Assembly: GCA_020052615.1 (NCBI GenBank)
Contig: JAGVOT010000100.1
Location: forward strand, 1 to 64,000
Direction of reading: 5' to 3'
DNA: 64,000 bases
Source: Nitrospirota bacterium
GTDB lineage: Bacteria; Nitrospirota; UBA9217
Shown here one piece after another: positions 1-64,000 of the stretch. Each line of letters starts with the position of its first letter. Position 1 is the first letter of the stretch. The notes under the pieces are model-generated. The model saw only the letters and a program-made list of their open reading frames with translations. It made no database searches and had not been told where the DNA came from. The translations under genes were made by a program, and so were the position numbers.

Positions 1-1187
1 GGATGATCGTCGCGACGGCGCTCGTGATGCTCATGTCCATCCCGGGGCTCGCGCTCTTCTACGGCGGCCTGGCGAAGACCAAGGACGCCCTGAACACCAT
101 GGCGATGACCTTCGTCACGTTCTGCATCGCCAGCCTGCTCTGGGTCCTGTACGGGTATTCGTTCACCTTCTCCGGCAGCGGCAGCATCATCGGCGATGCT
201 GCGAAGGCCCTCCTGAAGGGGATCGGGCCGGACAGCATCTCGGACCTGGCCAAGACCATCCCCGAGTACATCTTCATCATGTACCAGCTCACCTTCGCGG
301 CGATCACCGTTGCCCTGGCGAGCGGCGCTTACATCGAGCGCATGAAGTTCTCGGCCTGGATACTCTTTTCCGTGCTCTGGATGAGCCTCGTGTACCTCCC
401 GGTCGCCCACTGGGTGTGGGGCGGCGGGTTCCTGGCCAGGATGGGCGCGCTTGACTTCGCCGGCGGAACGGTCGTCCATGTGAACGCGGGCATCGCGGCG
501 CTCGTGGGAGCCCTCATCCTCGGCAAGCGGAAGGCAAAGGCCATCATTCCGGGCAACCTGACGCTGGTCGTGACCGGCGCCGGCCTCCTGTGGTTCGGGT
601 GGTTCGGGTTCAACGCCGGCTCCGCCCTTGCGGCGAACGGCCTTGCGGGCGCGGCCTTCATCAACACCAACACGGCGGCGGCGGTCGCGGCGCTCGCCTG
701 GATGTTCGTTGAGTGGATCCATTCCGGGAAGCCCACGGTCCTGGGCCTGGCCTCGGGCGCGGTGGGCGGGCTGGTCGCCATAACGCCGGCGGCGGGTTTC
801 GTGAACATCACCGGCGCCATCATCATCGGGATCGCGGCGGGCGTGGTTCCCTTCTACGCCGTGGCAAAGCTGAAGCCGATGCTCGGCTATGACGACACGC
901 TCGACGCCTTCGGCATTCACGGCATCGGCGGGACCCTCGGGGCCATCCTCACCGGCGTGTTCGCCGATCCGGCGATCAACTCGGCGGGAAAAGGGCTCCT
1001 GTACGGGAACCCCGGCCAGCTCTGGACGCAGATCGTGGCGGTCCTTGCCACGCTGGCGTACAGCGCGGTCGCCACGCTGGTCATCTTCATGATCATCAAG
1101 TTCACGGTCGGGCTCCGGGTGGACGCGGAAGAAGAGACCATCGGGCTCGACGAGACATCGCACGGCGAGCGGGCGTATAATTCGTAA
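1..1187 (+). CDS. amt: Ammonium transporter Amt (5' end cut by window edge)
   Basis: Inner-membrane ammonium channel of the Amt/MEP/Rh family. The frame is open from the first base. The first in-frame ATG (position 3) lies inside the conserved first membrane segment (ATALVMLM...PGLALFYGG) and 'gg' before it fits the end of a Trp codon, so the true start is upstream of the window. The family hallmarks are present: the DFAGGTVVH segment with the first pore histidine, GFNAGSAL, and the second pore histidine in DAFGIHGIGG. The cytoplasmic tail (RVDAEEETIGLDETSHGERAY) is typical of PII-binding Amt proteins. A PII gene follows 113 bp downstream, the usual amt-glnK pairing. The product resembles the second Amt at 2658-3974 but is clearly diverged from it. 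Identity is very secure; only the N-terminus is missing. Confidence 0.96.
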   Translation, partial: MIVATALVMLMSIPGLALFYGGLAKTKDALNTMAMTFVTFCIASLLWVLYGYSFTFSGSGSIIGDAAKALLKGIGPDSISDLAKTIPEYIFIMYQLTFAAITVALASGAYIERMKFSAWILFSVLWMSLVYLPVAHWVWGGGFLARMGALDFAGGTVVHVNAGIAALVGALILGKRKAKAIIPGNLTLVVTGAGLLWFGWFGFNAGSALAANGLAGAAFINTNTAAAVAALAWMFVEWIHSGKPTVLGLASGAVGGLVAITPAAGFVNITGAIIIGIAAGVVPFYAVAKLKPMLGYDDTLDAFGIHGIGGTLGAILTGVFADPAINSAGKGLLYGNPGQLWTQIVAVLATLAYSAVATLVIFMIIKFTVGLRVDAEEETIGLDETSHGERAYNS

Positions 1188-1197
1188 GTAACGGCTG

Positions 1198-1639
<442 letters not shown>

Positions 1640-1685
1640 GGAGATCAGTTTCCCCCATACCTCCCTGATGTGGCGGGAACCACAG

Positions 1686-1717
1686 GGCCCGGCGGAGCGA
1701 TCTGCCGGGCCTTTTTT
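1686..1717 (+). terminator. Rho-independent terminator of amt-glnK
   Basis: Perfect 8-bp stem GGCCCGGC (1686-1693) / GCCGGGCC (1704-1711) with a 10-nt loop, followed by six T. It lies 47 bp after the glnK stop and just past the end of the convergent lipoprotein gene. There is no T-run in the other direction, so it serves the + strand. Confidence 0.9.
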
Positions 1718-2363
1718 ACTTCCGCGGAGGGGATTTTTCAGCCGGGGCCTGCGGGGGCGCTTCCGGCGGACAGGCGAGCTGTTGACGGAGGATGCCGATG
1801 TATTCCTCGTAGTCGGCCACTTCCTCGGCGTGGAACTCCTTCATGTCGGGATTCGACCTCTTGAAGGCATTGTAGCTCGCCAGGCCCTTCGTGAGGGAGT
1901 CGCAGGCCTCACCGGTCCGGTCGAGGTAGCCGTAGGTCTTTGCGAGGCTGATGTGGACCGTCGAGAGGGCGTCATACTTCTTGTTCTCTTCAAAGATGAC
2001 CTGCGCCTTGAGGAGATACTCGGCGGCCTTCTGGTACCGGTTGGCGAATTTCACCGATTCGTCGAGGAACCCGATGGTGTTGTAGTGCTCCTCGAACTTG
2101 GATACCGCGTTGGAGCGAAGGAAGAGGCCGTACTGGCGGTAGGTCTCGGCGAGGCCGAGGCGGTCCATTTTCTTCCGGTATACTTCAAATGCCTGCTGGA
2201 GGAACTCTTCGGCGGCAAGTGGATCGTCCTTGCTGCTGAATTCCTCGGACGCCCACTGGAGCATCACCGCCGGGTCCTTGGTGCTCCGGGCCGCGCAGGA
2301 AATGAGGAGCCCGGCCAGGATGACGGTCAGTCCGGGCAGGGCCAGGATTTTCTTCAGGTCCAT
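1716..2363 (-). CDS. Hypothetical lipoprotein with TPR-like helices
   Basis: A 215-residue protein with a lipoprotein signal: MDLKKIL, a hydrophobic stretch, then lipobox LISC with Cys at about residue 23. The remainder is helical, Tyr- and Ala-rich, and laid out in about 35-residue units (for example LAAEEFLQQAFEVYRKKM, then AAEYLLKAQVIFEENKKY), as in tetratricopeptide repeat proteins. The C-terminus is proline-rich (CPPEAPPQAPAEK). The start has an AAAGGAGG ribosome site. It is predicted to be anchored in a membrane facing the periplasm. No specific function is visible. It sits convergent to glnK and divergent from the second amt. Confidence 0.75.
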   Translation of the reverse strand: MDLKKILALPGLTVILAGLLISCAARSTKDPAVMLQWASEEFSSKDDPLAAEEFLQQAFEVYRKKMDRLGLAETYRQYGLFLRSNAVSKFEEHYNTIGFLDESVKFANRYQKAAEYLLKAQVIFEENKKYDALSTVHISLAKTYGYLDRTGEACDSLTKGLASYNAFKRSNPDMKEFHAEEVADYEEYIGILRQQLACPPEAPPQAPAEKSPPRK

Positions 2364-2593
2364 GATGCCTCCTTTGTTGTCACGGACTCGTCCGTGGTTT
2401 CTGTTCCGTCAATGAATACCGTAAGCGCGTCAAAAATGCAAGAGGATTTCACTGGGGCACATGCCTATTCTCTGCGCAGGTGCCCAAACATTCGCCAGTT
2501 CGAAATACGCGCCGGTACCCTTTCCTGACCGGGGATCGTTATCCGTCGCAGGTAAATCAACTGTTTACACGGTCCCGGATCCGCGCACTCCCG

Positions 2594-2609
2594 TGGCACA
2601 TTCCTTGCT
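2594..2609 (+). promoter_or_regulatory. Sigma-54 promoter of the second amt
   Basis: TGGCACA-N4-TTGCT has the exact GG-N10-GC geometry (GG 2595-2596, GC 2607-2608) and matches the -24/-12 consensus almost perfectly. It lies about 50 bp upstream of the Amt start. It implies RpoN-dependent, enhancer-activated transcription, most simply by the NtrC encoded at 6477-7928. Confidence 0.88.
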
Positions 2610-2657
2610 TAATTAATTTGCAGAGTGGTCACTACTTGTGCAGCGGGAGGAGAAAGA

Positions 2658-3974
2658 ATGACGAAGAAGAGCTGGTCCTATGGGGCCGCAGGGCTTGCCG
2701 CGGCGGTGCTGACGCCGTCCCTGGCATCGGCGGCGGAGGAAGCAGCCCGGAAGATCGACACGGGCGACACGGCGTGGATCTTGATGTCAACGGCGCTGGT
2801 GATGCTGATGACGCCGGGCCTCGCCCTGTTCTACGGCGGGATGGTGCGCAGAAAGAACGTGCTGGGCACGATCATGCACAGCTTCATCGCCATCGCGCTG
2901 GTGAGCGTCCAGTGGATCCTGTTCGGCTACTCGCTGGCCTTCGGCCCCGACATCAAGGGCTGGATCGGAAGCCTCGACTGGGCGGGGCTCTCCGGTGTCG
3001 GTTCGGCGCCGAACGCGGACTACGCGGCCACGGTGCCTCACCTCGCGTTCATGGCCTACCAGATGATGTTCGCGGTCATCACGCCCGCGCTCATCAGCGG
3101 GGCGTTCGCCGAGCGAATTAAATTTTCAACATTCCTCGTGTTCACGCTGCTCTGGACGACGGTGGTGTACGATCCCGTATGCCACTGGGTCTGGGCTACG
3201 GGCGGATGGATGAAGCAGATGGGCGTGCTCGACTTTGCCGGCGGGATCGTCGTCCATGCCACGTCGGGGTTCTCGGCGCTCGCGGCGGCGCTCTATATCG
3301 GCCACCGGAAGGGTTTTCTCCGTGAGTCCATGCCGCCCCATGACCTGCCGATGACGGTGCTCGGCGCCGGCATCCTGTGGTTCGGGTGGTTCGGGTTCAA
3401 CGCGGGAAGCGCCCTGTCATCGGGAGAGCTCTCCGCCGTTGCCTTCGTCACCACCCATACTGCCGCGGTCGCTGCAACCCTTACCTGGACCGCTGTTGAG
3501 TGGTATCACCGCGGGAAGCCGACGATGTTCGGCGCGGCAACAGGCGCCATTGCCGGCCTGGCAACGATCACCCCTGCCGCAGGGTTTGTGAGCCCCATGG
3601 CCGCCCTTGCCATCGGCATCGGCGCCGGCCTGCTGTGCTACGCGGCCCTGAACGCCAAGGTGAAGTTCCGCTATGATGACTCGCTGGACGCTTTCGGCGT
3701 TCACGGGGTGGGAGGGACCCTTGGCACGGTCATGGCCGGGGTATTCGCTTCGACGGCGATCAATTCCGGCGGGGCCAACGGCCTGCTCTTCGGGAATCCC
3801 CGGCAGCTTGCGGTCCAGGCCGGCTCTGTCCTGCTGATCGCCGCGTACTCTTTCCTGGTGAGCATGTTCCTCTTTAAAGTACTCGATGCGACGATGGGAC
3901 TGAGAGTGACCAACGATGAAGAGACCGAGGGACTGGACCTCACCCAGCACGGCGAGGCGGGGTATACGCACTGA
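2658..3974 (+). CDS. amt: Ammonium transporter Amt, second copy
   Basis: Inner-membrane ammonium channel of 438 residues. The ATG at 2658 is chosen over the frame's earlier start because GGGAGGAG lies directly before it and because the sequence then begins with a cleavable signal-like segment (MTKKSWSYGAAGLAAAVLTP...ASA), typical of Amt proteins. It has DTGDTAW at the first membrane span, PGLALFYGGM, the pore histidines in DFAGGIVVHATSG and DAFGVHGVGG, and the C-terminal PII contact tail ending LDLTQHGEAGY. It has its own sigma-54 promoter and no adjacent PII gene, so it is probably a nitrogen-starvation-induced channel served by the PII at 1301. Confidence 0.96.
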   Translation: MTKKSWSYGAAGLAAAVLTPSLASAAEEAARKIDTGDTAWILMSTALVMLMTPGLALFYGGMVRRKNVLGTIMHSFIAIALVSVQWILFGYSLAFGPDIKGWIGSLDWAGLSGVGSAPNADYAATVPHLAFMAYQMMFAVITPALISGAFAERIKFSTFLVFTLLWTTVVYDPVCHWVWATGGWMKQMGVLDFAGGIVVHATSGFSALAAALYIGHRKGFLRESMPPHDLPMTVLGAGILWFGWFGFNAGSALSSGELSAVAFVTTHTAAVAATLTWTAVEWYHRGKPTMFGAATGAIAGLATITPAAGFVSPMAALAIGIGAGLLCYAALNAKVKFRYDDSLDAFGVHGVGGTLGTVMAGVFASTAINSGGANGLLFGNPRQLAVQAGSVLLIAAYSFLVSMFLFKVLDATMGLRVTNDEETEGLDLTQHGEAGYTH

Positions 3975-3979
3975 ACTTC

Positions 3980-4180
3980 AGACAAGGAGACGCGGGGACA
4001 AGGGGACGGGGAGAGAGAACCGACAAGGGGACAAGGGGACAAGGGGAGAGGGTGGGAAGTTGAGATGGTTGGAAGTTGGGACGGTAAGAAGGTAAGAGGG
4101 TAAGAAAGACCGCGAAGGTGAGAAGCTAAGATGGAAAGTGGCGCTGCATACCTTCCTACGTTCCTACCTTCCTACCTTCG
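3980..4180. repeat. Low-complexity short-period repeat tract
   Basis: Between the convergent second amt and the DMT exporter lies a tract of tandem 8-10 bp quasi-repeats. It has several copies of acaagggg (about 3982-4047), then gggaagttgagatgg and ggtaagaaggtaagagg units. It is followed at about 4147-4175 by the inverse (ccttcctacgttcctacc). The two halves could pair. No gene is visible in it. Confidence 0.55.
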
Positions 4181-5043
4181 GGTTTTACCCGCTGTACTGC
4201 GGCGACTCCCCCGATGATGGCGATGCCGCCGGCGAGCTGGACCGGCGTGATGCGTTCGCCCAGGAAAAGGGCGGCGAACAGGACGGCGACAAAGGGGACC
4301 AGATAGTGATAGGCGATGGTGCGCGTGACGCCGATCCTTCTCACTCCCTGGTACCAGAGGCTGAAGGCGATGCTTGCCGAGACGATGGCGGAAAAACCGA
4401 AGGCGGCCCAGGACTGGAGGGAAACGGCGGTCCACGACTGCTTGAGGAGTTCGTGGAGGCCGAAGGGAAGCAGGAGGACGCTTCCGGCAGCCATGCAGTA
4501 GGCCGTGATCGCGACGGCGGAATATTTTTCCAGAAGCGGCTTCGCCTGGATGGTATAGAGCGCCCAGAGCACCGAGGCGCAGAGCGTCAAAATGTCTCCG
4601 GTCAGGCCTGCTGCGGTGAAGCTGAAGCCGCCGCTGCGGCCGCTGACGACGAGGTATACGCCTGTCGAGGCGAGGAGCAGCCCGAGGGCGATGGAGGGCG
4701 TGAGTCGTTTTCCCGTTCTTGCCTGCAGCAGCACCGCGAACAGGGGTGACAGCGAGATGAACAGCGCCGAGTGGGAAGCCGTGGTGTACTTGATGCCGTA
4801 CATGAAGAAGATATTGTAGAGGGTGATCCCGATAAACCCGAGCTTCACGAGCGCACGTATGTCCCGCCGCTCGACCGCGAAGGGCTCTTTTGTCACGACC
4901 ATGACGGCGGCCAGGAACAGCGCGGCGACAAAGAAGCGCACGATGGTGAAACTGAGCGGAAGAAAGTCGTTGAGCGCGAATTTCACGAAGGCGAAATTGA
5001 CGCCCCAGACCAGGGTCACGAATAGCAGGCGAAGGTCAAGCAT
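4156..5043 (-). CDS. DMT-superfamily permease (EamA family)
   Basis: A 295-residue inner-membrane protein with about ten hydrophobic segments, in two EamA halves. The first half begins LRLLFVTLVWGVNFAFVKFALNDFLP, with the WG.NF signature of drug/metabolite transporters. The second half includes DILTLCASVLWALYTIQAKP. The start is taken at MLDLRLLF (5043). The longer open frame upstream runs through the gtgcgg repeat element and is probably not translated. No clear Shine-Dalgarno site is seen. The substrate cannot be told from sequence; family members export metabolites or amino acids. It is transcribed away from ntrB. Confidence 0.85.
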   Translation of the reverse strand: MLDLRLLFVTLVWGVNFAFVKFALNDFLPLSFTIVRFFVAALFLAAVMVVTKEPFAVERRDIRALVKLGFIGITLYNIFFMYGIKYTTASHSALFISLSPLFAVLLQARTGKRLTPSIALGLLLASTGVYLVVSGRSGGFSFTAAGLTGDILTLCASVLWALYTIQAKPLLEKYSAVAITAYCMAAGSVLLLPFGLHELLKQSWTAVSLQSWAAFGFSAIVSASIAFSLWYQGVRRIGVTRTIAYHYLVPFVAVLFAALFLGERITPVQLAGGIAIIGGVAAVQRVKPEGRKVGT

Positions 5044-5048
5044 ATGTC

Positions 5049-5150
5049 GTAAGTGCGGAGTGCGAAGTGCGGAGTGCGGAATAAAACCAAAATCAGTTCG
5101 CAGTTGACCTGCTTGAGCAGTTACTCCGCACTTCGCACTCACCACTCCGA
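5049..5150. repeat. Perfect 18-bp inverted repeat made of gtgcgga units
   Basis: The left arm at 5058-5075 (gagtgcgaagtgcggagt) and right arm at 5123-5140 are exact reverse complements, 47 bp apart. Each arm consists of 8-bp near-repeats (agtgcgga / agtgcgaa). The same unit recurs, on one side only, between nuoE and nuoF (13527-13557). Confidence 0.85.
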
Positions 5151-5177
5151 ATTGGGCGGACTATATCATAAATTACC

Positions 5178-5206
5178 TTGAATACTCAAATATATTGTGC
5201 TATCAA
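5178..5206 (+). promoter_or_regulatory. Sigma-70-type promoter of ntrB, predicted leaderless
   Basis: TTGAAT (5178-5183), a 17-bp spacer, TATCAA (5201-5206), then only 6 nt to the ATG at 5213. Transcription should begin at or next to the start codon, and no usable Shine-Dalgarno site is present. Confidence 0.65.
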
Positions 5207-5212
5207 TAGGTT

Positions 5213-6319
5213 ATGCATGGTCTGAGCCAAAAGTTCAGCGATCTTACCGCCGATATCCTTTCGGGGATAGTCGATGGCGTGGCTGTCACCGATGAGAGCG
5301 GGAACATCATCATCTGGAACCGCGCCATCGAGGAAATGACCGGCATCGCCTCGGCCGACGCGATCGGCAGGAGTGCAGGGACCGTCTTTGCCGATAATCC
5401 CGCGATCGTGACCCAGATCGAAAAGACCCTGGCGACGGGAAGGTCCTATTCGGACTATGAGGCCGCGCTTTCAGCCAGGCATCGGCAGCCGCTGCCGGTG
5501 GGTGTGGTGAGCAGCGTGCTTCCCGACGCGGAAGGCAGGTCCCAGGGCGTGATCATCACCGTGCGGGACCAGAGCAGCGTACGGGACCTGAAGGACCGCA
5601 TACGACGGGCGGACCGGCTGGCCGCCATCGGTCAGATCGCCGCCGGCATCGCACACGAGATCAAGAATCCCCTCGTGGGGATACGCGGCGCGGCGCAGCT
5701 TTTGAGATCGGAGCTCAGGGATTCGCCCAGAGCAGGCGGGAGCCTCACCGAGTATCTTGACGTGATCCTGAAGGAGGCGGACCGGTTGAACGGCGTGCTC
5801 GAAGGGATCCTGGATTTTACCCGGGTGAAGCCCCGGGAGGCGGGCACCTTCAATATCCACAGCATTCTTGACCGGGCGCTCCTGTTGTACGAAGAACCTG
5901 CCCGGCTGCATGCGATCGTGCTCGCGCGGGAATATGACCCGAGCCTTCCCGAGGTGATCGGGAACCGGGACCAGCTCATTCAGGTGTTCCTGAACATCAT
6001 CAAGAACGCCATCGAGGCCATGCCGTCGGGCGGCAGGCTCACGGTGGTGACGCGCATGTCCGATCTGTTCACGAGCGTCCAGGCCGACGGCAGGAAGCAC
6101 CGCCTCATGGTCGTGAAAGTGAGCGATACCGGGCCGGGCATCAAGCAGGAACACCTGCAGGACATCTTCGCACCTTTCTTCACGACCAAGGACCGGGGAG
6201 TGGGGCTGGGGCTGGCGCTGTCGTACCAGATCGTGCAGGAGCACCTCGGGACCATCCGGGTGGACAGCCACGAGGGCGCGGGGACGACGTTCAGCGTATA
6301 CCTGCCGCTGGGGGGGTGA
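5213..6319 (+). CDS. ntrB: Nitrogen regulation sensor kinase NtrB
   Basis: Cytoplasmic two-component histidine kinase, 368 residues. It has an N-terminal PAS domain (about 10-125, DESGNIIIWNRAIEEMTG), then HisKA with the phospho-acceptor His at about 146 in AAGIAHEIKNPL, followed by VGIRGAAQLL, which is the NtrB/GlnL signature. The HATPase domain (about 245-365) has N-box NIIKNAIEAM, G1 DTGPGIK and G2 GVGLGLALSYQIV. It has no membrane segments, as expected for NtrB. It normally phosphorylates NtrC under nitrogen limitation and is switched to a phosphatase by PII. ntrC follows after 157 bp. The start codon sits 6-7 nt from a -10 hexamer, suggesting a leaderless message. Confidence 0.92.
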   Translation: MHGLSQKFSDLTADILSGIVDGVAVTDESGNIIIWNRAIEEMTGIASADAIGRSAGTVFADNPAIVTQIEKTLATGRSYSDYEAALSARHRQPLPVGVVSSVLPDAEGRSQGVIITVRDQSSVRDLKDRIRRADRLAAIGQIAAGIAHEIKNPLVGIRGAAQLLRSELRDSPRAGGSLTEYLDVILKEADRLNGVLEGILDFTRVKPREAGTFNIHSILDRALLLYEEPARLHAIVLAREYDPSLPEVIGNRDQLIQVFLNIIKNAIEAMPSGGRLTVVTRMSDLFTSVQADGRKHRLMVVKVSDTGPGIKQEHLQDIFAPFFTTKDRGVGLGLALSYQIVQEHLGTIRVDSHEGAGTTFSVYLPLGG

Positions 6320-6338
6320 CCATAGAATCCTGCCCTGC

Positions 6339-6358
6339 ATTCCCGCGCAGGCGGGAAT
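6339..6358. repeat. REP-like palindrome between ntrB and ntrC
   Basis: ATTCCCGC (6339-6346), loop gcag, GCGGGAAT (6351-6358): a perfect 8-bp stem. A second half-element ending cacggggatgacg lies at about 6421-6433. A related hairpin ending cggggatgacg occurs at 63585-63613, so this is a dispersed family. Confidence 0.6.
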
Positions 6359-6476
6359 CCGGGCCTTTCAGGCTGTTACTGGGTCCCCGTTCCCCGATTT
6401 CAGCCTTCGAGGACAAGTTTCACGGGGATGACGAATTAGGCTGCAAGCGGTAAAAAAGTTCAGCAGGAATGATATT

Positions 6477-7928
6477 ATGACCAGCGAAAAGATTCTCATA
6501 GTCGACGACGAAGAAAGCGTCCGGTGGGTGCTGAAGAAGGCCCTGGAAAAGGAGGGCCTCGAAGCGGTCCTCGCGAAGGACGCCGCCGAAGCATTTTCGC
6601 GCCTGCAGGAAGGCGGCATTGCCGTGGTCCTCATGGATATCCGCATGCCGGGCATGAGCGGACTCGACGCCCTGGAGAAGATCCGGAAGGAAGGACGGAA
6701 CATCTCGGTCATCATCATGACCGCCCAGAGCACGATGCAGAACGCCATCGAGGCCATGCGCCGCGGCGCCTACGACTACATCACCAAGCCCTTCGACCTC
6801 GACGAGGTAAGCATCCTGGTCAAAAAGGCGCTGGACGTCCGGCACCTGAGCGAAGAGGTGGACACGCTCCGGGCGGAAGTGCGGGAAAAATACGAAGGCG
6901 GGCTCGTCGGCGCCACGTCCGCCATGCAGGAGATCTACAAGACCATCGGCCGCGTGGCCGAGAGCGACGCCACCGTGCTGATCCACGGCGAAAGCGGGAC
7001 GGGCAAGGAACTGGTCGCCCGGGCAATCCATTTTCACAGCAAGCGGTCGGGACGGCCCTTTATCGCCGTGAACTCAGCGGCAATCCCCTCCGAGCTCCTG
7101 GAGAGCGAGCTCTTCGGACATGAGAAGGGGTCCTTCACCGGCGCAGTGGCCCGGAAGCTCGGGAAGTTCGAGGCTGCGGCAGGCGGCACGCTCTTCCTCG
7201 ATGAGATCGGCGACATGAGCCTTTCGCTTCAGGGCAAACTTCTCCGCGTCTTGCAGGAAAGGGAGTTCGAACGCGTCGGCGGGACCGAGCCCATCAGGAC
7301 CGATGTCCGGGTGATCGCCGCTACCCACCACAATCTCGAAAAGATGGTGCGCGAGAACAAGTTCCGCGAGGACCTGTTCTACCGACTGAATGTCATCCAG
7401 ATCAATATCCCTCCGCTCAGAAAGCGCAAGGACGACATCGTCCCGCTGGCCGAGCATTTCCTCCGGAAATACCGCGACGGGCGCGGGGCGACCTCCAAGA
7501 CGTTCACCCCTGAGACGCTCAAGGCCCTGCGCGCCTACGACTGGCCGGGGAACGTGCGCGAACTGGAGAACGCGGTCCAGCGCGCGGTCACGCTTGCCCA
7601 GGGCGACAAGATATTCCCCGATGCCCTGCCTCCGCAGATCTTCAAACCCGGGCAGGGGGTCACCATATCGTTCGAGAATTTTCTGGAAGAAAAGCTCGCT
7701 GACCTCGTGGACCGGCTCGGCGGGCTCGATCATGGCGATATCTATTCCCTGGTGATCCAGCGCGTGGAGAAGCCGCTCATCACCCTGGTGCTCAGGAAGA
7801 CCGAGGGCAACCAGGTGCGCGCCGCGAGCCTCCTCGGCATCAATCGGAACACGCTGAGGAAAAAGATCAGGGAGCTGGGGATCAAGGGCCCGTTCAACGG
7901 CGAGGAAGAGAAGGACGATGAGGAGTGA
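6477..7928 (+). CDS. ntrC: Nitrogen response regulator NtrC (sigma-54 activator)
   Basis: Enhancer-binding response regulator, 483 residues. The receiver domain (1-120) has acidic DDEE near the start and phospho-Asp in VLMDIRMPG (about 54). The AAA+ domain (about 145-380) has Walker A GESGTGKE (about 169), Walker B GGTLFLDEIGD and an arginine-finger region FREDLFYRLNV. A Fis-type helix-turn-helix lies at about 435-470 (GNQVRAASLLGINRNTLRKKI). The sigma-54 contact loop reads GSFTGA instead of the usual GAFTGA. The likely targets include the sigma-54 promoter at 2594. The gene ends in an acidic tail (GEEEKDDEE) and a strong terminator follows. Confidence 0.93.
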   Translation: MTSEKILIVDDEESVRWVLKKALEKEGLEAVLAKDAAEAFSRLQEGGIAVVLMDIRMPGMSGLDALEKIRKEGRNISVIIMTAQSTMQNAIEAMRRGAYDYITKPFDLDEVSILVKKALDVRHLSEEVDTLRAEVREKYEGGLVGATSAMQEIYKTIGRVAESDATVLIHGESGTGKELVARAIHFHSKRSGRPFIAVNSAAIPSELLESELFGHEKGSFTGAVARKLGKFEAAAGGTLFLDEIGDMSLSLQGKLLRVLQEREFERVGGTEPIRTDVRVIAATHHNLEKMVRENKFREDLFYRLNVIQINIPPLRKRKDDIVPLAEHFLRKYRDGRGATSKTFTPETLKALRAYDWPGNVRELENAVQRAVTLAQGDKIFPDALPPQIFKPGQGVTISFENFLEEKLADLVDRLGGLDHGDIYSLVIQRVEKPLITLVLRKTEGNQVRAASLLGINRNTLRKKIRELGIKGPFNGEEEKDDEE

Positions 7929-8016
7929 GGGCTCAGGGGGATGGATGAGCAGTCGTCAATAAGCATTACGATAAGCAGAGTCCACTCGTGAGATGTATAG
8001 CCAGATACCCTGATGA

Positions 8017-8039
8017 GGCCGGATCTTTCCGGCCTTTTT
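8017..8039 (+). terminator. Terminator of ntrBC
   Basis: 7-bp stem GGCCGGA (8017-8023) / TCCGGCC (8028-8034) with a TCTT loop, followed by five T. It is 88 bp after the ntrC stop. Confidence 0.88.
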
Positions 8040-8122
8040 AATATCGATCGACAACGATGCGCTTGATCCCTCCTCGACCCTGTTCGTCCGGTGACCTCCA
8101 GGATCAATACTTCACTCTTGCT

Positions 8123-8731
8123 TTAGAGCGACGTCCAGCTCATCTGGCCGGTGCCACCGGTGAGGCCGTTGCATATGCCGGTGCCGGCGATGCCGTTCAG
8201 GTCGTTGGCTTTCATGACTGCAGCGGGCAGGGATGCGTTGTCCATCGGCTGTCCAAGCTGTCCGTTGGTCCAATACAGCGTCGTAACATCGGAATCGATG
8301 CCGCTGCACCGATCGCCAGAAGTGTTCTTGCTCGCCATCACAAAGCTGCCGCCGTCGGCCGAGGTATTGATCACGATCTGGACATTCTGGGAAATGCCCG
8401 TCGTGAAGGTCGTGTTCTCTGCCGGCGCTTCTGCAGAGATCCCGAATTGTATAATGGTAACAGGAGCGGATGCGCTGGCAAGCGGAAGACCGACACCTGA
8501 CGAACCATCGGCTTTGCTGGAGCAGTACACGCGGCAATCGGAGTAGAAGGCCTCCTCGGCGCTTCGTGCGTTCCGGAGGTCTGAGAGGGCCGACGAGTTG
8601 TAACCGCGGGTCCGATAGCTGTTTAACTGCGGGATCGCTATGGCAGCCAGAATGACTATGATGGTCACCACGATGAGCAGTTCGATCAGCGTAAAACCTC
8701 TTTTATCCTTCAGCTGTCGGTGATGTCCCAT
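8123..8731 (-). CDS. Type IV pilin / pseudopilin
   Basis: A 202-residue prepilin. The class III signal is clear: a 12-residue basic leader ending KRG, then FTLIELLIVVTIIVILAAIAIPQ with Glu at +5. This is the site cut and N-methylated by PilD. The helix continues with LNSYRTRGYNSSALSDLRNARSAEEAFY. The globular domain has four to five Cys (for example CRVYC and CSGIDSD...GICNG) that could form disulfides. AGGAG lies about 11 bp before the ATG. No other pilus gene is in the window, so it is an orphan here. A 14-bp palindrome lies just upstream. Confidence 0.88.
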   Translation of the reverse strand: MGHHRQLKDKRGFTLIELLIVVTIIVILAAIAIPQLNSYRTRGYNSSALSDLRNARSAEEAFYSDCRVYCSSKADGSSGVGLPLASASAPVTIIQFGISAEAPAENTTFTTGISQNVQIVINTSADGGSFVMASKNTSGDRCSGIDSDVTTLYWTNGQLGQPMDNASLPAAVMKANDLNGIAGTGICNGLTGGTGQMSWTSL

Positions 8732-8768
8732 AGTTTGGTCAGTCTCCTGCGTAAAGGTATGGTGTGAT

Positions 8769-8782
8769 AGTTCGGCCGAACT
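8769..8782. promoter_or_regulatory. 14-bp perfect palindrome upstream of pilin
   Basis: AGTTCGGCCGAACT is a perfect palindrome centred about 45 bp upstream of the pilin start codon. This is a plausible operator position. No matching regulator is identified. Confidence 0.45.
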
Positions 8783-8884
8783 GAGTGCACATCTGCAAAC
8801 ACCAATGATAGCAGAATATCTGTTCTGTAAGGCGATGTCTATTTCATAATAGATCCGGGTCTCCCCGGTTCTGGAAAGCGCCCC

Positions 8885-9508
8885 CTAAAGTTCTATCGCG
8901 TTCAGCGCTGTATATATATAGAGGGTAAAGTCGTCCTGGATCCGGTCGTGGCGCATGGCGAAGTAGGGGGAGAGGTTCTCAAGGGTGAACTTCACCATTT
9001 CCTCTGGCGAGGTGTAGTGGAGTTCGGGGTCCTTGACCGGCGTGTGGGATGACAGTGCGTTCAGGGCCAGCCCTTTGTTGCAGTGCTTGAAAAGCGTGAC
9101 CAACGACTCTTTCATGTCATCGGCAACACCCGGTACGCGCAGGTTGAACACGCCGCAGATGACGATATAATCGAAAAAGCCTTCCAACTGGTCCTCATGG
9201 CCGTCCAGCACGCTGAACGTGCATTCGGGGTATTTCTTCTTTGCTAGTTCGATGAAGTTTTCGTTGATATCGACGCCCGTGTACTGCACGTCGAAACCGC
9301 GCCGCTTCAGGAACCGGTAAAAATCACCGGTGCCGCAGCCGTAGTCGAGGATGGTCGCCTTGTCCAGGTCGGGAGCGATCTCCGCCAGCGTGTGGTACCG
9401 CTTGAGCTGGCCCTGGGGGGTCCATCGGAGCGCCTCGGGCCGGTCGCCGAACTGTTTCAGGTGAAAGTTGTAAAAAGAGATCAGGTGTTCTTTGGAGTAA
9501 GGGTCCAT
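8885..9508 (-). CDS. Class I SAM-dependent methyltransferase
   Basis: A 207-residue cytoplasmic protein of the Methyltransf_11/25 type. Motif I is ILDYGCGTGDFYRFL (about 50-65), the acidic residue of motif II is in YTGVDINENFI, and motif III lies around FDYIVICGVFNL. These form the SAM-binding Rossmann core. The N-terminus (MDPYSKEHLISFYNFHLKQFGDRPEALRW) may be the substrate lid. The substrate is not recognisable. It is co-directional with the pilin gene 153 bp further on, but the gap holds a palindrome and the two may be transcribed separately. No strong Shine-Dalgarno site is visible. Confidence 0.82.
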   Translation of the reverse strand: MDPYSKEHLISFYNFHLKQFGDRPEALRWTPQGQLKRYHTLAEIAPDLDKATILDYGCGTGDFYRFLKRRGFDVQYTGVDINENFIELAKKKYPECTFSVLDGHEDQLEGFFDYIVICGVFNLRVPGVADDMKESLVTLFKHCNKGLALNALSSHTPVKDPELHYTSPEEMVKFTLENLSPYFAMRHDRIQDDFTLYIYTALNAIEL

Positions 9509-9667
9509 GGCCTGTTTTTCCGGGAGTTATTTTTTTCCAGTGTACGTCATCGGCCGCTGTTACCGCAAGACTTAATTTGAAAAAAAAATTTTCACGAGGT
9601 AGCATATTTGCGAGAGGACCGACAATTAAGACTATTGGCATCCTTATAACTTTTAGTAACGTTTTGC

Positions 9668-9696
9668 TTGACAAACTAACAGGGTTATCTTATCAT
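9668..9696 (+). promoter_or_regulatory. Sigma-70 promoter of the nuo operon
   Basis: TTGACA (9668-9673), a 17-bp spacer, TATCAT (9691-9696), about 72 bp upstream of the nuoA start. It is the best housekeeping-type promoter in the window and predicts a 5' leader of about 65 nt. No sigma-54 or obvious operator was seen around it. Confidence 0.82.
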
Positions 9697-9768
9697 GAGC
9701 GCGTTTTGCATGACTGCACTTTAGAAGTCCTGTTAATTTAAAATTTAATAAGAAGCGGGGGAGTGGCC

Positions 9769-10143
9769 ATGACTCCTGGATCGTACCTCCCGGGACATTT
9801 TCTTCCAGTCGCAATCTTTCTCTTCGTCGGCATCGCTGTCGGCGTCGGCATGCTGGTCTTCAGCAGGCTGGTCAGCCCCCGTCGGCCCTACCGGGAAAAG
9901 CTGATGACCTATGAGTCCGGCATCACCCCCTTTTCGGACGCTCACCAGAAATTCTCCATCCGCTACTACATCATCGCCATGCTGTTCCTCATATTCGATA
10001 TCGAAGCCGTGTTCCTCTATCCCTGGGCCGTTGCCTATGATCGCATCGGCCTCTATGGGCTCGTGGAGATGGTGATCTTCATTATCATTCTCCTCGTCGG
10101 CTACGTATACGCCTGGAAGAAGGGGGCGCTGGAATGGGAATAA
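9769..10143 (+). CDS. nuoA: NADH-quinone oxidoreductase subunit A
   Basis: Membrane subunit of complex I, 124 residues with three transmembrane helices. Typical motifs are [18 protein letters not shown], the conserved [26 protein letters not shown], and a C-terminal [13 protein letters not shown]. The ATG at 9769 is preferred over the GTG six bases earlier because GGGGGAG sits at proper spacing. It is first in a 14-gene operon and overlaps nuoB by 10 bp, implying translational coupling. Confidence 0.96.
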
Positions 10144-10613
10144 TCAACAACGTATTCGAAGAAGGATACATGACGACCAAGATCGACGAACTCCTGAACT
10201 ACATGCGGTCGTGCTCTGTCTGGCCCATGACCTTCGGTCTTGCCTGCTGCGCCATCGAGATGATCCAGTACTATTCAGCCCCGCAGCATGACTTTGACCG
10301 GTTCGGCACGGTGCCCAGGCCTTCGCCGCGCCAGTCCGACCTCCTCCTGGTCGCCGGGACGCTGACGAAGAAGATGGCGCCGATCGTGCGCCGTGTCTAT
10401 GACCAGATGCCCGAACCCCGCTATGTCATTGCCATGGGCAGCTGCGCCAGCTCCGGCGGCATCTTCAATACCTATAGCGTCGTCCAGGGGGTGGACAATA
10501 TCGTTCCGGTGGATGTGTATATCCCGGGATGCCCGCCCCGCCCGGAAGCGCTGATGTTCGGCATCATGAAGCTCCAGGAAAAGATCCGGAAGGAACACTA
10601 TATCCGGAAATAG
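10134..10613 (+). CDS. nuoB: NADH-quinone oxidoreductase subunit B
   Basis: Peripheral-arm subunit carrying iron-sulfur cluster N2, the last electron donor to quinone; 159 residues. The tandem cysteines are in [10 protein letters not shown], with the further ligands in MGSCASSGG and [10 protein letters not shown]. All four N2 ligands are therefore present. The start overlaps the end of nuoA. The short N-terminus ([23 protein letters not shown]) is normal for bacterial NuoB. Confidence 0.97.
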
Positions 10614-10698
10614 CGGCAGCTGCGAAGCGGTGCCAGCTCCGGATGTTGTCTGTCACCTTGCGCGCAATTCCCAAAATGGCAGTTCGAAAGAGACGGCT

Positions 10699-11169
10699 AT
10701 GGATGCTGATCAGATAGCGAAAATGATCGAAGAGAAGTTCTCCGGCCAGGTCCAGGGTACCGTGACCCATGCCGGGCAGGTCGGCGTTATGCTCAAGAAG
10801 GACATGATCCGGGACATCTGCCGGTTCCTTCACGATGAGCCGTCGATACGCATGGACCATCTGGCGGACCTGACCGCCGTGGACTATTCCGCCTACCCCG
10901 GAGATGCGGGGCCGCGGTTCGAGGTGGTGTACAACCTGATCTCCACGGTTTACGGCCATCGCATCCGGTTAAAGGTCCGGGTGACCGAAGAAGAACCGAG
11001 GATCGATACGGTGACGTCCATCTGGCAGACGGCGAACTGGCACGAGCGCGAGACCTATGATCTCATGGGGATCATCTTTAACGGACATCCCGACCTTCGC
11101 CGCATCCTTCTTTCCGAGGACTGGGTGGGCCATCCGCTCCGCAAGGAATATCCGCTCAAGGGGTATTAA
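10699..11169 (+). CDS. nuoC: NADH-quinone oxidoreductase subunit C
   Basis: 30-kDa-type peripheral subunit, 156 residues, separate from NuoD rather than fused. It contains the family signature ERETYDLMGIIFNGHPDLRRIL and the C-terminal WVGHPLRKEYPLKGY. The ATG at 10699 (MDADQIAKMIEEKF) is chosen because the upstream in-frame stretch lacks homology-like sequence; the ribosome site (gaaagaga) is weak. An 85-bp gap separates it from nuoB. Confidence 0.95.
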   Translation: MDADQIAKMIEEKFSGQVQGTVTHAGQVGVMLKKDMIRDICRFLHDEPSIRMDHLADLTAVDYSAYPGDAGPRFEVVYNLISTVYGHRIRLKVRVTEEEPRIDTVTSIWQTANWHERETYDLMGIIFNGHPDLRRILLSEDWVGHPLRKEYPLKGY

Positions 11170-11291
11170 AACATCGTCCGGAAAATCCAGTCGACAGTCG
11201 ACGGTCAACAGCCTGAAGAAGAGACACGATAAACTACCGGCTGATGACTGACGACGGTTACTCTTTGACCAGCAGTATTTACGGTGAAAAA

Positions 11292-12491
11292 ATGTCATTG
11301 ACCAACGCGACCGAAAAAGAAATCGTCCAGAAAGAAATGACCATCAACATGGGTCCCCAGCATCCGGCCACCCACGGCGTGCTGCGTCTCGTGGTGGACC
11401 TGCAGGGCGAGACGGTCGTCGGAATCGATCCGCGGCCCGGCTATCTCCATCGCGGAATCGAAAAATGGATGGAGAGCCGTACCTACCACCAGATCATCCC
11501 CATCACCGACCGTCTGGAGTACATCACCTGCATGAACAACAATCTCGGCTGGGTCGTTGCGGTCGAGAAGCTGGCCGGGATCGTCGTCCCGGAGCGGGCG
11601 CAGTTCATCCGGATGCTCATGGCGGAGCTGACCAGGCTTTCCGGGCACCTCGTGTGGCTCGGCACCCATGCGCTCGACATCGGGGCCATGACGGTCTGCA
11701 TGTACACCCTGCGGGAGCGGGAGCTGATCCTCGATCTCACCGAGACCGTGACCGGCGCGCGCCAGACCGTAAGCTATGTCAGGATCGGCGGTTTGCGGAA
11801 CGATGTTCCGAGGGACTTCCTGGACAAATGCCGTGAGTTCACCGAGATCTTCCCCAAAAAGCTGGAAGATTACGACACCCTGATCCGGCAGAACCGCATC
11901 TGGCTCAAACGGACCAAGGGGATCGGCAAGTTCTCCGCCGAGGACGCCATAAACTACGGTCTGACCGGCGCAACGCTGCGCGGTTCGGGCGTGAACTACG
12001 ATCTGCGCAAGGTCGAGCCGTACGCGGCCTACGATAAGGTGGAGTTCGACGTGCCGCTCGGCACAGAGGGCGATGTCTATGCCCGGTATATCGTGCGGAT
12101 CAACGAAATGCGCCAGAGCGTCCGCATCATCAAGCAGTGCCTGGATATGCTGCCGGAGGGGCCCATCATGACCGCCGACCCGCGCTATGCGGTGCCCGAT
12201 AAGGCGACGGTCATGACGAACATGGAGGCGCTCGCGCACCAGTTCGTGCTGATGAGCAAGTGGGTGAACATGCCCAAAGGCGAGGTCTATGTGGCGACCG
12301 AGGCCCCCAAGGGCGAACTGGGCTTCTTTATCGTGAGCGACGGCAGCGGACGGCCGTACCGCGTGAAGATCCGCGCCCCATCGTTTGTGCACGTCGGCGC
12401 GCTTCCCAAGATGGTGACCGGACACATGGTGTCCGACGTGATCGCCTGTATCGGCACTATCGACATTGTGCTCGGAGAATGCGATCGGTAA
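11292..12491 (+). CDS. nuoD: NADH-quinone oxidoreductase subunit D
   Basis: 49-kDa subunit that forms the quinone site with NuoB; 399 residues. It carries TINMGPQHPATHGVLRLVVDL, GYLHRGIEKWMESRTYHQIIPITDRLEY, RIGGLRNDVP and the C-terminal DIVLGECDR. The start at 11292 (MSLTNATEKEIV) is selected as the closest ATG before the conserved core; the in-frame sequence before it is probably untranslated. The 122-bp gap after nuoC contains no other gene. Confidence 0.96.
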   Translation: MSLTNATEKEIVQKEMTINMGPQHPATHGVLRLVVDLQGETVVGIDPRPGYLHRGIEKWMESRTYHQIIPITDRLEYITCMNNNLGWVVAVEKLAGIVVPERAQFIRMLMAELTRLSGHLVWLGTHALDIGAMTVCMYTLRERELILDLTETVTGARQTVSYVRIGGLRNDVPRDFLDKCREFTEIFPKKLEDYDTLIRQNRIWLKRTKGIGKFSAEDAINYGLTGATLRGSGVNYDLRKVEPYAAYDKVEFDVPLGTEGDVYARYIVRINEMRQSVRIIKQCLDMLPEGPIMTADPRYAVPDKATVMTNMEALAHQFVLMSKWVNMPKGEVYVATEAPKGELGFFIVSDGSGRPYRVKIRAPSFVHVGALPKMVTGHMVSDVIACIGTIDIVLGECDR

Positions 12492-12515
12492 CAGGGGGGG
12501 AGAAAGGAACAAACC

Positions 12516-12995
12516 ATGGTCAAGGTAAAAGACATCGAGGAATTATCGCTGTTCAAAGGTTTGACGGGTGATGAACTAAAAGCCCTCGCCGAGATCGTTA
12601 CATCCGACACCTTCCCGGCCGGCAAACCGGTCTTTGAGGAGGGCGAGGTCACGTGCCCCTGCATCTACATCATCCAGAAAGGCAAAGTGGACGTCCAGAA
12701 GAGGAACAAGGACGGCGACGTTCTGACCCTGTCGGTGCAGCGAGAGGGGAGCTTTTTCGGCGAGCTGTCGTTCATTGACAACAAGCCCCATTCCGCGACG
12801 CTTACGACGGCAGCTGAGGAGTCCGTGGTGCTCAAGATCGACCGCGGAGATTTTGAGAAGTTTGTGCAGCGGTATCCCAATGGCGGCTACAAGGTCCTGA
12901 TGAACATCGTCCAGGACATTTCCCAGCTGGTCCGCCGGATGAACACCCAATACGTGGATATGGCCGGATACGTGTTCGGCAGGACAAAGAGGTAG
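12516..12995 (+). CDS. Stand-alone cyclic-nucleotide-binding-domain protein in the nuo operon
   Basis: A 159-residue protein consisting of one cNMP-binding (Crp N-terminal-like) beta-roll. It begins IEELSLFKGLTGDELKALAEI and contains VFEEGE..CPCIYIIQKGKVDVQK and the phosphate-binding-cassette-like stretch FFGELSFIDNKPHSATL. In Crp-type domains an Arg contacts the cyclic phosphate; here the corresponding region reads NKPHSAT, so cAMP binding is doubtful. No DNA-binding helix-turn-helix follows. The C-terminal helix (ISQLVRRMNTQYVDMAGYVF) ends the protein. The ribosome site gggggagaaagg precedes the ATG. It lies 24 bp after nuoD and 8 bp before nuoE, so it is co-transcribed with complex I. Its role is unknown; complex I assembly or activity control is a guess. 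Confidence 0.85.
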   Translation: MVKVKDIEELSLFKGLTGDELKALAEIVTSDTFPAGKPVFEEGEVTCPCIYIIQKGKVDVQKRNKDGDVLTLSVQREGSFFGELSFIDNKPHSATLTTAAEESVVLKIDRGDFEKFVQRYPNGGYKVLMNIVQDISQLVRRMNTQYVDMAGYVFGRTKR

Positions 12996-13003
12996 GCGAG
13001 AGT

Positions 13004-13522
13004 ATGAGCGACCAACACGAGGAAGCGCACTTCTGCCGGACTGCCGGTGAAAAGATCATGTTCAGTGACGCGATCATCGACGCGATCAAGAAGGTGCAGC
13101 AGCGCTATCCCGATCAGCAGGGCGCGGTGCTCCCGGCGCTCCACATCATCCAGAAGGAATACGGCAAGCTGACCTACGAGGCCATGCGGTTCGTCTCGCA
13201 GCAGCTCAGGGTCCCGGAGTCCGATGTTTTCGGCACGGCTACGTTCTATTCATTATACCGTTGGAAGAATCCCGGCAGGCACCAGATCCAGATCTGCCAT
13301 AACCTCTCCTGTTCGCTCCTGGGCGCGGAAACGATGATCAAGCATCTCGAGAAGAAGCTCGGCGTCTGCGAGGGCGAGGTCACCAAGGACGGAAGGTTCT
13401 CGTTCATCCGGATGGAGTGCATCGGGCGGTGCGACGGCGCGCCTGCCATGCTCGTGGGCGACGATTATCACGGCGAACTGACGCCGGAGAAGATCGACGA
13501 AATCCTGAAGAAATACGAGTAA
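13004..13522 (+). CDS. nuoE: NADH-quinone oxidoreductase subunit E
   Basis: 24-kDa-type thioredoxin-fold subunit of the NADH dehydrogenase module, carrying 2Fe-2S cluster N1a; 172 residues. The four ligands are in CHNLSC (C-x4-C) and CIGRC (C-x3-C). It also has VFGTATFYSLYRWKNPGRHQIQICHN and GAPAMLVGDDYHGELTPEKIDEIL. It follows the cNMP-domain gene by 8 bp. With nuoF and nuoG it shows that this complex I keeps the NADH-oxidising module. Confidence 0.95.
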   Translation: MSDQHEEAHFCRTAGEKIMFSDAIIDAIKKVQQRYPDQQGAVLPALHIIQKEYGKLTYEAMRFVSQQLRVPESDVFGTATFYSLYRWKNPGRHQIQICHNLSCSLLGAETMIKHLEKKLGVCEGEVTKDGRFSFIRMECIGRCDGAPAMLVGDDYHGELTPEKIDEILKKYE

Positions 13523-13526
13523 CTTC

Positions 13527-13557
13527 AATGCGGAATGCGGAGTGCGGAGTGCGGAAT
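13527..13557. repeat. gtgcgga short-period repeat between nuoE and nuoF
   Basis: aatgcgga, atgcggag, tgcggagt and gcggaata units run in tandem. Thirteen bases (gagtgcggaataa) are shared with the inverted repeat at 5049-5150. No matching right arm is obvious before nuoF. Confidence 0.6.
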
Positions 13558-13614
13558 AACAACCGTATACTGCACCGTCGGCAATCCGAGACGGATACCC
13601 GAGGGTAATTGCGA

Positions 13615-14874
13615 ATGGAAAAAATGCTCCTCAAACGGGTCGATATCCCGAACTCCGCGGACATCGATGTGGCCATGAAGAACGGGGCCTATTCCACGCT
13701 GGCGACGGCATTTGGAATGCGTCCGGTCGACGTGGTGAACGAGGTAAAACGGGCCAATCTGCGCGGCCGCGGCGGCGCCGGCTTCCCCACGGGTCTGAAG
13801 TGGGAGCTCTGCTCCCGGGTCCCGGGATCCCTGAAGTATCTCCTCTGCAATGCCGACGAGGGCGAGCCGGGTACGTTCAAGGACCGGTTCATTCTGCTGC
13901 AGGACCCTCATCTCCTTATTGAGGGCATGATCATTTCCGGTTTTGCCATCGGCGCCGAGCGTGGGTATATCTATCTCCGGTATGAATATCCGACGGCCCT
14001 CGTTGTCCTCGAGAAGGCCATCGAGCAGGCCTATGCGAAAGGGTATCTCGGAAAGAACATCCTCGGCAAAGGCGTGAACTTTGACCTCTCCGTGCACCGC
14101 GGCGCCGGGGCCTACATCTGCGGCGAGGAGACGGCGCTCATCGAATCCCTCGAAGGGAAGCGCGGCCAGCCCCGCATCCGTCCGCCGTTCCCGGCAAGCC
14201 AGGGTGCCTGGCGTAAACCCACGGTGATCAACAACGTGGAGACCCTTTCCAATATTCCGTACCTGATTGCCATGGGCGCCGACGCCTATGCCAAGATCGG
14301 CGCGGAGACCGCGCCGGGACCCAAGCTCTACGGCGTGAGCGGGATGGTGAACAAGCCGGGCGTGTACGAACTGCCCATGGGCACCACCCTTCGGGATATC
14401 ATCTACACCCACTGCGGCGGAGTCCGCGGCGGCAAGAAGCTCAAGGCGATCATCCCCGGCGGCGCTTCCACGCCCATCCTGACCGAACAGCATCTGGATG
14501 TGACTATGGATTTCAACTCGCTCGTCGCCGCGGGCTCCATGCTCGGCTCGGGCGCGGTGATGGTCATGGACGAGACGGTCAACATGGTGAACGTCGCCTA
14601 TGTCCTCGTCCGGTTCTTCGCCCACGAGTCCTGCGGCAAGTGCACACCCTGCCGCGAAGGGACCTCGTGGCTTTATCAGGTATATAAACGGCTGATGCAT
14701 GGAGAGGGCAAGCTTGACGATATCGACCTGCTCCTGTACATCTGTGACACCGTGAAGGGGAAGTGCTTCTGCCCGCTCGGTGAAGGCGCGATCCAGCCGG
14801 TCCTGTCGAGCATCAAGCATTTCCGCGGCGATTACGAGCAGTGGATCAAGAGCGGGAAGTCCGCTCACGTATAA
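13615..14874 (+). CDS. nuoF: NADH-quinone oxidoreductase subunit F
   Basis: 51-kDa flavoprotein that oxidises NADH, with FMN and 4Fe-4S cluster N3; 419 residues. It has the NADH site GRGGAGFPTGLKW, the FMN site CNADEGEPGTFKDR, a glycine-rich GAYICGEETALIESLEGK, and the cluster motif ESCGKCTPCREGTSWL with the distal Cys in CPLGEGA. The ATG at 13615 has GAGGGT 8 bp upstream and is preferred over the in-frame TTG at 13609. Confidence 0.96.
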   Translation: MEKMLLKRVDIPNSADIDVAMKNGAYSTLATAFGMRPVDVVNEVKRANLRGRGGAGFPTGLKWELCSRVPGSLKYLLCNADEGEPGTFKDRFILLQDPHLLIEGMIISGFAIGAERGYIYLRYEYPTALVVLEKAIEQAYAKGYLGKNILGKGVNFDLSVHRGAGAYICGEETALIESLEGKRGQPRIRPPFPASQGAWRKPTVINNVETLSNIPYLIAMGADAYAKIGAETAPGPKLYGVSGMVNKPGVYELPMGTTLRDIIYTHCGGVRGGKKLKAIIPGGASTPILTEQHLDVTMDFNSLVAAGSMLGSGAVMVMDETVNMVNVAYVLVRFFAHESCGKCTPCREGTSWLYQVYKRLMHGEGKLDDIDLLLYICDTVKGKCFCPLGEGAIQPVLSSIKHFRGDYEQWIKSGKSAHV

Positions 14875-14890
14875 CGGCTGATAACCACGG

Positions 14891-15006
14891 GTCCCGCTGC
14901 GCGGGACACACAGATGACGACAAACAGAATCATATTCGTTTCAATTGTTCGTACATTCGCACAGTGAATTGCTTTAACCGTGTGCGGCGAAGCCGCCTGT
15001 GGTTAA
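14891..15006. repeat. Paired hairpins between nuoF and nuoG
   Basis: GTCCCGC-tgc-GCGGGAC (14891-14907) is a perfect 7-bp hairpin. TTAACC-gtgt-GCGGC-gaa-GCCGC-ctgt-GGTTAA (14974-15006) is a second stem with an internal loop. The flanks ataaccacgg (14881) and tgtggttaa (14998) are also mutually complementary. This is an insert inside the operon with no coding potential. Confidence 0.7.
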
Positions 15007-15037
15007 AAGATCAAGTTTTGAGTAAGGTCGACTACCT

Positions 15038-17218
15038 ATGGAAAACACCGTAACAGTAACCATCGACGGCATAACGGTCAAGGTAAAGCCCACGGCCACC
15101 ATTCTCGAGGCGGCTAAGGCCGCGGGGGTGCGCATCCCCGTTCTGTGCGCCGATGACAAGCTCCATCCCTATGGATCGTGCAGGATCTGCATCGTGGAGA
15201 TCGAGAAGTCTCCCCGGAAGTTCACGCCGTCCTGCACCACGCCGGTGACCGACAACATGTCGGTCAAGACCATGACGCCGGACCTCGCCGAGGCCCGCAA
15301 GCGCATCCTCGAACTTCTGCTGAACAACCATCCCCTCGATTGCCCGATCTGCGACAAGGCGGGCAGCTGCCAGCTCCAGGACCTGGTCCACGAGTATGGG
15401 CTGGGGCCGAGCAAATTCACCGAGAAGAAGCGCACCGTCGCGCCAAGCTATCATTCCAATGTCATCGACCGCGAGGTCAGCCGGTGCGTCCTCTGCGGCA
15501 AATGCGTGCGGGTCTGCCGCGAGCAGAACGCCGTGGGCGAGCTTGCCTTCACCCGCCGCGGCGATAAATCCAAGGTCAGCACCGACTTCGATCAGCCGCT
15601 GGACTGCGAGTTCTGCGGCGAATGCGTCGAGATCTGCCCGGTGGGAGCGCTTACCACCAAGCAGTTCAAGTTCAAGGGACGTACCTGGAACCTGGAGCGG
15701 ATCCAGTCGGTCTGCAACTATTGCGGCTGCGGCTGCCGGACCTCCTTCGAGACCCGCCTGGGCAGGATCGTGCGGGTGAGGTCGGGCGCGAGGAACTACC
15801 TCTGCAGCAAAGGCCGGTTCGGCTGGGATGCCGTCCATCATCAGGACCGTCTTACGACCCCCCTGGTGCGGGTCTCCGGTGAGCTCGTGCCTGCCACGTG
15901 GGACGAGGCCCTTGCGATGGTCGTTACGAATCTGAACGTCATCAAGAATAAAAAAGGCGCCGACAGCATCGGCGGCCTCGGCTCGGTTCGGACTACCAAT
16001 GAAGAGAGCTACCTCTTCCAGAAGTTCATGCGCACTGTGGTGGGGACCAACAATGTCGACCTGCTGGCCCGGCTCAAGGTCCCGAAAGGCCTGAACACCG
16101 TATTCTTTTCCGGCGAGCTGTCGAAGATCAGCGATCATGATGCGGTCCTTGTCCTGGACGGCGACGTGGGCGAGCTCAACCCCCTGATGGGCATCGAGAT
16201 CGTCCGTGCCGTGAACAGGAACTACAAAAAACTGGTCCTCGTGAACAGCGGCTTCAACAAGTTCAACCGTCTGGCCTCGGTGGTCCTGGACTACCTTGCG
16301 CCTGAGGCGGCGCTCGCGGACCTTCTTCCGGCCATGAAATCCGGAAAGGGAGGGGACCGCGTTGTGGCTGCAGCGGCCATCCTGAAAGAGGCTGCCAGCG
16401 TAGCCGTCATCATCCCCGGCCGGACGACGGACAAGGAATTCTCCCAGATCAAAGAACTGCTTTCCCTTCTCAAGGGGGTCACGACCTATCCCATCGTTCG
16501 CCGGAGCAACCTGCAGGGGGCCATGGACATGGGTGTTCTGCCCGATTACTACCCGGGCTACCAGAAGGTCGGTTCGGATACGATGAACCGGTTCGCAGGG
16601 TCCTGGGACGCCATCCTGCCCGAGGCTCCGGGTCTGAACGCGCTGGAGATGCTGGCTGGGATCAAGACCGGCAAGGTTTCCGCGCTCTATATCATGGGTG
16701 ACGATCCGGCCGGAAGTGACAGGGGTCTGAAGGACATCCTGAACAAACTGGAGTTCCTTGTGGTACAGGATATCTTCTTGACCGAGACCGCTAAGCTTGC
16801 CGACGTCGTCCTCCCGGCCTGCAGCTGGGCGGAAAAGTACGGGACCGTTACGAGCCTTGAGCGGCGGCTTCAGCAGGTGAGCCGCGCTGAAGAGCCCCTT
16901 GGCGAGTCAAAGCCGGACTGGGACATTATCCAGACCCTGGCCAGGAAGATGGGCGGCCCAATGCATTACGGAACGCCGGCCGATATCTTGAACGAGATCA
17001 GGTCGATGGTCCCGCTGTATGCCGACCTCGCAATGGGCGGCATCTGGGCGCGTGAACGATCACCGTTGGCCGGCGCCGACATGGATCTGTCCCTGTGGTC
17101 GGATACGGTCATGAAGAACGAAGTGATCACCGCGGACCGATTGCTGTTCTCCTCGGGGACGATGATCGGCCGGTCCAGGGAGATCAGTACGCTCTGCCGG
17201 ACCAAGGCTGAGGTATAG
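15038..17218 (+). CDS. nuoG: NADH-quinone oxidoreductase subunit G
   Basis: 75-kDa-type iron-sulfur subunit, 726 residues. The N-terminal 2Fe-2S domain has ligands in LCADDKLHPYGSCRIC and FTPSC. The His-Cys cluster follows (NHPLDCPICDKAGSC), then two 4Fe-4S sets (CVLCGKCVRVC and CEFCGECVEICP). The molybdopterin-oxidoreductase-like domain opens with CNYCGCGC...YLCSKGRFGWD, so the N7-type cluster ligands are present. The C-terminal half keeps the fold (VLPACSWAEKYGTVTSLERRLQ) without an active-site molybdenum ligand, as usual. It is shorter than the enterobacterial form (about 900). Confidence 0.95.
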   Translation: MENTVTVTIDGITVKVKPTATILEAAKAAGVRIPVLCADDKLHPYGSCRICIVEIEKSPRKFTPSCTTPVTDNMSVKTMTPDLAEARKRILELLLNNHPLDCPICDKAGSCQLQDLVHEYGLGPSKFTEKKRTVAPSYHSNVIDREVSRCVLCGKCVRVCREQNAVGELAFTRRGDKSKVSTDFDQPLDCEFCGECVEICPVGALTTKQFKFKGRTWNLERIQSVCNYCGCGCRTSFETRLGRIVRVRSGARNYLCSKGRFGWDAVHHQDRLTTPLVRVSGELVPATWDEALAMVVTNLNVIKNKKGADSIGGLGSVRTTNEESYLFQKFMRTVVGTNNVDLLARLKVPKGLNTVFFSGELSKISDHDAVLVLDGDVGELNPLMGIEIVRAVNRNYKKLVLVNSGFNKFNRLASVVLDYLAPEAALADLLPAMKSGKGGDRVVAAAAILKEAASVAVIIPGRTTDKEFSQIKELLSLLKGVTTYPIVRRSNLQGAMDMGVLPDYYPGYQKVGSDTMNRFAGSWDAILPEAPGLNALEMLAGIKTGKVSALYIMGDDPAGSDRGLKDILNKLEFLVVQDIFLTETAKLADVVLPACSWAEKYGTVTSLERRLQQVSRAEEPLGESKPDWDIIQTLARKMGGPMHYGTPADILNEIRSMVPLYADLAMGGIWARERSPLAGADMDLSLWSDTVMKNEVITADRLLFSSGTMIGRSREISTLCRTKAEV

Positions 17219-17227
17219 GAGCGGACC

Positions 17228-18304
17228 ATGCCTGATATGCAACAGATCATAAATTTCATCATCACCATCGGTATTCCCGTGGTGGTCCTGCTGAGCTTCA
17301 TCCTTGCGAACGCCATGTATCTGCAGCTCATGGAGCGCAAGGTGCTGGCGCACATGCAGTCGCGGCTCGGCCCGATGCGCACCGGCTGGCACGGCCTCCT
17401 GCAGCCGGTCGCCGATGCCGTCAAGTTCATGTTCAAGGAAGACATCATCCCTGCAAAAGCCGACAAGTGGGTATTCAGCCTGGCGCCGCTCATCTTCCTG
17501 GTCATGGCCTTTGGCGCGTTTGTGGCGATACCCTTCGGTCCTGACACGGTTATTTTCGGCCGGACGGTGCATCTCTGGGTGTCGAACCTCAATATCGGCG
17601 TGCTGTATATCGTTGCCCTGGCGGGCATCGGCACCTACGGCGTGATCATGGCAGGGTGGGCGTCGAACAACAAGTATTCGCTCATGGGCGGGTTCCGTTC
17701 CGCGGCCCAGATGATCAGCTATGAGATCCCGATGGCCTTCGCCATCGTGACAGTGGCGCTGATGGCGGGGTCCTTGAACCTCACCGAGATTGTGCAGGCG
17801 CAGTCCCAGAAGTGGTTCATTATCGTTTTCCCGGTCGGCCCCGTGGCGTTCTTCCTGTACTTGATCGCCGGCGTTGCCGAGACGAACCGGGCGCCTTTCG
17901 ATCTGCCTGAAGCGGAAAGCGAGCTGGTCGCGGGATACTTTACCGAATACAGCGGCATCCGGTTCGGCATTTTCTACATGGCCGAATACATGAACATGAT
18001 GATCGTCTCCCTGCTGGCAAGCATCATGTTCCTCGGCGGTTGGATGCCGGTACAAATATTCCCGAAGTTGCTCGGCGGCATTCCTCCCATCTCGTGGATC
18101 AACACGGCCCTTGCCGCCATTCCGCCGACGCTGTGGCTCCTCGCCAAATTGTACTTTTTCATATTTTTCTATATGTGGATCCGGGCGACGCTTCCCCGGT
18201 ACCGCTATGATCAGCTTATGACGATCGCCTGGAAGATCCTGCTGCCCATATCGCTGGGGACCTTGCTGGTAGCGGCGTTCATGAAGCAGGCAGGCTGGAT
18301 GTAG
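17228..18304 (+). CDS. nuoH: NADH-quinone oxidoreductase subunit H
   Basis: Membrane subunit at the quinone-chamber interface, 358 residues with about eight or nine helices. Signatures are YLQLMERKVLAHMQSRLGP, the E-rich cytoplasmic loop AGVAETNRAPFDLPEAESELVAGY, and WIRATLPRYRYDQLM near the C-terminus. TAGGAG precedes the ATG. It lies 9 bp after nuoG. Confidence 0.96.
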   Translation: MPDMQQIINFIITIGIPVVVLLSFILANAMYLQLMERKVLAHMQSRLGPMRTGWHGLLQPVADAVKFMFKEDIIPAKADKWVFSLAPLIFLVMAFGAFVAIPFGPDTVIFGRTVHLWVSNLNIGVLYIVALAGIGTYGVIMAGWASNNKYSLMGGFRSAAQMISYEIPMAFAIVTVALMAGSLNLTEIVQAQSQKWFIIVFPVGPVAFFLYLIAGVAETNRAPFDLPEAESELVAGYFTEYSGIRFGIFYMAEYMNMMIVSLLASIMFLGGWMPVQIFPKLLGGIPPISWINTALAAIPPTLWLLAKLYFFIFFYMWIRATLPRYRYDQLMTIAWKILLPISLGTLLVAAFMKQAGWM

Positions 18305-18412
18305 GTCCCGTTCGAGAAGGGGAAAGTGGCTGGCACCTGGTTATGGTGTGGCAATGTTCTTAACGCCGTTGGAAACAGTCGAATCTCTAACGGGGTAGGA
18401 AGGGTTCTTACG

Positions 18413-18889
18413 ATGAACAAACTGACAAAAGCACTGAGAATGGTCTTTATGATCGAGATCGTCGAGGGCATGACGCTCACCCTCAAGACCATGCTGAAAC
18501 CGGCGGTGACGCGGCAGTATCCGACGTTCAAGCGAAAGTCCTTTGCGGGCTCCCGGGGCCTCCATTACATGGACCGTGACGACTCGGGAATGAAAGAGCG
18601 ATGCATCGGATGCGGCCTGTGCGAGGCCGTGTGTCCGGCAAAGGCCATAACCGTGGTGACGGAGAAGGGCCCCAATCAGGAGAAGGTGGTCTCTGCGTAC
18701 GAGCTTGACCTGCTCCGATGCGTGTTCTGCGGTTTTTGTGTGGATGCCTGCCCCGTGAATGCCATCAAGATGACGCCGAATTTCGAGCTGGCCTGCTACT
18801 CCCGGAGGGACGTCTTCTTGACGAAGGACCGGCTGGTGGCAGAGGGCGATAAATACCTCGGCAAAAAAAAGGGGGGAGCGGGTAAATGA
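18413..18889 (+). CDS. nuoI: NADH-quinone oxidoreductase subunit I
   Basis: Peripheral subunit with two 4Fe-4S clusters (N6a/N6b), 158 residues. The ligand sets are CIGCGLCEAVCP and CVFCGFCVDACP. The N-terminal amphipathic segment (MTLTLKTMLKPAVTRQYP) anchors it to the membrane arm. The ATG at 18413 has AGGAAGGG 8 bp upstream; the open frame before it is not NuoI-like. It overlaps nuoJ by 4 bp (ATGA). Confidence 0.95.
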   Translation: MNKLTKALRMVFMIEIVEGMTLTLKTMLKPAVTRQYPTFKRKSFAGSRGLHYMDRDDSGMKERCIGCGLCEAVCPAKAITVVTEKGPNQEKVVSAYELDLLRCVFCGFCVDACPVNAIKMTPNFELACYSRRDVFLTKDRLVAEGDKYLGKKKGGAGK

Positions 18890-19392
18890 TCAATCAGCTC
18901 ATCTTCGCCTATTTTGCCGCGGTCATCGTCGTTTCCGCCGTTCTCGTAATAACCCGCAAGAACCCTGTTCACAGCGTGATGTTCATGCTGCTCCTGTTCT
19001 TCCATATCGCGGGGGTGTTCGTTCTGCTGAACGCCGAGTTCCTTGCGGCCGTCCAGCTCATCGTTTACGCCGGCGCCATCCTGATCCTCTTCCTTTTTGT
19101 GGTCATTCTCCTGAGCGTTGAACGGGAGAGCCAGGCCGCGCGGGCAAACCGGTTCTGGCCCTGGCTGGCCGGATTCGGTCTTATCATCGCCGGCGAGATC
19201 GCGCTTCTGGTGCTGCGCGGCTCCTTCCCCGGCGAGGGGAAAATGGCCGTGCAGGTCGCCGGCGCCGGGGTCAGGGATCTCGGTGTCGTGCTTTACTCGA
19301 AGTTCCTCGTTCCGTTCGAGATATCATCGGTCATTCTTCTCGTGGGTCTGATCGGTGCGGTAATGCTGGCGAAGAAGAAAACGAACGAGTAA
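18886..19392 (+). CDS. nuoJ: NADH-quinone oxidoreductase subunit J
   Basis: Membrane subunit, 168 residues, five hydrophobic helices. The conserved third helix VQLIVYAGAILILFLFVVILLS is present. The C-terminal helix contains SSVILLVGLIGAVMLAKKK. The start overlaps nuoI through ATGA, indicating coupled translation. The only large AT-rich insert of the operon follows it. Confidence 0.95.
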   Translation: MINQLIFAYFAAVIVVSAVLVITRKNPVHSVMFMLLLFFHIAGVFVLLNAEFLAAVQLIVYAGAILILFLFVVILLSVERESQAARANRFWPWLAGFGLIIAGEIALLVLRGSFPGEGKMAVQVAGAGVRDLGVVLYSKFLVPFEISSVILLVGLIGAVMLAKKKTNE

Positions 19393-19399
19393 GGAAAAA

Positions 19400-19522
19400 T
19401 TCCAAATAGTAAATAACAAATCCCAAATAATATCCAAATTCAAAATTTCAATTATTGAAACGTTTGAAATTTGATCTTCTTATGTTTGAAGTTTATTTGT
19501 GATTTGATGCTTGTAATTTGGA
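19400..19522. repeat. AT-rich inverted repeat between nuoJ and nuoK
   Basis: A very AT-rich stretch in a GC-rich operon. The left arm (19400-19440) is made of ccaaat/aacaaat units and the right arm (19491-19522) of the inverse (gtttatttgtgatttg...gtaatttgga). The core holds the perfect palindrome TTTCAATTATTGAAA (19446-19460). The architecture matches the GC-rich hairpin elements elsewhere. Confidence 0.75.
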
Positions 19523-19541
19523 TCTTTATCGTGGAGGTTCC

Positions 19542-19844
19542 ATGGTTCCTTTGTCCTGGTATGTACTGCTGAGTGCGGCACTGTTCACCATCGGCGTTGT
19601 CGGTGTGCTGAGCCGGCGCAATGTCTTTATCATTCTCATGTCCATCGAGCTCATGTTGAACGCCGCCAACATCAACCTGATAGCGTTCTCGCATTATCTG
19701 CAGAATTTGACCGGACAGATATTCGTGATCTTCGTGATCACCGTTGCGGCGGCCGAGGCCGCAGTTGCCCTGGCGCTAATCATCCTGCTTGCGCGGAACC
19801 GCGGGACCGTTTATGTGGACGAGTTCAATCTCTTAAAGGGATAA
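19542..19844 (+). CDS. nuoK: NADH-quinone oxidoreductase subunit K
   Basis: Small membrane subunit, 100 residues with three helices, including the proton-path acidic residues in [17 protein letters not shown] and in [24 protein letters not shown] lies just before the ATG at 19542; the frame's earlier start lies in the AT-rich repeat and is rejected. Confidence 0.95.
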
Positions 19845-19899
19845 GTTACAAACTCCCGTTTCTTACTGACATCTGAAGTTCTACCTCATCGAGGTGTTT

Positions 19900-21816
19900 A
19901 TGCTCAAATACATACTCATACCGCTCTTGCCGTTTACCGGCTTCCTGATCGCGGGGTTGTTCGGGAAGTACCTCAAGGAGCGCGCCGCCACGGTGGCGGT
20001 CGCCGGCGTCTTCGGATCATTCGTCTTCGCGGTGAGCGCGTTCATCGACGTGCTGGGCGGAACCATTATTGATGAGAACCTCTATTCCTGGATCGCCATA
20101 GGGAGCCTCAATATCAATGTGGGGTTCCAGATCGACCAGCTGACCGCGGTCATGCTCATGGTGGTCACGACGCTCAGCACGCTCATTCACATCTACTCCA
20201 TCGGGTACATGCACGGTGACAAGGGCTTCGCCCGGTTCTTCGCCTACCTGGAACTGTTCACGTTCTTCATGCTGGTCCTGGTCATGGCCAATAACTTCCT
20301 GCTCATGTTCGTGGGCTGGGAGGGCGTGGGCCTGTGTTCCTATCTGCTCATCGGTTTCTGGTACGAGAAAAAATCAGCGTCCGACGCCGGCATCAAGGCC
20401 TTTGTGGTGAACCGGGTAGGTGATTTCGGATTCGTCCTTGGCATGATGCTCATTTTCGTGACCTTCGGGACCCTGGATTTCACCGACGTGTTCATGGCCG
20501 CATCCGCGGCGGCAGGCCAGAACGTCGATCTGTTCGGCATCGAGATGGGCATCATCACGCTCATTTGCCTGCTGCTCTTTGTCGGCGCCACCGGAAAATC
20601 GGCACAGCTTCCGCTGTACGTGTGGCTGCCCGATGCCATGGAAGGCCCGACGCCGGTCAGCGCGCTGATCCATGCGGCGACCATGGTCACCGCCGGCGTG
20701 TTCATGGTGGCCCGGTGCGCTCCGCTCTTCTCTCTGTCACACACGGCCATGATCGTTGTGGCGGTCACCGGCGCCGTGACGGCCTTCTTCGCGGCCACCA
20801 TCGGCCTGGTGCAGAACGATATCAAGCGCGTGATCGCCTATTCCACCATCAGCCAGCTGGGATACATGTTCCTGGGCCTCGGGGTGGGGGCGTTCGCCGC
20901 GGGCATTTTTCACCTCACGACGCACGCGTTCTTTAAAGGCCTTCTGTTCCTCGCATCGGGCAGCGTGATCCACGCCCTCTCCGGCGAACAGGACATGCGC
21001 AAGATGGGGTCCCTAAAGTCGAAGATCAAGGTCACCTACGCTGTCTTCGTGATCGGATCGCTCGCCCTGGCCGGTATCTTCCCCTTTGCTGGATTCTTCA
21101 GCAAGGATGAGATCCTCTGGAGCGTCTACGGTTCGAACAAACTGCTCTGGGTCGTCGGCGTCATCGGCGCGCTGATGACGGCCTTCTACTCGTTCCGGCT
21201 CATATACCTCACGTTCTACGGCAAATCGCGCATGGATCACGACGTCGAGCACCATGTCCATGAATCGCCGAAGATCATGACGGTGCCGCTCATGATCCTG
21301 GCCTTCTTCTCCCTCACCGTTGGTTTGATCGGCATACCGGGCGCTATCATTTCCCACGCAAACCTTTTTGCGGAGTTTCTGGCGCCCGTGTTTCCTCCGG
21401 CCCATCATGGCGGCGAGGAGAGCAGGCTGCTGGAGATCGGCCTGATGGTGTTCTCGGTCATGGTAGCGGCGATCGGCATCAGGATCGCCTATACGCTGTA
21501 TGTGAAGATACCGGCCATCCCGGATCAGGTCGCCGATAAATTCAAGGGTCTCTACAATCTGCTCCTGAATAAATACAAGGTTGATGAGGTTTATAACTAT
21601 ATTTTTGTCGACGGGCTGGTGCATAAACTCGCCAAGTTCCTTCATACTGTTGGAGATGTCAAGATCATCGACGGGTTCATCAACTGGTCTGCCGCCGCCA
21701 TCGGCAGGACGAGCGAGCAGGGGAGAAAACTTCAGACCGGCTTTGTTCAGGAATATGCATTTACCATGGGCTTGGGGTTTGTGGTGCTCATGGGATTGTA
21801 CTACGTGCTGAAATAA
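19900..21816 (+). CDS. nuoL: NADH-quinone oxidoreductase subunit L
   Basis: Large antiporter-like proton-pumping subunit, 638 residues, with about 16 helices and the long lateral helix at the C-terminus. Motifs include GWEGVGLCSYLLIGFWY, LPLYVWLPDAMEGPTPVSALIHAATMVTAGVF, the key Lys in DIKRVIAYSTISQLGYM, and HAFFKGLLFLASGSVIHA. The ATG at 19900 follows GAGG; a GTG two codons earlier is possible. Confidence 0.96.
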   Translation: MLKYILIPLLPFTGFLIAGLFGKYLKERAATVAVAGVFGSFVFAVSAFIDVLGGTIIDENLYSWIAIGSLNINVGFQIDQLTAVMLMVVTTLSTLIHIYSIGYMHGDKGFARFFAYLELFTFFMLVLVMANNFLLMFVGWEGVGLCSYLLIGFWYEKKSASDAGIKAFVVNRVGDFGFVLGMMLIFVTFGTLDFTDVFMAASAAAGQNVDLFGIEMGIITLICLLLFVGATGKSAQLPLYVWLPDAMEGPTPVSALIHAATMVTAGVFMVARCAPLFSLSHTAMIVVAVTGAVTAFFAATIGLVQNDIKRVIAYSTISQLGYMFLGLGVGAFAAGIFHLTTHAFFKGLLFLASGSVIHALSGEQDMRKMGSLKSKIKVTYAVFVIGSLALAGIFPFAGFFSKDEILWSVYGSNKLLWVVGVIGALMTAFYSFRLIYLTFYGKSRMDHDVEHHVHESPKIMTVPLMILAFFSLTVGLIGIPGAIISHANLFAEFLAPVFPPAHHGGEESRLLEIGLMVFSVMVAAIGIRIAYTLYVKIPAIPDQVADKFKGLYNLLLNKYKVDEVYNYIFVDGLVHKLAKFLHTVGDVKIIDGFINWSAAAIGRTSEQGRKLQTGFVQEYAFTMGLGFVVLMGLYYVLK

Positions 21817-21883
21817 CGAACCAATTTCGAAGGTGAGAAGGTGGGAACTTCCCGCCCGCTGAATATCGCAAAGGAGCTTCTCA

Positions 21884-23422
21884 ATGCTCGAACTCATACC
21901 GAACCAGCTCGGATTTCCCCTGCTGAGCCTCCTGATCTTCGTACCGGTCATCGGCGCGGTCGTTCTCCTTGCCGTGCGGGACGCCCGGGCGGCGCGCTGG
22001 ATCGCCCTCGTGTTCTCGGTGCTGGAACTTGGGCTCTGTGCTCCGCTCCTTTCGAATTTTGACAGTTCGCTGGCGCACATGCAGTTCGGCGAGTCGATGC
22101 CGTGGATCAGCGCATGGAACATCCACTACAAGCTCGGGGTGGACGGCATCAGCATATTGTTCGTGGCGCTGACGGCCCTCCTTACGGTCATTTCCATCAT
22201 GGTCTCCTGGACGGCCATAACGGACCGTGTGCGCGAGTTCATGGTCGCCTTGCTTTTTCTCGAGGCGGCGATGGTGGGCGTCTTCGCCGCACTCGACCTC
22301 TTCCTCTTCTATATCTTCTGGGAGGCCATGCTCATCCCCATGTACCTGCTCATCGGCGTCTGGGGGGGGCCGAACCGATTGTACGCTGCTGTCAAGTTCT
22401 TCCTGTACACCCTTTTCGGCAGCGTGCTGATGCTCGTCGCCATCCTGGCCGTGTATTTCACGGCGGGCGGGACCTTTGATGTCCTTTCGCTCATGAACCA
22501 CAAGTTCGGCCATACCTTCCAAATGTGGGCCTTCGCGGCGTTCTTCGCGGCTTTTGCCGTGAAGGTGCCCATGTTCCCGTTCCATACCTGGCTGCCTGAT
22601 GCTCACGTCGAGGCGCCGACAGCGGGCAGCATTATCCTGGCCGGCATTCTGATCAAAATGGGGGCTTACGGCTTCCTGCGGTTCTCGTTGCCGTTTTTCC
22701 CTGACGCGACGATGGCATATACGCCCGCCATCATGGTCCTGTCCGTGATCGCGGTCATTTACGGCGCCTACATGGCCTTTGCTCAGACGGACTTCAAGAA
22801 GCTCATCGCCTATTCAAGCGTCAGCCACATGGGTTTTATCACCCTGGGAATCTTCTCGATGAACAGCCAGGGACTGGAGGGCGGCATCCTTCAGATGATC
22901 AACCACGGCGTTTCCACCGGCGCGCTGTTCCTCGGCGTGGGCGTGATCTACGAACGGACGCACACGCGGGTGATCGCGGATTACGGCGGCCTCGCATCCA
23001 AGGTGCCGGTGTACGCCGCGTTCCTGATGATCATTACGCTTTCGTCCATCGGCCTGCCGGGAACGAACGGGTTCATCGGCGAGTTCGCCATTCTTCTTGG
23101 AGCATTCCAGTACAAAGCGGTCTATGCGGTGATCGCTTCGCTTGGCATCATCCTGGGAGCCGGATACATGCTCTGGCTCTACCAGCGGGTCATCTTCGGG
23201 ACCGTTACGAACCCTCACAACGAGCACCTGAAGGATATGAACCTGCGTGAGATCGTCGCTGCGTTGCCGCTGGTTGTTCTCGTATTTTACATCGGGCTCT
23301 ACCCGAATGCCGCGTTCCAGGTCATACACGCTTCGGCGGACAATCTCATCAAACATGTCCATGCCAAAGCGCAGGTGCTTCCGGCCGCCGCACAGGCGGT
23401 GAGCACCCTGGTTGGGAATTAA
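21884..23422 (+). CDS. nuoM: NADH-quinone oxidoreductase subunit M
   Basis: Antiporter-like proton-pumping subunit, 512 residues. Motifs are FFLYTLFGSVLML, VPMFPFHTWLPDAHVEAPTAGSIILAGILIKMGAYG, and the Lys-containing DFKKLIAYSSVSHMGFI. AAGGAG is located 9 bp before the ATG. It is 67 bp downstream of nuoL. Confidence 0.96.
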   Translation: MLELIPNQLGFPLLSLLIFVPVIGAVVLLAVRDARAARWIALVFSVLELGLCAPLLSNFDSSLAHMQFGESMPWISAWNIHYKLGVDGISILFVALTALLTVISIMVSWTAITDRVREFMVALLFLEAAMVGVFAALDLFLFYIFWEAMLIPMYLLIGVWGGPNRLYAAVKFFLYTLFGSVLMLVAILAVYFTAGGTFDVLSLMNHKFGHTFQMWAFAAFFAAFAVKVPMFPFHTWLPDAHVEAPTAGSIILAGILIKMGAYGFLRFSLPFFPDATMAYTPAIMVLSVIAVIYGAYMAFAQTDFKKLIAYSSVSHMGFITLGIFSMNSQGLEGGILQMINHGVSTGALFLGVGVIYERTHTRVIADYGGLASKVPVYAAFLMIITLSSIGLPGTNGFIGEFAILLGAFQYKAVYAVIASLGIILGAGYMLWLYQRVIFGTVTNPHNEHLKDMNLREIVAALPLVVLVFYIGLYPNAAFQVIHASADNLIKHVHAKAQVLPAAAQAVSTLVGN

Positions 23423-23437
23423 GTAAGGAGACGCTCC

Positions 23438-24892
23438 ATGGTAACTTCGCTGCAAGCGTTCATCGGTCAGCTGCTGCCGCTCTATCCCGAACTGGTGATC
23501 ATTACCATTGCGCTCACCGTCCTGTTGCTGGATTTTTTTGTGGACCGGCAGAACAAGGCGATGCTGGGGTGGTATAGCCTCATCGGGATCGTCATTGCCG
23601 CTTCCATGACGATCAAACTGAGCGGGCTGGCCGGATCGTTCTTTGGCGGCACCTTTCTTCTTGATCCATTCGCTGCCTATTTTAAGCTGGCATTCTATAC
23701 GGCTTGCGGTCTGGGTATCCTGATCTCCATGAAGTATCTTGATATCGAGGACATTCACCGCGGAGAGTACTATGCCCTGATGCTCTTCGCCACGAGCGGC
23801 ATGATGCTCATGGCGTCGGCAGGAGACCTCATCTCGTTGTATCTCGGCCTTGAGCTCATGGCCCTTTCCATCTATGTCCTGGCTGGCTTCATGCGCAGCG
23901 ACAGCCGCTCCAACGAGGCGGGCATAAAATACCTGCTTCTGGGCGCGTTTTCCTCGGGGATCATGCTCTACGGCATGTCGCTCCTGTACGGCCTTTCGGG
24001 AACGACGAACCTGAACGGGATCCTCGTGTTCCTGCGCGGTGCTGATCTGGCCAATCCGGTGCTCTTCCTTTCCATGGTCATGCTGATCGTAAGCTTCGGA
24101 TTCAAGGTAGCCGCGGTGCCGTTCCACATGTGGGTGCCCGATGTGTACGAAGGCGCGCCGACGTCGGTTACGGCGTTCATGTCGGCCGGTCCCAAGGTTG
24201 CCGGGTTTGCTGTGCTCCTGCGCATCTTTGCCCACACCCTCCTGCCGCTCCAGGAGCATTCCACGGTCATCCTTGCCGGCATAGCAATGATCACCATGGC
24301 CGTCGGTAATATCATGGCCATTGCCCAGACCAATATCAAGAGAATGCTGGCATACTCGTCCATTGCCCATGCAGGGTATGCCCTGGTCGGCCTGGCAGCA
24401 GGCGGACGGGAAGGCGCTGCCAGCGTCATGCTCTATGTCCTTATCTATGCGGTCATGAACATGGGCGCCTTCGGCGTCGTCATCATGCTCAGGAACGCAG
24501 GCGTACGGGGCGAGGAGATCACGGACTTCTCGGGCCTCGGCAAGACCAATAAGGCGGCTGCGTTCCTCATGCTCATCTTCCTGTTTTCCTTGACGGGGAT
24601 CCCGCCGATGGCAGGATTTATCGGAAAGTTCTACATATTCAAGTCGGCTGTACAAGCAGGCATGGTCTGGCTGGCAGTTGTCGGCGTTCTGTTCTCGGCG
24701 ATCAGCGCCTACTTTTATCTTCGCGTGATCATGGTGATGTACATGCACGAACCGAAGGAGGAGTTCAACCTCGTACAGTCTCCGGCGCTGGCCCTGGCCC
24801 TGGCCATCGCGGTCACGGCGGTCATCGTCATCGGCGTCTATCCTTCCGGTGTCCTTGAGTTCGCCCGGGCGTCCATCATCGGTATCCTCTAG
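23438..24892 (+). CDS. nuoN: NADH-quinone oxidoreductase subunit N
   Basis: Third antiporter-like subunit, 484 residues and last gene of the operon. It has LYLGLELMALSIYVLAGF, FKVAAVPFHMWVPDVYEGAPTSVTAFMS, NIKRMLAYSSIAHAGYALVG and LTGIPPMAGFIGKFYIF. TAAGGAGA precedes the ATG by 7 bp. No clear terminator follows; a short inverted pair (ccagtat / atactgg) lies at about 24921-24958. Confidence 0.96.
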   Translation: MVTSLQAFIGQLLPLYPELVIITIALTVLLLDFFVDRQNKAMLGWYSLIGIVIAASMTIKLSGLAGSFFGGTFLLDPFAAYFKLAFYTACGLGILISMKYLDIEDIHRGEYYALMLFATSGMMLMASAGDLISLYLGLELMALSIYVLAGFMRSDSRSNEAGIKYLLLGAFSSGIMLYGMSLLYGLSGTTNLNGILVFLRGADLANPVLFLSMVMLIVSFGFKVAAVPFHMWVPDVYEGAPTSVTAFMSAGPKVAGFAVLLRIFAHTLLPLQEHSTVILAGIAMITMAVGNIMAIAQTNIKRMLAYSSIAHAGYALVGLAAGGREGAASVMLYVLIYAVMNMGAFGVVIMLRNAGVRGEEITDFSGLGKTNKAAAFLMLIFLFSLTGIPPMAGFIGKFYIFKSAVQAGMVWLAVVGVLFSAISAYFYLRVIMVMYMHEPKEEFNLVQSPALALALAIAVTAVIVIGVYPSGVLEFARASIIGIL

Positions 24893-24992
24893 CGGGATGA
24901 CGGCATAGATCCATTTTCTTCCCAGTATCACTCTGCAACCGCCGGGCTGGCATACTGGAGCGACAACTGTTCCGACGCCACCCCGCGCATCT

Positions 24993-25889
24993 ATGGACAA
25001 TCCCTATTCCCGCGTATTACTGCTCATCAGCGTGACTGCAGTCCTCTTGCTGGCCACCACGGACGCAGTCGCGTCGAATGAAGCACCGGTGTCAGCAACA
25101 AAAGGACCGGGATCCGTACAAACGACCTTTCTCCCCGTCGGCGACCTCTTCAAACCCCTCATTGCGGACCTGAAACAACCGAGATTTTATGTCAGTTACC
25201 ACCGATACCAACATGCTTCCGAGACCGTCAATATATCTTCGGTCGGCGTGGGCGAGTCGTTCGGATTGTACCGCGTGGTCGACACTTTTGACGACTCGGG
25301 ATGGCAGGTGAACTTCGCGGGAGGACTGCTGGCGCAGTTCAATCTCGACACGTCGTCGAAGGACCTATTGAACACCGATTATTTCGTCGGAGTGCCGATT
25401 TCCTATCGAACGGGGGCTCTATCCTGGCGGGCGAACCTTTATCATCAGAGCTCCCACCTGGGCGATGAATATTTGCTGCATGCAACGACGCGGAGGGTGG
25501 AATTCTCCTATGAAGCGCTGAACGTGACAGGGTCCTACGAACTGCATGAATGGCGGGGCTACCTCGGCGGTGAGGTGATCTTTCGCAAACAACCGCACGA
25601 TCTGAAGACGCTTATGGCGCAGGCCGGCATCGAATATTACGGATCGTCGCCATGGTGGGGGCGAGGGACCCCGGTGGGGGGCCTTGACCTCAAGTGCACC
25701 GAGGAGCATCATTGGGCCGTTAATGCGTCCATCTCGGCAGGTCTTGAGTTCCGCGGAGACCCTCCCGGTGATCATCGGTACATCCGGATCATGCTCGACG
25801 GCTACAGGGGGTTCAATCCACACGGTCAGTTCTACACCGATAATATGAGACTGAACTACTATGGCGCGGGTGTGTATTGGGGATTTTGA
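24993..25889 (+). CDS. Predicted outer-membrane beta-barrel protein (DUF1207-like)
   Basis: 298 residues with a signal peptide (LLLISVTAVLLLATTDAVAS). The sequence after FLPVGDLFKPLIADLKQPRFYVSYHRY resembles the opening of DUF1207 proteins. Alternating hydrophobic and polar stretches rich in Tyr, Trp and Gly end in GAGVYWGF, with the terminal aromatic residue typical of outer-membrane barrels. There is no Shine-Dalgarno site. The function of the family is unknown. It lies 100 bp after nuoN on the same strand but is not part of complex I. The family name is recalled from pattern only. Confidence 0.7.
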   Translation: MDNPYSRVLLLISVTAVLLLATTDAVASNEAPVSATKGPGSVQTTFLPVGDLFKPLIADLKQPRFYVSYHRYQHASETVNISSVGVGESFGLYRVVDTFDDSGWQVNFAGGLLAQFNLDTSSKDLLNTDYFVGVPISYRTGALSWRANLYHQSSHLGDEYLLHATTRRVEFSYEALNVTGSYELHEWRGYLGGEVIFRKQPHDLKTLMAQAGIEYYGSSPWWGRGTPVGGLDLKCTEEHHWAVNASISAGLEFRGDPPGDHRYIRIMLDGYRGFNPHGQFYTDNMRLNYYGAGVYWGF

Positions 25890-25986
25890 AAAAACCGGAC
25901 CGCCTGTACGATCGCGCAGAAGTCTCACTCCCCCCATGGTGTCGCTGGTATGTATGATTTCCCTCATACCTTATGAGCCTGCCTGA

Positions 25987-25995
25987 TGATATACT
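25987..25995 (+). promoter_or_regulatory. Extended -10 promoter of the YwiC-like gene, predicted leaderless
   Basis: TGA followed by TATACT (25990-25995) is an extended -10 element, with only 6 nt (ctgttc) before the ATG at 26002. The -35 region is poor. No Shine-Dalgarno site exists between them. Confidence 0.6.
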
Positions 25996-26001
25996 CTGTT
26001 C

Positions 26002-26703
26002 ATGAGACCTGAAGGCAAAGGATATATTCTCAAAGAATACGGCTCCTGGAGCGTACTGATCGTCGCGTTCATCATCGGATTGGGCGTCTCCCGGGCATTC
26101 CCCTGGCAGTCGGTGCCGGTGCTGCTGGCTCTGGGTCTGCTGGTAAACTCCAAACAGGCATACACAAAGTGGATCAGGAAGACGGGGGATCGTACGCCGC
26201 TCATCGTATTCCTCGGCCAGGTCACCATTGCGGCTGTGATCCTGATCGCGCTATTCGGGGAGAGTATTCCCCAGTTGTTTCCGCTGCTCGTATTGCCTGC
26301 TGCATATCTGCTGATGAACCGTTTTGCCGGTGAGCATTTTGTTGTTACCGAGCTGCTCGGTTTCGCATTGTTGAGCCTTGCGGCGGTCCTGGCGAAGTTC
26401 CTGGTCGTGCAGGGTGTCGATGTCCGGCTCTTTGTCGCCACGGCCCTGTACTTTACCGCCGGCGTGTTCAAGGTGAAGGCGGTCCTGTTCAAGAAGATGC
26501 GGGACCGCGTACTGACGGTGCTGTATGTCCTGTTCGCTCTGTACGCCTATGAACGTTTCCACATATCCGGGATCGTGCTCCTGCCGCTGGTGGAGAACGT
26601 CATCATGGCAGTCACCCTTTACAAGGTCAGGTTGCAGACGACCGGCTGGATCGAGGTGGTAAAGAGCCTTGCATTCCTCGGATTGATGATGTTTTACTTT
26701 TAA
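26002..26703 (+). CDS. YwiC-like integral membrane protein
   Basis: 233 residues with about six or seven hydrophobic helices. The N-terminus (GYILKEYGSWSVLIVAFIIGLGVSR) matches the KE[HY]G[AS]W opening of the YwiC-like family. A conserved-looking basic loop KVKAVLFKKMRDRV lies near residue 155-170. The family's function is unknown; in some bacteria it neighbours respiratory nitrate genes. It is predicted to be translated from a leaderless mRNA (-10 hexamer 6 nt upstream). Confidence 0.72.
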   Translation: MRPEGKGYILKEYGSWSVLIVAFIIGLGVSRAFPWQSVPVLLALGLLVNSKQAYTKWIRKTGDRTPLIVFLGQVTIAAVILIALFGESIPQLFPLLVLPAAYLLMNRFAGEHFVVTELLGFALLSLAAVLAKFLVVQGVDVRLFVATALYFTAGVFKVKAVLFKKMRDRVLTVLYVLFALYAYERFHISGIVLLPLVENVIMAVTLYKVRLQTTGWIEVVKSLAFLGLMMFYF

Positions 26704-26789
26704 TGATACGTAAAAGCCTCATTCGTCATCACCTATAATCAGCAACAGGCGAAAAAAACCGCAGCGGCCGGTCCCCGCAGGAGTACCAC

Positions 26790-26849
26790 ATGAAGAAAAA
26801 TGTCAACCTGGAGAACGAATGGCCAGAACAGTATTCGGAATATCGATGA
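26790..26849 (+). CDS. Possible 19-residue leader peptide
   Basis: ATG at 26790 with AGGAG about 6 bp upstream. It encodes MKKNVNLENEWPEQYSEYR, then TGA. The next small ORF begins inside it in another frame at 26819. No homology is recognised. The only evidence is the ribosome site and position. Confidence 0.25.
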   Translation: MKKNVNLENEWPEQYSEYR

Positions 26850-26977
26850 TGTCAGCGGTTTTCATCGACCCACCGTCCTGGGTCTATCTCGGTCTGCTTC
26901 TGTGGGGTACCGGTCTCTCCGGCCGGCGCCCGCTTTTACTCATTTTCAGTCTCTCGCCCGGCGGTTCTTGCAAGTAG
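26819..26977 (+). CDS. Possible 52-residue hydrophobic small protein
   Basis: ATG at 26819 preceded by GGAG at 5-6 bp. It encodes MARTVFGISMMSAVFIDPPS, then a hydrophobic WVYLGLLLWGTGLSG and a basic RRPLLLIF segment, ending CK. It could be a one- or two-span membrane peptide. It ends 6 bp before the structured RNA at 26984. It may equally be chance. Confidence 0.28.
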   Translation: MARTVFGISMMSAVFIDPPSWVYLGLLLWGTGLSGRRPLLLIFSLSPGGSCK

Positions 26978-26983
26978 TCCTTA

Positions 26984-27049
26984 GGGACCTCTGTCCCCTC
27001 CGGATATTGTCGTAAATCTTCCGGAGAGAGGAGCAGCCTCTCTGGTCCC
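26984..27049 (+). ncRNA. Predicted three-way-junction RNA upstream of nrdJ
   Basis: Three nested perfect stems: P1 GGGACC (26984-26989) / GGTCCC (27044-27049); P2 CTCCGGA (26998-27004) / TCCGGAG (27020-27026) with a 15-nt loop; P3 AGAGAGG (27025-27031) / CCTCTCT (27037-27043) with loop agcag. P2 and P3 compete for two bases. P3 abuts P1 directly, as in compact junction riboswitches. No T-run follows. The class is not recognised. Confidence 0.5.
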
Positions 27050-27192
27050 GGGAAATATGAGACAACAAAAAGCCTGTTTATCCTCGAATCCGCCGATCTC
27101 CTCCTGCTAAACCTCATTATGTGACTGAAAGGTCAACTTCCTCGGCACCATGCCCTTATCGGGTGGTAAAATATATACAGAGGAAAAGCGAT

Positions 27193-28935
27193 ATGTCCAT
27201 TGATACCAACACAACCCGGTTGACCTCGAACGCCTTGACCGTTCTCCGGCGCCGGTACCTTAAAAAGGACGAGCACGGGAACATCATGGAAACCCCTGGG
27301 GAGATGTTTCGCAGGGTGGCCGAAAATATGGCCCAGGCAGACCTGCTCTACGGGAATACCGACGTGCGGAAGACGGAAGAGGAGTTCTTGCGCATTCTCA
27401 CCAACCTTGAGTTCCTGCCCAATTCGCCGACCCTGATGAACGCAGGGCGGCCGCTCCAGCAGCTGGCCGCATGTTTCGTCCTGCCCGTGGAAGACTCGCT
27501 CGAATCCATATTCGACGCTGTCAAGGAAACCGCTCTCATACACCAGAGCGGCGGAGGCACCGGTTTCTCCTTCAGCCGGCTGCGGCCGAAGAACGACGCC
27601 GTTCGAAGTACGAGCGGCGCTGCAAGCGGCCCCGTTTCGTTCATGAGGGTCTTCAATATGGCCACCGAGGTGATCAAACAGGGAGGAACGCGCAGGGGCG
27701 CGAACATGGGGATCCTCCGGGTGGACCACCCCGACATCTTTGAGTTCATTGCTGCAAAGACGGACAATGCAGAGCTTTCGAACTTCAATATATCCGTCGC
27801 TGTTACCGAGGAATTCATGCAAGCCGTGGAAAGGGACGGGGACGTGCCTCTCGTGAATCCCCATAATCAGCTGACGGCAAGGACCGTGAAGGCAAGGGAT
27901 ATCTTTGATGCGATGGTCGGCATGGCCTGGAGGACCGGCGATCCGGGGGTGGTGTTCCTCGACCGTATCAACCGGGACAATCCGACGCCCCATCTCGGCG
28001 ACATGGAGAGCACCAATCCTTGCGGCGAACAGCCGCTCCTTCCCTATGAACCGTGCAATCTTGGCTCTATCAACCTTTCTCTGCTGCACCGGGAAGAGGG
28101 GGGGCGATATCGCATCGACTGGGAGAGGCTCGAGCGGGCGGTAAGGACGGGCGTTCATTTTCTCGATAATGTCATCGACATGAGCCGTTATCCTCTCGAT
28201 CAGATCGACCGTCTCGCGAAAGGGAACCGGAAGATCGGGCTCGGTGTTATGGGTTTCGCGGACCTGCTCATCCGTCTCGGCATTCCCTATGACTCCGAGG
28301 AGGCGATACGGACCGGAGAAGAGATAATGCGGTTCATCCGGGAGCGGGGATGGGCTGCATCAGAAGACCTTGCGCGAGAACGGGGCGTGTTTCCGAACTT
28401 CCCGGGAAGTAGGTATGACAGACCGGGCGGCAGCCGGCTTCGGAATGCCACGGTAACGACGGTCGCGCCGACTGGAACGCTCTCTCTCATAGCGGACTGT
28501 TCAAGCGGCATCGAGCCGTTGTTCGCCCTTTCGTTTACGCGCCATGTGCTTGGCGATGTTGACCTGCCGGAGATCAGCAGCCACTTCCTTGAGGTTGCCC
28601 GGCAGCGTGGCTTCTTCAGTGATACGCTCGTCATGCGTATGATGGCCGGTGAATCGATCCGGCAGATGCACGGTATCCCGGACGACGTGAAAAGGGTGTT
28701 TGTTACGACGTTCGACATCGCGCCGGAGTGGCACGTGCGCATGCAGGCGGCATTCCAGCATCACACCGATAATGCGGTCTCCAAGACCATCAATTTTCCG
28801 CCCGAAGCGACTCGGGATGATATCCGGAAGGCCTTCCTGCTGGCGTACCGGGAGGGGGTCAAAGGAATCACCATCTTCAGGAGCGGCAGCAAGAGCGGAC
28901 AGGTTCTGACCTGCGGTGAGTCGCTCTACTGCTGA
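27193..28935 (+). CDS. nrdJ: Adenosylcobalamin-dependent (class II) ribonucleotide reductase
   Basis: Reduces ribonucleotides to deoxyribonucleotides using a B12 radical, with or without oxygen; 580 residues, cytoplasmic. It has FLPNSPTLMNAG near residue 75, the radical-loop NPCGEQPLLPYEPCNLGS (about 274) carrying the active-site Cys, TVAPTGTLSLIADCSSGIEP (about 424), and a C-terminal GVKGITIFRSGSKSGQVL ending CGESLYC with two Cys. There is no N-terminal ATP cone and no long C-terminal zinc-ribbon tail, so it is a short class II form. The ATG at 27193 has AGAGGA upstream; the frame's GTG at 27121 is rejected. A Crp/Fnr gene follows after 53 bp. Confidence 0.92.
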   Translation: MSIDTNTTRLTSNALTVLRRRYLKKDEHGNIMETPGEMFRRVAENMAQADLLYGNTDVRKTEEEFLRILTNLEFLPNSPTLMNAGRPLQQLAACFVLPVEDSLESIFDAVKETALIHQSGGGTGFSFSRLRPKNDAVRSTSGAASGPVSFMRVFNMATEVIKQGGTRRGANMGILRVDHPDIFEFIAAKTDNAELSNFNISVAVTEEFMQAVERDGDVPLVNPHNQLTARTVKARDIFDAMVGMAWRTGDPGVVFLDRINRDNPTPHLGDMESTNPCGEQPLLPYEPCNLGSINLSLLHREEGGRYRIDWERLERAVRTGVHFLDNVIDMSRYPLDQIDRLAKGNRKIGLGVMGFADLLIRLGIPYDSEEAIRTGEEIMRFIRERGWAASEDLARERGVFPNFPGSRYDRPGGSRLRNATVTTVAPTGTLSLIADCSSGIEPLFALSFTRHVLGDVDLPEISSHFLEVARQRGFFSDTLVMRMMAGESIRQMHGIPDDVKRVFVTTFDIAPEWHVRMQAAFQHHTDNAVSKTINFPPEATRDDIRKAFLLAYREGVKGITIFRSGSKSGQVLTCGESLYC

Positions 28936-28988
28936 TGGAACAAATATGCCGTCCTGGCAGATACGACCTCCCCTGTGAAAGGATTACC

Positions 28989-29639
28989 ATGAAGACCAGC
29001 GAGTTCACGAAGGCATTTCCGGCGTTTCGGAGCGGACCGGAAGCATTGCTGAAGGAACTGCTGACCGTCAGCAGGCGGCAGGTCGTTCCCGCGGGAACGC
29101 AGATCTACCATGAAGGGGACGCCTGCAGTGCCATCGCCTTTGTCCTGTCCGGAGATATTCGCGTATACAAGATCGGCCAGACGGGACGGGAGATCACGCT
29201 TTACGAGATCGGTCCCGGGGAGACCTGTATCCTCAACGCGTCGTGTATCCTGTCCGGACAGACCTATCCTGCCAACGCGGTGACCCTGTCGAAAACAGTG
29301 CTGTTCATGGTTCCGTCTACGGAGTTTCGAAGGGTCATCTCAGAGCATGAAACGGTCAGGAACTTCATATTCACGCTGCTCAGCCACCGGTTGACAGGAG
29401 TGATGGAGCTGGTCGAGGAGGTTGCCTTTGGACACATGGATGAGCGACTCTGGGACTATCTTGTAGAAAGATCCGGGGACAACAGGCTTGAGACCACCCA
29501 CCAGAAGATCGCGAACGATCTGGGCACCTCCCGCGAGGTCGTCAGCAGGCTGCTGAAAGACCTGGAGCGCAAGGGGAGGGTAAAGCTCTCCCGGAACGTC
29601 GTTACGCTGCATGATCAACCCCTTAAAATATATCAATAA
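28989..29639 (+). CDS. Crp/Fnr-family transcriptional regulator
   Basis: 216 residues. The cNMP-like sensor domain (about 25-140) contains VPAGTQIYHEGDACSAIAFVLSGDIRVY and the unusual GPGETCILNASCILSG with two Cys. A dimerisation helix follows. The winged helix-turn-helix has recognition helix TSREVVSRLLKDLERKG (about 180-195). Arg, Glu and the later Arg sit where Crp Arg180, Glu181 and Arg185 read GTGA. This fits the TGTGA/TCACA palindrome at 29701. There are no Fnr-type iron-sulfur Cys at the N-terminus. The ATG at 28989 has AAAGGA before it. It is probably co-transcribed with nrdJ and regulates the DUF2892 gene downstream. Confidence 0.88.
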   Translation: MKTSEFTKAFPAFRSGPEALLKELLTVSRRQVVPAGTQIYHEGDACSAIAFVLSGDIRVYKIGQTGREITLYEIGPGETCILNASCILSGQTYPANAVTLSKTVLFMVPSTEFRRVISEHETVRNFIFTLLSHRLTGVMELVEEVAFGHMDERLWDYLVERSGDNRLETTHQKIANDLGTSREVVSRLLKDLERKGRVKLSRNVVTLHDQPLKIYQ

Positions 29640-29700
29640 AAGTGCTGCGGAAAAAAGAAGTGAATTTGTATGGTTTGCCTTCTCCCGTTTGAACTGTCTT

Positions 29701-29715
29701 TGTGACTTTGTCACA
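29701..29715. promoter_or_regulatory. Crp-type operator upstream of the DUF2892 gene
   Basis: TGTGACTTTGTCACA is a perfect 15-bp palindrome containing TGTGA and TCACA half-sites. A -10-like GATATGGT lies at about 29735-29742, which would put the operator centre near -40, a class II activator position. The adjacent Crp/Fnr protein has the residues expected to read these half-sites. Confidence 0.72.
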
Positions 29716-29803
29716 GACCGTGCTTCGGATCGGTGATATGGTAGTAACAACAAAAGGGGCGGTTGCACCGCACCCTATCATCTATCACGAGGAGGAGAAT
29801 TTA

Positions 29804-29995
29804 ATGAAAAAGAATGTTGGTTCTGCAGAAAGAGCGATCCGGACTGTGCTGGGGCTGGTGGTGCTGTCTCTGGCGTTCATAGGACCCAAGTCGCCCTGGG
29901 CCTATCTCGGCATTATCCCGCTGGCGACCGGTCTCATGGGCTGGTGCCCGCCTTATGCCTTGTTCGGCATCTCGACCTGTAAGACCTGCAAGTAG
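29804..29995 (+). CDS. DUF2892 (YgaP-like) small membrane protein
   Basis: 63 residues: MKKNVGSAERAIRTVLGLVVLSLAFIG, a short loop with SPWAYLGIIPLATGLMGWCPPYALFGI, then STCKTCK. It has two transmembrane helices and a Cys-rich tail, the pattern of DUF2892 proteins and of the membrane part of YgaP. GAGGAGGAG lies before the ATG at 29804. It stands behind the Crp-type operator at 29701. The three Cys (WCPPY, CKTC) suggest thiol, sulfur or metal chemistry, but the function is not established. Confidence 0.85.
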   Translation: MKKNVGSAERAIRTVLGLVVLSLAFIGPKSPWAYLGIIPLATGLMGWCPPYALFGISTCKTCK

Positions 29996-30049
29996 AAGAT
30001 CGTATTCTTGCTCAATAGCAATAATCGATAGAAACTGCTGCGTGCCCTG

Positions 30050-30086
30050 ATGGCGCCTCGCGTTATGCGACGCGCCATTTTCTTTT
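30050..30086 (+). terminator. Terminator after the DUF2892 gene
   Basis: 11-bp stem with one mismatch: atggcgcctcg (30050-30060) / cgacgcgccat (30068-30078), 7-nt loop, followed by tttctttt. Confidence 0.82.
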
Positions 30087-30159
30087 GTTATGGACGATTT
30101 GCCAGGCACGGTGGATCCAGAAACAGGTGAATTCCACGAAGTCTGCCGCGTGAGCTCCA

Positions 30160-31536
30160 ATGACAACAAAGCCTGAAAATCAACTTGACACAACCGTTGA
30201 AAACGGCAACAATGCAGCATTCTACACGGCAATGCATTTCCGACCCCATGGCATGACGAACGGCAAACCTTTACCGAACAGCACCATCTCTTCCGGCATC
30301 GAAAGTCTCGATATCCTGATCGACGGCTTTTCCATCGGGGACAATGTCGTCTGGGAGATCGAGGCGGGATCGTCGTCGGATGTGTTTATTCGCAGCTTCA
30401 TCGCCCGGTCGTTTCGCGACGAACAGAAGATCATCTACATCAGTTTCAACCGATCTCCCCAGACGGTCCTGCAGGGGCTGGGTGCCATCGTATCGCCTGA
30501 CCATTTCACGCTCGTCGATTGCTTTACCGCGGGCAAGGGTAAGAACGACAGCACTTTTTTAAAGTTCTATGAGAAAAAGCATCCGGCATCAGTCGTTAAG
30601 ATCGAGGAACCGCGGAACATCGAGCGTTTCACGGCCACGCTGAACGCCATTGAGGACAAGCTTCCTCCGGGCGCGCGGTACGTATTTGACAGCCTGACGG
30701 GCATGCAGGACCTGTGGGGAGACGAGAGTGAGACTCACCGGTTCTTCACCTATATGTGCCCCCGGCTCTATGACCTGGGCACGGTAGCCTACTGGATACT
30801 GGAGAAGGAGGCCCATAGCCCGCGGTTCAAGGCCAACCTTCGGCACATCACCCAGGTCGTTTTCGATCTTTCCAAACGGAAGAACAATCTCTTCCTGAAA
30901 GCGCTGAAGCTGGAAGGCCGCCAGGACCGGGAAGTATTCAAACCCCATCCGTTCGATATTCGGGGCGAGACCGTAACGATCACGTCGCTTAAAAAAGAGC
31001 CTGCCACGGATATCGGTGGAAAGCTGAAAGAGACCAGGCTTCGGAGCGGCATGAGCCAGAAGGAACTGGCTGACAAGGCGGGTGTCACACCGAGTTTTCT
31101 GTCGCAGTTGGAGAGCAACCAGGTCAGCCCATCGCTCGGCACCTTCATGCAGATATGCAGGGCCCTGGGCATCAATCCAGGTCAATTCCTGGAATCCGGG
31201 ATACCGCCGGATGTACGTCCCTGGCTTGAAAAAGGGGAATCGATCCGTTCCCGCGCTTCATCGCGAGAGGATGTTGCCAGGATATATGATGTGCCCTCGG
31301 GAGATAAATTCTCGGTACGGCTCGTGGTATTGCCGTCTGGTGCCGCCATGAACCGGCATTTCTTCTATCACAAGGAGGAAGAGCTGGTCTATATCATAAA
31401 AGGTGATCTATCCGTGACGATGGGAGGCCGGGAGGCGAGGATACGATCTGGAGATGTCATTCGCCTGAAGGACGCGTTCCCTTCACACTGGAAGAACCAA
31501 GGAGGTGATGATGCAGAGCTGCTGGTATTGTGGTAA
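30160..31536 (+). CDS. Fusion regulator: degenerate KaiC/RAD55-like domain, XRE helix-turn-helix and cupin
   Basis: 458 residues with three parts. Residues about 40-270 look like a KaiC/RadA-type ATPase (STISSGIESLDILIDGFSIGDNVVW...; Walker B-like ARYVFDSLTG), but the Walker A position reads EIEAGSSSDVFIRS instead of GxxxxGKT, so nucleotide binding is unlikely or altered. Residues about 283-340 are an XRE helix-turn-helix (KLKETRLRSGMSQKELADKAGVTPSFLSQLE). Residues about 375-458 are a cupin (HFFYHKEEELVYIIKGDLSV, SGDVIRLKDAFPSHW). XRE-cupin proteins are ligand-responsive transcription factors. The start is uncertain; there is no good Shine-Dalgarno site and Met32 is possible. It lies directly upstream of the glutamate-synthase-like genes and probably regulates them through 31589-31632. 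Confidence 0.85.
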   Translation: MTTKPENQLDTTVENGNNAAFYTAMHFRPHGMTNGKPLPNSTISSGIESLDILIDGFSIGDNVVWEIEAGSSSDVFIRSFIARSFRDEQKIIYISFNRSPQTVLQGLGAIVSPDHFTLVDCFTAGKGKNDSTFLKFYEKKHPASVVKIEEPRNIERFTATLNAIEDKLPPGARYVFDSLTGMQDLWGDESETHRFFTYMCPRLYDLGTVAYWILEKEAHSPRFKANLRHITQVVFDLSKRKNNLFLKALKLEGRQDREVFKPHPFDIRGETVTITSLKKEPATDIGGKLKETRLRSGMSQKELADKAGVTPSFLSQLESNQVSPSLGTFMQICRALGINPGQFLESGIPPDVRPWLEKGESIRSRASSREDVARIYDVPSGDKFSVRLVVLPSGAAMNRHFFYHKEEELVYIIKGDLSVTMGGREARIRSGDVIRLKDAFPSHWKNQGGDDAELLVLW

Positions 31537-31588
31537 AGCCTGAAGGAGCAATGAAAGCGGGGAGAGGGATTTTTTTTGTCTTTTGATG

Positions 31589-31632
31589 TTAGCTAGACTT
31601 AATTAGTTGGCTAAATAGTTAAGCGTAGCTAA
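31589..31632. promoter_or_regulatory. Nested inverted repeat (TTAG...CTAA) upstream of the FMN glutamate-synthase-like genes
   Basis: Outer arms TTAGCTAGACTTAA (31589-31602) and TTAAGCGTAGCTAA (31619-31632) are 12/14 complementary. Inside lies TTAGTTGGCTAA (31603-31614). It sits about 82 bp before the ATG at 31715, a good position for an operator of the XRE-cupin protein or NrpR. Confidence 0.6.
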
Positions 31633-31714
31633 TGGGACGTAACAGTATGACCGGGTTTTTCGATGTCCACGGTCCAGGTGTCAGGAAAAAAATATACAAC
31701 ATAAGGAGAATACC

Positions 31715-33307
31715 ATGAACCTGCAACAGCCGAATGCCAATGATGCAACAAGAACTGCAAATCGATCGAGAAATGTCTCGCCCATGAGCGGTCTTTGTAC
31801 CCGCTGCGTCGACGGATGCCGGGGGAATTGCGAGGTCTTCAAAGCGACCTTCCGGGGCCGGGAGTTGCTTTATCCGGGGCCATTCGGAAGCATTACCGCG
31901 GGCGGCGACAAGAACTACCCTGTCGACTATTCCCACCTGAACATTCACGGATATGCGCTTGGCGCCAAAGGGCTTCCCGCAGGGCAGGTGGGCGATCCGG
32001 ATACGGCACGGTTCCCCAATGTCAGCACGGAGACCAGCTATGGCTGGGACAAGAAGATCAAGATGAAGGTGCCGATCTTTACCGGCGCGCTCGGGTCCAC
32101 CGAAATTGCGCGGAAGAACTGGGAGCACTTCGCGGTGGGTGCAGCCATATCGGGCGTCACGATCGTTTGCGGAGAGAACGTGTGCGGCATCGATCCGGAG
32201 CTCGAGCTCGGCAGCAACAAGCTGGTCAAAAAGGCGCCGGACATGGACCGCCGGATCGCATTGTACAAGAAGTACCACCAGGGATACGGCGAGATCCTGG
32301 TACAGATGAACGTCGAGGACACGCGTCTTGGCGTCGCCGAGTACATCATCGACAAGCACAAACTCGATACCATCGAGCTGAAGTGGGGTCAGGGCGCCAA
32401 GTGCATCGGCGGCGAGATCAAGGTAAGCTCCCTCGAGCGCGCGCTGGAACTGCAGAAGCGCGGCTATATCGTCACGCCGGACCCGTCCGATCCGGTTGTG
32501 CAGGCAGCATTCAAGGAGACGGCCATCAAGGAGTTTGAGCGCCACAGCCGACTCGGATTCATCGGCGAACAGGAGTTCTACGCCGAGGTCAATCGGCTGC
32601 GTAAGCTCGGATTCAAGCGCATCACCCTGAAGACGGGCGCTTACGGCCTGCGGGAACTGGCCATGGCCATCAAGTGGAGTTCCAAGGCCAAGATCGATCT
32701 TTTGACCATTGACGGTGCTCCTGGCGGGACCGGAATGAGCCCCTGGCGGATGATGGAAGAATGGGGCATGCCTTCACTCTATCTGCATGCTGCCGCATAT
32801 GAGTTCTCGAAAAAGCTGGCGGACAAAGGCGAGCGCGTACCGGACATCGCCTTTGCAGGCGGGTTCAGCAGCGAAGACGGCGTGTTCAAGGCCCTGGCCA
32901 TGGGTGCGCCCTTCGTCAAGGCGATCTGCATGGGCCGCGCACTGATGATCCCGGGCATGGTCGGCAAGAACATCGAACACTGGATCAAGGACAATGACCT
33001 TCCGAAGACCGTGAGCGAATTCGGCAACACTGTCGAGGAGATCTTCGTGAACTACGAGGATGTGAAAAAGCAGGTCGGCAGCAGCGAGATCAAGAACATC
33101 CCGCTCGGCGCGATCGGCATTTACAGCTATTCGAACAAGATCAAGGTGGGGCTGCAGCAGCTGATGGCGGGCGCGCGGTGCTTCAATGTCGATTCGGTTA
33201 CCAGGAACGAGCTGATGTCCCTCACCGAGGAGTGCGCCAAAGTCACGGGGATACCCTATCTCATGGATTCCTACCGTGAAGAGGCGATGAAGATCCTGAA
33301 TTCGTAA
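31715..33307 (+). CDS. FMN-binding glutamate-synthase-like protein, orphan copy 1
   Basis: 530 residues with the alpha/beta barrel of the glutamate synthase central domain. Examples are FTGALGSTEIARKNWEHFAVGAAISG, KWGQGAKCIGGE, and the FMN/phosphate loop DGAPGGTGMSPWRMMEEWG. It has an N-terminal Cys cluster CTRCVDGCRGNC at about residue 29. It lacks the C-x2-C-x4-C-P 3Fe-4S motif seen in the true glutamate synthase subunit at 37657, and has no amidotransferase or GXGXG domain. It may therefore bind a metal cluster at the N-terminus instead. TAAGGAG precedes the ATG. The substrate is unknown; a glutamate- or amine-related FMN reaction is inferred from family. It is clearly paralogous to the next gene. 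Confidence 0.85.
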   Translation: MNLQQPNANDATRTANRSRNVSPMSGLCTRCVDGCRGNCEVFKATFRGRELLYPGPFGSITAGGDKNYPVDYSHLNIHGYALGAKGLPAGQVGDPDTARFPNVSTETSYGWDKKIKMKVPIFTGALGSTEIARKNWEHFAVGAAISGVTIVCGENVCGIDPELELGSNKLVKKAPDMDRRIALYKKYHQGYGEILVQMNVEDTRLGVAEYIIDKHKLDTIELKWGQGAKCIGGEIKVSSLERALELQKRGYIVTPDPSDPVVQAAFKETAIKEFERHSRLGFIGEQEFYAEVNRLRKLGFKRITLKTGAYGLRELAMAIKWSSKAKIDLLTIDGAPGGTGMSPWRMMEEWGMPSLYLHAAAYEFSKKLADKGERVPDIAFAGGFSSEDGVFKALAMGAPFVKAICMGRALMIPGMVGKNIEHWIKDNDLPKTVSEFGNTVEEIFVNYEDVKKQVGSSEIKNIPLGAIGIYSYSNKIKVGLQQLMAGARCFNVDSVTRNELMSLTEECAKVTGIPYLMDSYREEAMKILNS

Positions 33308-33332
33308 ACGGCTCAAACCAGAATCAAAGTCA

Positions 33333-33443
33333 TCTCTCGCAGGGCACGCAGAGGACGCAGAGTGAAACAATGACACGACAACCCGATATTTCGTCCAGGG
33401 TATGCGTTGTTGTTCTCCGCGAGCTCTGCGCCTCTGCGAGGGA
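33333..33443. repeat. Short-period inverted repeat between the two orphan FMN genes
   Basis: Left arm 33333-33362 (tctcgcagggcacgcagagg, acgcagag) and right arm 33424-33443 (ctctgcgcctctgcgaggga) are near reverse complements, built from gcagagg-like units. There is no gene in the gap. Confidence 0.7.
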
Positions 33444-33484
33444 TATGTTTTCTCAATCTCTTTGTTGTAAAGGAGGTCACGATC

Positions 33485-35065
33485 GTGGGACCAGGCCAGG
33501 CGAATGCAAGTTCAGCGACAGGAACGAGAAACAGGGTGTCCGATGCGGCACCGCAGTCAGGGATCTGTTCGGTCTGTCTCGACGGATGCCCGGGACCGTG
33601 CGAGATAGGAAAGTCGTCCTACCGCGGCAGAGAGGTCATCTATCCGCTGCCCTTCGGCAAGGTGACCGCCGGGGCGACGAAGCAGTATCCCGTTGACTAT
33701 GGACATTTGAACATCCAGGGTACGTGCGTCGGCGCGTTCGGCGTTGCCGCGGACCCGGACAAGGCGGTTTTCCCGGCGGTATCCACGAAGGCCGAACTGG
33801 GCCACAAACACAAGATCAGGCTCGATGTCCCGATCTTCACCGGCGCGCTGGGTTCCACGGACATTGCCCGGGACAATTGGGAAGGGCTGGCCGTCGGGGC
33901 AGCCATCTCGGGGATCATGGTCGTGATCGGCGAGAATGTCGTCGGCATGGACCCACAGGCCGGGATCAGGAACGGCGCGGTCGTGAGTTCGCCCGAGCTT
34001 GAACGACGGGTGAAGTGCTTCAAGGAGTGGTTCACCGGGGCCGGGGAGATCATCCTCCAGCAGAACGTTGAGGATACAAGGATGCGGACGGCCGAGTACG
34101 CCGTCGAGAAGCTCGGCGTGAACTGCATTGAGCTCAAGTGGGGGCAGGGCGCGAAGGACATCGGCGGCGAGGTGAAGCTCAAGACGATCGAACGCGCCGA
34201 GGAGCTGAAAAAGCGGGGCTACATCGTCCTGCCCGATCCCGACGACAGGTCGGTAAAAAAGGCATTTGCCGAGGAGGAGTTCAAGGAATTTGAGCGCCAT
34301 TCCCGCCTCGGCATGGTCGAGCAGGAGGGATTCACCAAGGCCGTGAAGCACTACCGGAGCGCGGGCGCGAAGTTCGTCTCGCTGAAGACCGGTGCGTACC
34401 GAGTATCGGATCTGGCGCGGGCGATCAGGTACTGTTCCGACGCCGAGGTGGACCTGCTGACCATCGACGGCGCGGGCGGCGGGACCGGCATGAGCCCCTG
34501 GCGCATGATGAACGAATGGGGGATTCCGACCCTTTATCTTCAGACACTTGCCTGCAAGTTCGCATCTCAGCTCAAGGCGAAGGGAAGGTATGTTCCTGAC
34601 ATGGCCATTGCCGGCGGCTTTTCCCTTGAGGACCATATCTTCAAGGCGCTGGCGCTCGGCGCGCCTCATTTCAAGGCGGTCTGCATGGGCCGGGCGCTCA
34701 TGATCCCCGCCTTCGTCGGGAAGAACATCAAGAAATGGGTGGATGAGGACAAACTGCCCGCAGACATCAAGAAGTACGGCGACGTGCCCGAGCGCATCTT
34801 TATCACCGCCGAGACGCTCAAGGTAAAGTACGGCAAGGACTTCAGCCGGATCCCCTGGGGTGCTGTTGCCCTGTACACTTTCGCCGACCGCCTGAAGCTT
34901 GGTCTGCAGCAACTGATGGCCGGCGCCCGGAAGTTCGGCTTGAAGCACATAGATCGGAGCGATATCGTGTCCCTGACCAGGGAAGCCGCGGAGGTTACCG
35001 GTATTCCCTATGTCATGGATTCGGACATGAAGGAAGCCGAGCGCATATTGTGCAACGGCGTATAA
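33485..35065 (+). CDS. FMN-binding glutamate-synthase-like protein, orphan copy 2
   Basis: 526 residues, same layout as the gene at 31715: N-terminal Cys cluster CSVCLDGCPGPC, then SYRGREVIYPLPFGKVTAG, TGALGSTDIARDNWEGLAVGAAISG, KWGQGAKDIGGE, and DGAGGGTGMSPWRMMNEWG. It has the same absence of a 3Fe-4S CxxC motif and of amidotransferase. The start is a GTG at 33485 with AGGAGG 8 bp upstream; the longer open frame runs through the repeat element. The two copies are diverged throughout, so the duplication is old and both may be kept for distinct roles or as a heteromer. Confidence 0.84.
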   Translation: MGPGQANASSATGTRNRVSDAAPQSGICSVCLDGCPGPCEIGKSSYRGREVIYPLPFGKVTAGATKQYPVDYGHLNIQGTCVGAFGVAADPDKAVFPAVSTKAELGHKHKIRLDVPIFTGALGSTDIARDNWEGLAVGAAISGIMVVIGENVVGMDPQAGIRNGAVVSSPELERRVKCFKEWFTGAGEIILQQNVEDTRMRTAEYAVEKLGVNCIELKWGQGAKDIGGEVKLKTIERAEELKKRGYIVLPDPDDRSVKKAFAEEEFKEFERHSRLGMVEQEGFTKAVKHYRSAGAKFVSLKTGAYRVSDLARAIRYCSDAEVDLLTIDGAGGGTGMSPWRMMNEWGIPTLYLQTLACKFASQLKAKGRYVPDMAIAGGFSLEDHIFKALALGAPHFKAVCMGRALMIPAFVGKNIKKWVDEDKLPADIKKYGDVPERIFITAETLKVKYGKDFSRIPWGAVALYTFADRLKLGLQQLMAGARKFGLKHIDRSDIVSLTREAAEVTGIPYVMDSDMKEAERILCNGV

Positions 35066-35086
35066 GGAACAAAAGCCTTACGTTCC

Positions 35087-35176
35087 TGCCGCGAAGACAC
35101 CATGACATGAAGAAGAAGCATTTGGATGCACCTCAGGAATCGGTTGATTTCTGAGAGCCTTCGTGTCTTTGCAGCA
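35087..35176. repeat. Short-period inverted repeat before nrpR
   Basis: Left arm tgccgcgaagacac (35087-35100) and right arm cttcgtgtctttgcagca (35159-35176) are near reverse complements, with catgacatgaagaagaag repeats inside. It is part of the dispersed hairpin family. Confidence 0.6.
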
Positions 35177-35199
35177 AGTATTGATTTAGGAGACTCATC

Positions 35200-36231
35200 G
35201 TGAACAAGACCCTGCACGCGATCCTTTCCATCCTCGACAAGTGCTCGACCGTCACCGGCTCACGGGAGCTCTCTCGCAAGCTCACCAGGCACGGTGTGGA
35301 CCTCACCGAGCGGACCGTGCGGTATTACCTGAAAAGGCTCGACAGCCAGGGGTATACCGAGGTCTTCGGCAAGGAAGGCCGAAAGATAACCGACCGGGGA
35401 CGTGAAGAGCTCAGACATGCCCATGTCTCCGATAAGATCGGATTTGTGATCAGCCGGATAGAGACGCTATCCTACATGACAACGCTCGACCTGGCCTCGA
35501 TGGAAGGCGATATCATCCTGAACGTCTCCTTGTTGCCGAGAAAGAGCCTTCGAAAGGCATTGGCCCTGCTTAAGCCGGTCTTCTCGTCGCCCTTCGTAAT
35601 GAGCGACCGGGTGATGCTTGCCGATGAAGGGGAGGAGATCGGCGAGGCCCGCGTTCCCAAGGGGATGGCGGCGCTCGGCACGATCTGCAGTGTGACCATC
35701 AACGGGATATTCCTGAAAGCGGGAATGCCGGTGGCTTCACGGTATGGAGGGGTAGTCGAGACCGCGGAGCGCAGACCCCAGCGTTTTTTGTCACTCATCA
35801 GCTACGAAGGCTCGTCCCTGGACCCCCTTGAGATGTTCATCAAGAGCAACATGACCGCGGTTTCCGAAGCTGTGGCGGGCAGAAATGGCAGGATCCTCGC
35901 CAGCTTCCGGGAGATCCCCGTCGTATGCCTGGACAAGGCGGTAAAGCTGGCCCGGACGCTCGAAGAGCGGGGCCTCCGGGGCATCCTCCAGATCGGGAGC
36001 CCGAACAAACCGCTGCTCGAAGTGCCGGTCGGCATCGACAAGGCCGGGATCGTGATCATCGGCGGCCTGAATCCCGTAGCGGTGCTGGAGGAGCATGGCA
36101 TTGCCACGGAAAGCAAGGCCATGTCAGCACTGTTCGAATATTCCCATCTGGTGCCTTTCAAGGACCTTGTACGCTTGCCGACTTCCCTTGCGAGGCTTCG
36201 CTCCTCGGCAGCCTCGTTCCCGCCCCCGTGA
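35200..36231 (+). CDS. nrpR: NrpR-type nitrogen repressor (HTH + single NRD domain)
   Basis: 343 residues. An N-terminal winged helix (residues about 1-70: AILSILDKCSTVTGSRELSRKL, ERTVRYYLKRLDSQGYTEVFG) precedes one DUF128/NrpR regulatory domain (about 85-320: GTICSVTINGIFLKAGMPVASRYGG, and ILASFREIPVVC). In methanogens NrpR represses nitrogen-assimilation operons and is released by 2-oxoglutarate. Here it lies between the FMN genes and the core glutamate synthase, so it probably controls this cluster. The start is GTG with TAGGAGA 6 bp upstream. It has a single NRD domain, where some archaeal proteins have two. A strong terminator follows. Confidence 0.85.
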   Translation: MNKTLHAILSILDKCSTVTGSRELSRKLTRHGVDLTERTVRYYLKRLDSQGYTEVFGKEGRKITDRGREELRHAHVSDKIGFVISRIETLSYMTTLDLASMEGDIILNVSLLPRKSLRKALALLKPVFSSPFVMSDRVMLADEGEEIGEARVPKGMAALGTICSVTINGIFLKAGMPVASRYGGVVETAERRPQRFLSLISYEGSSLDPLEMFIKSNMTAVSEAVAGRNGRILASFREIPVVCLDKAVKLARTLEERGLRGILQIGSPNKPLLEVPVGIDKAGIVIIGGLNPVAVLEEHGIATESKAMSALFEYSHLVPFKDLVRLPTSLARLRSSAASFPPP

Positions 36232-36568
36232 GCGCGCAATTTTCGCTTGACAGCAGAGCTTCATCGGGTGTATTTTACACGCTCATCGGCAATGTATTGC
36301 CGTCGAAAAAGCCCCTCTCAAGGGGCTTTTTTTACAACTGTTTGGGCGGAAACCACTGGTCGTTCGTCCGCCTGGAGAGCTGGAGAGATTGACCCTCGCC
36401 GGCAGTCCGGTCCCCCCGATGAACAGTACATAGCCGCATCTGATACCCCAAATCCGACGCATCCAGTCTATAATAAGATGGCAGGCCGCTTGGATAGTGC
36501 CGGCTGATATTCGCTTACGCGCCCGGATCGTTTCTATATCCCCGGTGCAAAAGAAGAGGAGCAACAGT
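36232..36568. other. Non-coding gap between nrpR and the split glutamate synthase
   Basis: 337 bp. It holds the bidirectional terminator at 36306-36333 and a TATAAT hexamer at 36469-36474 that could be the -10 for the glutamate synthase genes, though its -35 region is poor. GAGGAG sits before the next ATG. Nothing else is recognised. Confidence 0.5.
36306..36333 (+). terminator. Strong bidirectional terminator after nrpR
   Basis: Perfect 11-bp stem AAAAAGCCCCT (36306-36316) / AGGGGCTTTTT (36321-36331) with loop ctca and a seven-T run. The A-run makes it work on both strands. Confidence 0.93.
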
Positions 36569-37678
36569 ATGTGCCGTTTGAGCGCGATCACATCGAGCGA
36601 CTATTTCTCCCCCATGGAGAACATCCTTGCCCTGGAGACCATGAAGGAAGGACACGACGGTTCCGGTCTCGGTCTGATGCTGAAGGACCTGGGCGGCCCC
36701 TTCGAGGAGTTCAAGGGGCATCCGGTCCTGTCCGCGATCTGTTCGAACCAGGGTCTCCTGGAACTGGACGAATACATGAAGGCGCACGGGTTCAAGGAGA
36801 AGTTCACCTGGGCGCCGAGCATCAAGAACATACCGGGCGTCGAGCGCCGGGAGAACTATCTTGCCAAGGTGTACGATTATCCCGAGAGCTACGGGGACAA
36901 GCCGATGCGTGAGAAAGAGGACCTGCTCATGAACACTCGGCTGGCCCTCCGGAAGATCGGCGAGCCCGATGGATCGCTCTTTGTGTTCTCTTTCTATCCC
37001 GATGTCCTGACGCTCAAGGAAGTGGGGGACCCCCTCGCGCTGGGCGAGTTCTTCGGCCTTGACCGGTCGGACATCAAGGCGAAGATCGTGCTGGCACAGG
37101 GCCGGCAGAACACGAACTATGCCATCTATCTCTACGCGTGCCATCCCTTCTTCATCCAGGGCTATGGCACCATGACGAACGGAGAGAATACGGCCTTCGT
37201 TCCGATCCGTGAGTTCCTTTCCGGCCGCGGCAATCCCGGGTACATGGGCTACAACTCCGACTCCGAGGTCTTCACGCATATCCTGCACTACACCAACAGG
37301 ACCCTCGGCTATCCGCTCCATTACTACAAGGATGTCATTACGCCGCTCAAGGAAAACGAGATCGAAAATCGGTCCGACGCCGCTGCGCTCCGGCTGCTCA
37401 AAAAATCGCTGCGGCCGCTTTGCATCGACGGCCCCAACTGTGTCATCGGGTTCACGCCCGACGGTTCGGTCTTTATGGTGCAGGACGCGAAAAAGCTCCG
37501 TCCCGGAGCGGTGGGCGGCAAACCCGGCAAGTACGCGCTCATGTCCGAGGTGTGCGGCGTGGACCGGGCGGTCCCTGACAGGGACAAGGCAGCGGACATC
37601 TTCCCCATGAAGTACGACACGGTCATCATCGCGCCCGGCGCGCGGGAGGTCAAGGTATGGAATCAGCTGCACGGCTAG
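36569..37678 (+). CDS. Glutamate synthase, class II amidotransferase subunit (archaeal-type split enzyme)
   Basis: 369 residues corresponding to the GATase domain of glutamate synthase, which releases ammonia from glutamine. The start MCRLSAITS places Cys2 at the mature N-terminus, as needed for the catalytic nucleophile. Other family features are ETMKEGHDGSGLGLML, CSNQGLLELDEYM and MTNGENTAFVPIREFL. GAGGAG precedes the ATG at 36569. In the archaeal scheme, amidotransferase, FMN domain and GXGXG domain are separate proteins; this is the first of three in order. It overlaps the next gene by 22 bp. Confidence 0.9.
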   Translation: MCRLSAITSSDYFSPMENILALETMKEGHDGSGLGLMLKDLGGPFEEFKGHPVLSAICSNQGLLELDEYMKAHGFKEKFTWAPSIKNIPGVERRENYLAKVYDYPESYGDKPMREKEDLLMNTRLALRKIGEPDGSLFVFSFYPDVLTLKEVGDPLALGEFFGLDRSDIKAKIVLAQGRQNTNYAIYLYACHPFFIQGYGTMTNGENTAFVPIREFLSGRGNPGYMGYNSDSEVFTHILHYTNRTLGYPLHYYKDVITPLKENEIENRSDAAALRLLKKSLRPLCIDGPNCVIGFTPDGSVFMVQDAKKLRPGAVGGKPGKYALMSEVCGVDRAVPDRDKAADIFPMKYDTVIIAPGAREVKVWNQLHG

Positions 37679-39312
37679 ATCAGAACCATCAGCTCTCGCT
37701 GAAGGAATTACCGTACATCATCCAATGGCGCGAGGACCGCTGCACCCGCTGCGGCCGCTGCACCGCCGTCTGCCCCATGAAGTCCATCGAACCGGTCGTA
37801 CAGGTGCAGCGGCTCGTCCATTCCGAAGGGGAGAACCCGGCGCCCAAGGTCTCCCGCACCGTTTCCCATGTGGTGAAGCAGGTGACGGAGATCGAGCGCT
37901 ATTGCATCGGCTGCGGGACCTGCACGCTCGTCTGTCCCACGGACGCCATCTTTCCCGAGTACAACTTCCAGCACAAGTTCTATCACTTCAAGAACAAGGG
38001 CGGCATCCCGTACATGCGGGGCGGCCGGAGGAACGATCCGTCGGTCTCGACGCTCGACAAGCTCAAGTTCACGCGCATATCCATGCTCACCGACCCTGCC
38101 CTGGACGCGGGCAGGCACGAATTCCGCATCAGAACGCTTTTGGGACGGAACCTTCCGGCGGAACAGCTTCCCATCAAGGTCGAGGGGGACCGGCTCACCC
38201 TCGGCGCGGGTGCGTTCATCCCGCCGGTACGGGAGATCTACCCCATCCGCATCGGCAGCATGTCCATCGGCGCACTTTCTCCTCATATGTGGGAGGGGCT
38301 CGCCATGGGCATCACGTACCTCAACGAGGTCGAAGGCCTGCCGGTGGTGATGTGCTCGGGTGAAGGCGGTCTGCCGCCGTCCATCCTGAAATCACGGTAT
38401 CTCAAGTACTTCATTATCCAGATCGCTTCGGGCTATTTCGGCTGGGACGAGATCATCAGGGCGCTGCCCGACATGATCGAGGACCCCTGCGCTATCGAGA
38501 TCAAGTACGGCCAGGGCGCAAAGCCCGGCGACGGCGGACTGCTCCAGGCGTACAAGGTGCTGGGGCTCATCGCCAAGATCCGGGGCGTACCGCAGTTCGT
38601 CGACCTGGCCTCACCGCCGACGCATCAGACAAAATATTCCATCGAGGAAGCCGTCGCCAAGATGATCCAGTCCATGTCCATGGCCTGGGGCTTCCGCGTG
38701 CCGGTCTATCCCAAGATCTCGGGCACCAAGACGGCGCGCGCGGTGCTCAATAACCTCGCGCGGAATCCCTACGCGGCGGCGCTCTGCATCGACGGCGAGG
38801 ACGGCGGCACCGGCGCGGCCTACAACGTGTCCATGGACAAGATGGGCCATCCCATCGCGACGAACATCCGCGACTGCTACCTGGACCTGGTGAAGCAGGG
38901 AAAGCAGAACGAACTGCCGCTCATCGCGGCCGGGGGCGTGGGCAAGACCGGCAGCCTCGCTGCGAACGCTGCGGCGCTCATCATGCTGGGGGCGTCGGCG
39001 GTGGACATCGGAAAATACATCATGCAGACCGCGGCGGGCTGTTTCGGCGATGAGCACAACCGGTGCAATGTCTGCAACCTCGGCAGGTGCCCGCGCGGCA
39101 TCACCACGCAGGACCCGAAGCTGTACCGCCGGCTCGATCCCGACAAGGTCGCAGAACGGGTGGTCGAGGTCTTCAAGTCGGCGGATGTTGAGCTCAAGAA
39201 GATCTTCGCGCCGCTGGGCAGGAGCACCGAGCTTCCCATCGGCATGTCCGACGCGCTGGGTGTCGGTGAAAAGGACATCGCCGACCGGCTTCAGATATCG
39301 TATGTATGCTAG
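37657..39312 (+). CDS. Glutamate synthase, ferredoxin-like + FMN synthase subunit
   Basis: 551 residues. An N-terminal 2x4Fe-4S ferredoxin domain (about 25-105) has CTRCGRCTAVCP and CIGCGTCTLVCP. The FMN barrel of glutamate synthase follows, where 2-oxoglutarate is aminated: IRIGSMSIGALSPHMWEGLA, KYGQGAKPGDGG, the FMN loop DGEDGGTGAAYN, and GGVGKTGSLAANAAALIMLGA. The 3Fe-4S ligands appear as CNVCNLGRCPRGITTQ (about 468). This is the catalytic subunit of the split enzyme. GGGAGG lies before the ATG at 37657, inside the end of the amidotransferase gene, implying coupling. Confidence 0.92.
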   Translation: MESAARLDQNHQLSLKELPYIIQWREDRCTRCGRCTAVCPMKSIEPVVQVQRLVHSEGENPAPKVSRTVSHVVKQVTEIERYCIGCGTCTLVCPTDAIFPEYNFQHKFYHFKNKGGIPYMRGGRRNDPSVSTLDKLKFTRISMLTDPALDAGRHEFRIRTLLGRNLPAEQLPIKVEGDRLTLGAGAFIPPVREIYPIRIGSMSIGALSPHMWEGLAMGITYLNEVEGLPVVMCSGEGGLPPSILKSRYLKYFIIQIASGYFGWDEIIRALPDMIEDPCAIEIKYGQGAKPGDGGLLQAYKVLGLIAKIRGVPQFVDLASPPTHQTKYSIEEAVAKMIQSMSMAWGFRVPVYPKISGTKTARAVLNNLARNPYAAALCIDGEDGGTGAAYNVSMDKMGHPIATNIRDCYLDLVKQGKQNELPLIAAGGVGKTGSLAANAAALIMLGASAVDIGKYIMQTAAGCFGDEHNRCNVCNLGRCPRGITTQDPKLYRRLDPDKVAERVVEVFKSADVELKKIFAPLGRSTELPIGMSDALGVGEKDIADRLQISYVC

Positions 39313-39384
39313 TAACCACGGATGAACACGGTTTAAAAGCGTGTGCGAAACCCATGGTTCAAAATAGACCATAAGGCAAAAAAA

Positions 39385-41709
39385 ATGATAATCAAGGGCA
39401 ATATCGACGGAAAACGAGTATCGTCAAAGGTGCTCGAAGAGCAGGTCCAGAAGGCCGTCAGCGGCGGCGATCGCGACATCACGGTCCTGGCCGACGGCCA
39501 GCACGGCATCGGCGGCAGGATCTGGCCGCAATTCGGCCAAGTGAAGGTGACTGTCGAAGGGACCGCCGGACAGCGCGTCGGCAGCATGGGCATGCACACG
39601 ACCGAGATCGTGGTGAAGGGCAGCACGTCCGACGACACGGGATGGCTCAATTGCGGAGCTGTCATCACGGTGCTGGGCGACGTGGCAAACGGCGCACACA
39701 ACGCGGCGGCCCAGGGCAAGCTCTACGTCCTGGGCGGCGGTGGTGCGCGCTGCGATACCATGACCAAGAAGAACCCCCGTTTCCCGGACCTCGAGTCCTG
39801 GTACTTCCGCGGTGTCGGCGATTCCTTCGCCGAGTTCAAGGCGGGAGGCATCGCCGTTGTATGCGGCGTGGATCCCCGAGACCCCGAGAATGTGCTTGGT
39901 TACCGACCCTGCGTGGGCATGGTCGGCGGCACCATCTATTTCCGCGGCCCCATCAAGGAATACAGCAAGGCCGACGTGCAGCTCGTGGATCTTACTCCCC
40001 AGGACTGGGAATGGCTTACGGCGAATATGAAGCCCTATCTCCAGGCCATCGACCGCATGTCCTTCCATGAGGAACTGACCAGGGACATGACCGCCTGGAA
40101 GAAGCTGATCGCCTATACGCCGGCCGAAAAGGCCAAGGCCAAGGGCAAGCTCAAGATGGGCCTGACTGAGTTCCGCCTGAATGTCTGGGAAAAGGAGGTC
40201 GGCAAAGGGGGTATGTTCGGCGCGTACCTGACCCATGACCGGTCCATCCTGCCCTACGTCACCACGGGCGAGGAACGCCGCTGGAAACCAAGCTGGAAGA
40301 ACGACCAGTATCTGCCTCCCTGCGCCTACGCCTGTCCGTCGCGCATCCCGTCGCACAAGCGCGCAACCCTGCTGCGGCAGGGGAGGACGGCCGATGCCCT
40401 TGCGCTCGTGCTTCAGTACAGCCCGCTCCCGGCAACTGTCTGCGGCACGGTCTGCCCGAACCTCTGCATGACCGACTGCACCCGGGGCAGGATCGATCAG
40501 CCGCTCAACATAAAGGAATACGGCTCGGCTGCGCTTAACCTCAAGGCCCCGAAAAGGGCGAAGGCGACGGGCTTCAGCGTGGCCGTCATCGGCGGCGGCC
40601 CAGGCGGTCTCTCGGCGGCCTGGCAGCTCGGTCTGAAGGGCCATTCCGTCGACCTCTACGAGGCCGGCAGCAAGATCGGCGGGAAGCTGGAGATGTGCAT
40701 TCCCCGAGAGCGCCTGCCGAAGAGGATTCTCGACAAGGAGCTTTCCCGCTTTGCCGAGATCGGCGTCAATGTTCATGTGAAGTCACCTGTAGACCGGAAG
40801 AAGTTCGACAAGATATATAAGGACCACGATGTGGTCGTCGTCGCCGTCGGCGCACATGAAGGCCGTGTCATTCCCTTCCCGGGGCATGAGGACGTGGTGA
40901 AGGGGATCGATTACCTGAAAGAGATCAATTTCGGCAAGCCAAAGGACCTTAAGGGGCAGAAGGTCGTCGTGATCGGCGCGGGCAATGTGGGCATGGACAT
41001 CGCTTGCCAGGCCTATGACCATGGCGCGGGATCGGTGACCGCCGTTGACGTGCAAAAGCCGGCAAGCTTCGGCAAAGAACAGGAAATGGCGAAGGAGAAG
41101 GGGACGCAGATCCTGTTCCCGAAGGTCACCGAGCGGTACGACGGCAAGGCAAGAAAACTTTACTTCAAGGACGGCACCAGCATCGATGCGGATATGGTGA
41201 TCATCTCCATCGGCGAGAAGCCGGTGCTCGACTTCCTTCCGCTCGAGGTCCACACCGACCGGGGCTACATCGTCGTGAACGATCTGGGCCAGAGCTCGGA
41301 CGTGAAGGTGTTCGCCATCGGCGATGCGACGAAACCGGGTCTCGTGACCCACGCCATCGGCCAGGGCAAGGTTGCCGCTGACGTGATCAACGCCCAGCTC
41401 ATGAACTACCGGTATGTGCCTGAGGAGCGGCGGGTGATCCCCTATGAACGCATCAAGACCCAGTACTATGAGGTCTGCAGGCTGGCGGGCAAGTTCTCGG
41501 CGAAGAAGGAGGCCGACCGCTGCATGAGCTGCGGCTCCTGCCGGGATTGCGGTATGTGCGTCGAGTCGTGCTACTACGGCGCCATTTCACGCAAGATCCT
41601 GCCGAATAAGTCCTACGAGTACGTTGTCGACGAGAACCGGTGCATCGGTTGCGGATTCTGCGCGGGCATCTGCCCCTGCGGTGTCTGGGAAATGGTCGAG
41701 AACGTGTAA
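39385..41709 (+). CDS. Glutamate synthase GXGXG domain fused to GltD-like oxidoreductase and ferredoxin
   Basis: 774 residues with three modules. Residues 1-230 are the GXGXG beta-helix of glutamate synthase (GQHGIGGRIWPQFG, LGDVANGAHNAAAQGKLYVLGGGGARC). Residues about 300-700 are a GltD-type NAD(P)H oxidoreductase: a Cys-rich entry (CAYACPSRIPSHKRATLLRQ, CGTVCPNLCMTDC), FAD motif VIGGGPGGLSAAW (about 400), NAD(P) motif VVIGAGNVGMDIAC (about 528), and AIGDAT. Residues about 705-774 are a ferredoxin with CMSCGSC...CGMCVESC and CIGCGFCAGICPCG. It would pass electrons from NAD(P)H to the FMN subunit. The start at 39385 (MIIKGNIDGKRVS) follows AAGG; an earlier GTG at 39343 is possible. The order synthase-GXGXG-GltD-ferredoxin is an uncommon fusion. 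Confidence 0.9.
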   Translation: MIIKGNIDGKRVSSKVLEEQVQKAVSGGDRDITVLADGQHGIGGRIWPQFGQVKVTVEGTAGQRVGSMGMHTTEIVVKGSTSDDTGWLNCGAVITVLGDVANGAHNAAAQGKLYVLGGGGARCDTMTKKNPRFPDLESWYFRGVGDSFAEFKAGGIAVVCGVDPRDPENVLGYRPCVGMVGGTIYFRGPIKEYSKADVQLVDLTPQDWEWLTANMKPYLQAIDRMSFHEELTRDMTAWKKLIAYTPAEKAKAKGKLKMGLTEFRLNVWEKEVGKGGMFGAYLTHDRSILPYVTTGEERRWKPSWKNDQYLPPCAYACPSRIPSHKRATLLRQGRTADALALVLQYSPLPATVCGTVCPNLCMTDCTRGRIDQPLNIKEYGSAALNLKAPKRAKATGFSVAVIGGGPGGLSAAWQLGLKGHSVDLYEAGSKIGGKLEMCIPRERLPKRILDKELSRFAEIGVNVHVKSPVDRKKFDKIYKDHDVVVVAVGAHEGRVIPFPGHEDVVKGIDYLKEINFGKPKDLKGQKVVVIGAGNVGMDIACQAYDHGAGSVTAVDVQKPASFGKEQEMAKEKGTQILFPKVTERYDGKARKLYFKDGTSIDADMVIISIGEKPVLDFLPLEVHTDRGYIVVNDLGQSSDVKVFAIGDATKPGLVTHAIGQGKVAADVINAQLMNYRYVPEERRVIPYERIKTQYYEVCRLAGKFSAKKEADRCMSCGSCRDCGMCVESCYYGAISRKILPNKSYEYVVDENRCIGCGFCAGICPCGVWEMVENV

Positions 41710-41766
41710 CCACCCTCCTGGTTGCAGAAGTGGGCGCGATAGTCATTCTTAAGAAGCACTTACAGA

Positions 41767-41800
41767 AAGTCCTCTGCGATGTCCCGCAGGGGACTTTTAT
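41767..41800 (+). terminator. Terminator of the glutamate synthase operon
   Basis: 12-bp stem with one G-U pair, aagtcctctgcg (41767-41778) / cgcaggggactt (41785-41796), loop atgtcc, followed by a T-rich run. Confidence 0.9.
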
Positions 41801-41970
41801 TATTAATAAAATCAAAGTCTTATCCGAGAAAAGAACCTCCGGAGCCCTTCGTCTATGAGGCGGTGGGGAAGCCGCCCAATACGGTAGGCGTACAAAGTAG
41901 CCGACTAAAAATGAGACAGAAAATTATGTTGTTGAAATAAATAAATATATTAGTTCCGACAACTATTAGC

Positions 41971-41999
41971 TTGACGTTGTATGGTTCCGGTGCTAGAAT
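41971..41999 (+). promoter_or_regulatory. Sigma-70 promoter of the DUF4382 lipoprotein gene
   Basis: TTGACG (41971-41976), 17-bp spacer, TAGAAT (41994-41999) with a TGC extension before the -10. It predicts a leader of about 46 nt. Confidence 0.78.
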
Positions 42000-42030
42000 T
42001 TTGCAAGAATCGGGCAGCAGTCTGTCGGAA

Positions 42031-42049
42031 GTATCACCCGAGGTGATAC
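42031..42049 (+). promoter_or_regulatory. Hairpin sequestering the ribosome binding site
   Basis: GTATCACC (42031-42038), cga, GGTGATAC (42042-42049): a perfect 8-bp stem whose right arm contains most of the Shine-Dalgarno AGGTGA used by the ATG at 42052. It may be an RNA switch or a DNA operator. Confidence 0.6.
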
Positions 42050-42051
42050 CT

Positions 42052-43161
42052 ATGCTAGTGTTCAGACCGGAACGAACTGAATCCTTTATTATTTCACTCC
42101 TTATCGCTTCGCTCCTCCTCCTTTCATGCGGTGTTGGCGCCGGACCCGATCCCCAGCCGGGCAGTGGAAAAGGCAAGGTCTCGCTCTTCATTACGGATAA
42201 TATATCGTTCTACAAACAGGTAGTATCGACGATCACCGGCGTCCGCTTGGTGAACTCCGGGACCGGAGGTGTCTGCGAGGTGATGGTCGATCCGCTCACG
42301 CTCGACATCGCGAACCTCACGAATCTGGCCCACTATGCAAGCCTCGCGGAATGCCCCGATGGCCGCTATAACAGGATAGACATCGATGTTCGCAAGGGCG
42401 CGTTCCTGATGGACCAGCTGGATGCGACATCAGCCTGCTCATTCACATCGTATATAGACGAAGTCGGCAATCTAAAGCCGCTAACATGCGATCAGGGAAC
42501 CGACATCTGCTCGTTCAGCATACGAGGTGGCTCACGCGACGGATCAGTGACGGTGCAGGAGGATCGGTATAACGACCTGGGCATTGATTTTGACCTCAAA
42601 GAATTCAGGGTGGACGACTTCGGGGATCCGGCTGACTGTTCCGTGACGTTGGTGGCCGCAGTGGTGAGTGCCGCTGACATGAACAGCAGCGGAAGGTCTC
42701 ACGAGGTTACGGGGACCGTACGGGACCTTGCTTCCGGCGCACGCACCTTTACGCTGCTCGCGGGAGGCCTGTCGCTGACCGTCGATTATTCGGGGATCAA
42801 TCCGGCGCTCCAGAATAACATCGATGACCTGCTGCTGGCAGCGCAGAGCGACGGCTATCCGGTGATCGTCCAGACCGGCGGCATTGCCATTGAAACAGGG
42901 GCGATCGCGGCAAACCGTATCTTCATGAAGGCTCCAGGAACAGTATCGGGTGTTCAAGACCAACCCCAGTGGCTCTTTACCCTCGTCTCCCAGCCAGACA
43001 AGCCGATCGCGGGAAGCTATAAACCGCCTGCAGTGGTTGAAGGCACCTTCGTCGACGGCGCTTGGGTGAACGTGCGGTTCGACGGTTATGATGCCGCAGC
43101 CGAGAAATACCTTGCTGCATCGGTCGAGGTGCTGCCCGCCGGCATGATCATTGATGATTAA
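42052..43161 (+). CDS. DUF4382-family lipoprotein
   Basis: 369 residues. A lipoprotein signal (FIISLLIASLLLLSC) ends with Cys at about residue 25. The body resembles DUF4382 proteins: GKVSLFITDNISFYKQVVSTITGVRL, a DPLTLDIANLTNLAHYASLAE segment, and GRYNRIDIDV. The C-terminal half (SGRSHEVTGTVRDLASGARTFTLLAGGLSLTVDYSG) looks like a DUF5666-type beta domain. It is predicted at the periplasmic or outer surface; the role is unknown. The ATG at 42052 follows AGGTGA, which is itself inside a hairpin. The gene has its own promoter and terminator. Confidence 0.78.
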   Translation: MLVFRPERTESFIISLLIASLLLLSCGVGAGPDPQPGSGKGKVSLFITDNISFYKQVVSTITGVRLVNSGTGGVCEVMVDPLTLDIANLTNLAHYASLAECPDGRYNRIDIDVRKGAFLMDQLDATSACSFTSYIDEVGNLKPLTCDQGTDICSFSIRGGSRDGSVTVQEDRYNDLGIDFDLKEFRVDDFGDPADCSVTLVAAVVSAADMNSSGRSHEVTGTVRDLASGARTFTLLAGGLSLTVDYSGINPALQNNIDDLLLAAQSDGYPVIVQTGGIAIETGAIAANRIFMKAPGTVSGVQDQPQWLFTLVSQPDKPIAGSYKPPAVVEGTFVDGAWVNVRFDGYDAAAEKYLAASVEVLPAGMIIDD

Positions 43162-43191
43162 GGGAACGCAGGTAGAGATTATTTTGATCTG

Positions 43192-43214
43192 AAAGGGGCG
43201 AAAGCCCCTTTTTT
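43192..43214 (+). terminator. Terminator of the DUF4382 lipoprotein gene
   Basis: 8-bp stem AAAGGGGC (43192-43199) / GCCCCTTT (43204-43211) with a GAAA tetraloop and six T. Confidence 0.93.
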
Positions 43215-43252
43215 GTTATTCCGCGCCGGGTGGATTTGCTTCAAAGCACGTT

Positions 43253-43270
43253 TGACGTCTCGGCACGTCA
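43253..43270. promoter_or_regulatory. TGACGT-N6-ACGTCA inverted repeat upstream of the TonB receptor
   Basis: Perfect 6-bp arms at 43253-43258 and 43265-43270, 6 bp apart, about 79 bp upstream of the receptor start. Candidate operator; it does not look like a Fur box. Confidence 0.4.
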
Positions 43271-43348
43271 GCCGCAGCACAACGATCCCGGAACAACCGA
43301 TCGCTCGATCATCCCTCTGACCGCATTGTGTTCTGAAGGAGAAGAACG

Positions 43349-45460
43349 ATGCCTCTCTCCCATTCGTTCGAAAGTTCCTCCAGTATCCTCCTGGTCCTGC
43401 TGATATGTCTCATCGCGGCAGGCGCTCCTGTACGGGCTGAAGAGAGCATCCCGGTCAAAGAGGAGGCGTCCCAGGACCAGGCGCAGGGAGCAGGGGCGAT
43501 CCAGGAGGGAACGAGGGAACCGCGGAAAAATCATGACCTGCAGGATCTCAGTCTGGAAGAGCTCATGGACATCGAGGTTCAGACGGTCGTCAGCGCGTCA
43601 CGATATCGGCAGAAGGTGAATGAAGCTCCCGCCTCGGTGACCATCATCACTGCACGGGATATCCGTAAATTCGGTTACCGGACCCTGGCCGATATCCTGG
43701 GAAGCGTGCGGGGATTTTCCACCACCTACGACCGCAACTATCAATATGTCGGTGTCAGGGGGTTCGGAAGGCCCGGAGACTATAATACGCGCATCCTGCT
43801 GCTCGTGGACGGTCACCGACTGAATGACGCCATTTATGACAGTGCCGCCATCGGAACCGAATTCGTGCTGGATGTCGATCTTATCGAACGCGTGGAGGTC
43901 ACCCGTGGACCGGGTTCATCGCTCTATGGCAGCAATGCGTTCTTTGCCGTCGTGAACGTGATCACCCGTCGTGCGAAGGACCTGGGAGCCGTTGAGCTGT
44001 CCGGAGAGGCGGGAACTCAGGGAGCGTATAAGGGACGCCTGAGCTATGGGGCATCGAGACAGCACGGCAAGGATTTTCTCCTGTCGGTGAGCGGTTTCAC
44101 GAGAGCCGGCGACCGTCTGTATTTTCCAGAGTTTGATCCCGAAAACCCCATGGCAGACCCACGGGCAGGCAACGGTGGATATTCCGACAATGGAGACCAC
44201 GACAAGTACCAGAGCGGGTACGCGAAGTTCGAACACCGGGGATTTCAGCTTGCCGCTGCTTATATCGAGCGGACGAAAGGCATCCCGACCGCTTCGTTCG
44301 GAACCGATTTCAACGAACCGGGAAATCGTACCAGAGATGGCCGGGGCTACGTTGATCTGCAGTACGAGACCCGCCTCGACGGAGGCATGCAGCTCGACAT
44401 TCGGACCTATTACGACCAGTACCGCTATGAGGGCGATTACCTCTACACCGGGACGTTGAACAAGGATCGGGCCATCGCATCATGGTACGGCGGGGATATC
44501 CGGATAACCACGCGGCTTCTGAACGCTCACCATGTCATCATCGGAACCGAGTATGAGGACAGGATCAAGCAGGACCAATACAACGCTGATGTGTCGCCTG
44601 CGTCCGTGTACCTCGATGACCATCGTAATTCGAGCACATGGGCAGCTTACGCGCAGGACGAGATTTCCATCTCACCGATCTTTCTTCTCTATGCGGGCAT
44701 TCGCTACGACCATATCAGCACCTTCGGCGGAACGACGAACCCTCGCATAGCAGCGATCATCACGCCCATCGAACACGGAACGCTCAAATTACTCTACGGC
44801 AAAGCGTTCCGGGCGCCCACCGTGTACGAGTTGTACTATGAAGCGCCTCCATCGATGCTGAACAATCCAGCCCTGCAGCCAGAGCGGATCGAGACCTATG
44901 AACTGGTGTACGAACACAATCTCGGAAATGGTCTGCGCGCGGTCGCAAGTCACTACAGCTACAGCATCAAGAATCTCATTACCCAGACGTATGACCCCTC
45001 CAGCGGCACCACCTCCTTCCAGAACCAGGAACGCGCCGAAGCCGAGGGCACGGAGCTCGAGGTCCAGAAGAGCTGGCCGAACAGCGCCGACATCAGGTTC
45101 AGCTACGCATTCCAGAAGGCGGTCGACCCCAAGACTGGAGAACTGCTGACCAACTCACCGAAGCATCTTGCGAAACTTAACCTTGTCGTGCCGATCATCA
45201 AGGACCGTTTCTTCACCGGGATCGAGGAGCAGGTCACGGGTCCGAGGATGACCACCGCGGGGCGGAGTACAGAGGGTTTTGCCGTAACGAACCTAACCCT
45301 TTTCGGCAGCGGCAGACAACGCACGATGGAGGCATCGCTCAGTATATACAACGTCTTGAACAGGAAGTATGAAGATCCCGTATCAAGCGACCTGTTCCCC
45401 ATTGACAGCGTGCAGCAGGATGGACGGTCCATCCGGGTGAAACTGACCTATGCATTTTAA
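43349..45460 (+). CDS. TonB-dependent outer-membrane receptor
   Basis: 703 residues. Signal peptide to about residue 30 (ILLVLLICLIAAGAPVRA). An N-terminal stretch DLSLEELMDIEVQTVVSASRYRQKVNEAPASVTIIT resembles the TonB-box/plug entry of the subfamily often paired with YfiR and sensory kinases. The plug domain (about 85-205) contains GYRTLADILGSVRGFS and VTRGPGSSLYGSNAFFAVVNVITR. The 22-strand barrel ends in IRVKLTYAF with the terminal Phe. It probably imports a small ligand or acts as a signal receptor; the substrate is not predictable. GAAGGAG precedes the ATG. It overlaps the yfiR-like gene by 11 bp. Confidence 0.92.
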   Translation: MPLSHSFESSSSILLVLLICLIAAGAPVRAEESIPVKEEASQDQAQGAGAIQEGTREPRKNHDLQDLSLEELMDIEVQTVVSASRYRQKVNEAPASVTIITARDIRKFGYRTLADILGSVRGFSTTYDRNYQYVGVRGFGRPGDYNTRILLLVDGHRLNDAIYDSAAIGTEFVLDVDLIERVEVTRGPGSSLYGSNAFFAVVNVITRRAKDLGAVELSGEAGTQGAYKGRLSYGASRQHGKDFLLSVSGFTRAGDRLYFPEFDPENPMADPRAGNGGYSDNGDHDKYQSGYAKFEHRGFQLAAAYIERTKGIPTASFGTDFNEPGNRTRDGRGYVDLQYETRLDGGMQLDIRTYYDQYRYEGDYLYTGTLNKDRAIASWYGGDIRITTRLLNAHHVIIGTEYEDRIKQDQYNADVSPASVYLDDHRNSSTWAAYAQDEISISPIFLLYAGIRYDHISTFGGTTNPRIAAIITPIEHGTLKLLYGKAFRAPTVYELYYEAPPSMLNNPALQPERIETYELVYEHNLGNGLRAVASHYSYSIKNLITQTYDPSSGTTSFQNQERAEAEGTELEVQKSWPNSADIRFSYAFQKAVDPKTGELLTNSPKHLAKLNLVVPIIKDRFFTGIEEQVTGPRMTTAGRSTEGFAVTNLTLFGSGRQRTMEASLSIYNVLNRKYEDPVSSDLFPIDSVQQDGRSIRVKLTYAF

Positions 45461-46043
45461 TGTTGCCTCATACCGTCGGTGCCTTGCCATGATCGTGGCC
45501 TCAGTCCTCGTTCTGTGTCTCGAACAGAGCGGGCGCGCAATTGCGGCGGAGGGGGGCGCGCGATCTTCAGGCGAATATCAGGTTAAGGCCGCGTTCGTGT
45601 ATAATTTTATCAAATTCGTAACATGGCCGTCGGGAGGAGAGACGTCCGCAGCAGGGGTCGTTCGTCTCTGTATCCTGGGAGAACTTCCTGATGCCGCCCC
45701 CTTCGACGATCTTGAAGGACAGGAACTCCTGGGAAAGCGCTTGCACCTTGTATATCTCAAGGAACCGCAGGAAGCGCGTTCATGCCAGGTCCTGTTCATA
45801 TCGTCGTCACTGTCGCGCCGGCTTGCCGAAACGCTGGAACTGGTTCGAGGGCATCCTGTCCTGACCGTCGGCGATACGGACGGGTATGCGAAGCGGGGGG
45901 TCATGATCAATATGTACCTCGAGAACAGGCGAGTGAGGTTCGAGATCAATGCAGAGACGGCGAGGCTCGCGGGTCTGCGGATCAGCACCAAGCTTCTGAG
46001 CCTTGCCGTCGCCGTTCACGGCACGGCAAGGACGGGAAAATGA
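45450..46043 (+). CDS. YfiR-family periplasmic protein (DUF4154)
   Basis: 197 residues. N-terminal signal segment (MIVASVLVLCLEQSGRAIA), then YQVKAAFVYNFIKFVTWPSG, the signature of DUF4154. Further family features are VRLCILGE, QVLFISSS, VLTVGD...GVMINMYLENRRVRFEIN and LRISTKLLSLA. YfiR in Pseudomonas is a periplasmic inhibitor of the diguanylate cyclase YfiN, acting on its periplasmic CHASE8-type domain. The next gene here has a CHASE8-like domain on a histidine kinase. The start lies within the end of the receptor gene, so translation is coupled. Confidence 0.88.
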   Translation: MHFNVASYRRCLAMIVASVLVLCLEQSGRAIAAEGGARSSGEYQVKAAFVYNFIKFVTWPSGGETSAAGVVRLCILGELPDAAPFDDLEGQELLGKRLHLVYLKEPQEARSCQVLFISSSLSRRLAETLELVRGHPVLTVGDTDGYAKRGVMINMYLENRRVRFEINAETARLAGLRISTKLLSLAVAVHGTARTGK

Positions 46044-46059
46044 AGGAAAGGCGGATCGC

Positions 46060-47526
46060 ATGAGGACCCTGAAGCGGGAACTCATCCTGGTGAACATTAC
46101 CGCGACCGGAGCAGCGCTCCTGGTGGCCATCGCGCTTCTGCTCGGTTCGGAACTGCGCACCTGGAAAGCTGCGATGATCCGGGATATCACTATCAAAGCT
46201 GACATCATCGGCAGCCAGTGCACGGCCGCCTTGACCTTTAATGGATCGAAAGACGCGGAAGAGGTCCTCAGGGCGCTTCAGGTGGATGCACAGATCGAGT
46301 ATGCCGCGGTCTACAGCGTGGACGGTACGGTATTCGCCGTATACCGCGGCAGGAGCGGTATGCGGCAGGTCCCGACAGGACCGCCCGCGGAAGGCCATCT
46401 GTTTACGGCCGCCCATCTGGACCTTACGCGCCCCATTGTCCTGCACGGCGAGCAGATCGGCTGGATTGCAATACGGGCGAACCTCGATCAGCTGCGCACG
46501 CTGCTGCTCCACTATGGATTTGGTTCTGCAGCGGTTCTCCTGCTTGCTCTGGCAGTGTCATCGGTGATGCTTTCCCGGCTGCAGAAAAGCATCACGGAAC
46601 CGGTGACCGACCTGGTAGGGTTGATGGAGACGGTTTCGGGGGACAAGGACTACACCCGACGGGCGGTCGCAAGGGGGCCGAAAGAGCTCATATCGCTGAC
46701 GAGAAGCTTTAACGAAATGCTGGGGACCATTCAGAGCCGGGACCGCGAACTGGAAAGCTCGCTTGCTGAACTGAAGAAAGCCTACGGGAAGCTCGAGGAC
46801 CTGGACCGCCTGAAGTCCGATTTCATTTCGATCGTATCGCACGAGCTCCGGACGCCGATAACGTCGATCAAGGCGTTCGTGGAGCTTATCCTGATCAAAC
46901 CGGACATGAGCGCGGACCGGAAGATGAAGCTGCTGGAGACGATCAACAGCGAGACCGATCGCTTATCACGGCTGATCGGAGATCTGCTCGACCTGTCGCG
47001 CATCGAATCGGGCGTTATACTGTGGCGGGACCAGGAGATCGCTGTCGAAGACGTGATAAGGACGGCAGTCGCCGGCATCATTCCCCTCGCAAAGATGAGG
47101 GATATCCAGATCAATGAAACGGCCGAGGACGGACTGCCGACGCTTTACGCGGATCGAGACCGCATCATGCAGGTTGTGATGAACCTGCTGTCGAACGCGG
47201 TTAAATTCATTCAGCCGGGTGGAAGGATCAGCATTTCGACGAAACGAACCAATGATCCTTTGGGGATCGCTGTCGCGATAGCCGATACGGGACCAGGAAT
47301 ACCGTCCGGTGATCTGGGCCTGATCTTCGACAAGTTCCAGCGGTCCGGGGATTTGCTTACCGGAAAAATCGAAGGGACGGGACTCGGCCTTGCAATCTCG
47401 CGTGAGATCGTTGATCACTATGAGGGGCGTATCTGGGTGGATAGCGAAATAGGCAAAGGAAGCATCTTCACCTTCACCATTCCGGTGAAACGGACATCGG
47501 GCATCTATCAAGGGATTGTGAAGTGA
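46060..47526 (+). CDS. CHASE8-HAMP sensor histidine kinase
   Basis: 488 residues. TM1 at about 10-30, a periplasmic CHASE8-like domain about 35-145 (IKADIIGSQCTAALTFNGSKDAEEVLRALQ), TM2 about 150-172, HAMP about 172-225, HisKA with His about 260 (SIVSHELRTPITSIKAF), and HATPase about 365-480 (NLLSNAVKFIQ, DTGPGIPSGD, GTGLGLAIS). Membrane-bound kinase with no receiver domain and no response regulator gene nearby. The ATG at 46060 is 16 bp after the YfiR stop; GAAGGAAAGG lies upstream. The likely input is the YfiR protein in the periplasm. Confidence 0.88.
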   Translation: MRTLKRELILVNITATGAALLVAIALLLGSELRTWKAAMIRDITIKADIIGSQCTAALTFNGSKDAEEVLRALQVDAQIEYAAVYSVDGTVFAVYRGRSGMRQVPTGPPAEGHLFTAAHLDLTRPIVLHGEQIGWIAIRANLDQLRTLLLHYGFGSAAVLLLALAVSSVMLSRLQKSITEPVTDLVGLMETVSGDKDYTRRAVARGPKELISLTRSFNEMLGTIQSRDRELESSLAELKKAYGKLEDLDRLKSDFISIVSHELRTPITSIKAFVELILIKPDMSADRKMKLLETINSETDRLSRLIGDLLDLSRIESGVILWRDQEIAVEDVIRTAVAGIIPLAKMRDIQINETAEDGLPTLYADRDRIMQVVMNLLSNAVKFIQPGGRISISTKRTNDPLGIAVAIADTGPGIPSGDLGLIFDKFQRSGDLLTGKIEGTGLGLAISREIVDHYEGRIWVDSEIGKGSIFTFTIPVKRTSGIYQGIVK

Positions 47527-47555
47527 TCCCACCTTGAGAACAGGTGCGGCAGCAG

Positions 47556-47590
47556 GCCGTCATCATATAAAGATGACGGCTTTGTATTTG
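47556..47590 (+). terminator. Terminator after the CHASE8 kinase
   Basis: Perfect 9-bp stem GCCGTCATC (47556-47564) / GATGACGGC (47572-47580), loop atataaa, followed by tttgtatttg. The T-run is interrupted. Confidence 0.8.
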
Positions 47591-47611
47591 TTCCCTCAGC
47601 GTTTCCGAATG

Positions 47612-47640
47612 TTGACTTCGCTATTGAGGTCTGTTAGTGT
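47612..47640 (+). promoter_or_regulatory. Possible promoter of the GGDEF-like gene
   Basis: TTGACT (47612-47617), 17-bp spacer, TAGTGT (47635-47640). Good -35, moderate -10. Confidence 0.45.
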
Positions 47641-47789
47641 ACTGCCCAATAGGGGCACGAATACGTCCTGACCTTATGATCAAGACAGAAACAGTGCGAG
47701 GTCATCAACGTGTGTCATGGCCCGCAAAGCAAAGCATCCCGAAGAACGGCACAGCTGCAAAGCAGATGCATCATGGAGAACGGGAGCAG

Positions 47790-49169
47790 ATGATAATTCC
47801 TTTTAAGAGGAGCGTCCTTGCCCGGCTCTTTGACTGGAAGCCTTTTTCCCGGCTTACTATCGCCGGCAAAATCCTCGTCGGCTATGCGGTCCTGGTCGTT
47901 CTTACCGTCACGGTGGTCAGCTATGTCCTGATCAGCCTTTCCAACATCAACCGTTTGAGCAGGAGCATCGTTTCGGTCAACATTCCCGGCGACACGGCCG
48001 CAGGGAGGCTGGTCGAAGCACTTCTCGCCCAGAATACCTACGAAAAAAAGTATCTTATCCTCGGGAGGCAGGAGCTCAGTCATCTTTACTGGGAGCGGGC
48101 AAAGGAATTCGGCACGAACCTCGAGAAATTGAAACGGGTCGGTCAGGCAGGTGACCTGCCGCTGGAGGCCATCGAAAGGCTGCACGCGCGATACGGCGAC
48201 CTCTATCTCGAAATGACGGGATACGTCCGGAGAGGCAGGATAGCCGCTGCCGAGGAACTATCGAATGGCGATATGAGCAACGTCGTGGAACGGTTGCTCG
48301 AGCTCATACGGTCGATCCCGCCGAAGCTCAGGGCGTCACGGGATGAACAGATGCGGATGATCGATTCAGCGACGCGATCGACGCTGCGAACGACGATCCT
48401 CCTCTGCACGCTCAGTACGGTCTTCAGCATATTTGCAAGCCTGCTCGTTACCTTGTATATAGCATCATCGCTTCGCAAACTCAAGAATGCAGCCGCCCAT
48501 GTGGCCGAAGGCGACTTCGAATACGGTTCACAGTTGCATGCTGAGGATGAGATCGGCGACCTGGACCGTGCGTTCGATCGCATGCGGGCGAGACTGAAGA
48601 AGCTCGAGGAGATGTACCGCGATGCGAGTCCATTGACCCGTCTTCCGGGCGGCATAGCGATCGAACAGAATATTCAGGGACGCCTGGACCGAAGAGAACC
48701 GATCGCGTTGTGTGTGATGGACATCGACAACTTCAAGTCGGTCAACGACCGTTATGGCTATGCCCGGGGGAATGAAGTGATCATTGAGACGGCGAGGATC
48801 ATCGACCTTGCAACGAAACAGCACGGAACGCCGACGGACTTCGTTGGACATATTGGAGGAGACGATTTCGTCGCGATTACCAGTCCCGAACGCGTCCAGT
48901 TCGTGTGCGATGCGATCATCGCACAGTTCGACGGGAAGGCACCTCAGTATTACAGCGGCGAAGACAGACGGAACGGGTATATATCGGGTAAATCCCGGCT
49001 GGGCGTTGAAATGAATTTCCCCCTGATGACCATCAGCATCGCGGTGGTCACGAACCAGCAGAGAAGGTTCAGCAACCCCCTGGAAATGTCAGCGGTCGCG
49101 ATCGAACTGAAGGAATATGCAAAGACATTCCCGCGAAGCCTGTATGTGGTGGACAAACGAAGATCGTAA
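47790..49169 (+). CDS. Membrane HAMP protein with GGDEF-like domain (GGDDF variant)
   Basis: 459 residues. TM1 about 25-48 (ILVGYAVLVVLTVTVVSYVLIS), a helical periplasmic four-helix-bundle sensor about 50-200, TM2 about 202-222, HAMP about 222-275, and a GGDEF-like domain about 285-455 (SPLTRLPGGIAIEQ, CVMDIDNFKSVNDRYGYARGNEVI, FVGHIGGDDFVAI). The signature is GGDDF rather than GGDEF/GGEEF. The usual Asp that reads guanine (GD in GHxxGD) is Asn (RGNEV), and no RxxD inhibitory site precedes the motif. Diguanylate cyclase activity is uncertain. The start at MIIPFKRSV is the best fit; an ATG eight codons earlier is possible. Confidence 0.82.
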   Translation: MIIPFKRSVLARLFDWKPFSRLTIAGKILVGYAVLVVLTVTVVSYVLISLSNINRLSRSIVSVNIPGDTAAGRLVEALLAQNTYEKKYLILGRQELSHLYWERAKEFGTNLEKLKRVGQAGDLPLEAIERLHARYGDLYLEMTGYVRRGRIAAAEELSNGDMSNVVERLLELIRSIPPKLRASRDEQMRMIDSATRSTLRTTILLCTLSTVFSIFASLLVTLYIASSLRKLKNAAAHVAEGDFEYGSQLHAEDEIGDLDRAFDRMRARLKKLEEMYRDASPLTRLPGGIAIEQNIQGRLDRREPIALCVMDIDNFKSVNDRYGYARGNEVIIETARIIDLATKQHGTPTDFVGHIGGDDFVAITSPERVQFVCDAIIAQFDGKAPQYYSGEDRRNGYISGKSRLGVEMNFPLMTISIAVVTNQQRRFSNPLEMSAVAIELKEYAKTFPRSLYVVDKRRS

Positions 49170-49223
49170 TTCATGATGCGTCCCGTCGACCTCAGTGCAG
49201 GATCGACCGATGAGGAGGAAAAC

Positions 49224-49568
49224 ATGGCGGAAGGGATGAAAAATCTGAGAACGAAGGCATTGTTCCTCGGCATCGCGGCCCTGGCCATGATGGGGCTGTA
49301 CAGCTACTTCATTGCGGACACGATCATGACCAGGATCACCGATGCGCAGATGACGAAAGTGGACGACATGTTCATGATCGCCACCGAGGAGCGGCCGTTC
49401 GTGAACTATGACGCCAGGTACCGGCTCAAATTCGATTCCGGCACGATCCAGAACGACGCGATCCGCTTAGAGGGCAAGATCGTGCGTATCAAAAAATACG
49501 GATGGAGAGTGCCTGCACTGTCGTGGTACGAGAATGTCGTGAAGATCGAGGAAGTACAGCAGCGTTGA
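49224..49568 (+). CDS. Small membrane-anchored protein of unknown function
   Basis: 114 residues. One N-terminal transmembrane helix (ALFLGIAALAMMGLYSYFIAD), then a small soluble domain (MTKVDDMFMIATEERPFVNYDARYRLKF, GWRVPALSWYENVVKIEEV). GAGGAGG precedes the ATG at 49224. It follows the GGDEF-like gene by 54 bp and may be co-transcribed. No family is recognised. Confidence 0.65.
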   Translation: MAEGMKNLRTKALFLGIAALAMMGLYSYFIADTIMTRITDAQMTKVDDMFMIATEERPFVNYDARYRLKFDSGTIQNDAIRLEGKIVRIKKYGWRVPALSWYENVVKIEEVQQR

Positions 49569-49625
49569 CCGAAAGGTCAGCACATCGTGCAGGACGTGTC
49601 CGTCTGTAATACCATCGGAACCTGC

Positions 49626-50153
49626 CTACATGCCCCCGCCAGGACGACCCAACGCGTTCAGTTTTCGCTCAACATCAGGGTAAAGGCGTATATGGACGGT
49701 TACCTTCCCGTCCTTAAGGGAATAGCTGATCAGCAGGGGATCGGAGCCCGCAAGGTCGGTGACCGGGAAACGCGGGAGAACCTCGTATCCGATCGTTCCG
49801 CCGCTGTCATCGGGGATCCTGAGTATCCGCGTCTCCGTGACCGTATGATTCCCGCACCGGACAAAAGCCTCAGCCTCGGACAGGGCCTTCTCAGCCGAAA
49901 GTCCTTTCTTTACCTTGTACGAGCTATCACGAGCGAACAGGTTGACGGGAAACCTGGCATCCGGTGAGATGAGAAAAGCGGCGATCTCGTAGTCCTCGGG
50001 ATAGCGGCATCCGTAGAGGATGAGGTCAAAGGAACCCGCGATCGTCTTCGGATCAACGATTTGGGTCTGAATTTGCGTGGCAAGGGCACAGCCTTGAAGC
50101 ATCAGCATCGCCATAAAAACAACTGTTGAAAGTGCAAATCTGTATCTGGTCAT
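49626..50153 (-). CDS. Hypothetical lipoprotein
   Basis: 175 residues. Lipobox LQGC (Cys about residue 22) after ALSTVVFMAMLM. Mature part ALATQIQTQIVDPKTIAGSFDLILYGCRYPEDYEIAAFL with two further Cys, and a C-terminal GGM. AAGGAGGAAC precedes the ATG. The tone resembles small periplasmic domains, but no family is recognised. It is convergent with the small membrane gene on the other strand. Confidence 0.7.
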   Translation of the reverse strand: MTRYRFALSTVVFMAMLMLQGCALATQIQTQIVDPKTIAGSFDLILYGCRYPEDYEIAAFLISPDARFPVNLFARDSSYKVKKGLSAEKALSEAEAFVRCGNHTVTETRILRIPDDSGGTIGYEVLPRFPVTDLAGSDPLLISYSLKDGKVTVHIRLYPDVERKLNALGRPGGGM

Positions 50154-50217
50154 TTGTTCCTCCTTCCTGTAACTGACCGATCTTCTTCGATTATACCAGA
50201 AAAGGATTGCGACTATC

Positions 50218-51453
50218 TTATTGCGGGGATGGAGCCAGTTTGCGCTTTACGATCGCGCGAAAGAAGACTGCTCCTGAGATCAGTCCGCCCAGGGCGAAGG
50301 TGAGGGGAGCATGAAGCCAATGGGCGGCGGTCCCGGCGAAAAGACTGCCGAACGGGGTGAGGCCGCCGAAGGACATGGTGTAGAGGCTCATCACCCTGCC
50401 GCGCAGACGGTCTTCGGTGTTCAACTGGACCGTTGTATTGGCCATACCAAAGAAGATGATCATGCAGAAACCGGTCAGGAACAGCAGGAAGGCCGTGACC
50501 CCATACGATCGCTGGACCCCGATGATGATCAGGAAGATCGAGAGCCCCATGCCTCCGCCGAGCAGAAAAGCGGGATTCGGACCAAGGCGGCTCATGACCG
50601 CCAGCGAGACGGAGCCGACCAGCGCGCCGGAACCGAAGGACGACATGAGAAAACCGAACGCCGCGGCATCGAGATGGAGCTCGGTCCTGGTGAAGACCGG
50701 AACCAGGACATTGAAGTTCACGCCGAACACGCTCACCACCGCAACAAGGGAGATCGTGGTCATAAGGATGGGGGTCCCTTTGATATATCCGATGGCCTCG
50801 CCCATGTCCTTCAGCACGTCATAGGACGGAGGCGACCTCCGGACCGGCTCTTGAACGGTCATAGCGAGGAGCCCCGCGATGACGGCAAGGTAGCTCAAAC
50901 CGTTCATGAAAAAGCAAAATGCCGTGCCGGCGGCGGATATCAGGAGACCCGCGACCGCAGGGCCGATGGCGCGTGCCGCGTTAAAGATCGAAGAGTTCAG
51001 CGCTATTGCGTTCATCAGGTCCTCTTTCCCCACCAGTTCTATGAGATAGGACTGTCGCGCCGGCATATCAATGGTATTCACGACACCAAGGAGCGTGGCA
51101 AGGACCGCGAGATGCCAGTACCGGACCGATCCTGTCCAGACCAGGAGGGCGAGGATGAACGCCAGTCCCATAAGGGCGGCCTGGGTCCAGAGGATGATCT
51201 TTCGCTTCGGGAAATAGTCGATGAATGGACCGGTAAAGAACGAAAGGAACAGCATGGGCAGGAACTGGAGGGCTGAGACAACACCGAGCTTGATGGACGA
51301 CTGGGTAAGGTCCAGCACCAGCCATGCCTGGGCAACGGTCTGCATCCAGGTGCCGATAAGCGAAACGAGCTGGCCGGTCCAAAAGAGGCGGAAATTGCGA
51401 TGGCGGAGGGAACGAAAAAGCGCCTCCAGTTCAGAAGTGAGTCCCATGATCAC
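50218..51453 (-). CDS. MFS exporter (DHA3-like)
   Basis: 411 residues, about 12 hydrophobic helices, major facilitator superfamily of the MFS_3 / enterobactin-exporter-like type. It opens LFRSLRHRNFRLFWTGQLVSLIGTWMQTVAQAWLV, the typical signature of this group. The inter-domain loop (QEPVRRSPPSYDVLKDMGEAIGYI) lies near residue 205. The substrate is unknown. A GTG start at 51453 is chosen because an extended -10 (TGCTATACT) lies 6 nt before it, matching the leaderless geometry of other genes; an ATG two codons later is the alternative. Confidence 0.87.
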   Translation of the reverse strand: MIMGLTSELEALFRSLRHRNFRLFWTGQLVSLIGTWMQTVAQAWLVLDLTQSSIKLGVVSALQFLPMLFLSFFTGPFIDYFPKRKIILWTQAALMGLAFILALLVWTGSVRYWHLAVLATLLGVVNTIDMPARQSYLIELVGKEDLMNAIALNSSIFNAARAIGPAVAGLLISAAGTAFCFFMNGLSYLAVIAGLLAMTVQEPVRRSPPSYDVLKDMGEAIGYIKGTPILMTTISLVAVVSVFGVNFNVLVPVFTRTELHLDAAAFGFLMSSFGSGALVGSVSLAVMSRLGPNPAFLLGGGMGLSIFLIIIGVQRSYGVTAFLLFLTGFCMIIFFGMANTTVQLNTEDRLRGRVMSLYTMSFGGLTPFGSLFAGTAAHWLHAPLTFALGGLISGAVFFRAIVKRKLAPSPQ

Positions 51454-51459
51454 AATTAC

Positions 51460-51468
51460 AGTATAGCA
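51460..51468 (-). promoter_or_regulatory. Extended -10 promoter of the MFS gene, predicted leaderless
   Basis: On the minus strand TGC TATACT, then 6 nt (gtaatt), then GTG. No Shine-Dalgarno site and a weak -35. Confidence 0.55.
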
Positions 51469-51611
51469 CGTACCCCGGCCTTCATTGGAGAGTGGTGATC
51501 AAGTCATTGCGGAAGAGAACCGTACAGGGCAATGAAGCTAGGGCAGGCAGTATGAGCGAGATCTAGCGTAAACTCTTCGTCAGGCAGCCGGTGAAAGACG
51601 GATACAGCAGG

Positions 51612-51821
51612 TTACCGTGCACTTCCGTTCTTATGCTCTGTCGTGCGGCAGTCCGCCCTGGCCGTATCTTTTTTTACAGATCTATGACAAGGAACGCAGG
51701 TGATCCCCCTATCATCGACGTTGCTGGGCTGCCATCGAATATCTCCAAACAGGTCTTTTGAGCTTAATCGCCTGCCGCAGATGTTGCAGTGTGATCGTCT
51801 GCTTTTCTGATAGACATTCAT
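51612..51821 (-). CDS. Small CxxC zinc-ribbon-like protein downstream of selB
   Basis: 69 residues. Two CxxC pairs: CNIC at residues 12-15 and CVPC at 42-45, followed by HRSV, with a DLFGDIRWQPSNVDDRGIT linker. This suggests a zinc knuckle. The ATG at 51821 has AGAGGTGA 5 bp upstream, an excellent ribosome site, which argues that the gene is real; the frame's GTG start is less favoured. It begins 23 bp after the selB stop on the same strand and is probably the last gene of the selA-selB unit. Function unknown. Confidence 0.55.
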   Translation of the reverse strand: MNVYQKSRRSHCNICGRRLSSKDLFGDIRWQPSNVDDRGITCVPCHRSVKKDTARADCRTTEHKNGSAR

Positions 51822-51844
51822 ACGGTTCACCTCTTTGACGAAGC

Positions 51845-53746
51845 TTATCCCCGCAGCACCCGCTTGTCGCCAACCCGCTGGGTCAGCTTCTGCGAATCGA
51901 AATATTCGAGAAGAGGAACGGCGAACTTGCGGGAGGTCTTGGCGATATCGCGGAACTCAGCGACGACGATCTCCTTCTTCTCCTGCAGGTGCTTGACCAG
52001 GTCCGTCCTGATCGCATCGAGGAACGCCTTGTCCAGATAGAGCGAATCGTTGATGCGCACCACCCGACCCTCGTCGGCCAGGAGCTTGAGCAGGTCCTTG
52101 GCATCCTTGTCGGAGATCCCGAATAAGGCGGGAAGCTCTTCACGGACCGGAGGCTGGCTCCCGCCTTTCCTGATGGCCTCGACGATCCTGTCCTTGTAGA
52201 GCCCCTGGTCCTTGCCCACGGCAGGCTTGAATCCCGGCAGCTTCAGCTTCGAACCTTCGGTTTCCACCTGTTTTTTTCTGATCAATCCATCCATCGCCAT
52301 GCTCAGTGCCCTGGGATGGAGCCTCGTCTTGAGCAGGCCCTTCACTTCTTCCTTGTCGATGCCGGGCTTGAGCGAGTTCGATTTGTGGAACTCGGCGATC
52401 AGATCAAGGACCTTTTTCTCCAACAGGGCCAGTTGACCGGCGTGGACGTAGAGATTATCAACGCGGACGACGGCCTTCTTCTGGGCGAGGGAGGAAAGGG
52501 CGCTTACGATCTCCTGTTTGTCCGCGGCAAAGGAGCCGATGATGGCCGCTTCCTCCATTCCTGCCAGCGCCTTGCCCGCGATGATGACCGACAGTTTCTC
52601 TTCGAGGCTGCCTTTCACGAGCAACGCGAGGTTCTTGACCGATTCCGCCATCGCGCTCGTCTTATGGCGCCGGGGATGGGGATCCAGGACCATGCCGCCG
52701 CCGAGGGTTTCCATGGGTGAGTAGAAGCGGATGATGAACCGGTCGCCGTGCTGGATGAGGACGGGCTGTTCGAGGCGGAACTGTACAAAGCCGTCGTCGC
52801 CCGGGTTCAGCTCATTCGTACCGACCAGCGCGGCCCTGCCGATGGACTCCTGGGTGTTGTTGTAGAACCGGATGCGGGTCCCGGTCTTGATGCCGCGGGT
52901 GGCCTGCTTCAGCATGCTCAGGGACGCATCGACGTTCCTGGTCGTCATGAAGAACCCCTTGGTCACGATGGTGTCGCCGCGCGAGATCTGGTCCTTTTCG
53001 ATGCCCTGGAGGTTCACCGCGGTCCGCTGGCCCGCCACGGCGCGTTGGGCGGCCTGGTTGTGCGATTGGATGCCGCGGACCTTCGTTGTGGTCCCTTTCG
53101 GCAGGATGTCCACTTCCTGGTCCTGGCTTATGGTCCCGGACAGAAGGGTGCCGGTGATGACCGTGCCGAAGCCTTTCATGGTGAAGACCCGGTCAATGGG
53201 CAGCCGCAGGATGCCGTTGGGCGACTTGGGCTCGACCTCCTTGGCCAGCTTGTCCAGTTCCTGTTTGAGCGTTTCGAGGTTCTCGCCGGTCTTTGCCGAA
53301 ACCGGGACGATGGGGGCCTTTTCGAGGAACGTGCCTTTTACGTACTCCCGCACCTCTTCCTGGACCAGAGCCAGCCAGTCCTTTTCTGCCGCGTCGGATT
53401 TGGTGAGCGCGATGAGGCCTTTTTTGACATGGAGCAGGTCGCAGATGGCAAGGTGCTCGCGGGTCTGGGGCATGATGCCCTCGTCGGCGGCGATCACGAG
53501 CATGACGATGTCAATGCCGCCCACGCCGGCCAGCATGTTCTTGATGAGTCCTTCATGGCCGGGCACGTCCACGATGCCGAGGCGGTTTCCCGAGGGAAGG
53601 TCAAGAGACGCGAAGCCCAGGTCGAGCGTGATGCCTCGCTCCTTCTCTTCCTTGAGCCGGTCAGGGTCGGTCCCGGTAAGGGCCTTGACGAGGGTGGACT
53701 TGCCGTGGTCGATGTGACCAGCTGTGCCGAGGATGGTGTATTTCAT
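51845..53746 (-). CDS. selB: Selenocysteine-specific elongation factor SelB
   Basis: 633 residues. The EF-Tu-like GTPase brings Sec-tRNA to UGA codons with a SECIS hairpin. G1 is GHIDHGKST, the switch region RGITLDLGFA, G3 DVPGHE, G4 TKSD. Domains II and III follow, and the C-terminal third is made of winged helices (FRDIAKTSRKFAVPLLEYFDSQKLTQRVGDKRVLRG), which bind the mRNA hairpin. The ATG at 53746 is preferred; no Shine-Dalgarno site is visible. It lies 91 bp after selA, across a repeat element. Confidence 0.95.
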   Translation of the reverse strand: MKYTILGTAGHIDHGKSTLVKALTGTDPDRLKEEKERGITLDLGFASLDLPSGNRLGIVDVPGHEGLIKNMLAGVGGIDIVMLVIAADEGIMPQTREHLAICDLLHVKKGLIALTKSDAAEKDWLALVQEEVREYVKGTFLEKAPIVPVSAKTGENLETLKQELDKLAKEVEPKSPNGILRLPIDRVFTMKGFGTVITGTLLSGTISQDQEVDILPKGTTTKVRGIQSHNQAAQRAVAGQRTAVNLQGIEKDQISRGDTIVTKGFFMTTRNVDASLSMLKQATRGIKTGTRIRFYNNTQESIGRAALVGTNELNPGDDGFVQFRLEQPVLIQHGDRFIIRFYSPMETLGGGMVLDPHPRRHKTSAMAESVKNLALLVKGSLEEKLSVIIAGKALAGMEEAAIIGSFAADKQEIVSALSSLAQKKAVVRVDNLYVHAGQLALLEKKVLDLIAEFHKSNSLKPGIDKEEVKGLLKTRLHPRALSMAMDGLIRKKQVETEGSKLKLPGFKPAVGKDQGLYKDRIVEAIRKGGSQPPVREELPALFGISDKDAKDLLKLLADEGRVVRINDSLYLDKAFLDAIRTDLVKHLQEKKEIVVAEFRDIAKTSRKFAVPLLEYFDSQKLTQRVGDKRVLRG

Positions 53747-53760
53747 GGTCAAAACAATTC

Positions 53761-53834
53761 AGCCACGGAGGCACGGAGACACGGAGAACGACTTACAATA
53801 ATGGGTCCTCTGTGACCTCTGTGTCTCTGTGGCT
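53761..53834. repeat. cacggaga-type inverted repeat between selA and selB
   Basis: Left arm 53761-53786 (agccacggaggcacggagac, acggag) and right arm 53807-53834 (cctctgtgacctctgtgtct, ctgtggct) are near reverse complements with G-U pairs, built from 8-bp cacggaga units. Confidence 0.8.
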
Positions 53835-53837
53835 GCC

Positions 53838-55241
53838 TTATGAGTTGGTTATATTTCTTAACGCTTCAACGATCTTGCTTATCTCCCCATCGTTCAGCGT
53901 CCGGGGATCGAAGAGGACCATGCCTTCCTTGATGCGGGTGATAATGGCAGGCCTGCCGAGCCTGAGCTTGGATTCGATCTGGTTCGCGCTCAGGGACTTG
54001 TGGCTGATGGCGACCACTTTGGTAGGGAGTTTGCCCGTCGGAAGCGCGCCGCCGCCGGTCTGGGAGAGATCGTCCTGGATAGCGATGGTGATCTTGCTGT
54101 CGCCCAGGGCCTTGATGCCTGCTGCGAGGAGGTCCGCCTTGCGCCCGATCTCCGACAGGGGCTGGGTCAGCATCCAGAGTGTCGGGATGGCGCGTATCGC
54201 TTTTTCCTCGTCGAGGTACTGGTTGAGCGTTGCTTCAAGCGCCGCCAGGGTCATCTTGTCGATCCGCAAGGCCCGGGCAAGGGGATTCGAACGGATGGCG
54301 TCGAGGTATTGCTTCTTGCCGATGATCATCCCTGCCTGAGGACCGCCCAGGAGCTTGTCTCCGCTGAAGGTGAGGATATCAACGCCGGCGTCCATGGCCT
54401 GTTTCACCGTGGGCTCGTCACCGACGCCGTAGGAAGCGAGATCAAGGAAGCTGCCGCTTCCCAGGTCCCACATCACCGGGACCTTGTGCTTCTTGCCGAG
54501 CGCGGCAAGCTCGGCAGGGGAGACCTCTTTCGTGAATCCAACGATCTTGTAATTGCTCGTATGGACCTTGAGAAGGAGGCCGGTGTTCTCGTTGATGGCC
54601 TTCTGGTAGTCCTTGAGGTGGGTCTTGTTCGTGGCGCCGACCTCGCGCAGGACGGCCCCGCTCCGCTCCATGACCTCGGGCACGCGGAAAGATCCCCCGA
54701 TCTCCACCAGTTCGCCGCGGGAGACGATGACCTCCTTGCCCCGGGCAAGGGTATTCAGGCAGAGCAGCACGGCTGCGGCATTGTTGTTCACCGCCGTGGC
54801 CGCTTCGGCGCCCGTGAGGCGGTTCAGGATCCCTTCGATATGAGTGTAGCGCTTCCCGCGTTCGCCGGCCTGGATGTCATATTCGAGGTTCGAGTAGCTG
54901 CGGTTCACCTCGATGATGCGCTCGATGGCCGCTTCGGAAAGGATCGACCGTCCCAGGTTCGTATGCACCACCACTCCCGTGGCATTGATGAGGGGACGGA
55001 GGCTTGGCTCGGAAAGTTCGTTGAGGATGGCTTCGGCGCCGTTCAGAACAGCGGCTGCGGAAAGGTCGATATCGGGCGAACCTTTTCCAGACCGGTCGAT
55101 GACGGCCTTGCGCTTTCGGTCAAGGGCAAGCCTGATGGCATCGAGGACCAGGATGCGGGGATGCGTTCCCAGCCAGGCCTTGACCCGGTCATCTTTCAGC
55201 ACTTCATCAACGGACGGCAACTGCCGCAAGAGCTCTTGCAT
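53838..55241 (-). CDS. selA: L-seryl-tRNA(Sec) selenium transferase SelA
   Basis: 467 residues, PLP enzyme that converts seryl- to selenocysteinyl-tRNA(Sec). It has an N-terminal helical domain (LLRQLPSVDEVLKDDRV), then GVVVHTNLGRS, NNNAAAVLL, SRGELVEIGGSFRVPEVM and the PLP lysine in FSGDKLLGGPQAG (about 294). The start at MQELLRQ (55241) lies 7 nt from a -10 hexamer, predicting a leaderless message. selA-selB together show that the organism makes selenoproteins, though no selenoprotein or tRNA(Sec) gene was seen in this window. Confidence 0.95.
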   Translation of the reverse strand: MQELLRQLPSVDEVLKDDRVKAWLGTHPRILVLDAIRLALDRKRKAVIDRSGKGSPDIDLSAAAVLNGAEAILNELSEPSLRPLINATGVVVHTNLGRSILSEAAIERIIEVNRSYSNLEYDIQAGERGKRYTHIEGILNRLTGAEAATAVNNNAAAVLLCLNTLARGKEVIVSRGELVEIGGSFRVPEVMERSGAVLREVGATNKTHLKDYQKAINENTGLLLKVHTSNYKIVGFTKEVSPAELAALGKKHKVPVMWDLGSGSFLDLASYGVGDEPTVKQAMDAGVDILTFSGDKLLGGPQAGMIIGKKQYLDAIRSNPLARALRIDKMTLAALEATLNQYLDEEKAIRAIPTLWMLTQPLSEIGRKADLLAAGIKALGDSKITIAIQDDLSQTGGGALPTGKLPTKVVAISHKSLSANQIESKLRLGRPAIITRIKEGMVLFDPRTLNDGEISKIVEALRNITNS

Positions 55242-55248
55242 ATTTGAT

Positions 55249-55277
55249 AAGATAACATAGATACTATTGAATATCAA
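55249..55277 (-). promoter_or_regulatory. Sigma-70 promoter of selA, predicted leaderless
   Basis: On the minus strand TTGATA (55277-55272), 17-bp spacer, TATCTT (55254-55249), then 7 nt to the ATG. No Shine-Dalgarno site. Confidence 0.7.
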
Positions 55278-55361
55278 CAGCTTGATTGCATCGGAGGCGG
55301 TACACGCAGGCCTTTCTACCCCTTGACAGGGAGGGAGGGATGTGTCACCTTACCCATAACC

Positions 55362-56381
55362 ATGAAGCGCAGAGACTTTATAAAGAGCATCACTCTTGCC
55401 GGCGCATCGGCAGCAGTATCACCGCTCCTGAGTGACCTGTTCATCCCTTTTGCCGAGGCCGCGGACATCCCCAAGTTCAGCTTCGCCCACATAACGGACC
55501 TGCATCTCGATGTGAAGGGGACCAGCACGTGGCAGCACCGGGAGAAGAGCGTCCCGCTGTTCATCGATGCTCTGAGGCAGATCGGGAGGCTGCCGAAGCT
55601 GAAGTTCGTCGTCTTCGGCGGCGATCAGATCCATGCGGGGCCGCACGACCGGGACTCGCTCTATGTCTTTCAGGAATGGACGAAGCACCTGGACCTGCCG
55701 TATTATATCCTGCTCGGGAACACCGAGGTTTCTCCGATAGCCGGAGTATCGAAGATGACCAGGGAAGGCTACCTCTCGACATGGAGGGGAAGGGGTATCG
55801 CGCCCGGCAGGTCCTCGTGGTCTGTTGAACCGGAGAAGGGCGTCAGGATCGTCGGGTTCGACGTGACGGTTGACGGGAAACCTTACGGCGAGGCAAGCAC
55901 CGCGTCGCTCAAGTGGCTCGCGAACGAGCTCGAAGCAAGCAGGAAGATGCGCCTAGTCATCATCGCGACCCACCAGCTGCTGCTGCCGACGACCCGAGGG
56001 GATTCTGATCCCGAAGGGGCCCTCTGGATGGTGAGGAACCACGCTGCGGTGAGGGTGCTCCTTGAACAGCATCCCAATATCCGTCTGGTCATATCGGGCC
56101 ACCATCACGCCTCGAAGGTCGAGACCGTGAACGGCATCACCTACGTCGCCGATCCGGCGATCGTCACCTATCCCTGCGCCTTCCGGGTATTCACCGTGAG
56201 CCGTGAAGGCATTCATCTCAGGAACATCGGACTCGACGAAGAGAACATCGTGAATAAGGCACGCGAACTGCTCCTGGCAGATCCCTACGCCCGCCTCCAT
56301 GACCCCGAAAATCCTCAGAACATTCTCACCTACAGCCTGGGACTGACCGAGCAGGACCGGGAGATGACGATACCGCTTTGA
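55362..56381 (+). CDS. Tat-exported metallophosphoesterase
   Basis: 339 residues. Twin-arginine signal MKRRDFIKSITLAGASAA, cleavage near FAEAA. Calcineurin-like motifs: ITDLHLD (Asp, His), FGGDQIH, ILLGNTEV at the usual GNH[DE] site, IATHQ and SGHHHAS. The His of GNH is Thr, so the catalytic site is altered. It is predicted periplasmic with two metal ions; the substrate is unknown. The start at MKRRDF is set by the Tat motif; no good Shine-Dalgarno site is seen. Confidence 0.87.
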   Translation: MKRRDFIKSITLAGASAAVSPLLSDLFIPFAEAADIPKFSFAHITDLHLDVKGTSTWQHREKSVPLFIDALRQIGRLPKLKFVVFGGDQIHAGPHDRDSLYVFQEWTKHLDLPYYILLGNTEVSPIAGVSKMTREGYLSTWRGRGIAPGRSSWSVEPEKGVRIVGFDVTVDGKPYGEASTASLKWLANELEASRKMRLVIIATHQLLLPTTRGDSDPEGALWMVRNHAAVRVLLEQHPNIRLVISGHHHASKVETVNGITYVADPAIVTYPCAFRVFTVSREGIHLRNIGLDEENIVNKARELLLADPYARLHDPENPQNILTYSLGLTEQDREMTIPL

Positions 56382-56477
56382 GAATCTGACGCGGTGACAC
56401 GGTGACCCGGGGACGCGGAGATAAGGAGTCAATGAGAAAAATAAATTAGACAGAAAAGGATTAGTTCGCTTACCTTC

Positions 56478-58703
56478 CTATCTTCTTCCCCTCCTGCCAT
56501 CCTTGCCTCTCGGTGTACTCTGCGGCTCTGTGACAGCTTTGGTCTGTTTTTCGGCGGATCTCTCGTCGATCAATGAAAAATCGATCTTCTTCCGCTCCTT
56601 GTCCACGCGGTCCACGCGGACGCGGACATGATCGCCGATGCGGAAGACACGCTTTGTGCGCTCTCCGCGGAGGCAGTGGCGGTTTTCGATGTAGTGGTAG
56701 TAGTCGTCGCCGAGGGACGATATGTGCACGAGGCCCTCAACGAAGAGGTCCCGGAGCTGGACGAAGAAGCCGAACTGGGCGACGCCGGTAATGATCCCGT
56801 CGTAGATCTCGCCCAGCTTGTCCTCCATGAAGCGGACCTTCAGCATGGCGACAACGTCCCGCTCCGCCTCCATGGCCGTTCGCTCCCGCTGGGAGCAGTG
56901 GACGGCCTCGGCAGGCAGCCTCTCGGCCAGTTCCTCGCGCGATTCCTCACTGCTGTATTTTCCCTTGATGACGCCCTTCAGGATGCGGTGGACGATGAGG
57001 TCGGGATAGCGCCGGATCGGTGAGGTGAAGTGGGTATAGGTCTCGGCTGCGAGGCCGAAATGTCCGATATTTTCCTCGGAGTACCGTGCCTGCTTCATGG
57101 TGCGCAGGACCACGGTATTCACCAGGCCTTCCTCGGGCGTGCCCTTTACCTGGGCAATGGCCTTCTGGATACTGCGGGGACGCACCTTTCCCGATATCGG
57201 TATCGTGACCCCGATGGTCGCCAGGAACTCAACCAGGTCCGCCAGCTTTTCCTCGGCGGGCTCCTCGTGAACGCGGTAGATGAGAGGGACTTCCATCGCC
57301 TCGAGGTGGCCTGCCACGGTCTCGTTGGCCGCGAGCATGAACTCCTCGATGAGCTGGTGGGCCATGTTGCGTTCGGCCCGAATGATGTCGGTCATCTGCC
57401 CCTGGAGGTTCAGAATGATCTCCGGTTCGGGGAGGTCGAAGTCAATGCTTCCGCGCTTCGATCGTTTCCTGCGCAGGACATCCATGAGTTCGGCCATGAG
57501 CTCGAACCGGGGGAGGAGGGATTCGTAGCGTTTCTGCACCTGCTCGTCACGGTCCGCGAGGATCTGGCGCACGGCCGTATAAGTCATGCGTTCGTTGCTG
57601 TTGATGATGCTCTCGTAGATGTCGTGTCGGATGATGCTCCCGTTCTCGTCGATGTCCATCTCGGCGGTCAGGGTAAGCCGGTCCACCTGAGGATTCAGGC
57701 TGCAGATGCCGTTCGAGAGCTGTTCCGGAAGCATGGGGATGGCGCGGTCGGGCAGGTATACGCTGGTCCCGCGCTCATAGGCCTCCTGGTCGAGGAACGA
57801 TCCTGCGGTCACGTATTGGGCGACGTCTGCGATATGGACCCAGAGGCGCCAGCCGCTCCGGATCTTCTCGATGGAGATGGCGTCGTCGAAGTCACGGGCC
57901 TTTTCGCCGTCGATCGTGACTGTCGGAAGGTCCCGCAGGTCGCGACGACCTTTGCGAAGGGCAGGGGTCACCTCCTGGGGGATCGCAGCCGCCTCGGACA
58001 GCGTCGCCCGGGTGAACGCGACCGGGAGCTCGTGCTCCTCAATGATGAGCTCGGAGTCGATCCCCGGGTCTCCCGGTTTCCCGATGACCCGGACGATCTT
58101 GCCTTCTGCAGGCCTGCCCTGCAGGGGGTAGGTGATGATCTCGGCGGACACCAGGTCGCCTGGCCTTGCCGCTCCGGCGTTCTCTGCGCTGACCACAAGG
58201 TTCTGGGTGATCCGCTGGTTCGTGGGCGCCACGAACCCGAGGCCGCTGCGCTGGGTCCCGCTCGATTCATAGGTCCCGACGATCCTGGTACGCGCGCGCT
58301 CCAGGATGCGGATGATGACGCCTTCCCGCTTGCCCGCCGCTTTCTTTTTGCCTGCCGCCGGAGACACCCGAACGACCACCTTGTCTCCGTCCATGGCATC
58401 GAGACGGCCGGCCGCGGCCACATAGACGTCCGCTTTTCCCTTGGTATCGGGGATGACGAATCCGAAGCCCGAGGGATGTGCCTGGAACCTGCCCGGCTCA
58501 AGGTCCATCTTTTCGGCCAGGCCGTACCGGTTGCCGCGGGTCTTGACGATCTGTCCTTCGCGGACGAGTTCAGCCAGGACATGCTTCAGGTCATGCCGGT
58601 CCTCGGCCTTGAGCTTGAACTGGCGCATGATCTCGCGCACCAGGAGGGGCCTGCCCGCGCGGGTCTTGAAGAACGTGATGAAGTCTTTTTTTGTTGGTTT
58701 CAT
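56478..58703 (-). CDS. rnr: Ribonuclease R
   Basis: 741 residues, 3'-5' exoribonuclease. It has an N-terminal helix-turn-helix region (FKTRAGRPLLVREIMRQFKLK), cold-shock domains (GRFQAHPSGFGFVIPDTKGKADVYV), the RNB catalytic domain with EKARDFDDAISIEK, and a C-terminal S1 domain (LGEIYDGIITGVAQFGFFVQLRDLFVEGLVHISSL). The basic tail ends GKDGRRGRR. A -10 hexamer (TATACT) lies 7 nt before the ATG. Confidence 0.95.
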   Translation of the reverse strand: MKPTKKDFITFFKTRAGRPLLVREIMRQFKLKAEDRHDLKHVLAELVREGQIVKTRGNRYGLAEKMDLEPGRFQAHPSGFGFVIPDTKGKADVYVAAAGRLDAMDGDKVVVRVSPAAGKKKAAGKREGVIIRILERARTRIVGTYESSGTQRSGLGFVAPTNQRITQNLVVSAENAGAARPGDLVSAEIITYPLQGRPAEGKIVRVIGKPGDPGIDSELIIEEHELPVAFTRATLSEAAAIPQEVTPALRKGRRDLRDLPTVTIDGEKARDFDDAISIEKIRSGWRLWVHIADVAQYVTAGSFLDQEAYERGTSVYLPDRAIPMLPEQLSNGICSLNPQVDRLTLTAEMDIDENGSIIRHDIYESIINSNERMTYTAVRQILADRDEQVQKRYESLLPRFELMAELMDVLRRKRSKRGSIDFDLPEPEIILNLQGQMTDIIRAERNMAHQLIEEFMLAANETVAGHLEAMEVPLIYRVHEEPAEEKLADLVEFLATIGVTIPISGKVRPRSIQKAIAQVKGTPEEGLVNTVVLRTMKQARYSEENIGHFGLAAETYTHFTSPIRRYPDLIVHRILKGVIKGKYSSEESREELAERLPAEAVHCSQRERTAMEAERDVVAMLKVRFMEDKLGEIYDGIITGVAQFGFFVQLRDLFVEGLVHISSLGDDYYHYIENRHCLRGERTKRVFRIGDHVRVRVDRVDKERKKIDFSLIDERSAEKQTKAVTEPQSTPRGKDGRRGRR

Positions 58704-58710
58704 GGAGTTA

Positions 58711-58716
58711 AGTATA
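58711..58716 (-). promoter_or_regulatory. -10 hexamer of rnr, predicted leaderless
   Basis: TATACT on the minus strand, then 7 nt (taactcc) to the ATG. No Shine-Dalgarno site; the -35 is not convincing, so support is weaker than for glnE or selA. Confidence 0.45.
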
Positions 58717-58740
58717 CCTTAAAGTTCAGGGGTGATGAGA

Positions 58741-58795
58741 GGCGGAAACACGAATGTCACGAATGGGACGAATGACACGAATGAATGCGATAAAG
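58741..58795. repeat. acgaatg short-period repeat
   Basis: Tandem cacgaatg/gacgaatg units (about 58749-58783) between rnr and the thioesterase gene; no inverted arm is recognised. Confidence 0.55.
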
Positions 58796-58842
58796 AAGCG
58801 CCAGGTGAAGATTTCCTCCGTGGTGAGATTTGAGTTCTAAGA

Positions 58843-59238
58843 TTAGATCCTCAGCAGTTTTCCTTTTGCCTCCGCTACGACGATCAATCCTTTTTCAACT
58901 GCCGCCTCGGCCTCTATCAGCCGGTGGGCCTCTTTGACGATCCTGCCGGTCACGACAAGCTCTTCTCCCGGGGAGACGGGGGACTTGAACTTTACGGCGA
59001 TCTCGGCGCTGACCGCGGGCTCGCCAAGATGGGCTGCGAGCTTGACCATGGCCTCGTCAAGAAGCGTTGCGATGATGCCTCCATGGACGATGCCTTCCCA
59101 TCCTTCGTGCTCAGTCCGGGGGGTGAACCGTCCGGTGATAGTCCTGGTTGAGTGATCAACAGTGAATTGGACCTTGAGCCCGGAGGGATTGTCCTTGCCG
59201 CAGACATAACAGCGCTGGTTGTCCTTGAGTTCCTTCAT
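58843..59238 (-). CDS. Hotdog-fold thioesterase (PaaI-like)
   Basis: 131 residues. The N-terminus CYVCGKDNPSGL is a CxxC-containing start. The hotdog core has WEGIVHGGIIATLLDEAM, the HGG motif of PaaI-type thioesterases, and VKFKSPVSPGEELVVTGRI. It probably hydrolyses an acyl-CoA; the substrate is unknown. Start at MKELKDNQRC (59238). It is divergent from glnE with about 62 bp between starts. Confidence 0.88.
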   Translation of the reverse strand: MKELKDNQRCYVCGKDNPSGLKVQFTVDHSTRTITGRFTPRTEHEGWEGIVHGGIIATLLDEAMVKLAAHLGEPAVSAEIAVKFKSPVSPGEELVVTGRIVKEAHRLIEAEAAVEKGLIVVAEAKGKLLRI

Positions 59239-59264
59239 GCGGAAAACGGCCAAAAGTCTTTCGC

Positions 59265-59293
59265 TTGTGTATCCAAGTGGTTGTCAGTATAAT
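59265..59293 (+). promoter_or_regulatory. Sigma-70 promoter of glnE, predicted leaderless
   Basis: TTGTGT (59265-59270), 17-bp spacer, perfect TATAAT (59288-59293), then 7 nt to the GTG at 59301. No Shine-Dalgarno site. Confidence 0.75.
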
Positions 59294-59300
59294 ACAAAAC

Positions 59301-62300
59301 GTGAGCAATGACAATGAAATAGCGTTCGATCCCGCCCTTTTTGCCGCCTCGGGCATCCAGGATATGAACCAGGCGATCAAGAACCTTGAGCTCATCAGAG
59401 GCCGGGTCGGCTCCGGCGGCTTCTTCAACCTTCTTCCGAACCTCATCGCAGCGCTCAAACGCACCGGCGATCCCGACATGGCGCTGAACAGCCTGGAGCG
59501 CTTTCTCGTCGAGCTGGATCCCGTATCGCAATTCATCACGGAAACACGCAGCCAGCCTGCTGTCCTGACTTCCCTCATCGTTCTTTTCGGTGCGAGCCGG
59601 TTCCTCGCGGTATATAGCGCGTCAACGGCCGCGGAGACCTTCGAACTCCTTTGTCATCCTGCCTATCTTGCCAATCCCGCCCACAAGGAACTGCTCGATG
59701 ACCGCCTCGCTGCTCTTATCAAGGGAACGATGGCTGATGAGGACCTCTTCCGGGCCCTGCGGCGGTTCCGGAAGCAGGAGATGCTCCGGATCGGGCTCCG
59801 GGACCTGCTGGGAAAGGCTGATCTGACGGAGACCGTGGTTGAGCTGTCGAACCTGGCCGAAGTCTGTCTTCAGGCGGCCTATGAGCGGATCGACACCGAG
59901 CTTCGCGGCAGGTTCGGAAGGCCCATTGTCCAGAAACCCGACGGCGCCCCCCTTCCCGCGGGTTTCGCGGTCATCGGCATGGGCAAACTTGGCGGCCAGG
60001 AGCTCAATTTCAGCTCAGACATCGACCTCATGTACGTCTATACCGCCGATGGAGAGACCGAAGGCGTACCCGGTCCGGACGGGAACCTGGCGAACCGCAT
60101 ATCGAACCATCAGTACTTCATAAAGCTTGCCGAGAAGCTGAGCGCCGCCATCGGTCAGAATACCGACGACGGCTTCGTATTCCGCGTTGATCTGCGCCTC
60201 CGGCCGGAAGGCCAGCGCGGTCCCCTGGTGCAAAGCCTGGGGGGATACGAGATCTATTATGAGTCCTGGGGCCAGACCTGGGAGCGTTCCGCGCTCATTA
60301 AGGCCCGTTTTGTAGCAGGGGACGAAGCGGTCGGCAGGGAGTTCCTGACGCGCATCACCCCGTTCGTGTACCGGAAGTACATCGATTTCGGCGCCATCGT
60401 AGAGATCCGCGAGATGAAGCAGAAGATCAACCGGGACGTCGAGCTGAAGGGTAAGACCCATCGTGATGTGAAATTGGGGTACGGAGGGATCAGGGAGATC
60501 GAGTTCCTGATCCAGTCGCTCCAGCTCATCTACGGGGGCCGCGACCGGGGGCTCCGCGAGAAGAACTCCCTCAAGGCCCTGCATACCCTTGCCCAGAAGG
60601 GGCTGCTCACCTACCAGGAGGTCGCTGACCTCTCGAAGGCCTATACGTTCCTGCGCACCGTGGAGCACCGCCTCCAGATATTGAACGACCTCCAGACCCA
60701 GACCCTTCCCGCGGGAGAGGCCGAACTGCGCGCCCTGGCGCGGCGCACGGGATACCTCGAGCCGGGGCAGGAAACGGAGATGCTGCTGCGTGATTATGCG
60801 TCCCATACCCTCAAGGTGCGGGGCCTCTATGACAATTTATTGAGCCAATCCTCGGAATCCAGCGAAGAAGAACCGGCCCAGCCTGATTTCGCCGTGCTCC
60901 TCGGCCCGGAACTGGGCGAACAGGAGGCCGTGTCCGTCCTTTTGCGGTACGGTTTCCGGGACCCTTCCAAGGCCTATCGGAACATCGTCCTGCTCCGGGA
61001 AGGCCAGGCCTTCGTCCACCAGACGCCGAGGAGCCGACGCCTGTTCAACGAGATGTTCCCGCTCCTCTTCGAGGAGATCGCGGGTGCTCCCGATCCCGAC
61101 ATGGCGCTGAACTACCTGGAATCCTATATCGCGTCGCGGGGCTCGTGGGACGCCTTTCACGCGTTCATGCGGCAGGACGTGCGGGCGCTGAAGGTCCTGG
61201 TCTCCATTTTCGGGAACAGTGAATATTTTTCCCGCATGCTGGTCAGGAGTCCCGGCCTCATCGAAGACCTCATGGACGCGAGCCGGGAGATCGGTCTGGG
61301 TTCCGGCGCGTTCCTGGAACAGGGACTCACTTCAGCGCTCGATAAGGCATCGACGATAACCGACAAGCTCGACGCCCTTCGCCGGTTCAAACACCGCGAG
61401 GAACTGCGCATCGGCATGGCGGACCTCATGGGCAGCATTCCGCTGCCGGCGATCTGCCGCGGACTTTCCCGGCTTGCCGATGCCTGTTTAAGCGCTAGCC
61501 TCGCTCTTGCAGCGACAGAGACCGGGAAACGCTGCGGCGCAGGAGGGGGATGCGGCGGTCTTGCCGTCATCGGCGCAGGCAAGCTGGGCGGCAGGGAACT
61601 CATCTACGGTTCAGACCTCGACATCCTGTTCGTGTACGACGAAGCGGGTGCGGAGACGCCGCCGCCCGGGCTCAGCGTGTTCGAATATTTCAGCAAGATC
61701 GCCGAGAAGACCATCTCCTATCTCACCACCATGACGCGAGAGGGTTTCGCCTACCGCGTTGACACCCGGCTCAGGCCGACGGGAGCAAAAGGCCCGCTGG
61801 TCCAGAGCATCGATGCCTTCAGGAATTATTATTCCTCCGGCGCTGACACCTGGGAGAGACAGTCTCTGGTGAATTCCCGGTTTGTCGCGGGGGACCGGCA
61901 CGTTGGACGGGCATTCTCGGAAACGCTGCAGGGACTGATCTACCGTGATTATGATCCCGTTGCGCTTGCCGCGGACATCCGGTCCATGCGGAAGCGGATG
62001 CAGGAAGAGCGCGGCAAGGAGGATGCATCGCAGTACAATATCAAGCAGGGGAAGGGCGGGCTGGTTGACATCGAGTTCCTGGCCCAGTATCTCCAACTCA
62101 GACATGGAAACAAGCATCTCCGTACACGGGTGCCCGGAACGGTCAACGCGTTGCGGGCCTTGCGGCGGGAACGCCTTCTCTCTCCCAATGATCATCGTAT
62201 GCTCCTTGACGCTTATCTCTTTCTCCGTCGCCTCGAAAGCAGGCTCCGGATCGTCGCGAACCAGTCAACGAGCTTTCTGTCCCGCGATGCGGGCAAACTT

Positions 62301-62423
62301 CGGACCTTGGCGAAACGCATGGGGTATGCCGATGATGACGGCTCGGCGGGGAAGAACCTTCTTGAAGAGTATGAACGGACGAGCAGGGAAGTGCGGGAGA
62401 CGTTCGAACGTGTCCTGGCATGA
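59301..62423 (+). CDS. glnE: Glutamine synthetase adenylyltransferase/deadenylase GlnE
   Basis: 1040 residues, with duplicated nucleotidyltransferase domains. The first (deadenylylation) has GMGKLGGQELNFSSDIDLMYVY at about 225 and a PII/GlnB-type central region; the second (adenylylation) has GAGKLGGRELIYGSDLDILFVY at about 757. Both Asp-x-Asp motifs are intact. It normally tunes glutamine synthetase under control of PII. The start GTG at 59301 lies 7 nt after TATAAT and fits a leaderless mRNA; the ORF upstream of it is not GlnE-like. Confidence 0.93.
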   Translation: MSNDNEIAFDPALFAASGIQDMNQAIKNLELIRGRVGSGGFFNLLPNLIAALKRTGDPDMALNSLERFLVELDPVSQFITETRSQPAVLTSLIVLFGASRFLAVYSASTAAETFELLCHPAYLANPAHKELLDDRLAALIKGTMADEDLFRALRRFRKQEMLRIGLRDLLGKADLTETVVELSNLAEVCLQAAYERIDTELRGRFGRPIVQKPDGAPLPAGFAVIGMGKLGGQELNFSSDIDLMYVYTADGETEGVPGPDGNLANRISNHQYFIKLAEKLSAAIGQNTDDGFVFRVDLRLRPEGQRGPLVQSLGGYEIYYESWGQTWERSALIKARFVAGDEAVGREFLTRITPFVYRKYIDFGAIVEIREMKQKINRDVELKGKTHRDVKLGYGGIREIEFLIQSLQLIYGGRDRGLREKNSLKALHTLAQKGLLTYQEVADLSKAYTFLRTVEHRLQILNDLQTQTLPAGEAELRALARRTGYLEPGQETEMLLRDYASHTLKVRGLYDNLLSQSSESSEEEPAQPDFAVLLGPELGEQEAVSVLLRYGFRDPSKAYRNIVLLREGQAFVHQTPRSRRLFNEMFPLLFEEIAGAPDPDMALNYLESYIASRGSWDAFHAFMRQDVRALKVLVSIFGNSEYFSRMLVRSPGLIEDLMDASREIGLGSGAFLEQGLTSALDKASTITDKLDALRRFKHREELRIGMADLMGSIPLPAICRGLSRLADACLSASLALAATETGKRCGAGGGCGGLAVIGAGKLGGRELIYGSDLDILFVYDEAGAETPPPGLSVFEYFSKIAEKTISYLTTMTREGFAYRVDTRLRPTGAKGPLVQSIDAFRNYYSSGADTWERQSLVNSRFVAGDRHVGRAFSETLQGLIYRDYDPVALAADIRSMRKRMQEERGKEDASQYNIKQGKGGLVDIEFLAQYLQLRHGNKHLRTRVPGTVNALRALRRERLLSPNDHRMLLDAYLFLRRLESRLRIVANQSTSFLSRDAGKLRTLAKRMGYADDDGSAGKNLLEEYERTSREVRETFERVLA

Positions 62424-62441
62424 CTTGCTTCAACTTGCCGC

Positions 62442-62470
62442 TTGACCGGACCTCGATTTCGCGTTAGACT
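62442..62470 (+). promoter_or_regulatory. Sigma-70 promoter of the acyltransferase gene
   Basis: TTGACC (62442-62447), 17-bp spacer, TAGACT (62465-62470), about 15 bp before the ATG at 62486. It predicts a leader of under 10 nt without a Shine-Dalgarno site. Confidence 0.7.
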
Positions 62471-62485
62471 CTGCACCTTAATTCT

Positions 62486-63394
62486 ATGGGACTCCAGGAC
62501 CTTCCACTTTATCATCCCGCATACTGGCCGACCTGGGTTGGGCTCGCTTTTATGCGTCTGCTCTCCTTCCTGCCTTTACCGGTGCTCTGGGCGCTGGGCA
62601 CCGTGTTCGGCGCTCTTTTCCACCTGTTCCCGTCGAAGATCAAGAAGACCGCACTGATCAATGCCGGCCTCTGTTTCCCGGAACTCGGGAAGGACGGGCA
62701 GGCTAGTCTCGTGCGGCGGCACTTCCATTCTCTCGGTGTATCGATCCTCTGCTACGGGCTGGGCTGGTGGTCGTCCCCGGCCCGTCTTCATCGGCTCATC
62801 AAGTTCCGCGACAGACGATATTATGACGATGCGATCGCCGCAGGGAAGAGCATCATCGTTTTCGCTCCCCATTTTCTCGCGCTGGACATCACCGGCATCA
62901 CGCTCAGCAGTGAACGGCTGTATATAAGCATGTACCGCGCTTCGCGAAACAGGCTTATCGACAGGATGCTCAAGAGACGTGCCCAGTATGGGGCTGTCCT
63001 GTTCGAACGGAAATCGAACCTCAAGGCGCTCATCCGCCATCTGCGCGAGGGCAGGCCCTTCTACTATCTGCCCGACCAGGACCCGGGCGGCGCGGAATCG
63101 GTCTTTGTTCCGTTCTTCGGCGTGCCCGCGGCAACAGTAACGGCACTAAGCCGCATTGCGAAGATGACGAACGCTGCTGTCATTCCCTGCTACAACCGTA
63201 TTTTGCCCTGGGGAAGGGGATTCGAGGTCCGATTCGAGGAACCGCTCAAGGATTTTCCTTCGGGCGACCTGGAGAAGGACGCCCGCCGCATGAACGGGGA
63301 GATAGAGCAGGCCATCCGCCAGAATCCCGAACAGTATCTCTGGGGATACCGCCGGTTCAAGACCCGACCCGCAGGAAGCCCGCAAGTGTACTGA
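62486..63394 (+). CDS. LpxL/HtrB-type lipid A acyltransferase
   Basis: 302 residues. It has an N-terminal membrane segment and the HxxxxD active site in FAPHFLALDITG, with the following RASRNRLIDRMLKRR, YYLPDQDPGGAESVFVPFFG (a typical LpxL motif) and NAAVIPCYNRILPWGRGFEVRF. It transfers a secondary acyl chain to lipid A at the inner membrane. The start ATG at 62486 is only about 9 nt past the predicted transcription start. It is independent of glnE, with its own promoter. Confidence 0.9.
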   Translation: MGLQDLPLYHPAYWPTWVGLAFMRLLSFLPLPVLWALGTVFGALFHLFPSKIKKTALINAGLCFPELGKDGQASLVRRHFHSLGVSILCYGLGWWSSPARLHRLIKFRDRRYYDDAIAAGKSIIVFAPHFLALDITGITLSSERLYISMYRASRNRLIDRMLKRRAQYGAVLFERKSNLKALIRHLREGRPFYYLPDQDPGGAESVFVPFFGVPAATVTALSRIAKMTNAAVIPCYNRILPWGRGFEVRFEEPLKDFPSGDLEKDARRMNGEIEQAIRQNPEQYLWGYRRFKTRPAGSPQVY

Positions 63395-63820
63395 ATTCAA
63401 CACTAAGTCTCGCGGCTATTAACCCACCCTATCCTATCCTATCCCCCCGATCAATAATAGTAACCCCTGCTTTGTCCTCCCCTTAATTTAGGAGGAGGGG
63501 CGGGGAGGAACTGGCCCTCGGAAGGAAAAAGGAGGGAGCACTGATCACTCCATACGATGATACGTTTTACGGTACGACGACTGGATCCCCGATAAGAGCG
63601 TTCGGGGATGACGGTTAGTTGTAACCGGCCTTTCCCATAAGCGTTTTTTATACCTCCAAATAATCATTTTATGGAAATTGTTGCATATTTTCTTGATTTA
63701 TCCCCATCATTATAATAACATCACGAATTGTTGCGTTATGCAACTGGAAAGAACATCTGCCGATCTCATACCATAGCATAAAAGCTCTTGTATCTTGTAT
63801 AAGGAGGATAAGCACCGGAA
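63395..63820. other. 426-bp non-coding stretch with small repeats
   Basis: It holds a tandem of cctat units (63428-63445), a weak hairpin CCTCCCC / GGGGAGG (63476-63482 / 63502-63508), and a hairpin ATCCCCGA (63585-63592) / TCGGGGAT (63602-63609) that belongs to the family with 6339-6358. An AT-rich zone with TATAAT (63711-63716) lacks a good -35. AAGGAGG lies at 63801-63807. No gene. Confidence 0.55.
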
Positions 63821-64000
63821 ATGACTCAACGTTACACGCTCTTATTGATCATAACGCTCGCGATAGCCGTGCTCATGACCGGGGGGATGGTATACGCATC
63901 TTCGGCGCCTGTTGCGCCTGCTGCTCAGGGCCAGGCTGACCCTCATGCAACTGCCCCTGTGGTGACCGAGGATCCCCGGTCAACGGCACCGTGGTGGGTC
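63821..64000 (+). CDS. Exported protein of unknown function (cut by window end)
   Basis: The first 60 codons are visible. A hydrophobic N-terminal segment (LLLIITLAIAVLMTGGMVYA) looks like a signal peptide or first helix, followed by an Ala/Pro/Gln-rich stretch (SSAPVAPAAQGQADPHATAP) and DPRSTAPWWV. AAGGAGG lies 13 bp before the ATG. No family can be named from so little. Confidence 0.5.
   Translation, partial: MTQRYTLLLIITLAIAVLMTGGMVYASSAPVAPAAQGQADPHATAPVVTEDPRSTAPWWV

Follow-up and report, generated by a model that had tools for sequence, protein, structure and literature searches.

Three consecutive genes in the window (the whole 64,000-nucleotide stretch of Nitrospirota DNA analysed here) encode a TonB-dependent receptor (TBDR), a YfiR protein and a sensor histidine kinase with a periplasmic CHASE8 domain, and their products probably act together as a signal relay spanning the cell envelope. 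This triad is not a new system: it is a member of a recognised, barely studied kind that has already been described in part. To our knowledge, work on YfiR has dealt almost exclusively with pathogens, where it represses a diguanylate cyclase. The numbers compiled below suggest that cyclase repression is a minority use of YfiR, which across several phyla is mostly paired with CHASE8 kinases and commonly encoded behind a TonB-dependent receptor.

The preliminary description of the locus, in which the receptor, YfiR and CHASE8-HAMP kinase genes were consecutive with an 11-bp overlap and then 16 bp, holds: the receptor and yfiR reading frames share 11 bp (45450-45460), the yfiR stop is separated by a 16-bp gap from the kinase ATG at 46060, and Pfam confirms the domains (Table 1). 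Because of this spacing and of the terminator-like hairpins on both flanks, the three genes probably constitute a transcription unit of their own. A gene for a DUF4382 protein belongs to the same block as the triad, yet lies upstream of the first of these hairpins. The order DUF4382-receptor-YfiR-kinase is unchanged in a relative that belongs to the same family but to another genus (G058). In a genome of the same genus (G041), all four genes are absent, the missing stretch corresponding to positions ~41710-47596 of the window, and the gene run there consists of glutamate-synthase genes (92-95% identity), the GGDEF gene (81%), DUF1523 (83%) and selB-selA (92-93%). Given the presence in one relative and the absence from the other, the four genes have been either gained or lost jointly, as a block.

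Table 1. Features of the receptor-YfiR-kinase locus and its flanks, in window coordinates.
Feature	Position	Strand	Basis
DUF4382 protein gene, start uncertain	41971..43161	+	Pfam
Intrinsic-terminator-like hairpin with T run, interval between DUF4382 and receptor genes	43191..43212	+	z -4.07
TonB-dependent receptor (TBDR)	43349..45460	+	ORF, 703 aa; plug and beta-barrel (Pfam)
YfiR (DUF4154) periplasmic protein, TOL_0243-type branch	45450..46043	+	ORF, 197 aa; Pfam, NCBIfam, AlphaFold model
VRFEIN motif of YfiR, counterpart of the P. aeruginosa YfiR region around F162/E163	45933..45950	+	Alignments
Sensor histidine kinase, TM - CHASE8 - TM - HAMP - HisKA - HATPase_c	46060..47526	+	ORF from ATG, 488 aa; Pfam, NCBIfam
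Periplasmic CHASE8 domain (sensor) of the kinase	46180..46473	+	Pfam
AALTF motif in CHASE8, corresponding to the AAVVF patch of YfiN	46225..46239	+	Alignments
Intrinsic-terminator-like hairpin just past the kinase, interval between kinase and GGDEF genes	47554..47582	+	z -3.1
HAMP-GGDEF protein gene, degenerate motifs HIGGDDF, GYxxGN	47637..49169	+	Pfam

The receptor matched the Plug (1.6e-21) and TonB_dep_Rec (1.3e-39) families, and its Pfam matches comprised plug and barrel families only, with no N-terminal STN signalling domain among them. In TonB transducers of the FecA/FecR type, the receptor signals across the envelope via an N-terminal STN domain and an anti-sigma factor; in the triad, by contrast, no STN domain is listed and a kinase follows. 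FecA-type signalling was rejected for this receptor on the grounds that Pfam lists no STN domain. YfiR matched DUF4154 (YfiR/HmsC; 1.4e-43), and its AlphaFold model (pLDDT 88.6) was best matched by crystal structures of P. aeruginosa YfiR (4zhu_B, TMt 0.81, 23% identity). In the alignment, residues C74 and C112 correspond to the conserved C71-C110 of P. aeruginosa YfiR, a redox-active disulphide, and the second disulphide, C145-C152, called important for the folding of the P. aeruginosa protein, is absent. The sensor domain of the kinase is indeed CHASE8, as had been proposed (1.4e-14; 54.6 bits against a cut-off of 27), and it is the sole CHASE8 found in the genome. The HAMP match is weak (20.8 bits, cut-off 25). 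The output part, according to Pfam, consists of HisKA (8e-20) and HATPase_c (3.4e-28) without GGDEF, and the H, N and G boxes are intact (SHELRTP, NLLSNA, DTGPGIP and GTGLGL). No response regulator gene lies beside the kinase gene, and the one receiver gene found in the window is distant from it (6432-7925) and adjoins another kinase.

Among 296 Nitrospirota genomes, PF13689 (YfiR) was present in 53, of which 52 were above the cut-off, and an above-cut-off CHASE8 was likewise found in 53. Both domains occurred together in 52 genomes, YfiR alone in none and CHASE8 alone in a single one (G250), across 33 genera (Fisher p 1.6e-57, in a test that ignores relatedness). On these counts, YfiR and CHASE8 look like near-obligate partners. 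They were proposed to touch each other in P. aeruginosa, where residues around F162/E163 of YfiR would bind the YfiN sensor (PMC3375315, PMC4887326) and, according to Malone et al. 2012, AAVVF of the YfiN periplasmic domain would bind YfiR through a hydrophobic patch around F162 (PMC3375315). The F162 position is occupied by Phe in 104 of 138 aligned YfiR sequences, and the window sequence reads VRFEIN, with F164 and E165 as the candidate contact residues. The motif Phe of CHASE8, F60 in the window kinase, was found in all 138 YfiR-paired domains, a set gathered by similarity. Among 15 CHASE8-like domains taken from genomes that lack YfiR, it was found in 3 and the full AA..F motif in none; these domains are mostly below the Pfam cut-off and hence differ for other reasons too. 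Because of how the two sets are composed, this contrast supports a putative contact with YfiR without being decisive.

In mirror-tree comparisons, YfiR distances correlated with those of CHASE8 at r 0.68, versus r 0.16 for the kinase core of the same polypeptide. Once close relatives had been thinned out, shuffling the partners within phyla gave a value as high as that of YfiR-CHASE8 in 45 of 500 cases, and the signal was gone in the 13 gammaproteobacterial loci; given this weakness after thinning, we use the comparison as suggestive only. A comparison of paralogue co-evolution within genomes comprised only 10 pairs and gave no informative signal. One locus (L248) encodes a natural single-protein fusion, YfiR-PAS-HisKA-HATPase-REC in Pfam terms.

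To describe the arrangement of YfiR genes more broadly, we compiled 178 distinct YfiR loci and labelled their neighbourhoods with local HMMs whose queries came from the window and from E. coli; some of the labels were checked with Pfam. Window-like YfiR sequences served to recruit eighty named GTDB loci, which are thus biased toward this branch. For the Nitrospirota and Gammaproteobacteria, recruitment was by Pfam family regardless of neighbours, with the gammaproteobacterial matches taken in part. The gammaproteobacterial sample was drawn from the class, in the GTDB sense, of a Thiobacillus genome, and PF13689 was present in 39 of its 274 genomes. A CHASE8 gene lies directly downstream of YfiR in 139 of the 178 loci, with a median gap of 1 nt and an overlap in 67. 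The CHASE8 partners that could be placed (n=138) comprised 113 of the kinase type, 18 of the GGDEF type and 7 that were left untyped, and the CHASE8-kinase pairing is the main YfiR gene arrangement in the sampled Nitrospirota, Acidobacteriota, Desulfobacterota and Gammaproteobacteria. Directly upstream of YfiR, a receptor gene is found in 104 of the 178 loci and overlaps it in 31 of these 104. In ~40% of the YfiR loci, some of them at contig ends, there is no receptor directly upstream on the same strand; the receptor is therefore common, not essential, and its adjacency to YfiR is frequent across phyla, not universal. The complete order singled out in the preliminary description, receptor-YfiR-CHASE8 kinase, recurs in tens of loci from several phyla. 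Geomonas limicola and G. silvestris, for instance, both have YfiR with a CHASE8 kinase, and the G. silvestris locus (L136) includes the receptor as well.

The kinase-type loci themselves vary in their receivers: in 74 of the 113 the kinase carries a receiver domain of its own, in 15 a REC-GGDEF gene flanks the unit, and 13 resemble the window in having no adjacent receiver gene. In a relative from the same family as the window genome (G048; Pfam-confirmed example L053), genes for a CHASE8-kinase, a REC protein and a REC-GGDEF-EAL protein are consecutive, and in another locus (L235) the local models place CHASE8, a kinase core, three REC domains, GGDEF and EAL in one protein. Pfam further confirmed a locus in which a receptor and YfiR are followed by CHASE8-PAS-GGDEF-EAL (L063) and one with a kinase of the HisKA_3 type (L079). 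When output states were mapped on the CHASE8 tree, 13 changes of the GGDEF label were counted by parsimony, 3 of which are forced by well-supported branches. Repeated output swapping on CHASE8 is thus likely from these sequences, whatever its number and direction.

The triad resembles the YfiBNR, TpbB and AwsXRO systems of P. aeruginosa and E. coli in that YfiR is followed by a CHASE8-HAMP transducer and the putative contact residues are kept (AA..F in CHASE8, F162/E163 in YfiR). It differs from YfiBNR in its output, which is HisKA-HATPase instead of GGDEF on the same protein, and in having a TonB-dependent receptor in the operon and no gene for the OmpA/Pal lipoprotein YfiB (a model derived from E. 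coli YfiB had no match in the window). The triad YfiR further differs in lacking the second disulphide and in scoring with the TOL_0243 model instead of the YfiBNR-type model NF053586, against which it reaches 47.6 bits (cut-off 85) and E. coli YfiR 168. Another counterpart is the YfiR-YfiN[PAS] module described in section 12 of Malone et al. 2012 (PMC3375315), which has a kinase output: it likewise combines YfiR with a YfiN-like periplasmic domain on a histidine kinase and lacks YfiB. The hydrophobic residues of the putative contact appear to be kept as well, CHASE8 having AALTF and YfiR the V and F of VRFEIN. Such modules were reported to be widespread and modular; in many distant systems, a sensor histidine kinase, HPT or GGDEF-EAL takes the place of the GGDEF output of YfiN, and YfiB is nearly always missing (PMC3375315). 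The text of that paper does not contain the word 'TonB', and association with a receptor is not described there. Thus, of the rewired module that had been suggested for this locus, the YfiR/CHASE8 input pair with a kinase output and the receptor in the same unit stand, but its exceptional character does not, as kinases make up 113 of the 138 placed partners, kinase outputs were published in 2012 (PMC3375315) and NCBIfam models exist.

The closest triad-specific models are NF053590, NF053591 and NF053592 of NCBIfam release 20.0 (TOL_0244, TOL_0243 and HK_near_YfiR_like), which describe a receptor, a YfiR-like protein and a YfiR-associated kinase. Gene content and order in the window fit this set, the order of which is inferred from the model names, but the window proteins score under the curated cut-offs: 151.8 bits versus 645 for the receptor (TonB_dep_TOL0244), 115.8 versus 125 for YfiR and 181.7 versus 194 for the kinase. 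A Nitrospirota relative (L058) clears the YfiR cut-off of NF053591 with 156.9 bits. No experimental account of a receptor-YfiR-kinase triad was found in the literature searched. Further counterparts are TorT-TorS, LuxP-LuxQ and NspS-MbaA, in which a periplasmic binding-protein-like adaptor gates a membrane kinase or c-di-GMP enzyme; they differ from the triad in that the unit has no TonB-dependent receptor and the adaptor is a full periplasmic binding protein.

The reading that we consider likely, judging from gene order, domains and conserved residues, is that of an envelope-spanning cassette in which YfiR would gate the CHASE8 kinase, the receptor would supply the input and the output would proceed by phosphotransfer. 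Periplasmic YfiR would bind the CHASE8 domain of the kinase via the patches proposed for YfiR and YfiN (VRFEIN and AALTF), and the activity of the kinase would be set by whether YfiR is bound or unbound, YfiR most likely being a repressor. We infer that the receptor acts as the input to YfiR: it may deliver a ligand sensed by YfiR or, like YfiB in the YfiBNR system, pull YfiR away. The kinase would then transfer phosphate to a response regulator encoded elsewhere, which in some relatives may be a REC-GGDEF(-EAL) protein. If the receptor truly drives YfiR, TonB receptors without STN domains could signal to the cytoplasm, and YfiR, the natural signal of which is unsettled, would gain a testable input.

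The role of the receptor is where this cassette differs from a rather unlikely alternative, namely that YfiR and the CHASE8 kinase are a two-part sensor of redox or envelope stress and that the receptor is merely co-transcribed as a target of the same regulation. Such a sensor would be consistent with the near-obligate YfiR-CHASE8 pairing, set against an upstream receptor in only 104 of the 178 loci, and with the conservation of the redox-active cysteine pair. However, adjacency of the receptor recurs in many phyla, with overlapping genes in 31 of the 104 loci, and CHASE8 distances follow TBDR distances within phyla, a value reached by 0 of 500 shuffles; both points argue against this alternative.

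We regard it as very improbable that the receptor, YfiR, the kinase and the downstream GGDEF protein make up one c-di-GMP pathway, even though the GGDEF gene begins 110 bp past the kinase gene on the same strand and REC-GGDEF genes stand beside 15 of the 113 kinase-type loci elsewhere. A terminator-like hairpin separates the two genes, Pfam finds no REC domain in the GGDEF protein, and its signature is degenerate (HIGGDDF), in the same form as in its relatives. Homologues are present in other members of the family that lack YfiR, and the same-genus genome G041 keeps the gene right after the glutamate-synthase genes without receptor, YfiR or kinase, which makes it a gene of the genomic backbone. 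The separate GGDEF gene, which the preliminary description had mentioned along with the module, was thus rejected as the output of the triad in view of the hairpin, the backbone position and the missing REC domain; from its sequence context, it is best placed outside the module, in its own transcription unit. Finally, the only point in favour of a chance adjacency of unrelated genes is that neighbours on one strand are common, and such adjacency is practically excluded because tens of loci, belonging to several phyla, repeat the triad in identical order.

The general scheme of receptor, adaptor and transducer is supported by a parallel module of this genome. The gene for a second receptor, 54% identical to that of the triad, is followed by an overlapping gene for an ABC_sub_bind protein, and a gene for a sensor-HAMP-GGDEF-EAL protein is next. 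Among solved structures other than YfiR, those of periplasmic substrate-binding proteins come closest to the YfiR model in fold. The genome thus has two modules, with different adaptor families, in which a periplasmic binding-like protein stands between the TonB receptor and the transducer in the membrane. It is possible, and we offer it tentatively, that TonB-dependent receptors constitute a general class of sensors that span the envelope. In this class, an adaptor akin to periplasmic binding proteins, be it YfiR or, in sister modules, a complete ABC_sub_bind protein, would pass the ligand state of the receptor to a single-Cache transducer of exchangeable type (kinase, hybrid kinase or GGDEF-EAL). 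YfiBNR would then be a specialised offshoot with an OmpA-like lipoprotein replacing the receptor. The receptor-ABC_sub_bind gene order was also found in three other genomes (G041, G076 and G005).

The DUF4382, receptor, YfiR and kinase genes form a clean four-gene presence/absence block between the window and L300, the compared locus of G041 from the same genus, with near-identical glutamate-synthase genes at one edge and the GGDEF gene at the other. An MFS gene near the block in the window is likewise missing from the corresponding place in G041. The DUF4382 gene, separated from the triad by a terminator-like hairpin, was found with the triad in a second genus too.

The HAMP-GGDEF protein carries the degenerate signature HIGGDDF, and GYARGN where GHxxGD is expected. 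Because the GGDDF form is kept in its relatives across the family, these sequences suggest a distinct, possibly non-canonical GGDEF subgroup.

The window's own genome also encodes a module parallel to the triad (L298), in which the ABC_sub_bind gene overlaps that of a receptor 54% identical to the window receptor; receptor-ABC_sub_bind pairs are also present in G041, G076 and G005. At L248, a natural YfiR fusion lacks CHASE8 and has a long, probably coiled linker. YfiR genes stand in tandem at L041, L051, L142, L215 and L245; in some cases the whole receptor-YfiR pair is repeated, and several of these genes have no CHASE8 partner nearby. This hints that several receptor-YfiR inputs may feed one kinase. 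As called, some YfiR ORFs (L036, L228, L136, L160) carry long N-terminal extensions, up to ~310 aa, or look truncated.

Coordinates of the features discussed
Feature	Location	Strand
Stretch with the four-gene block, missing from G041 (approximate)	window 41710-47596	
DUF4382	window 41971-43161	
HAMP-GGDEF	window 47637-49169	
MFS	window 50218-51453	
TonB-dependent receptor, ABC_sub_bind protein, sensor-HAMP-GGDEF-EAL protein (in order)	G000:C125:2226-7297	
YfiR + PAS-HisKA-HATPase-REC fusion	L248:3912-6629	(-)
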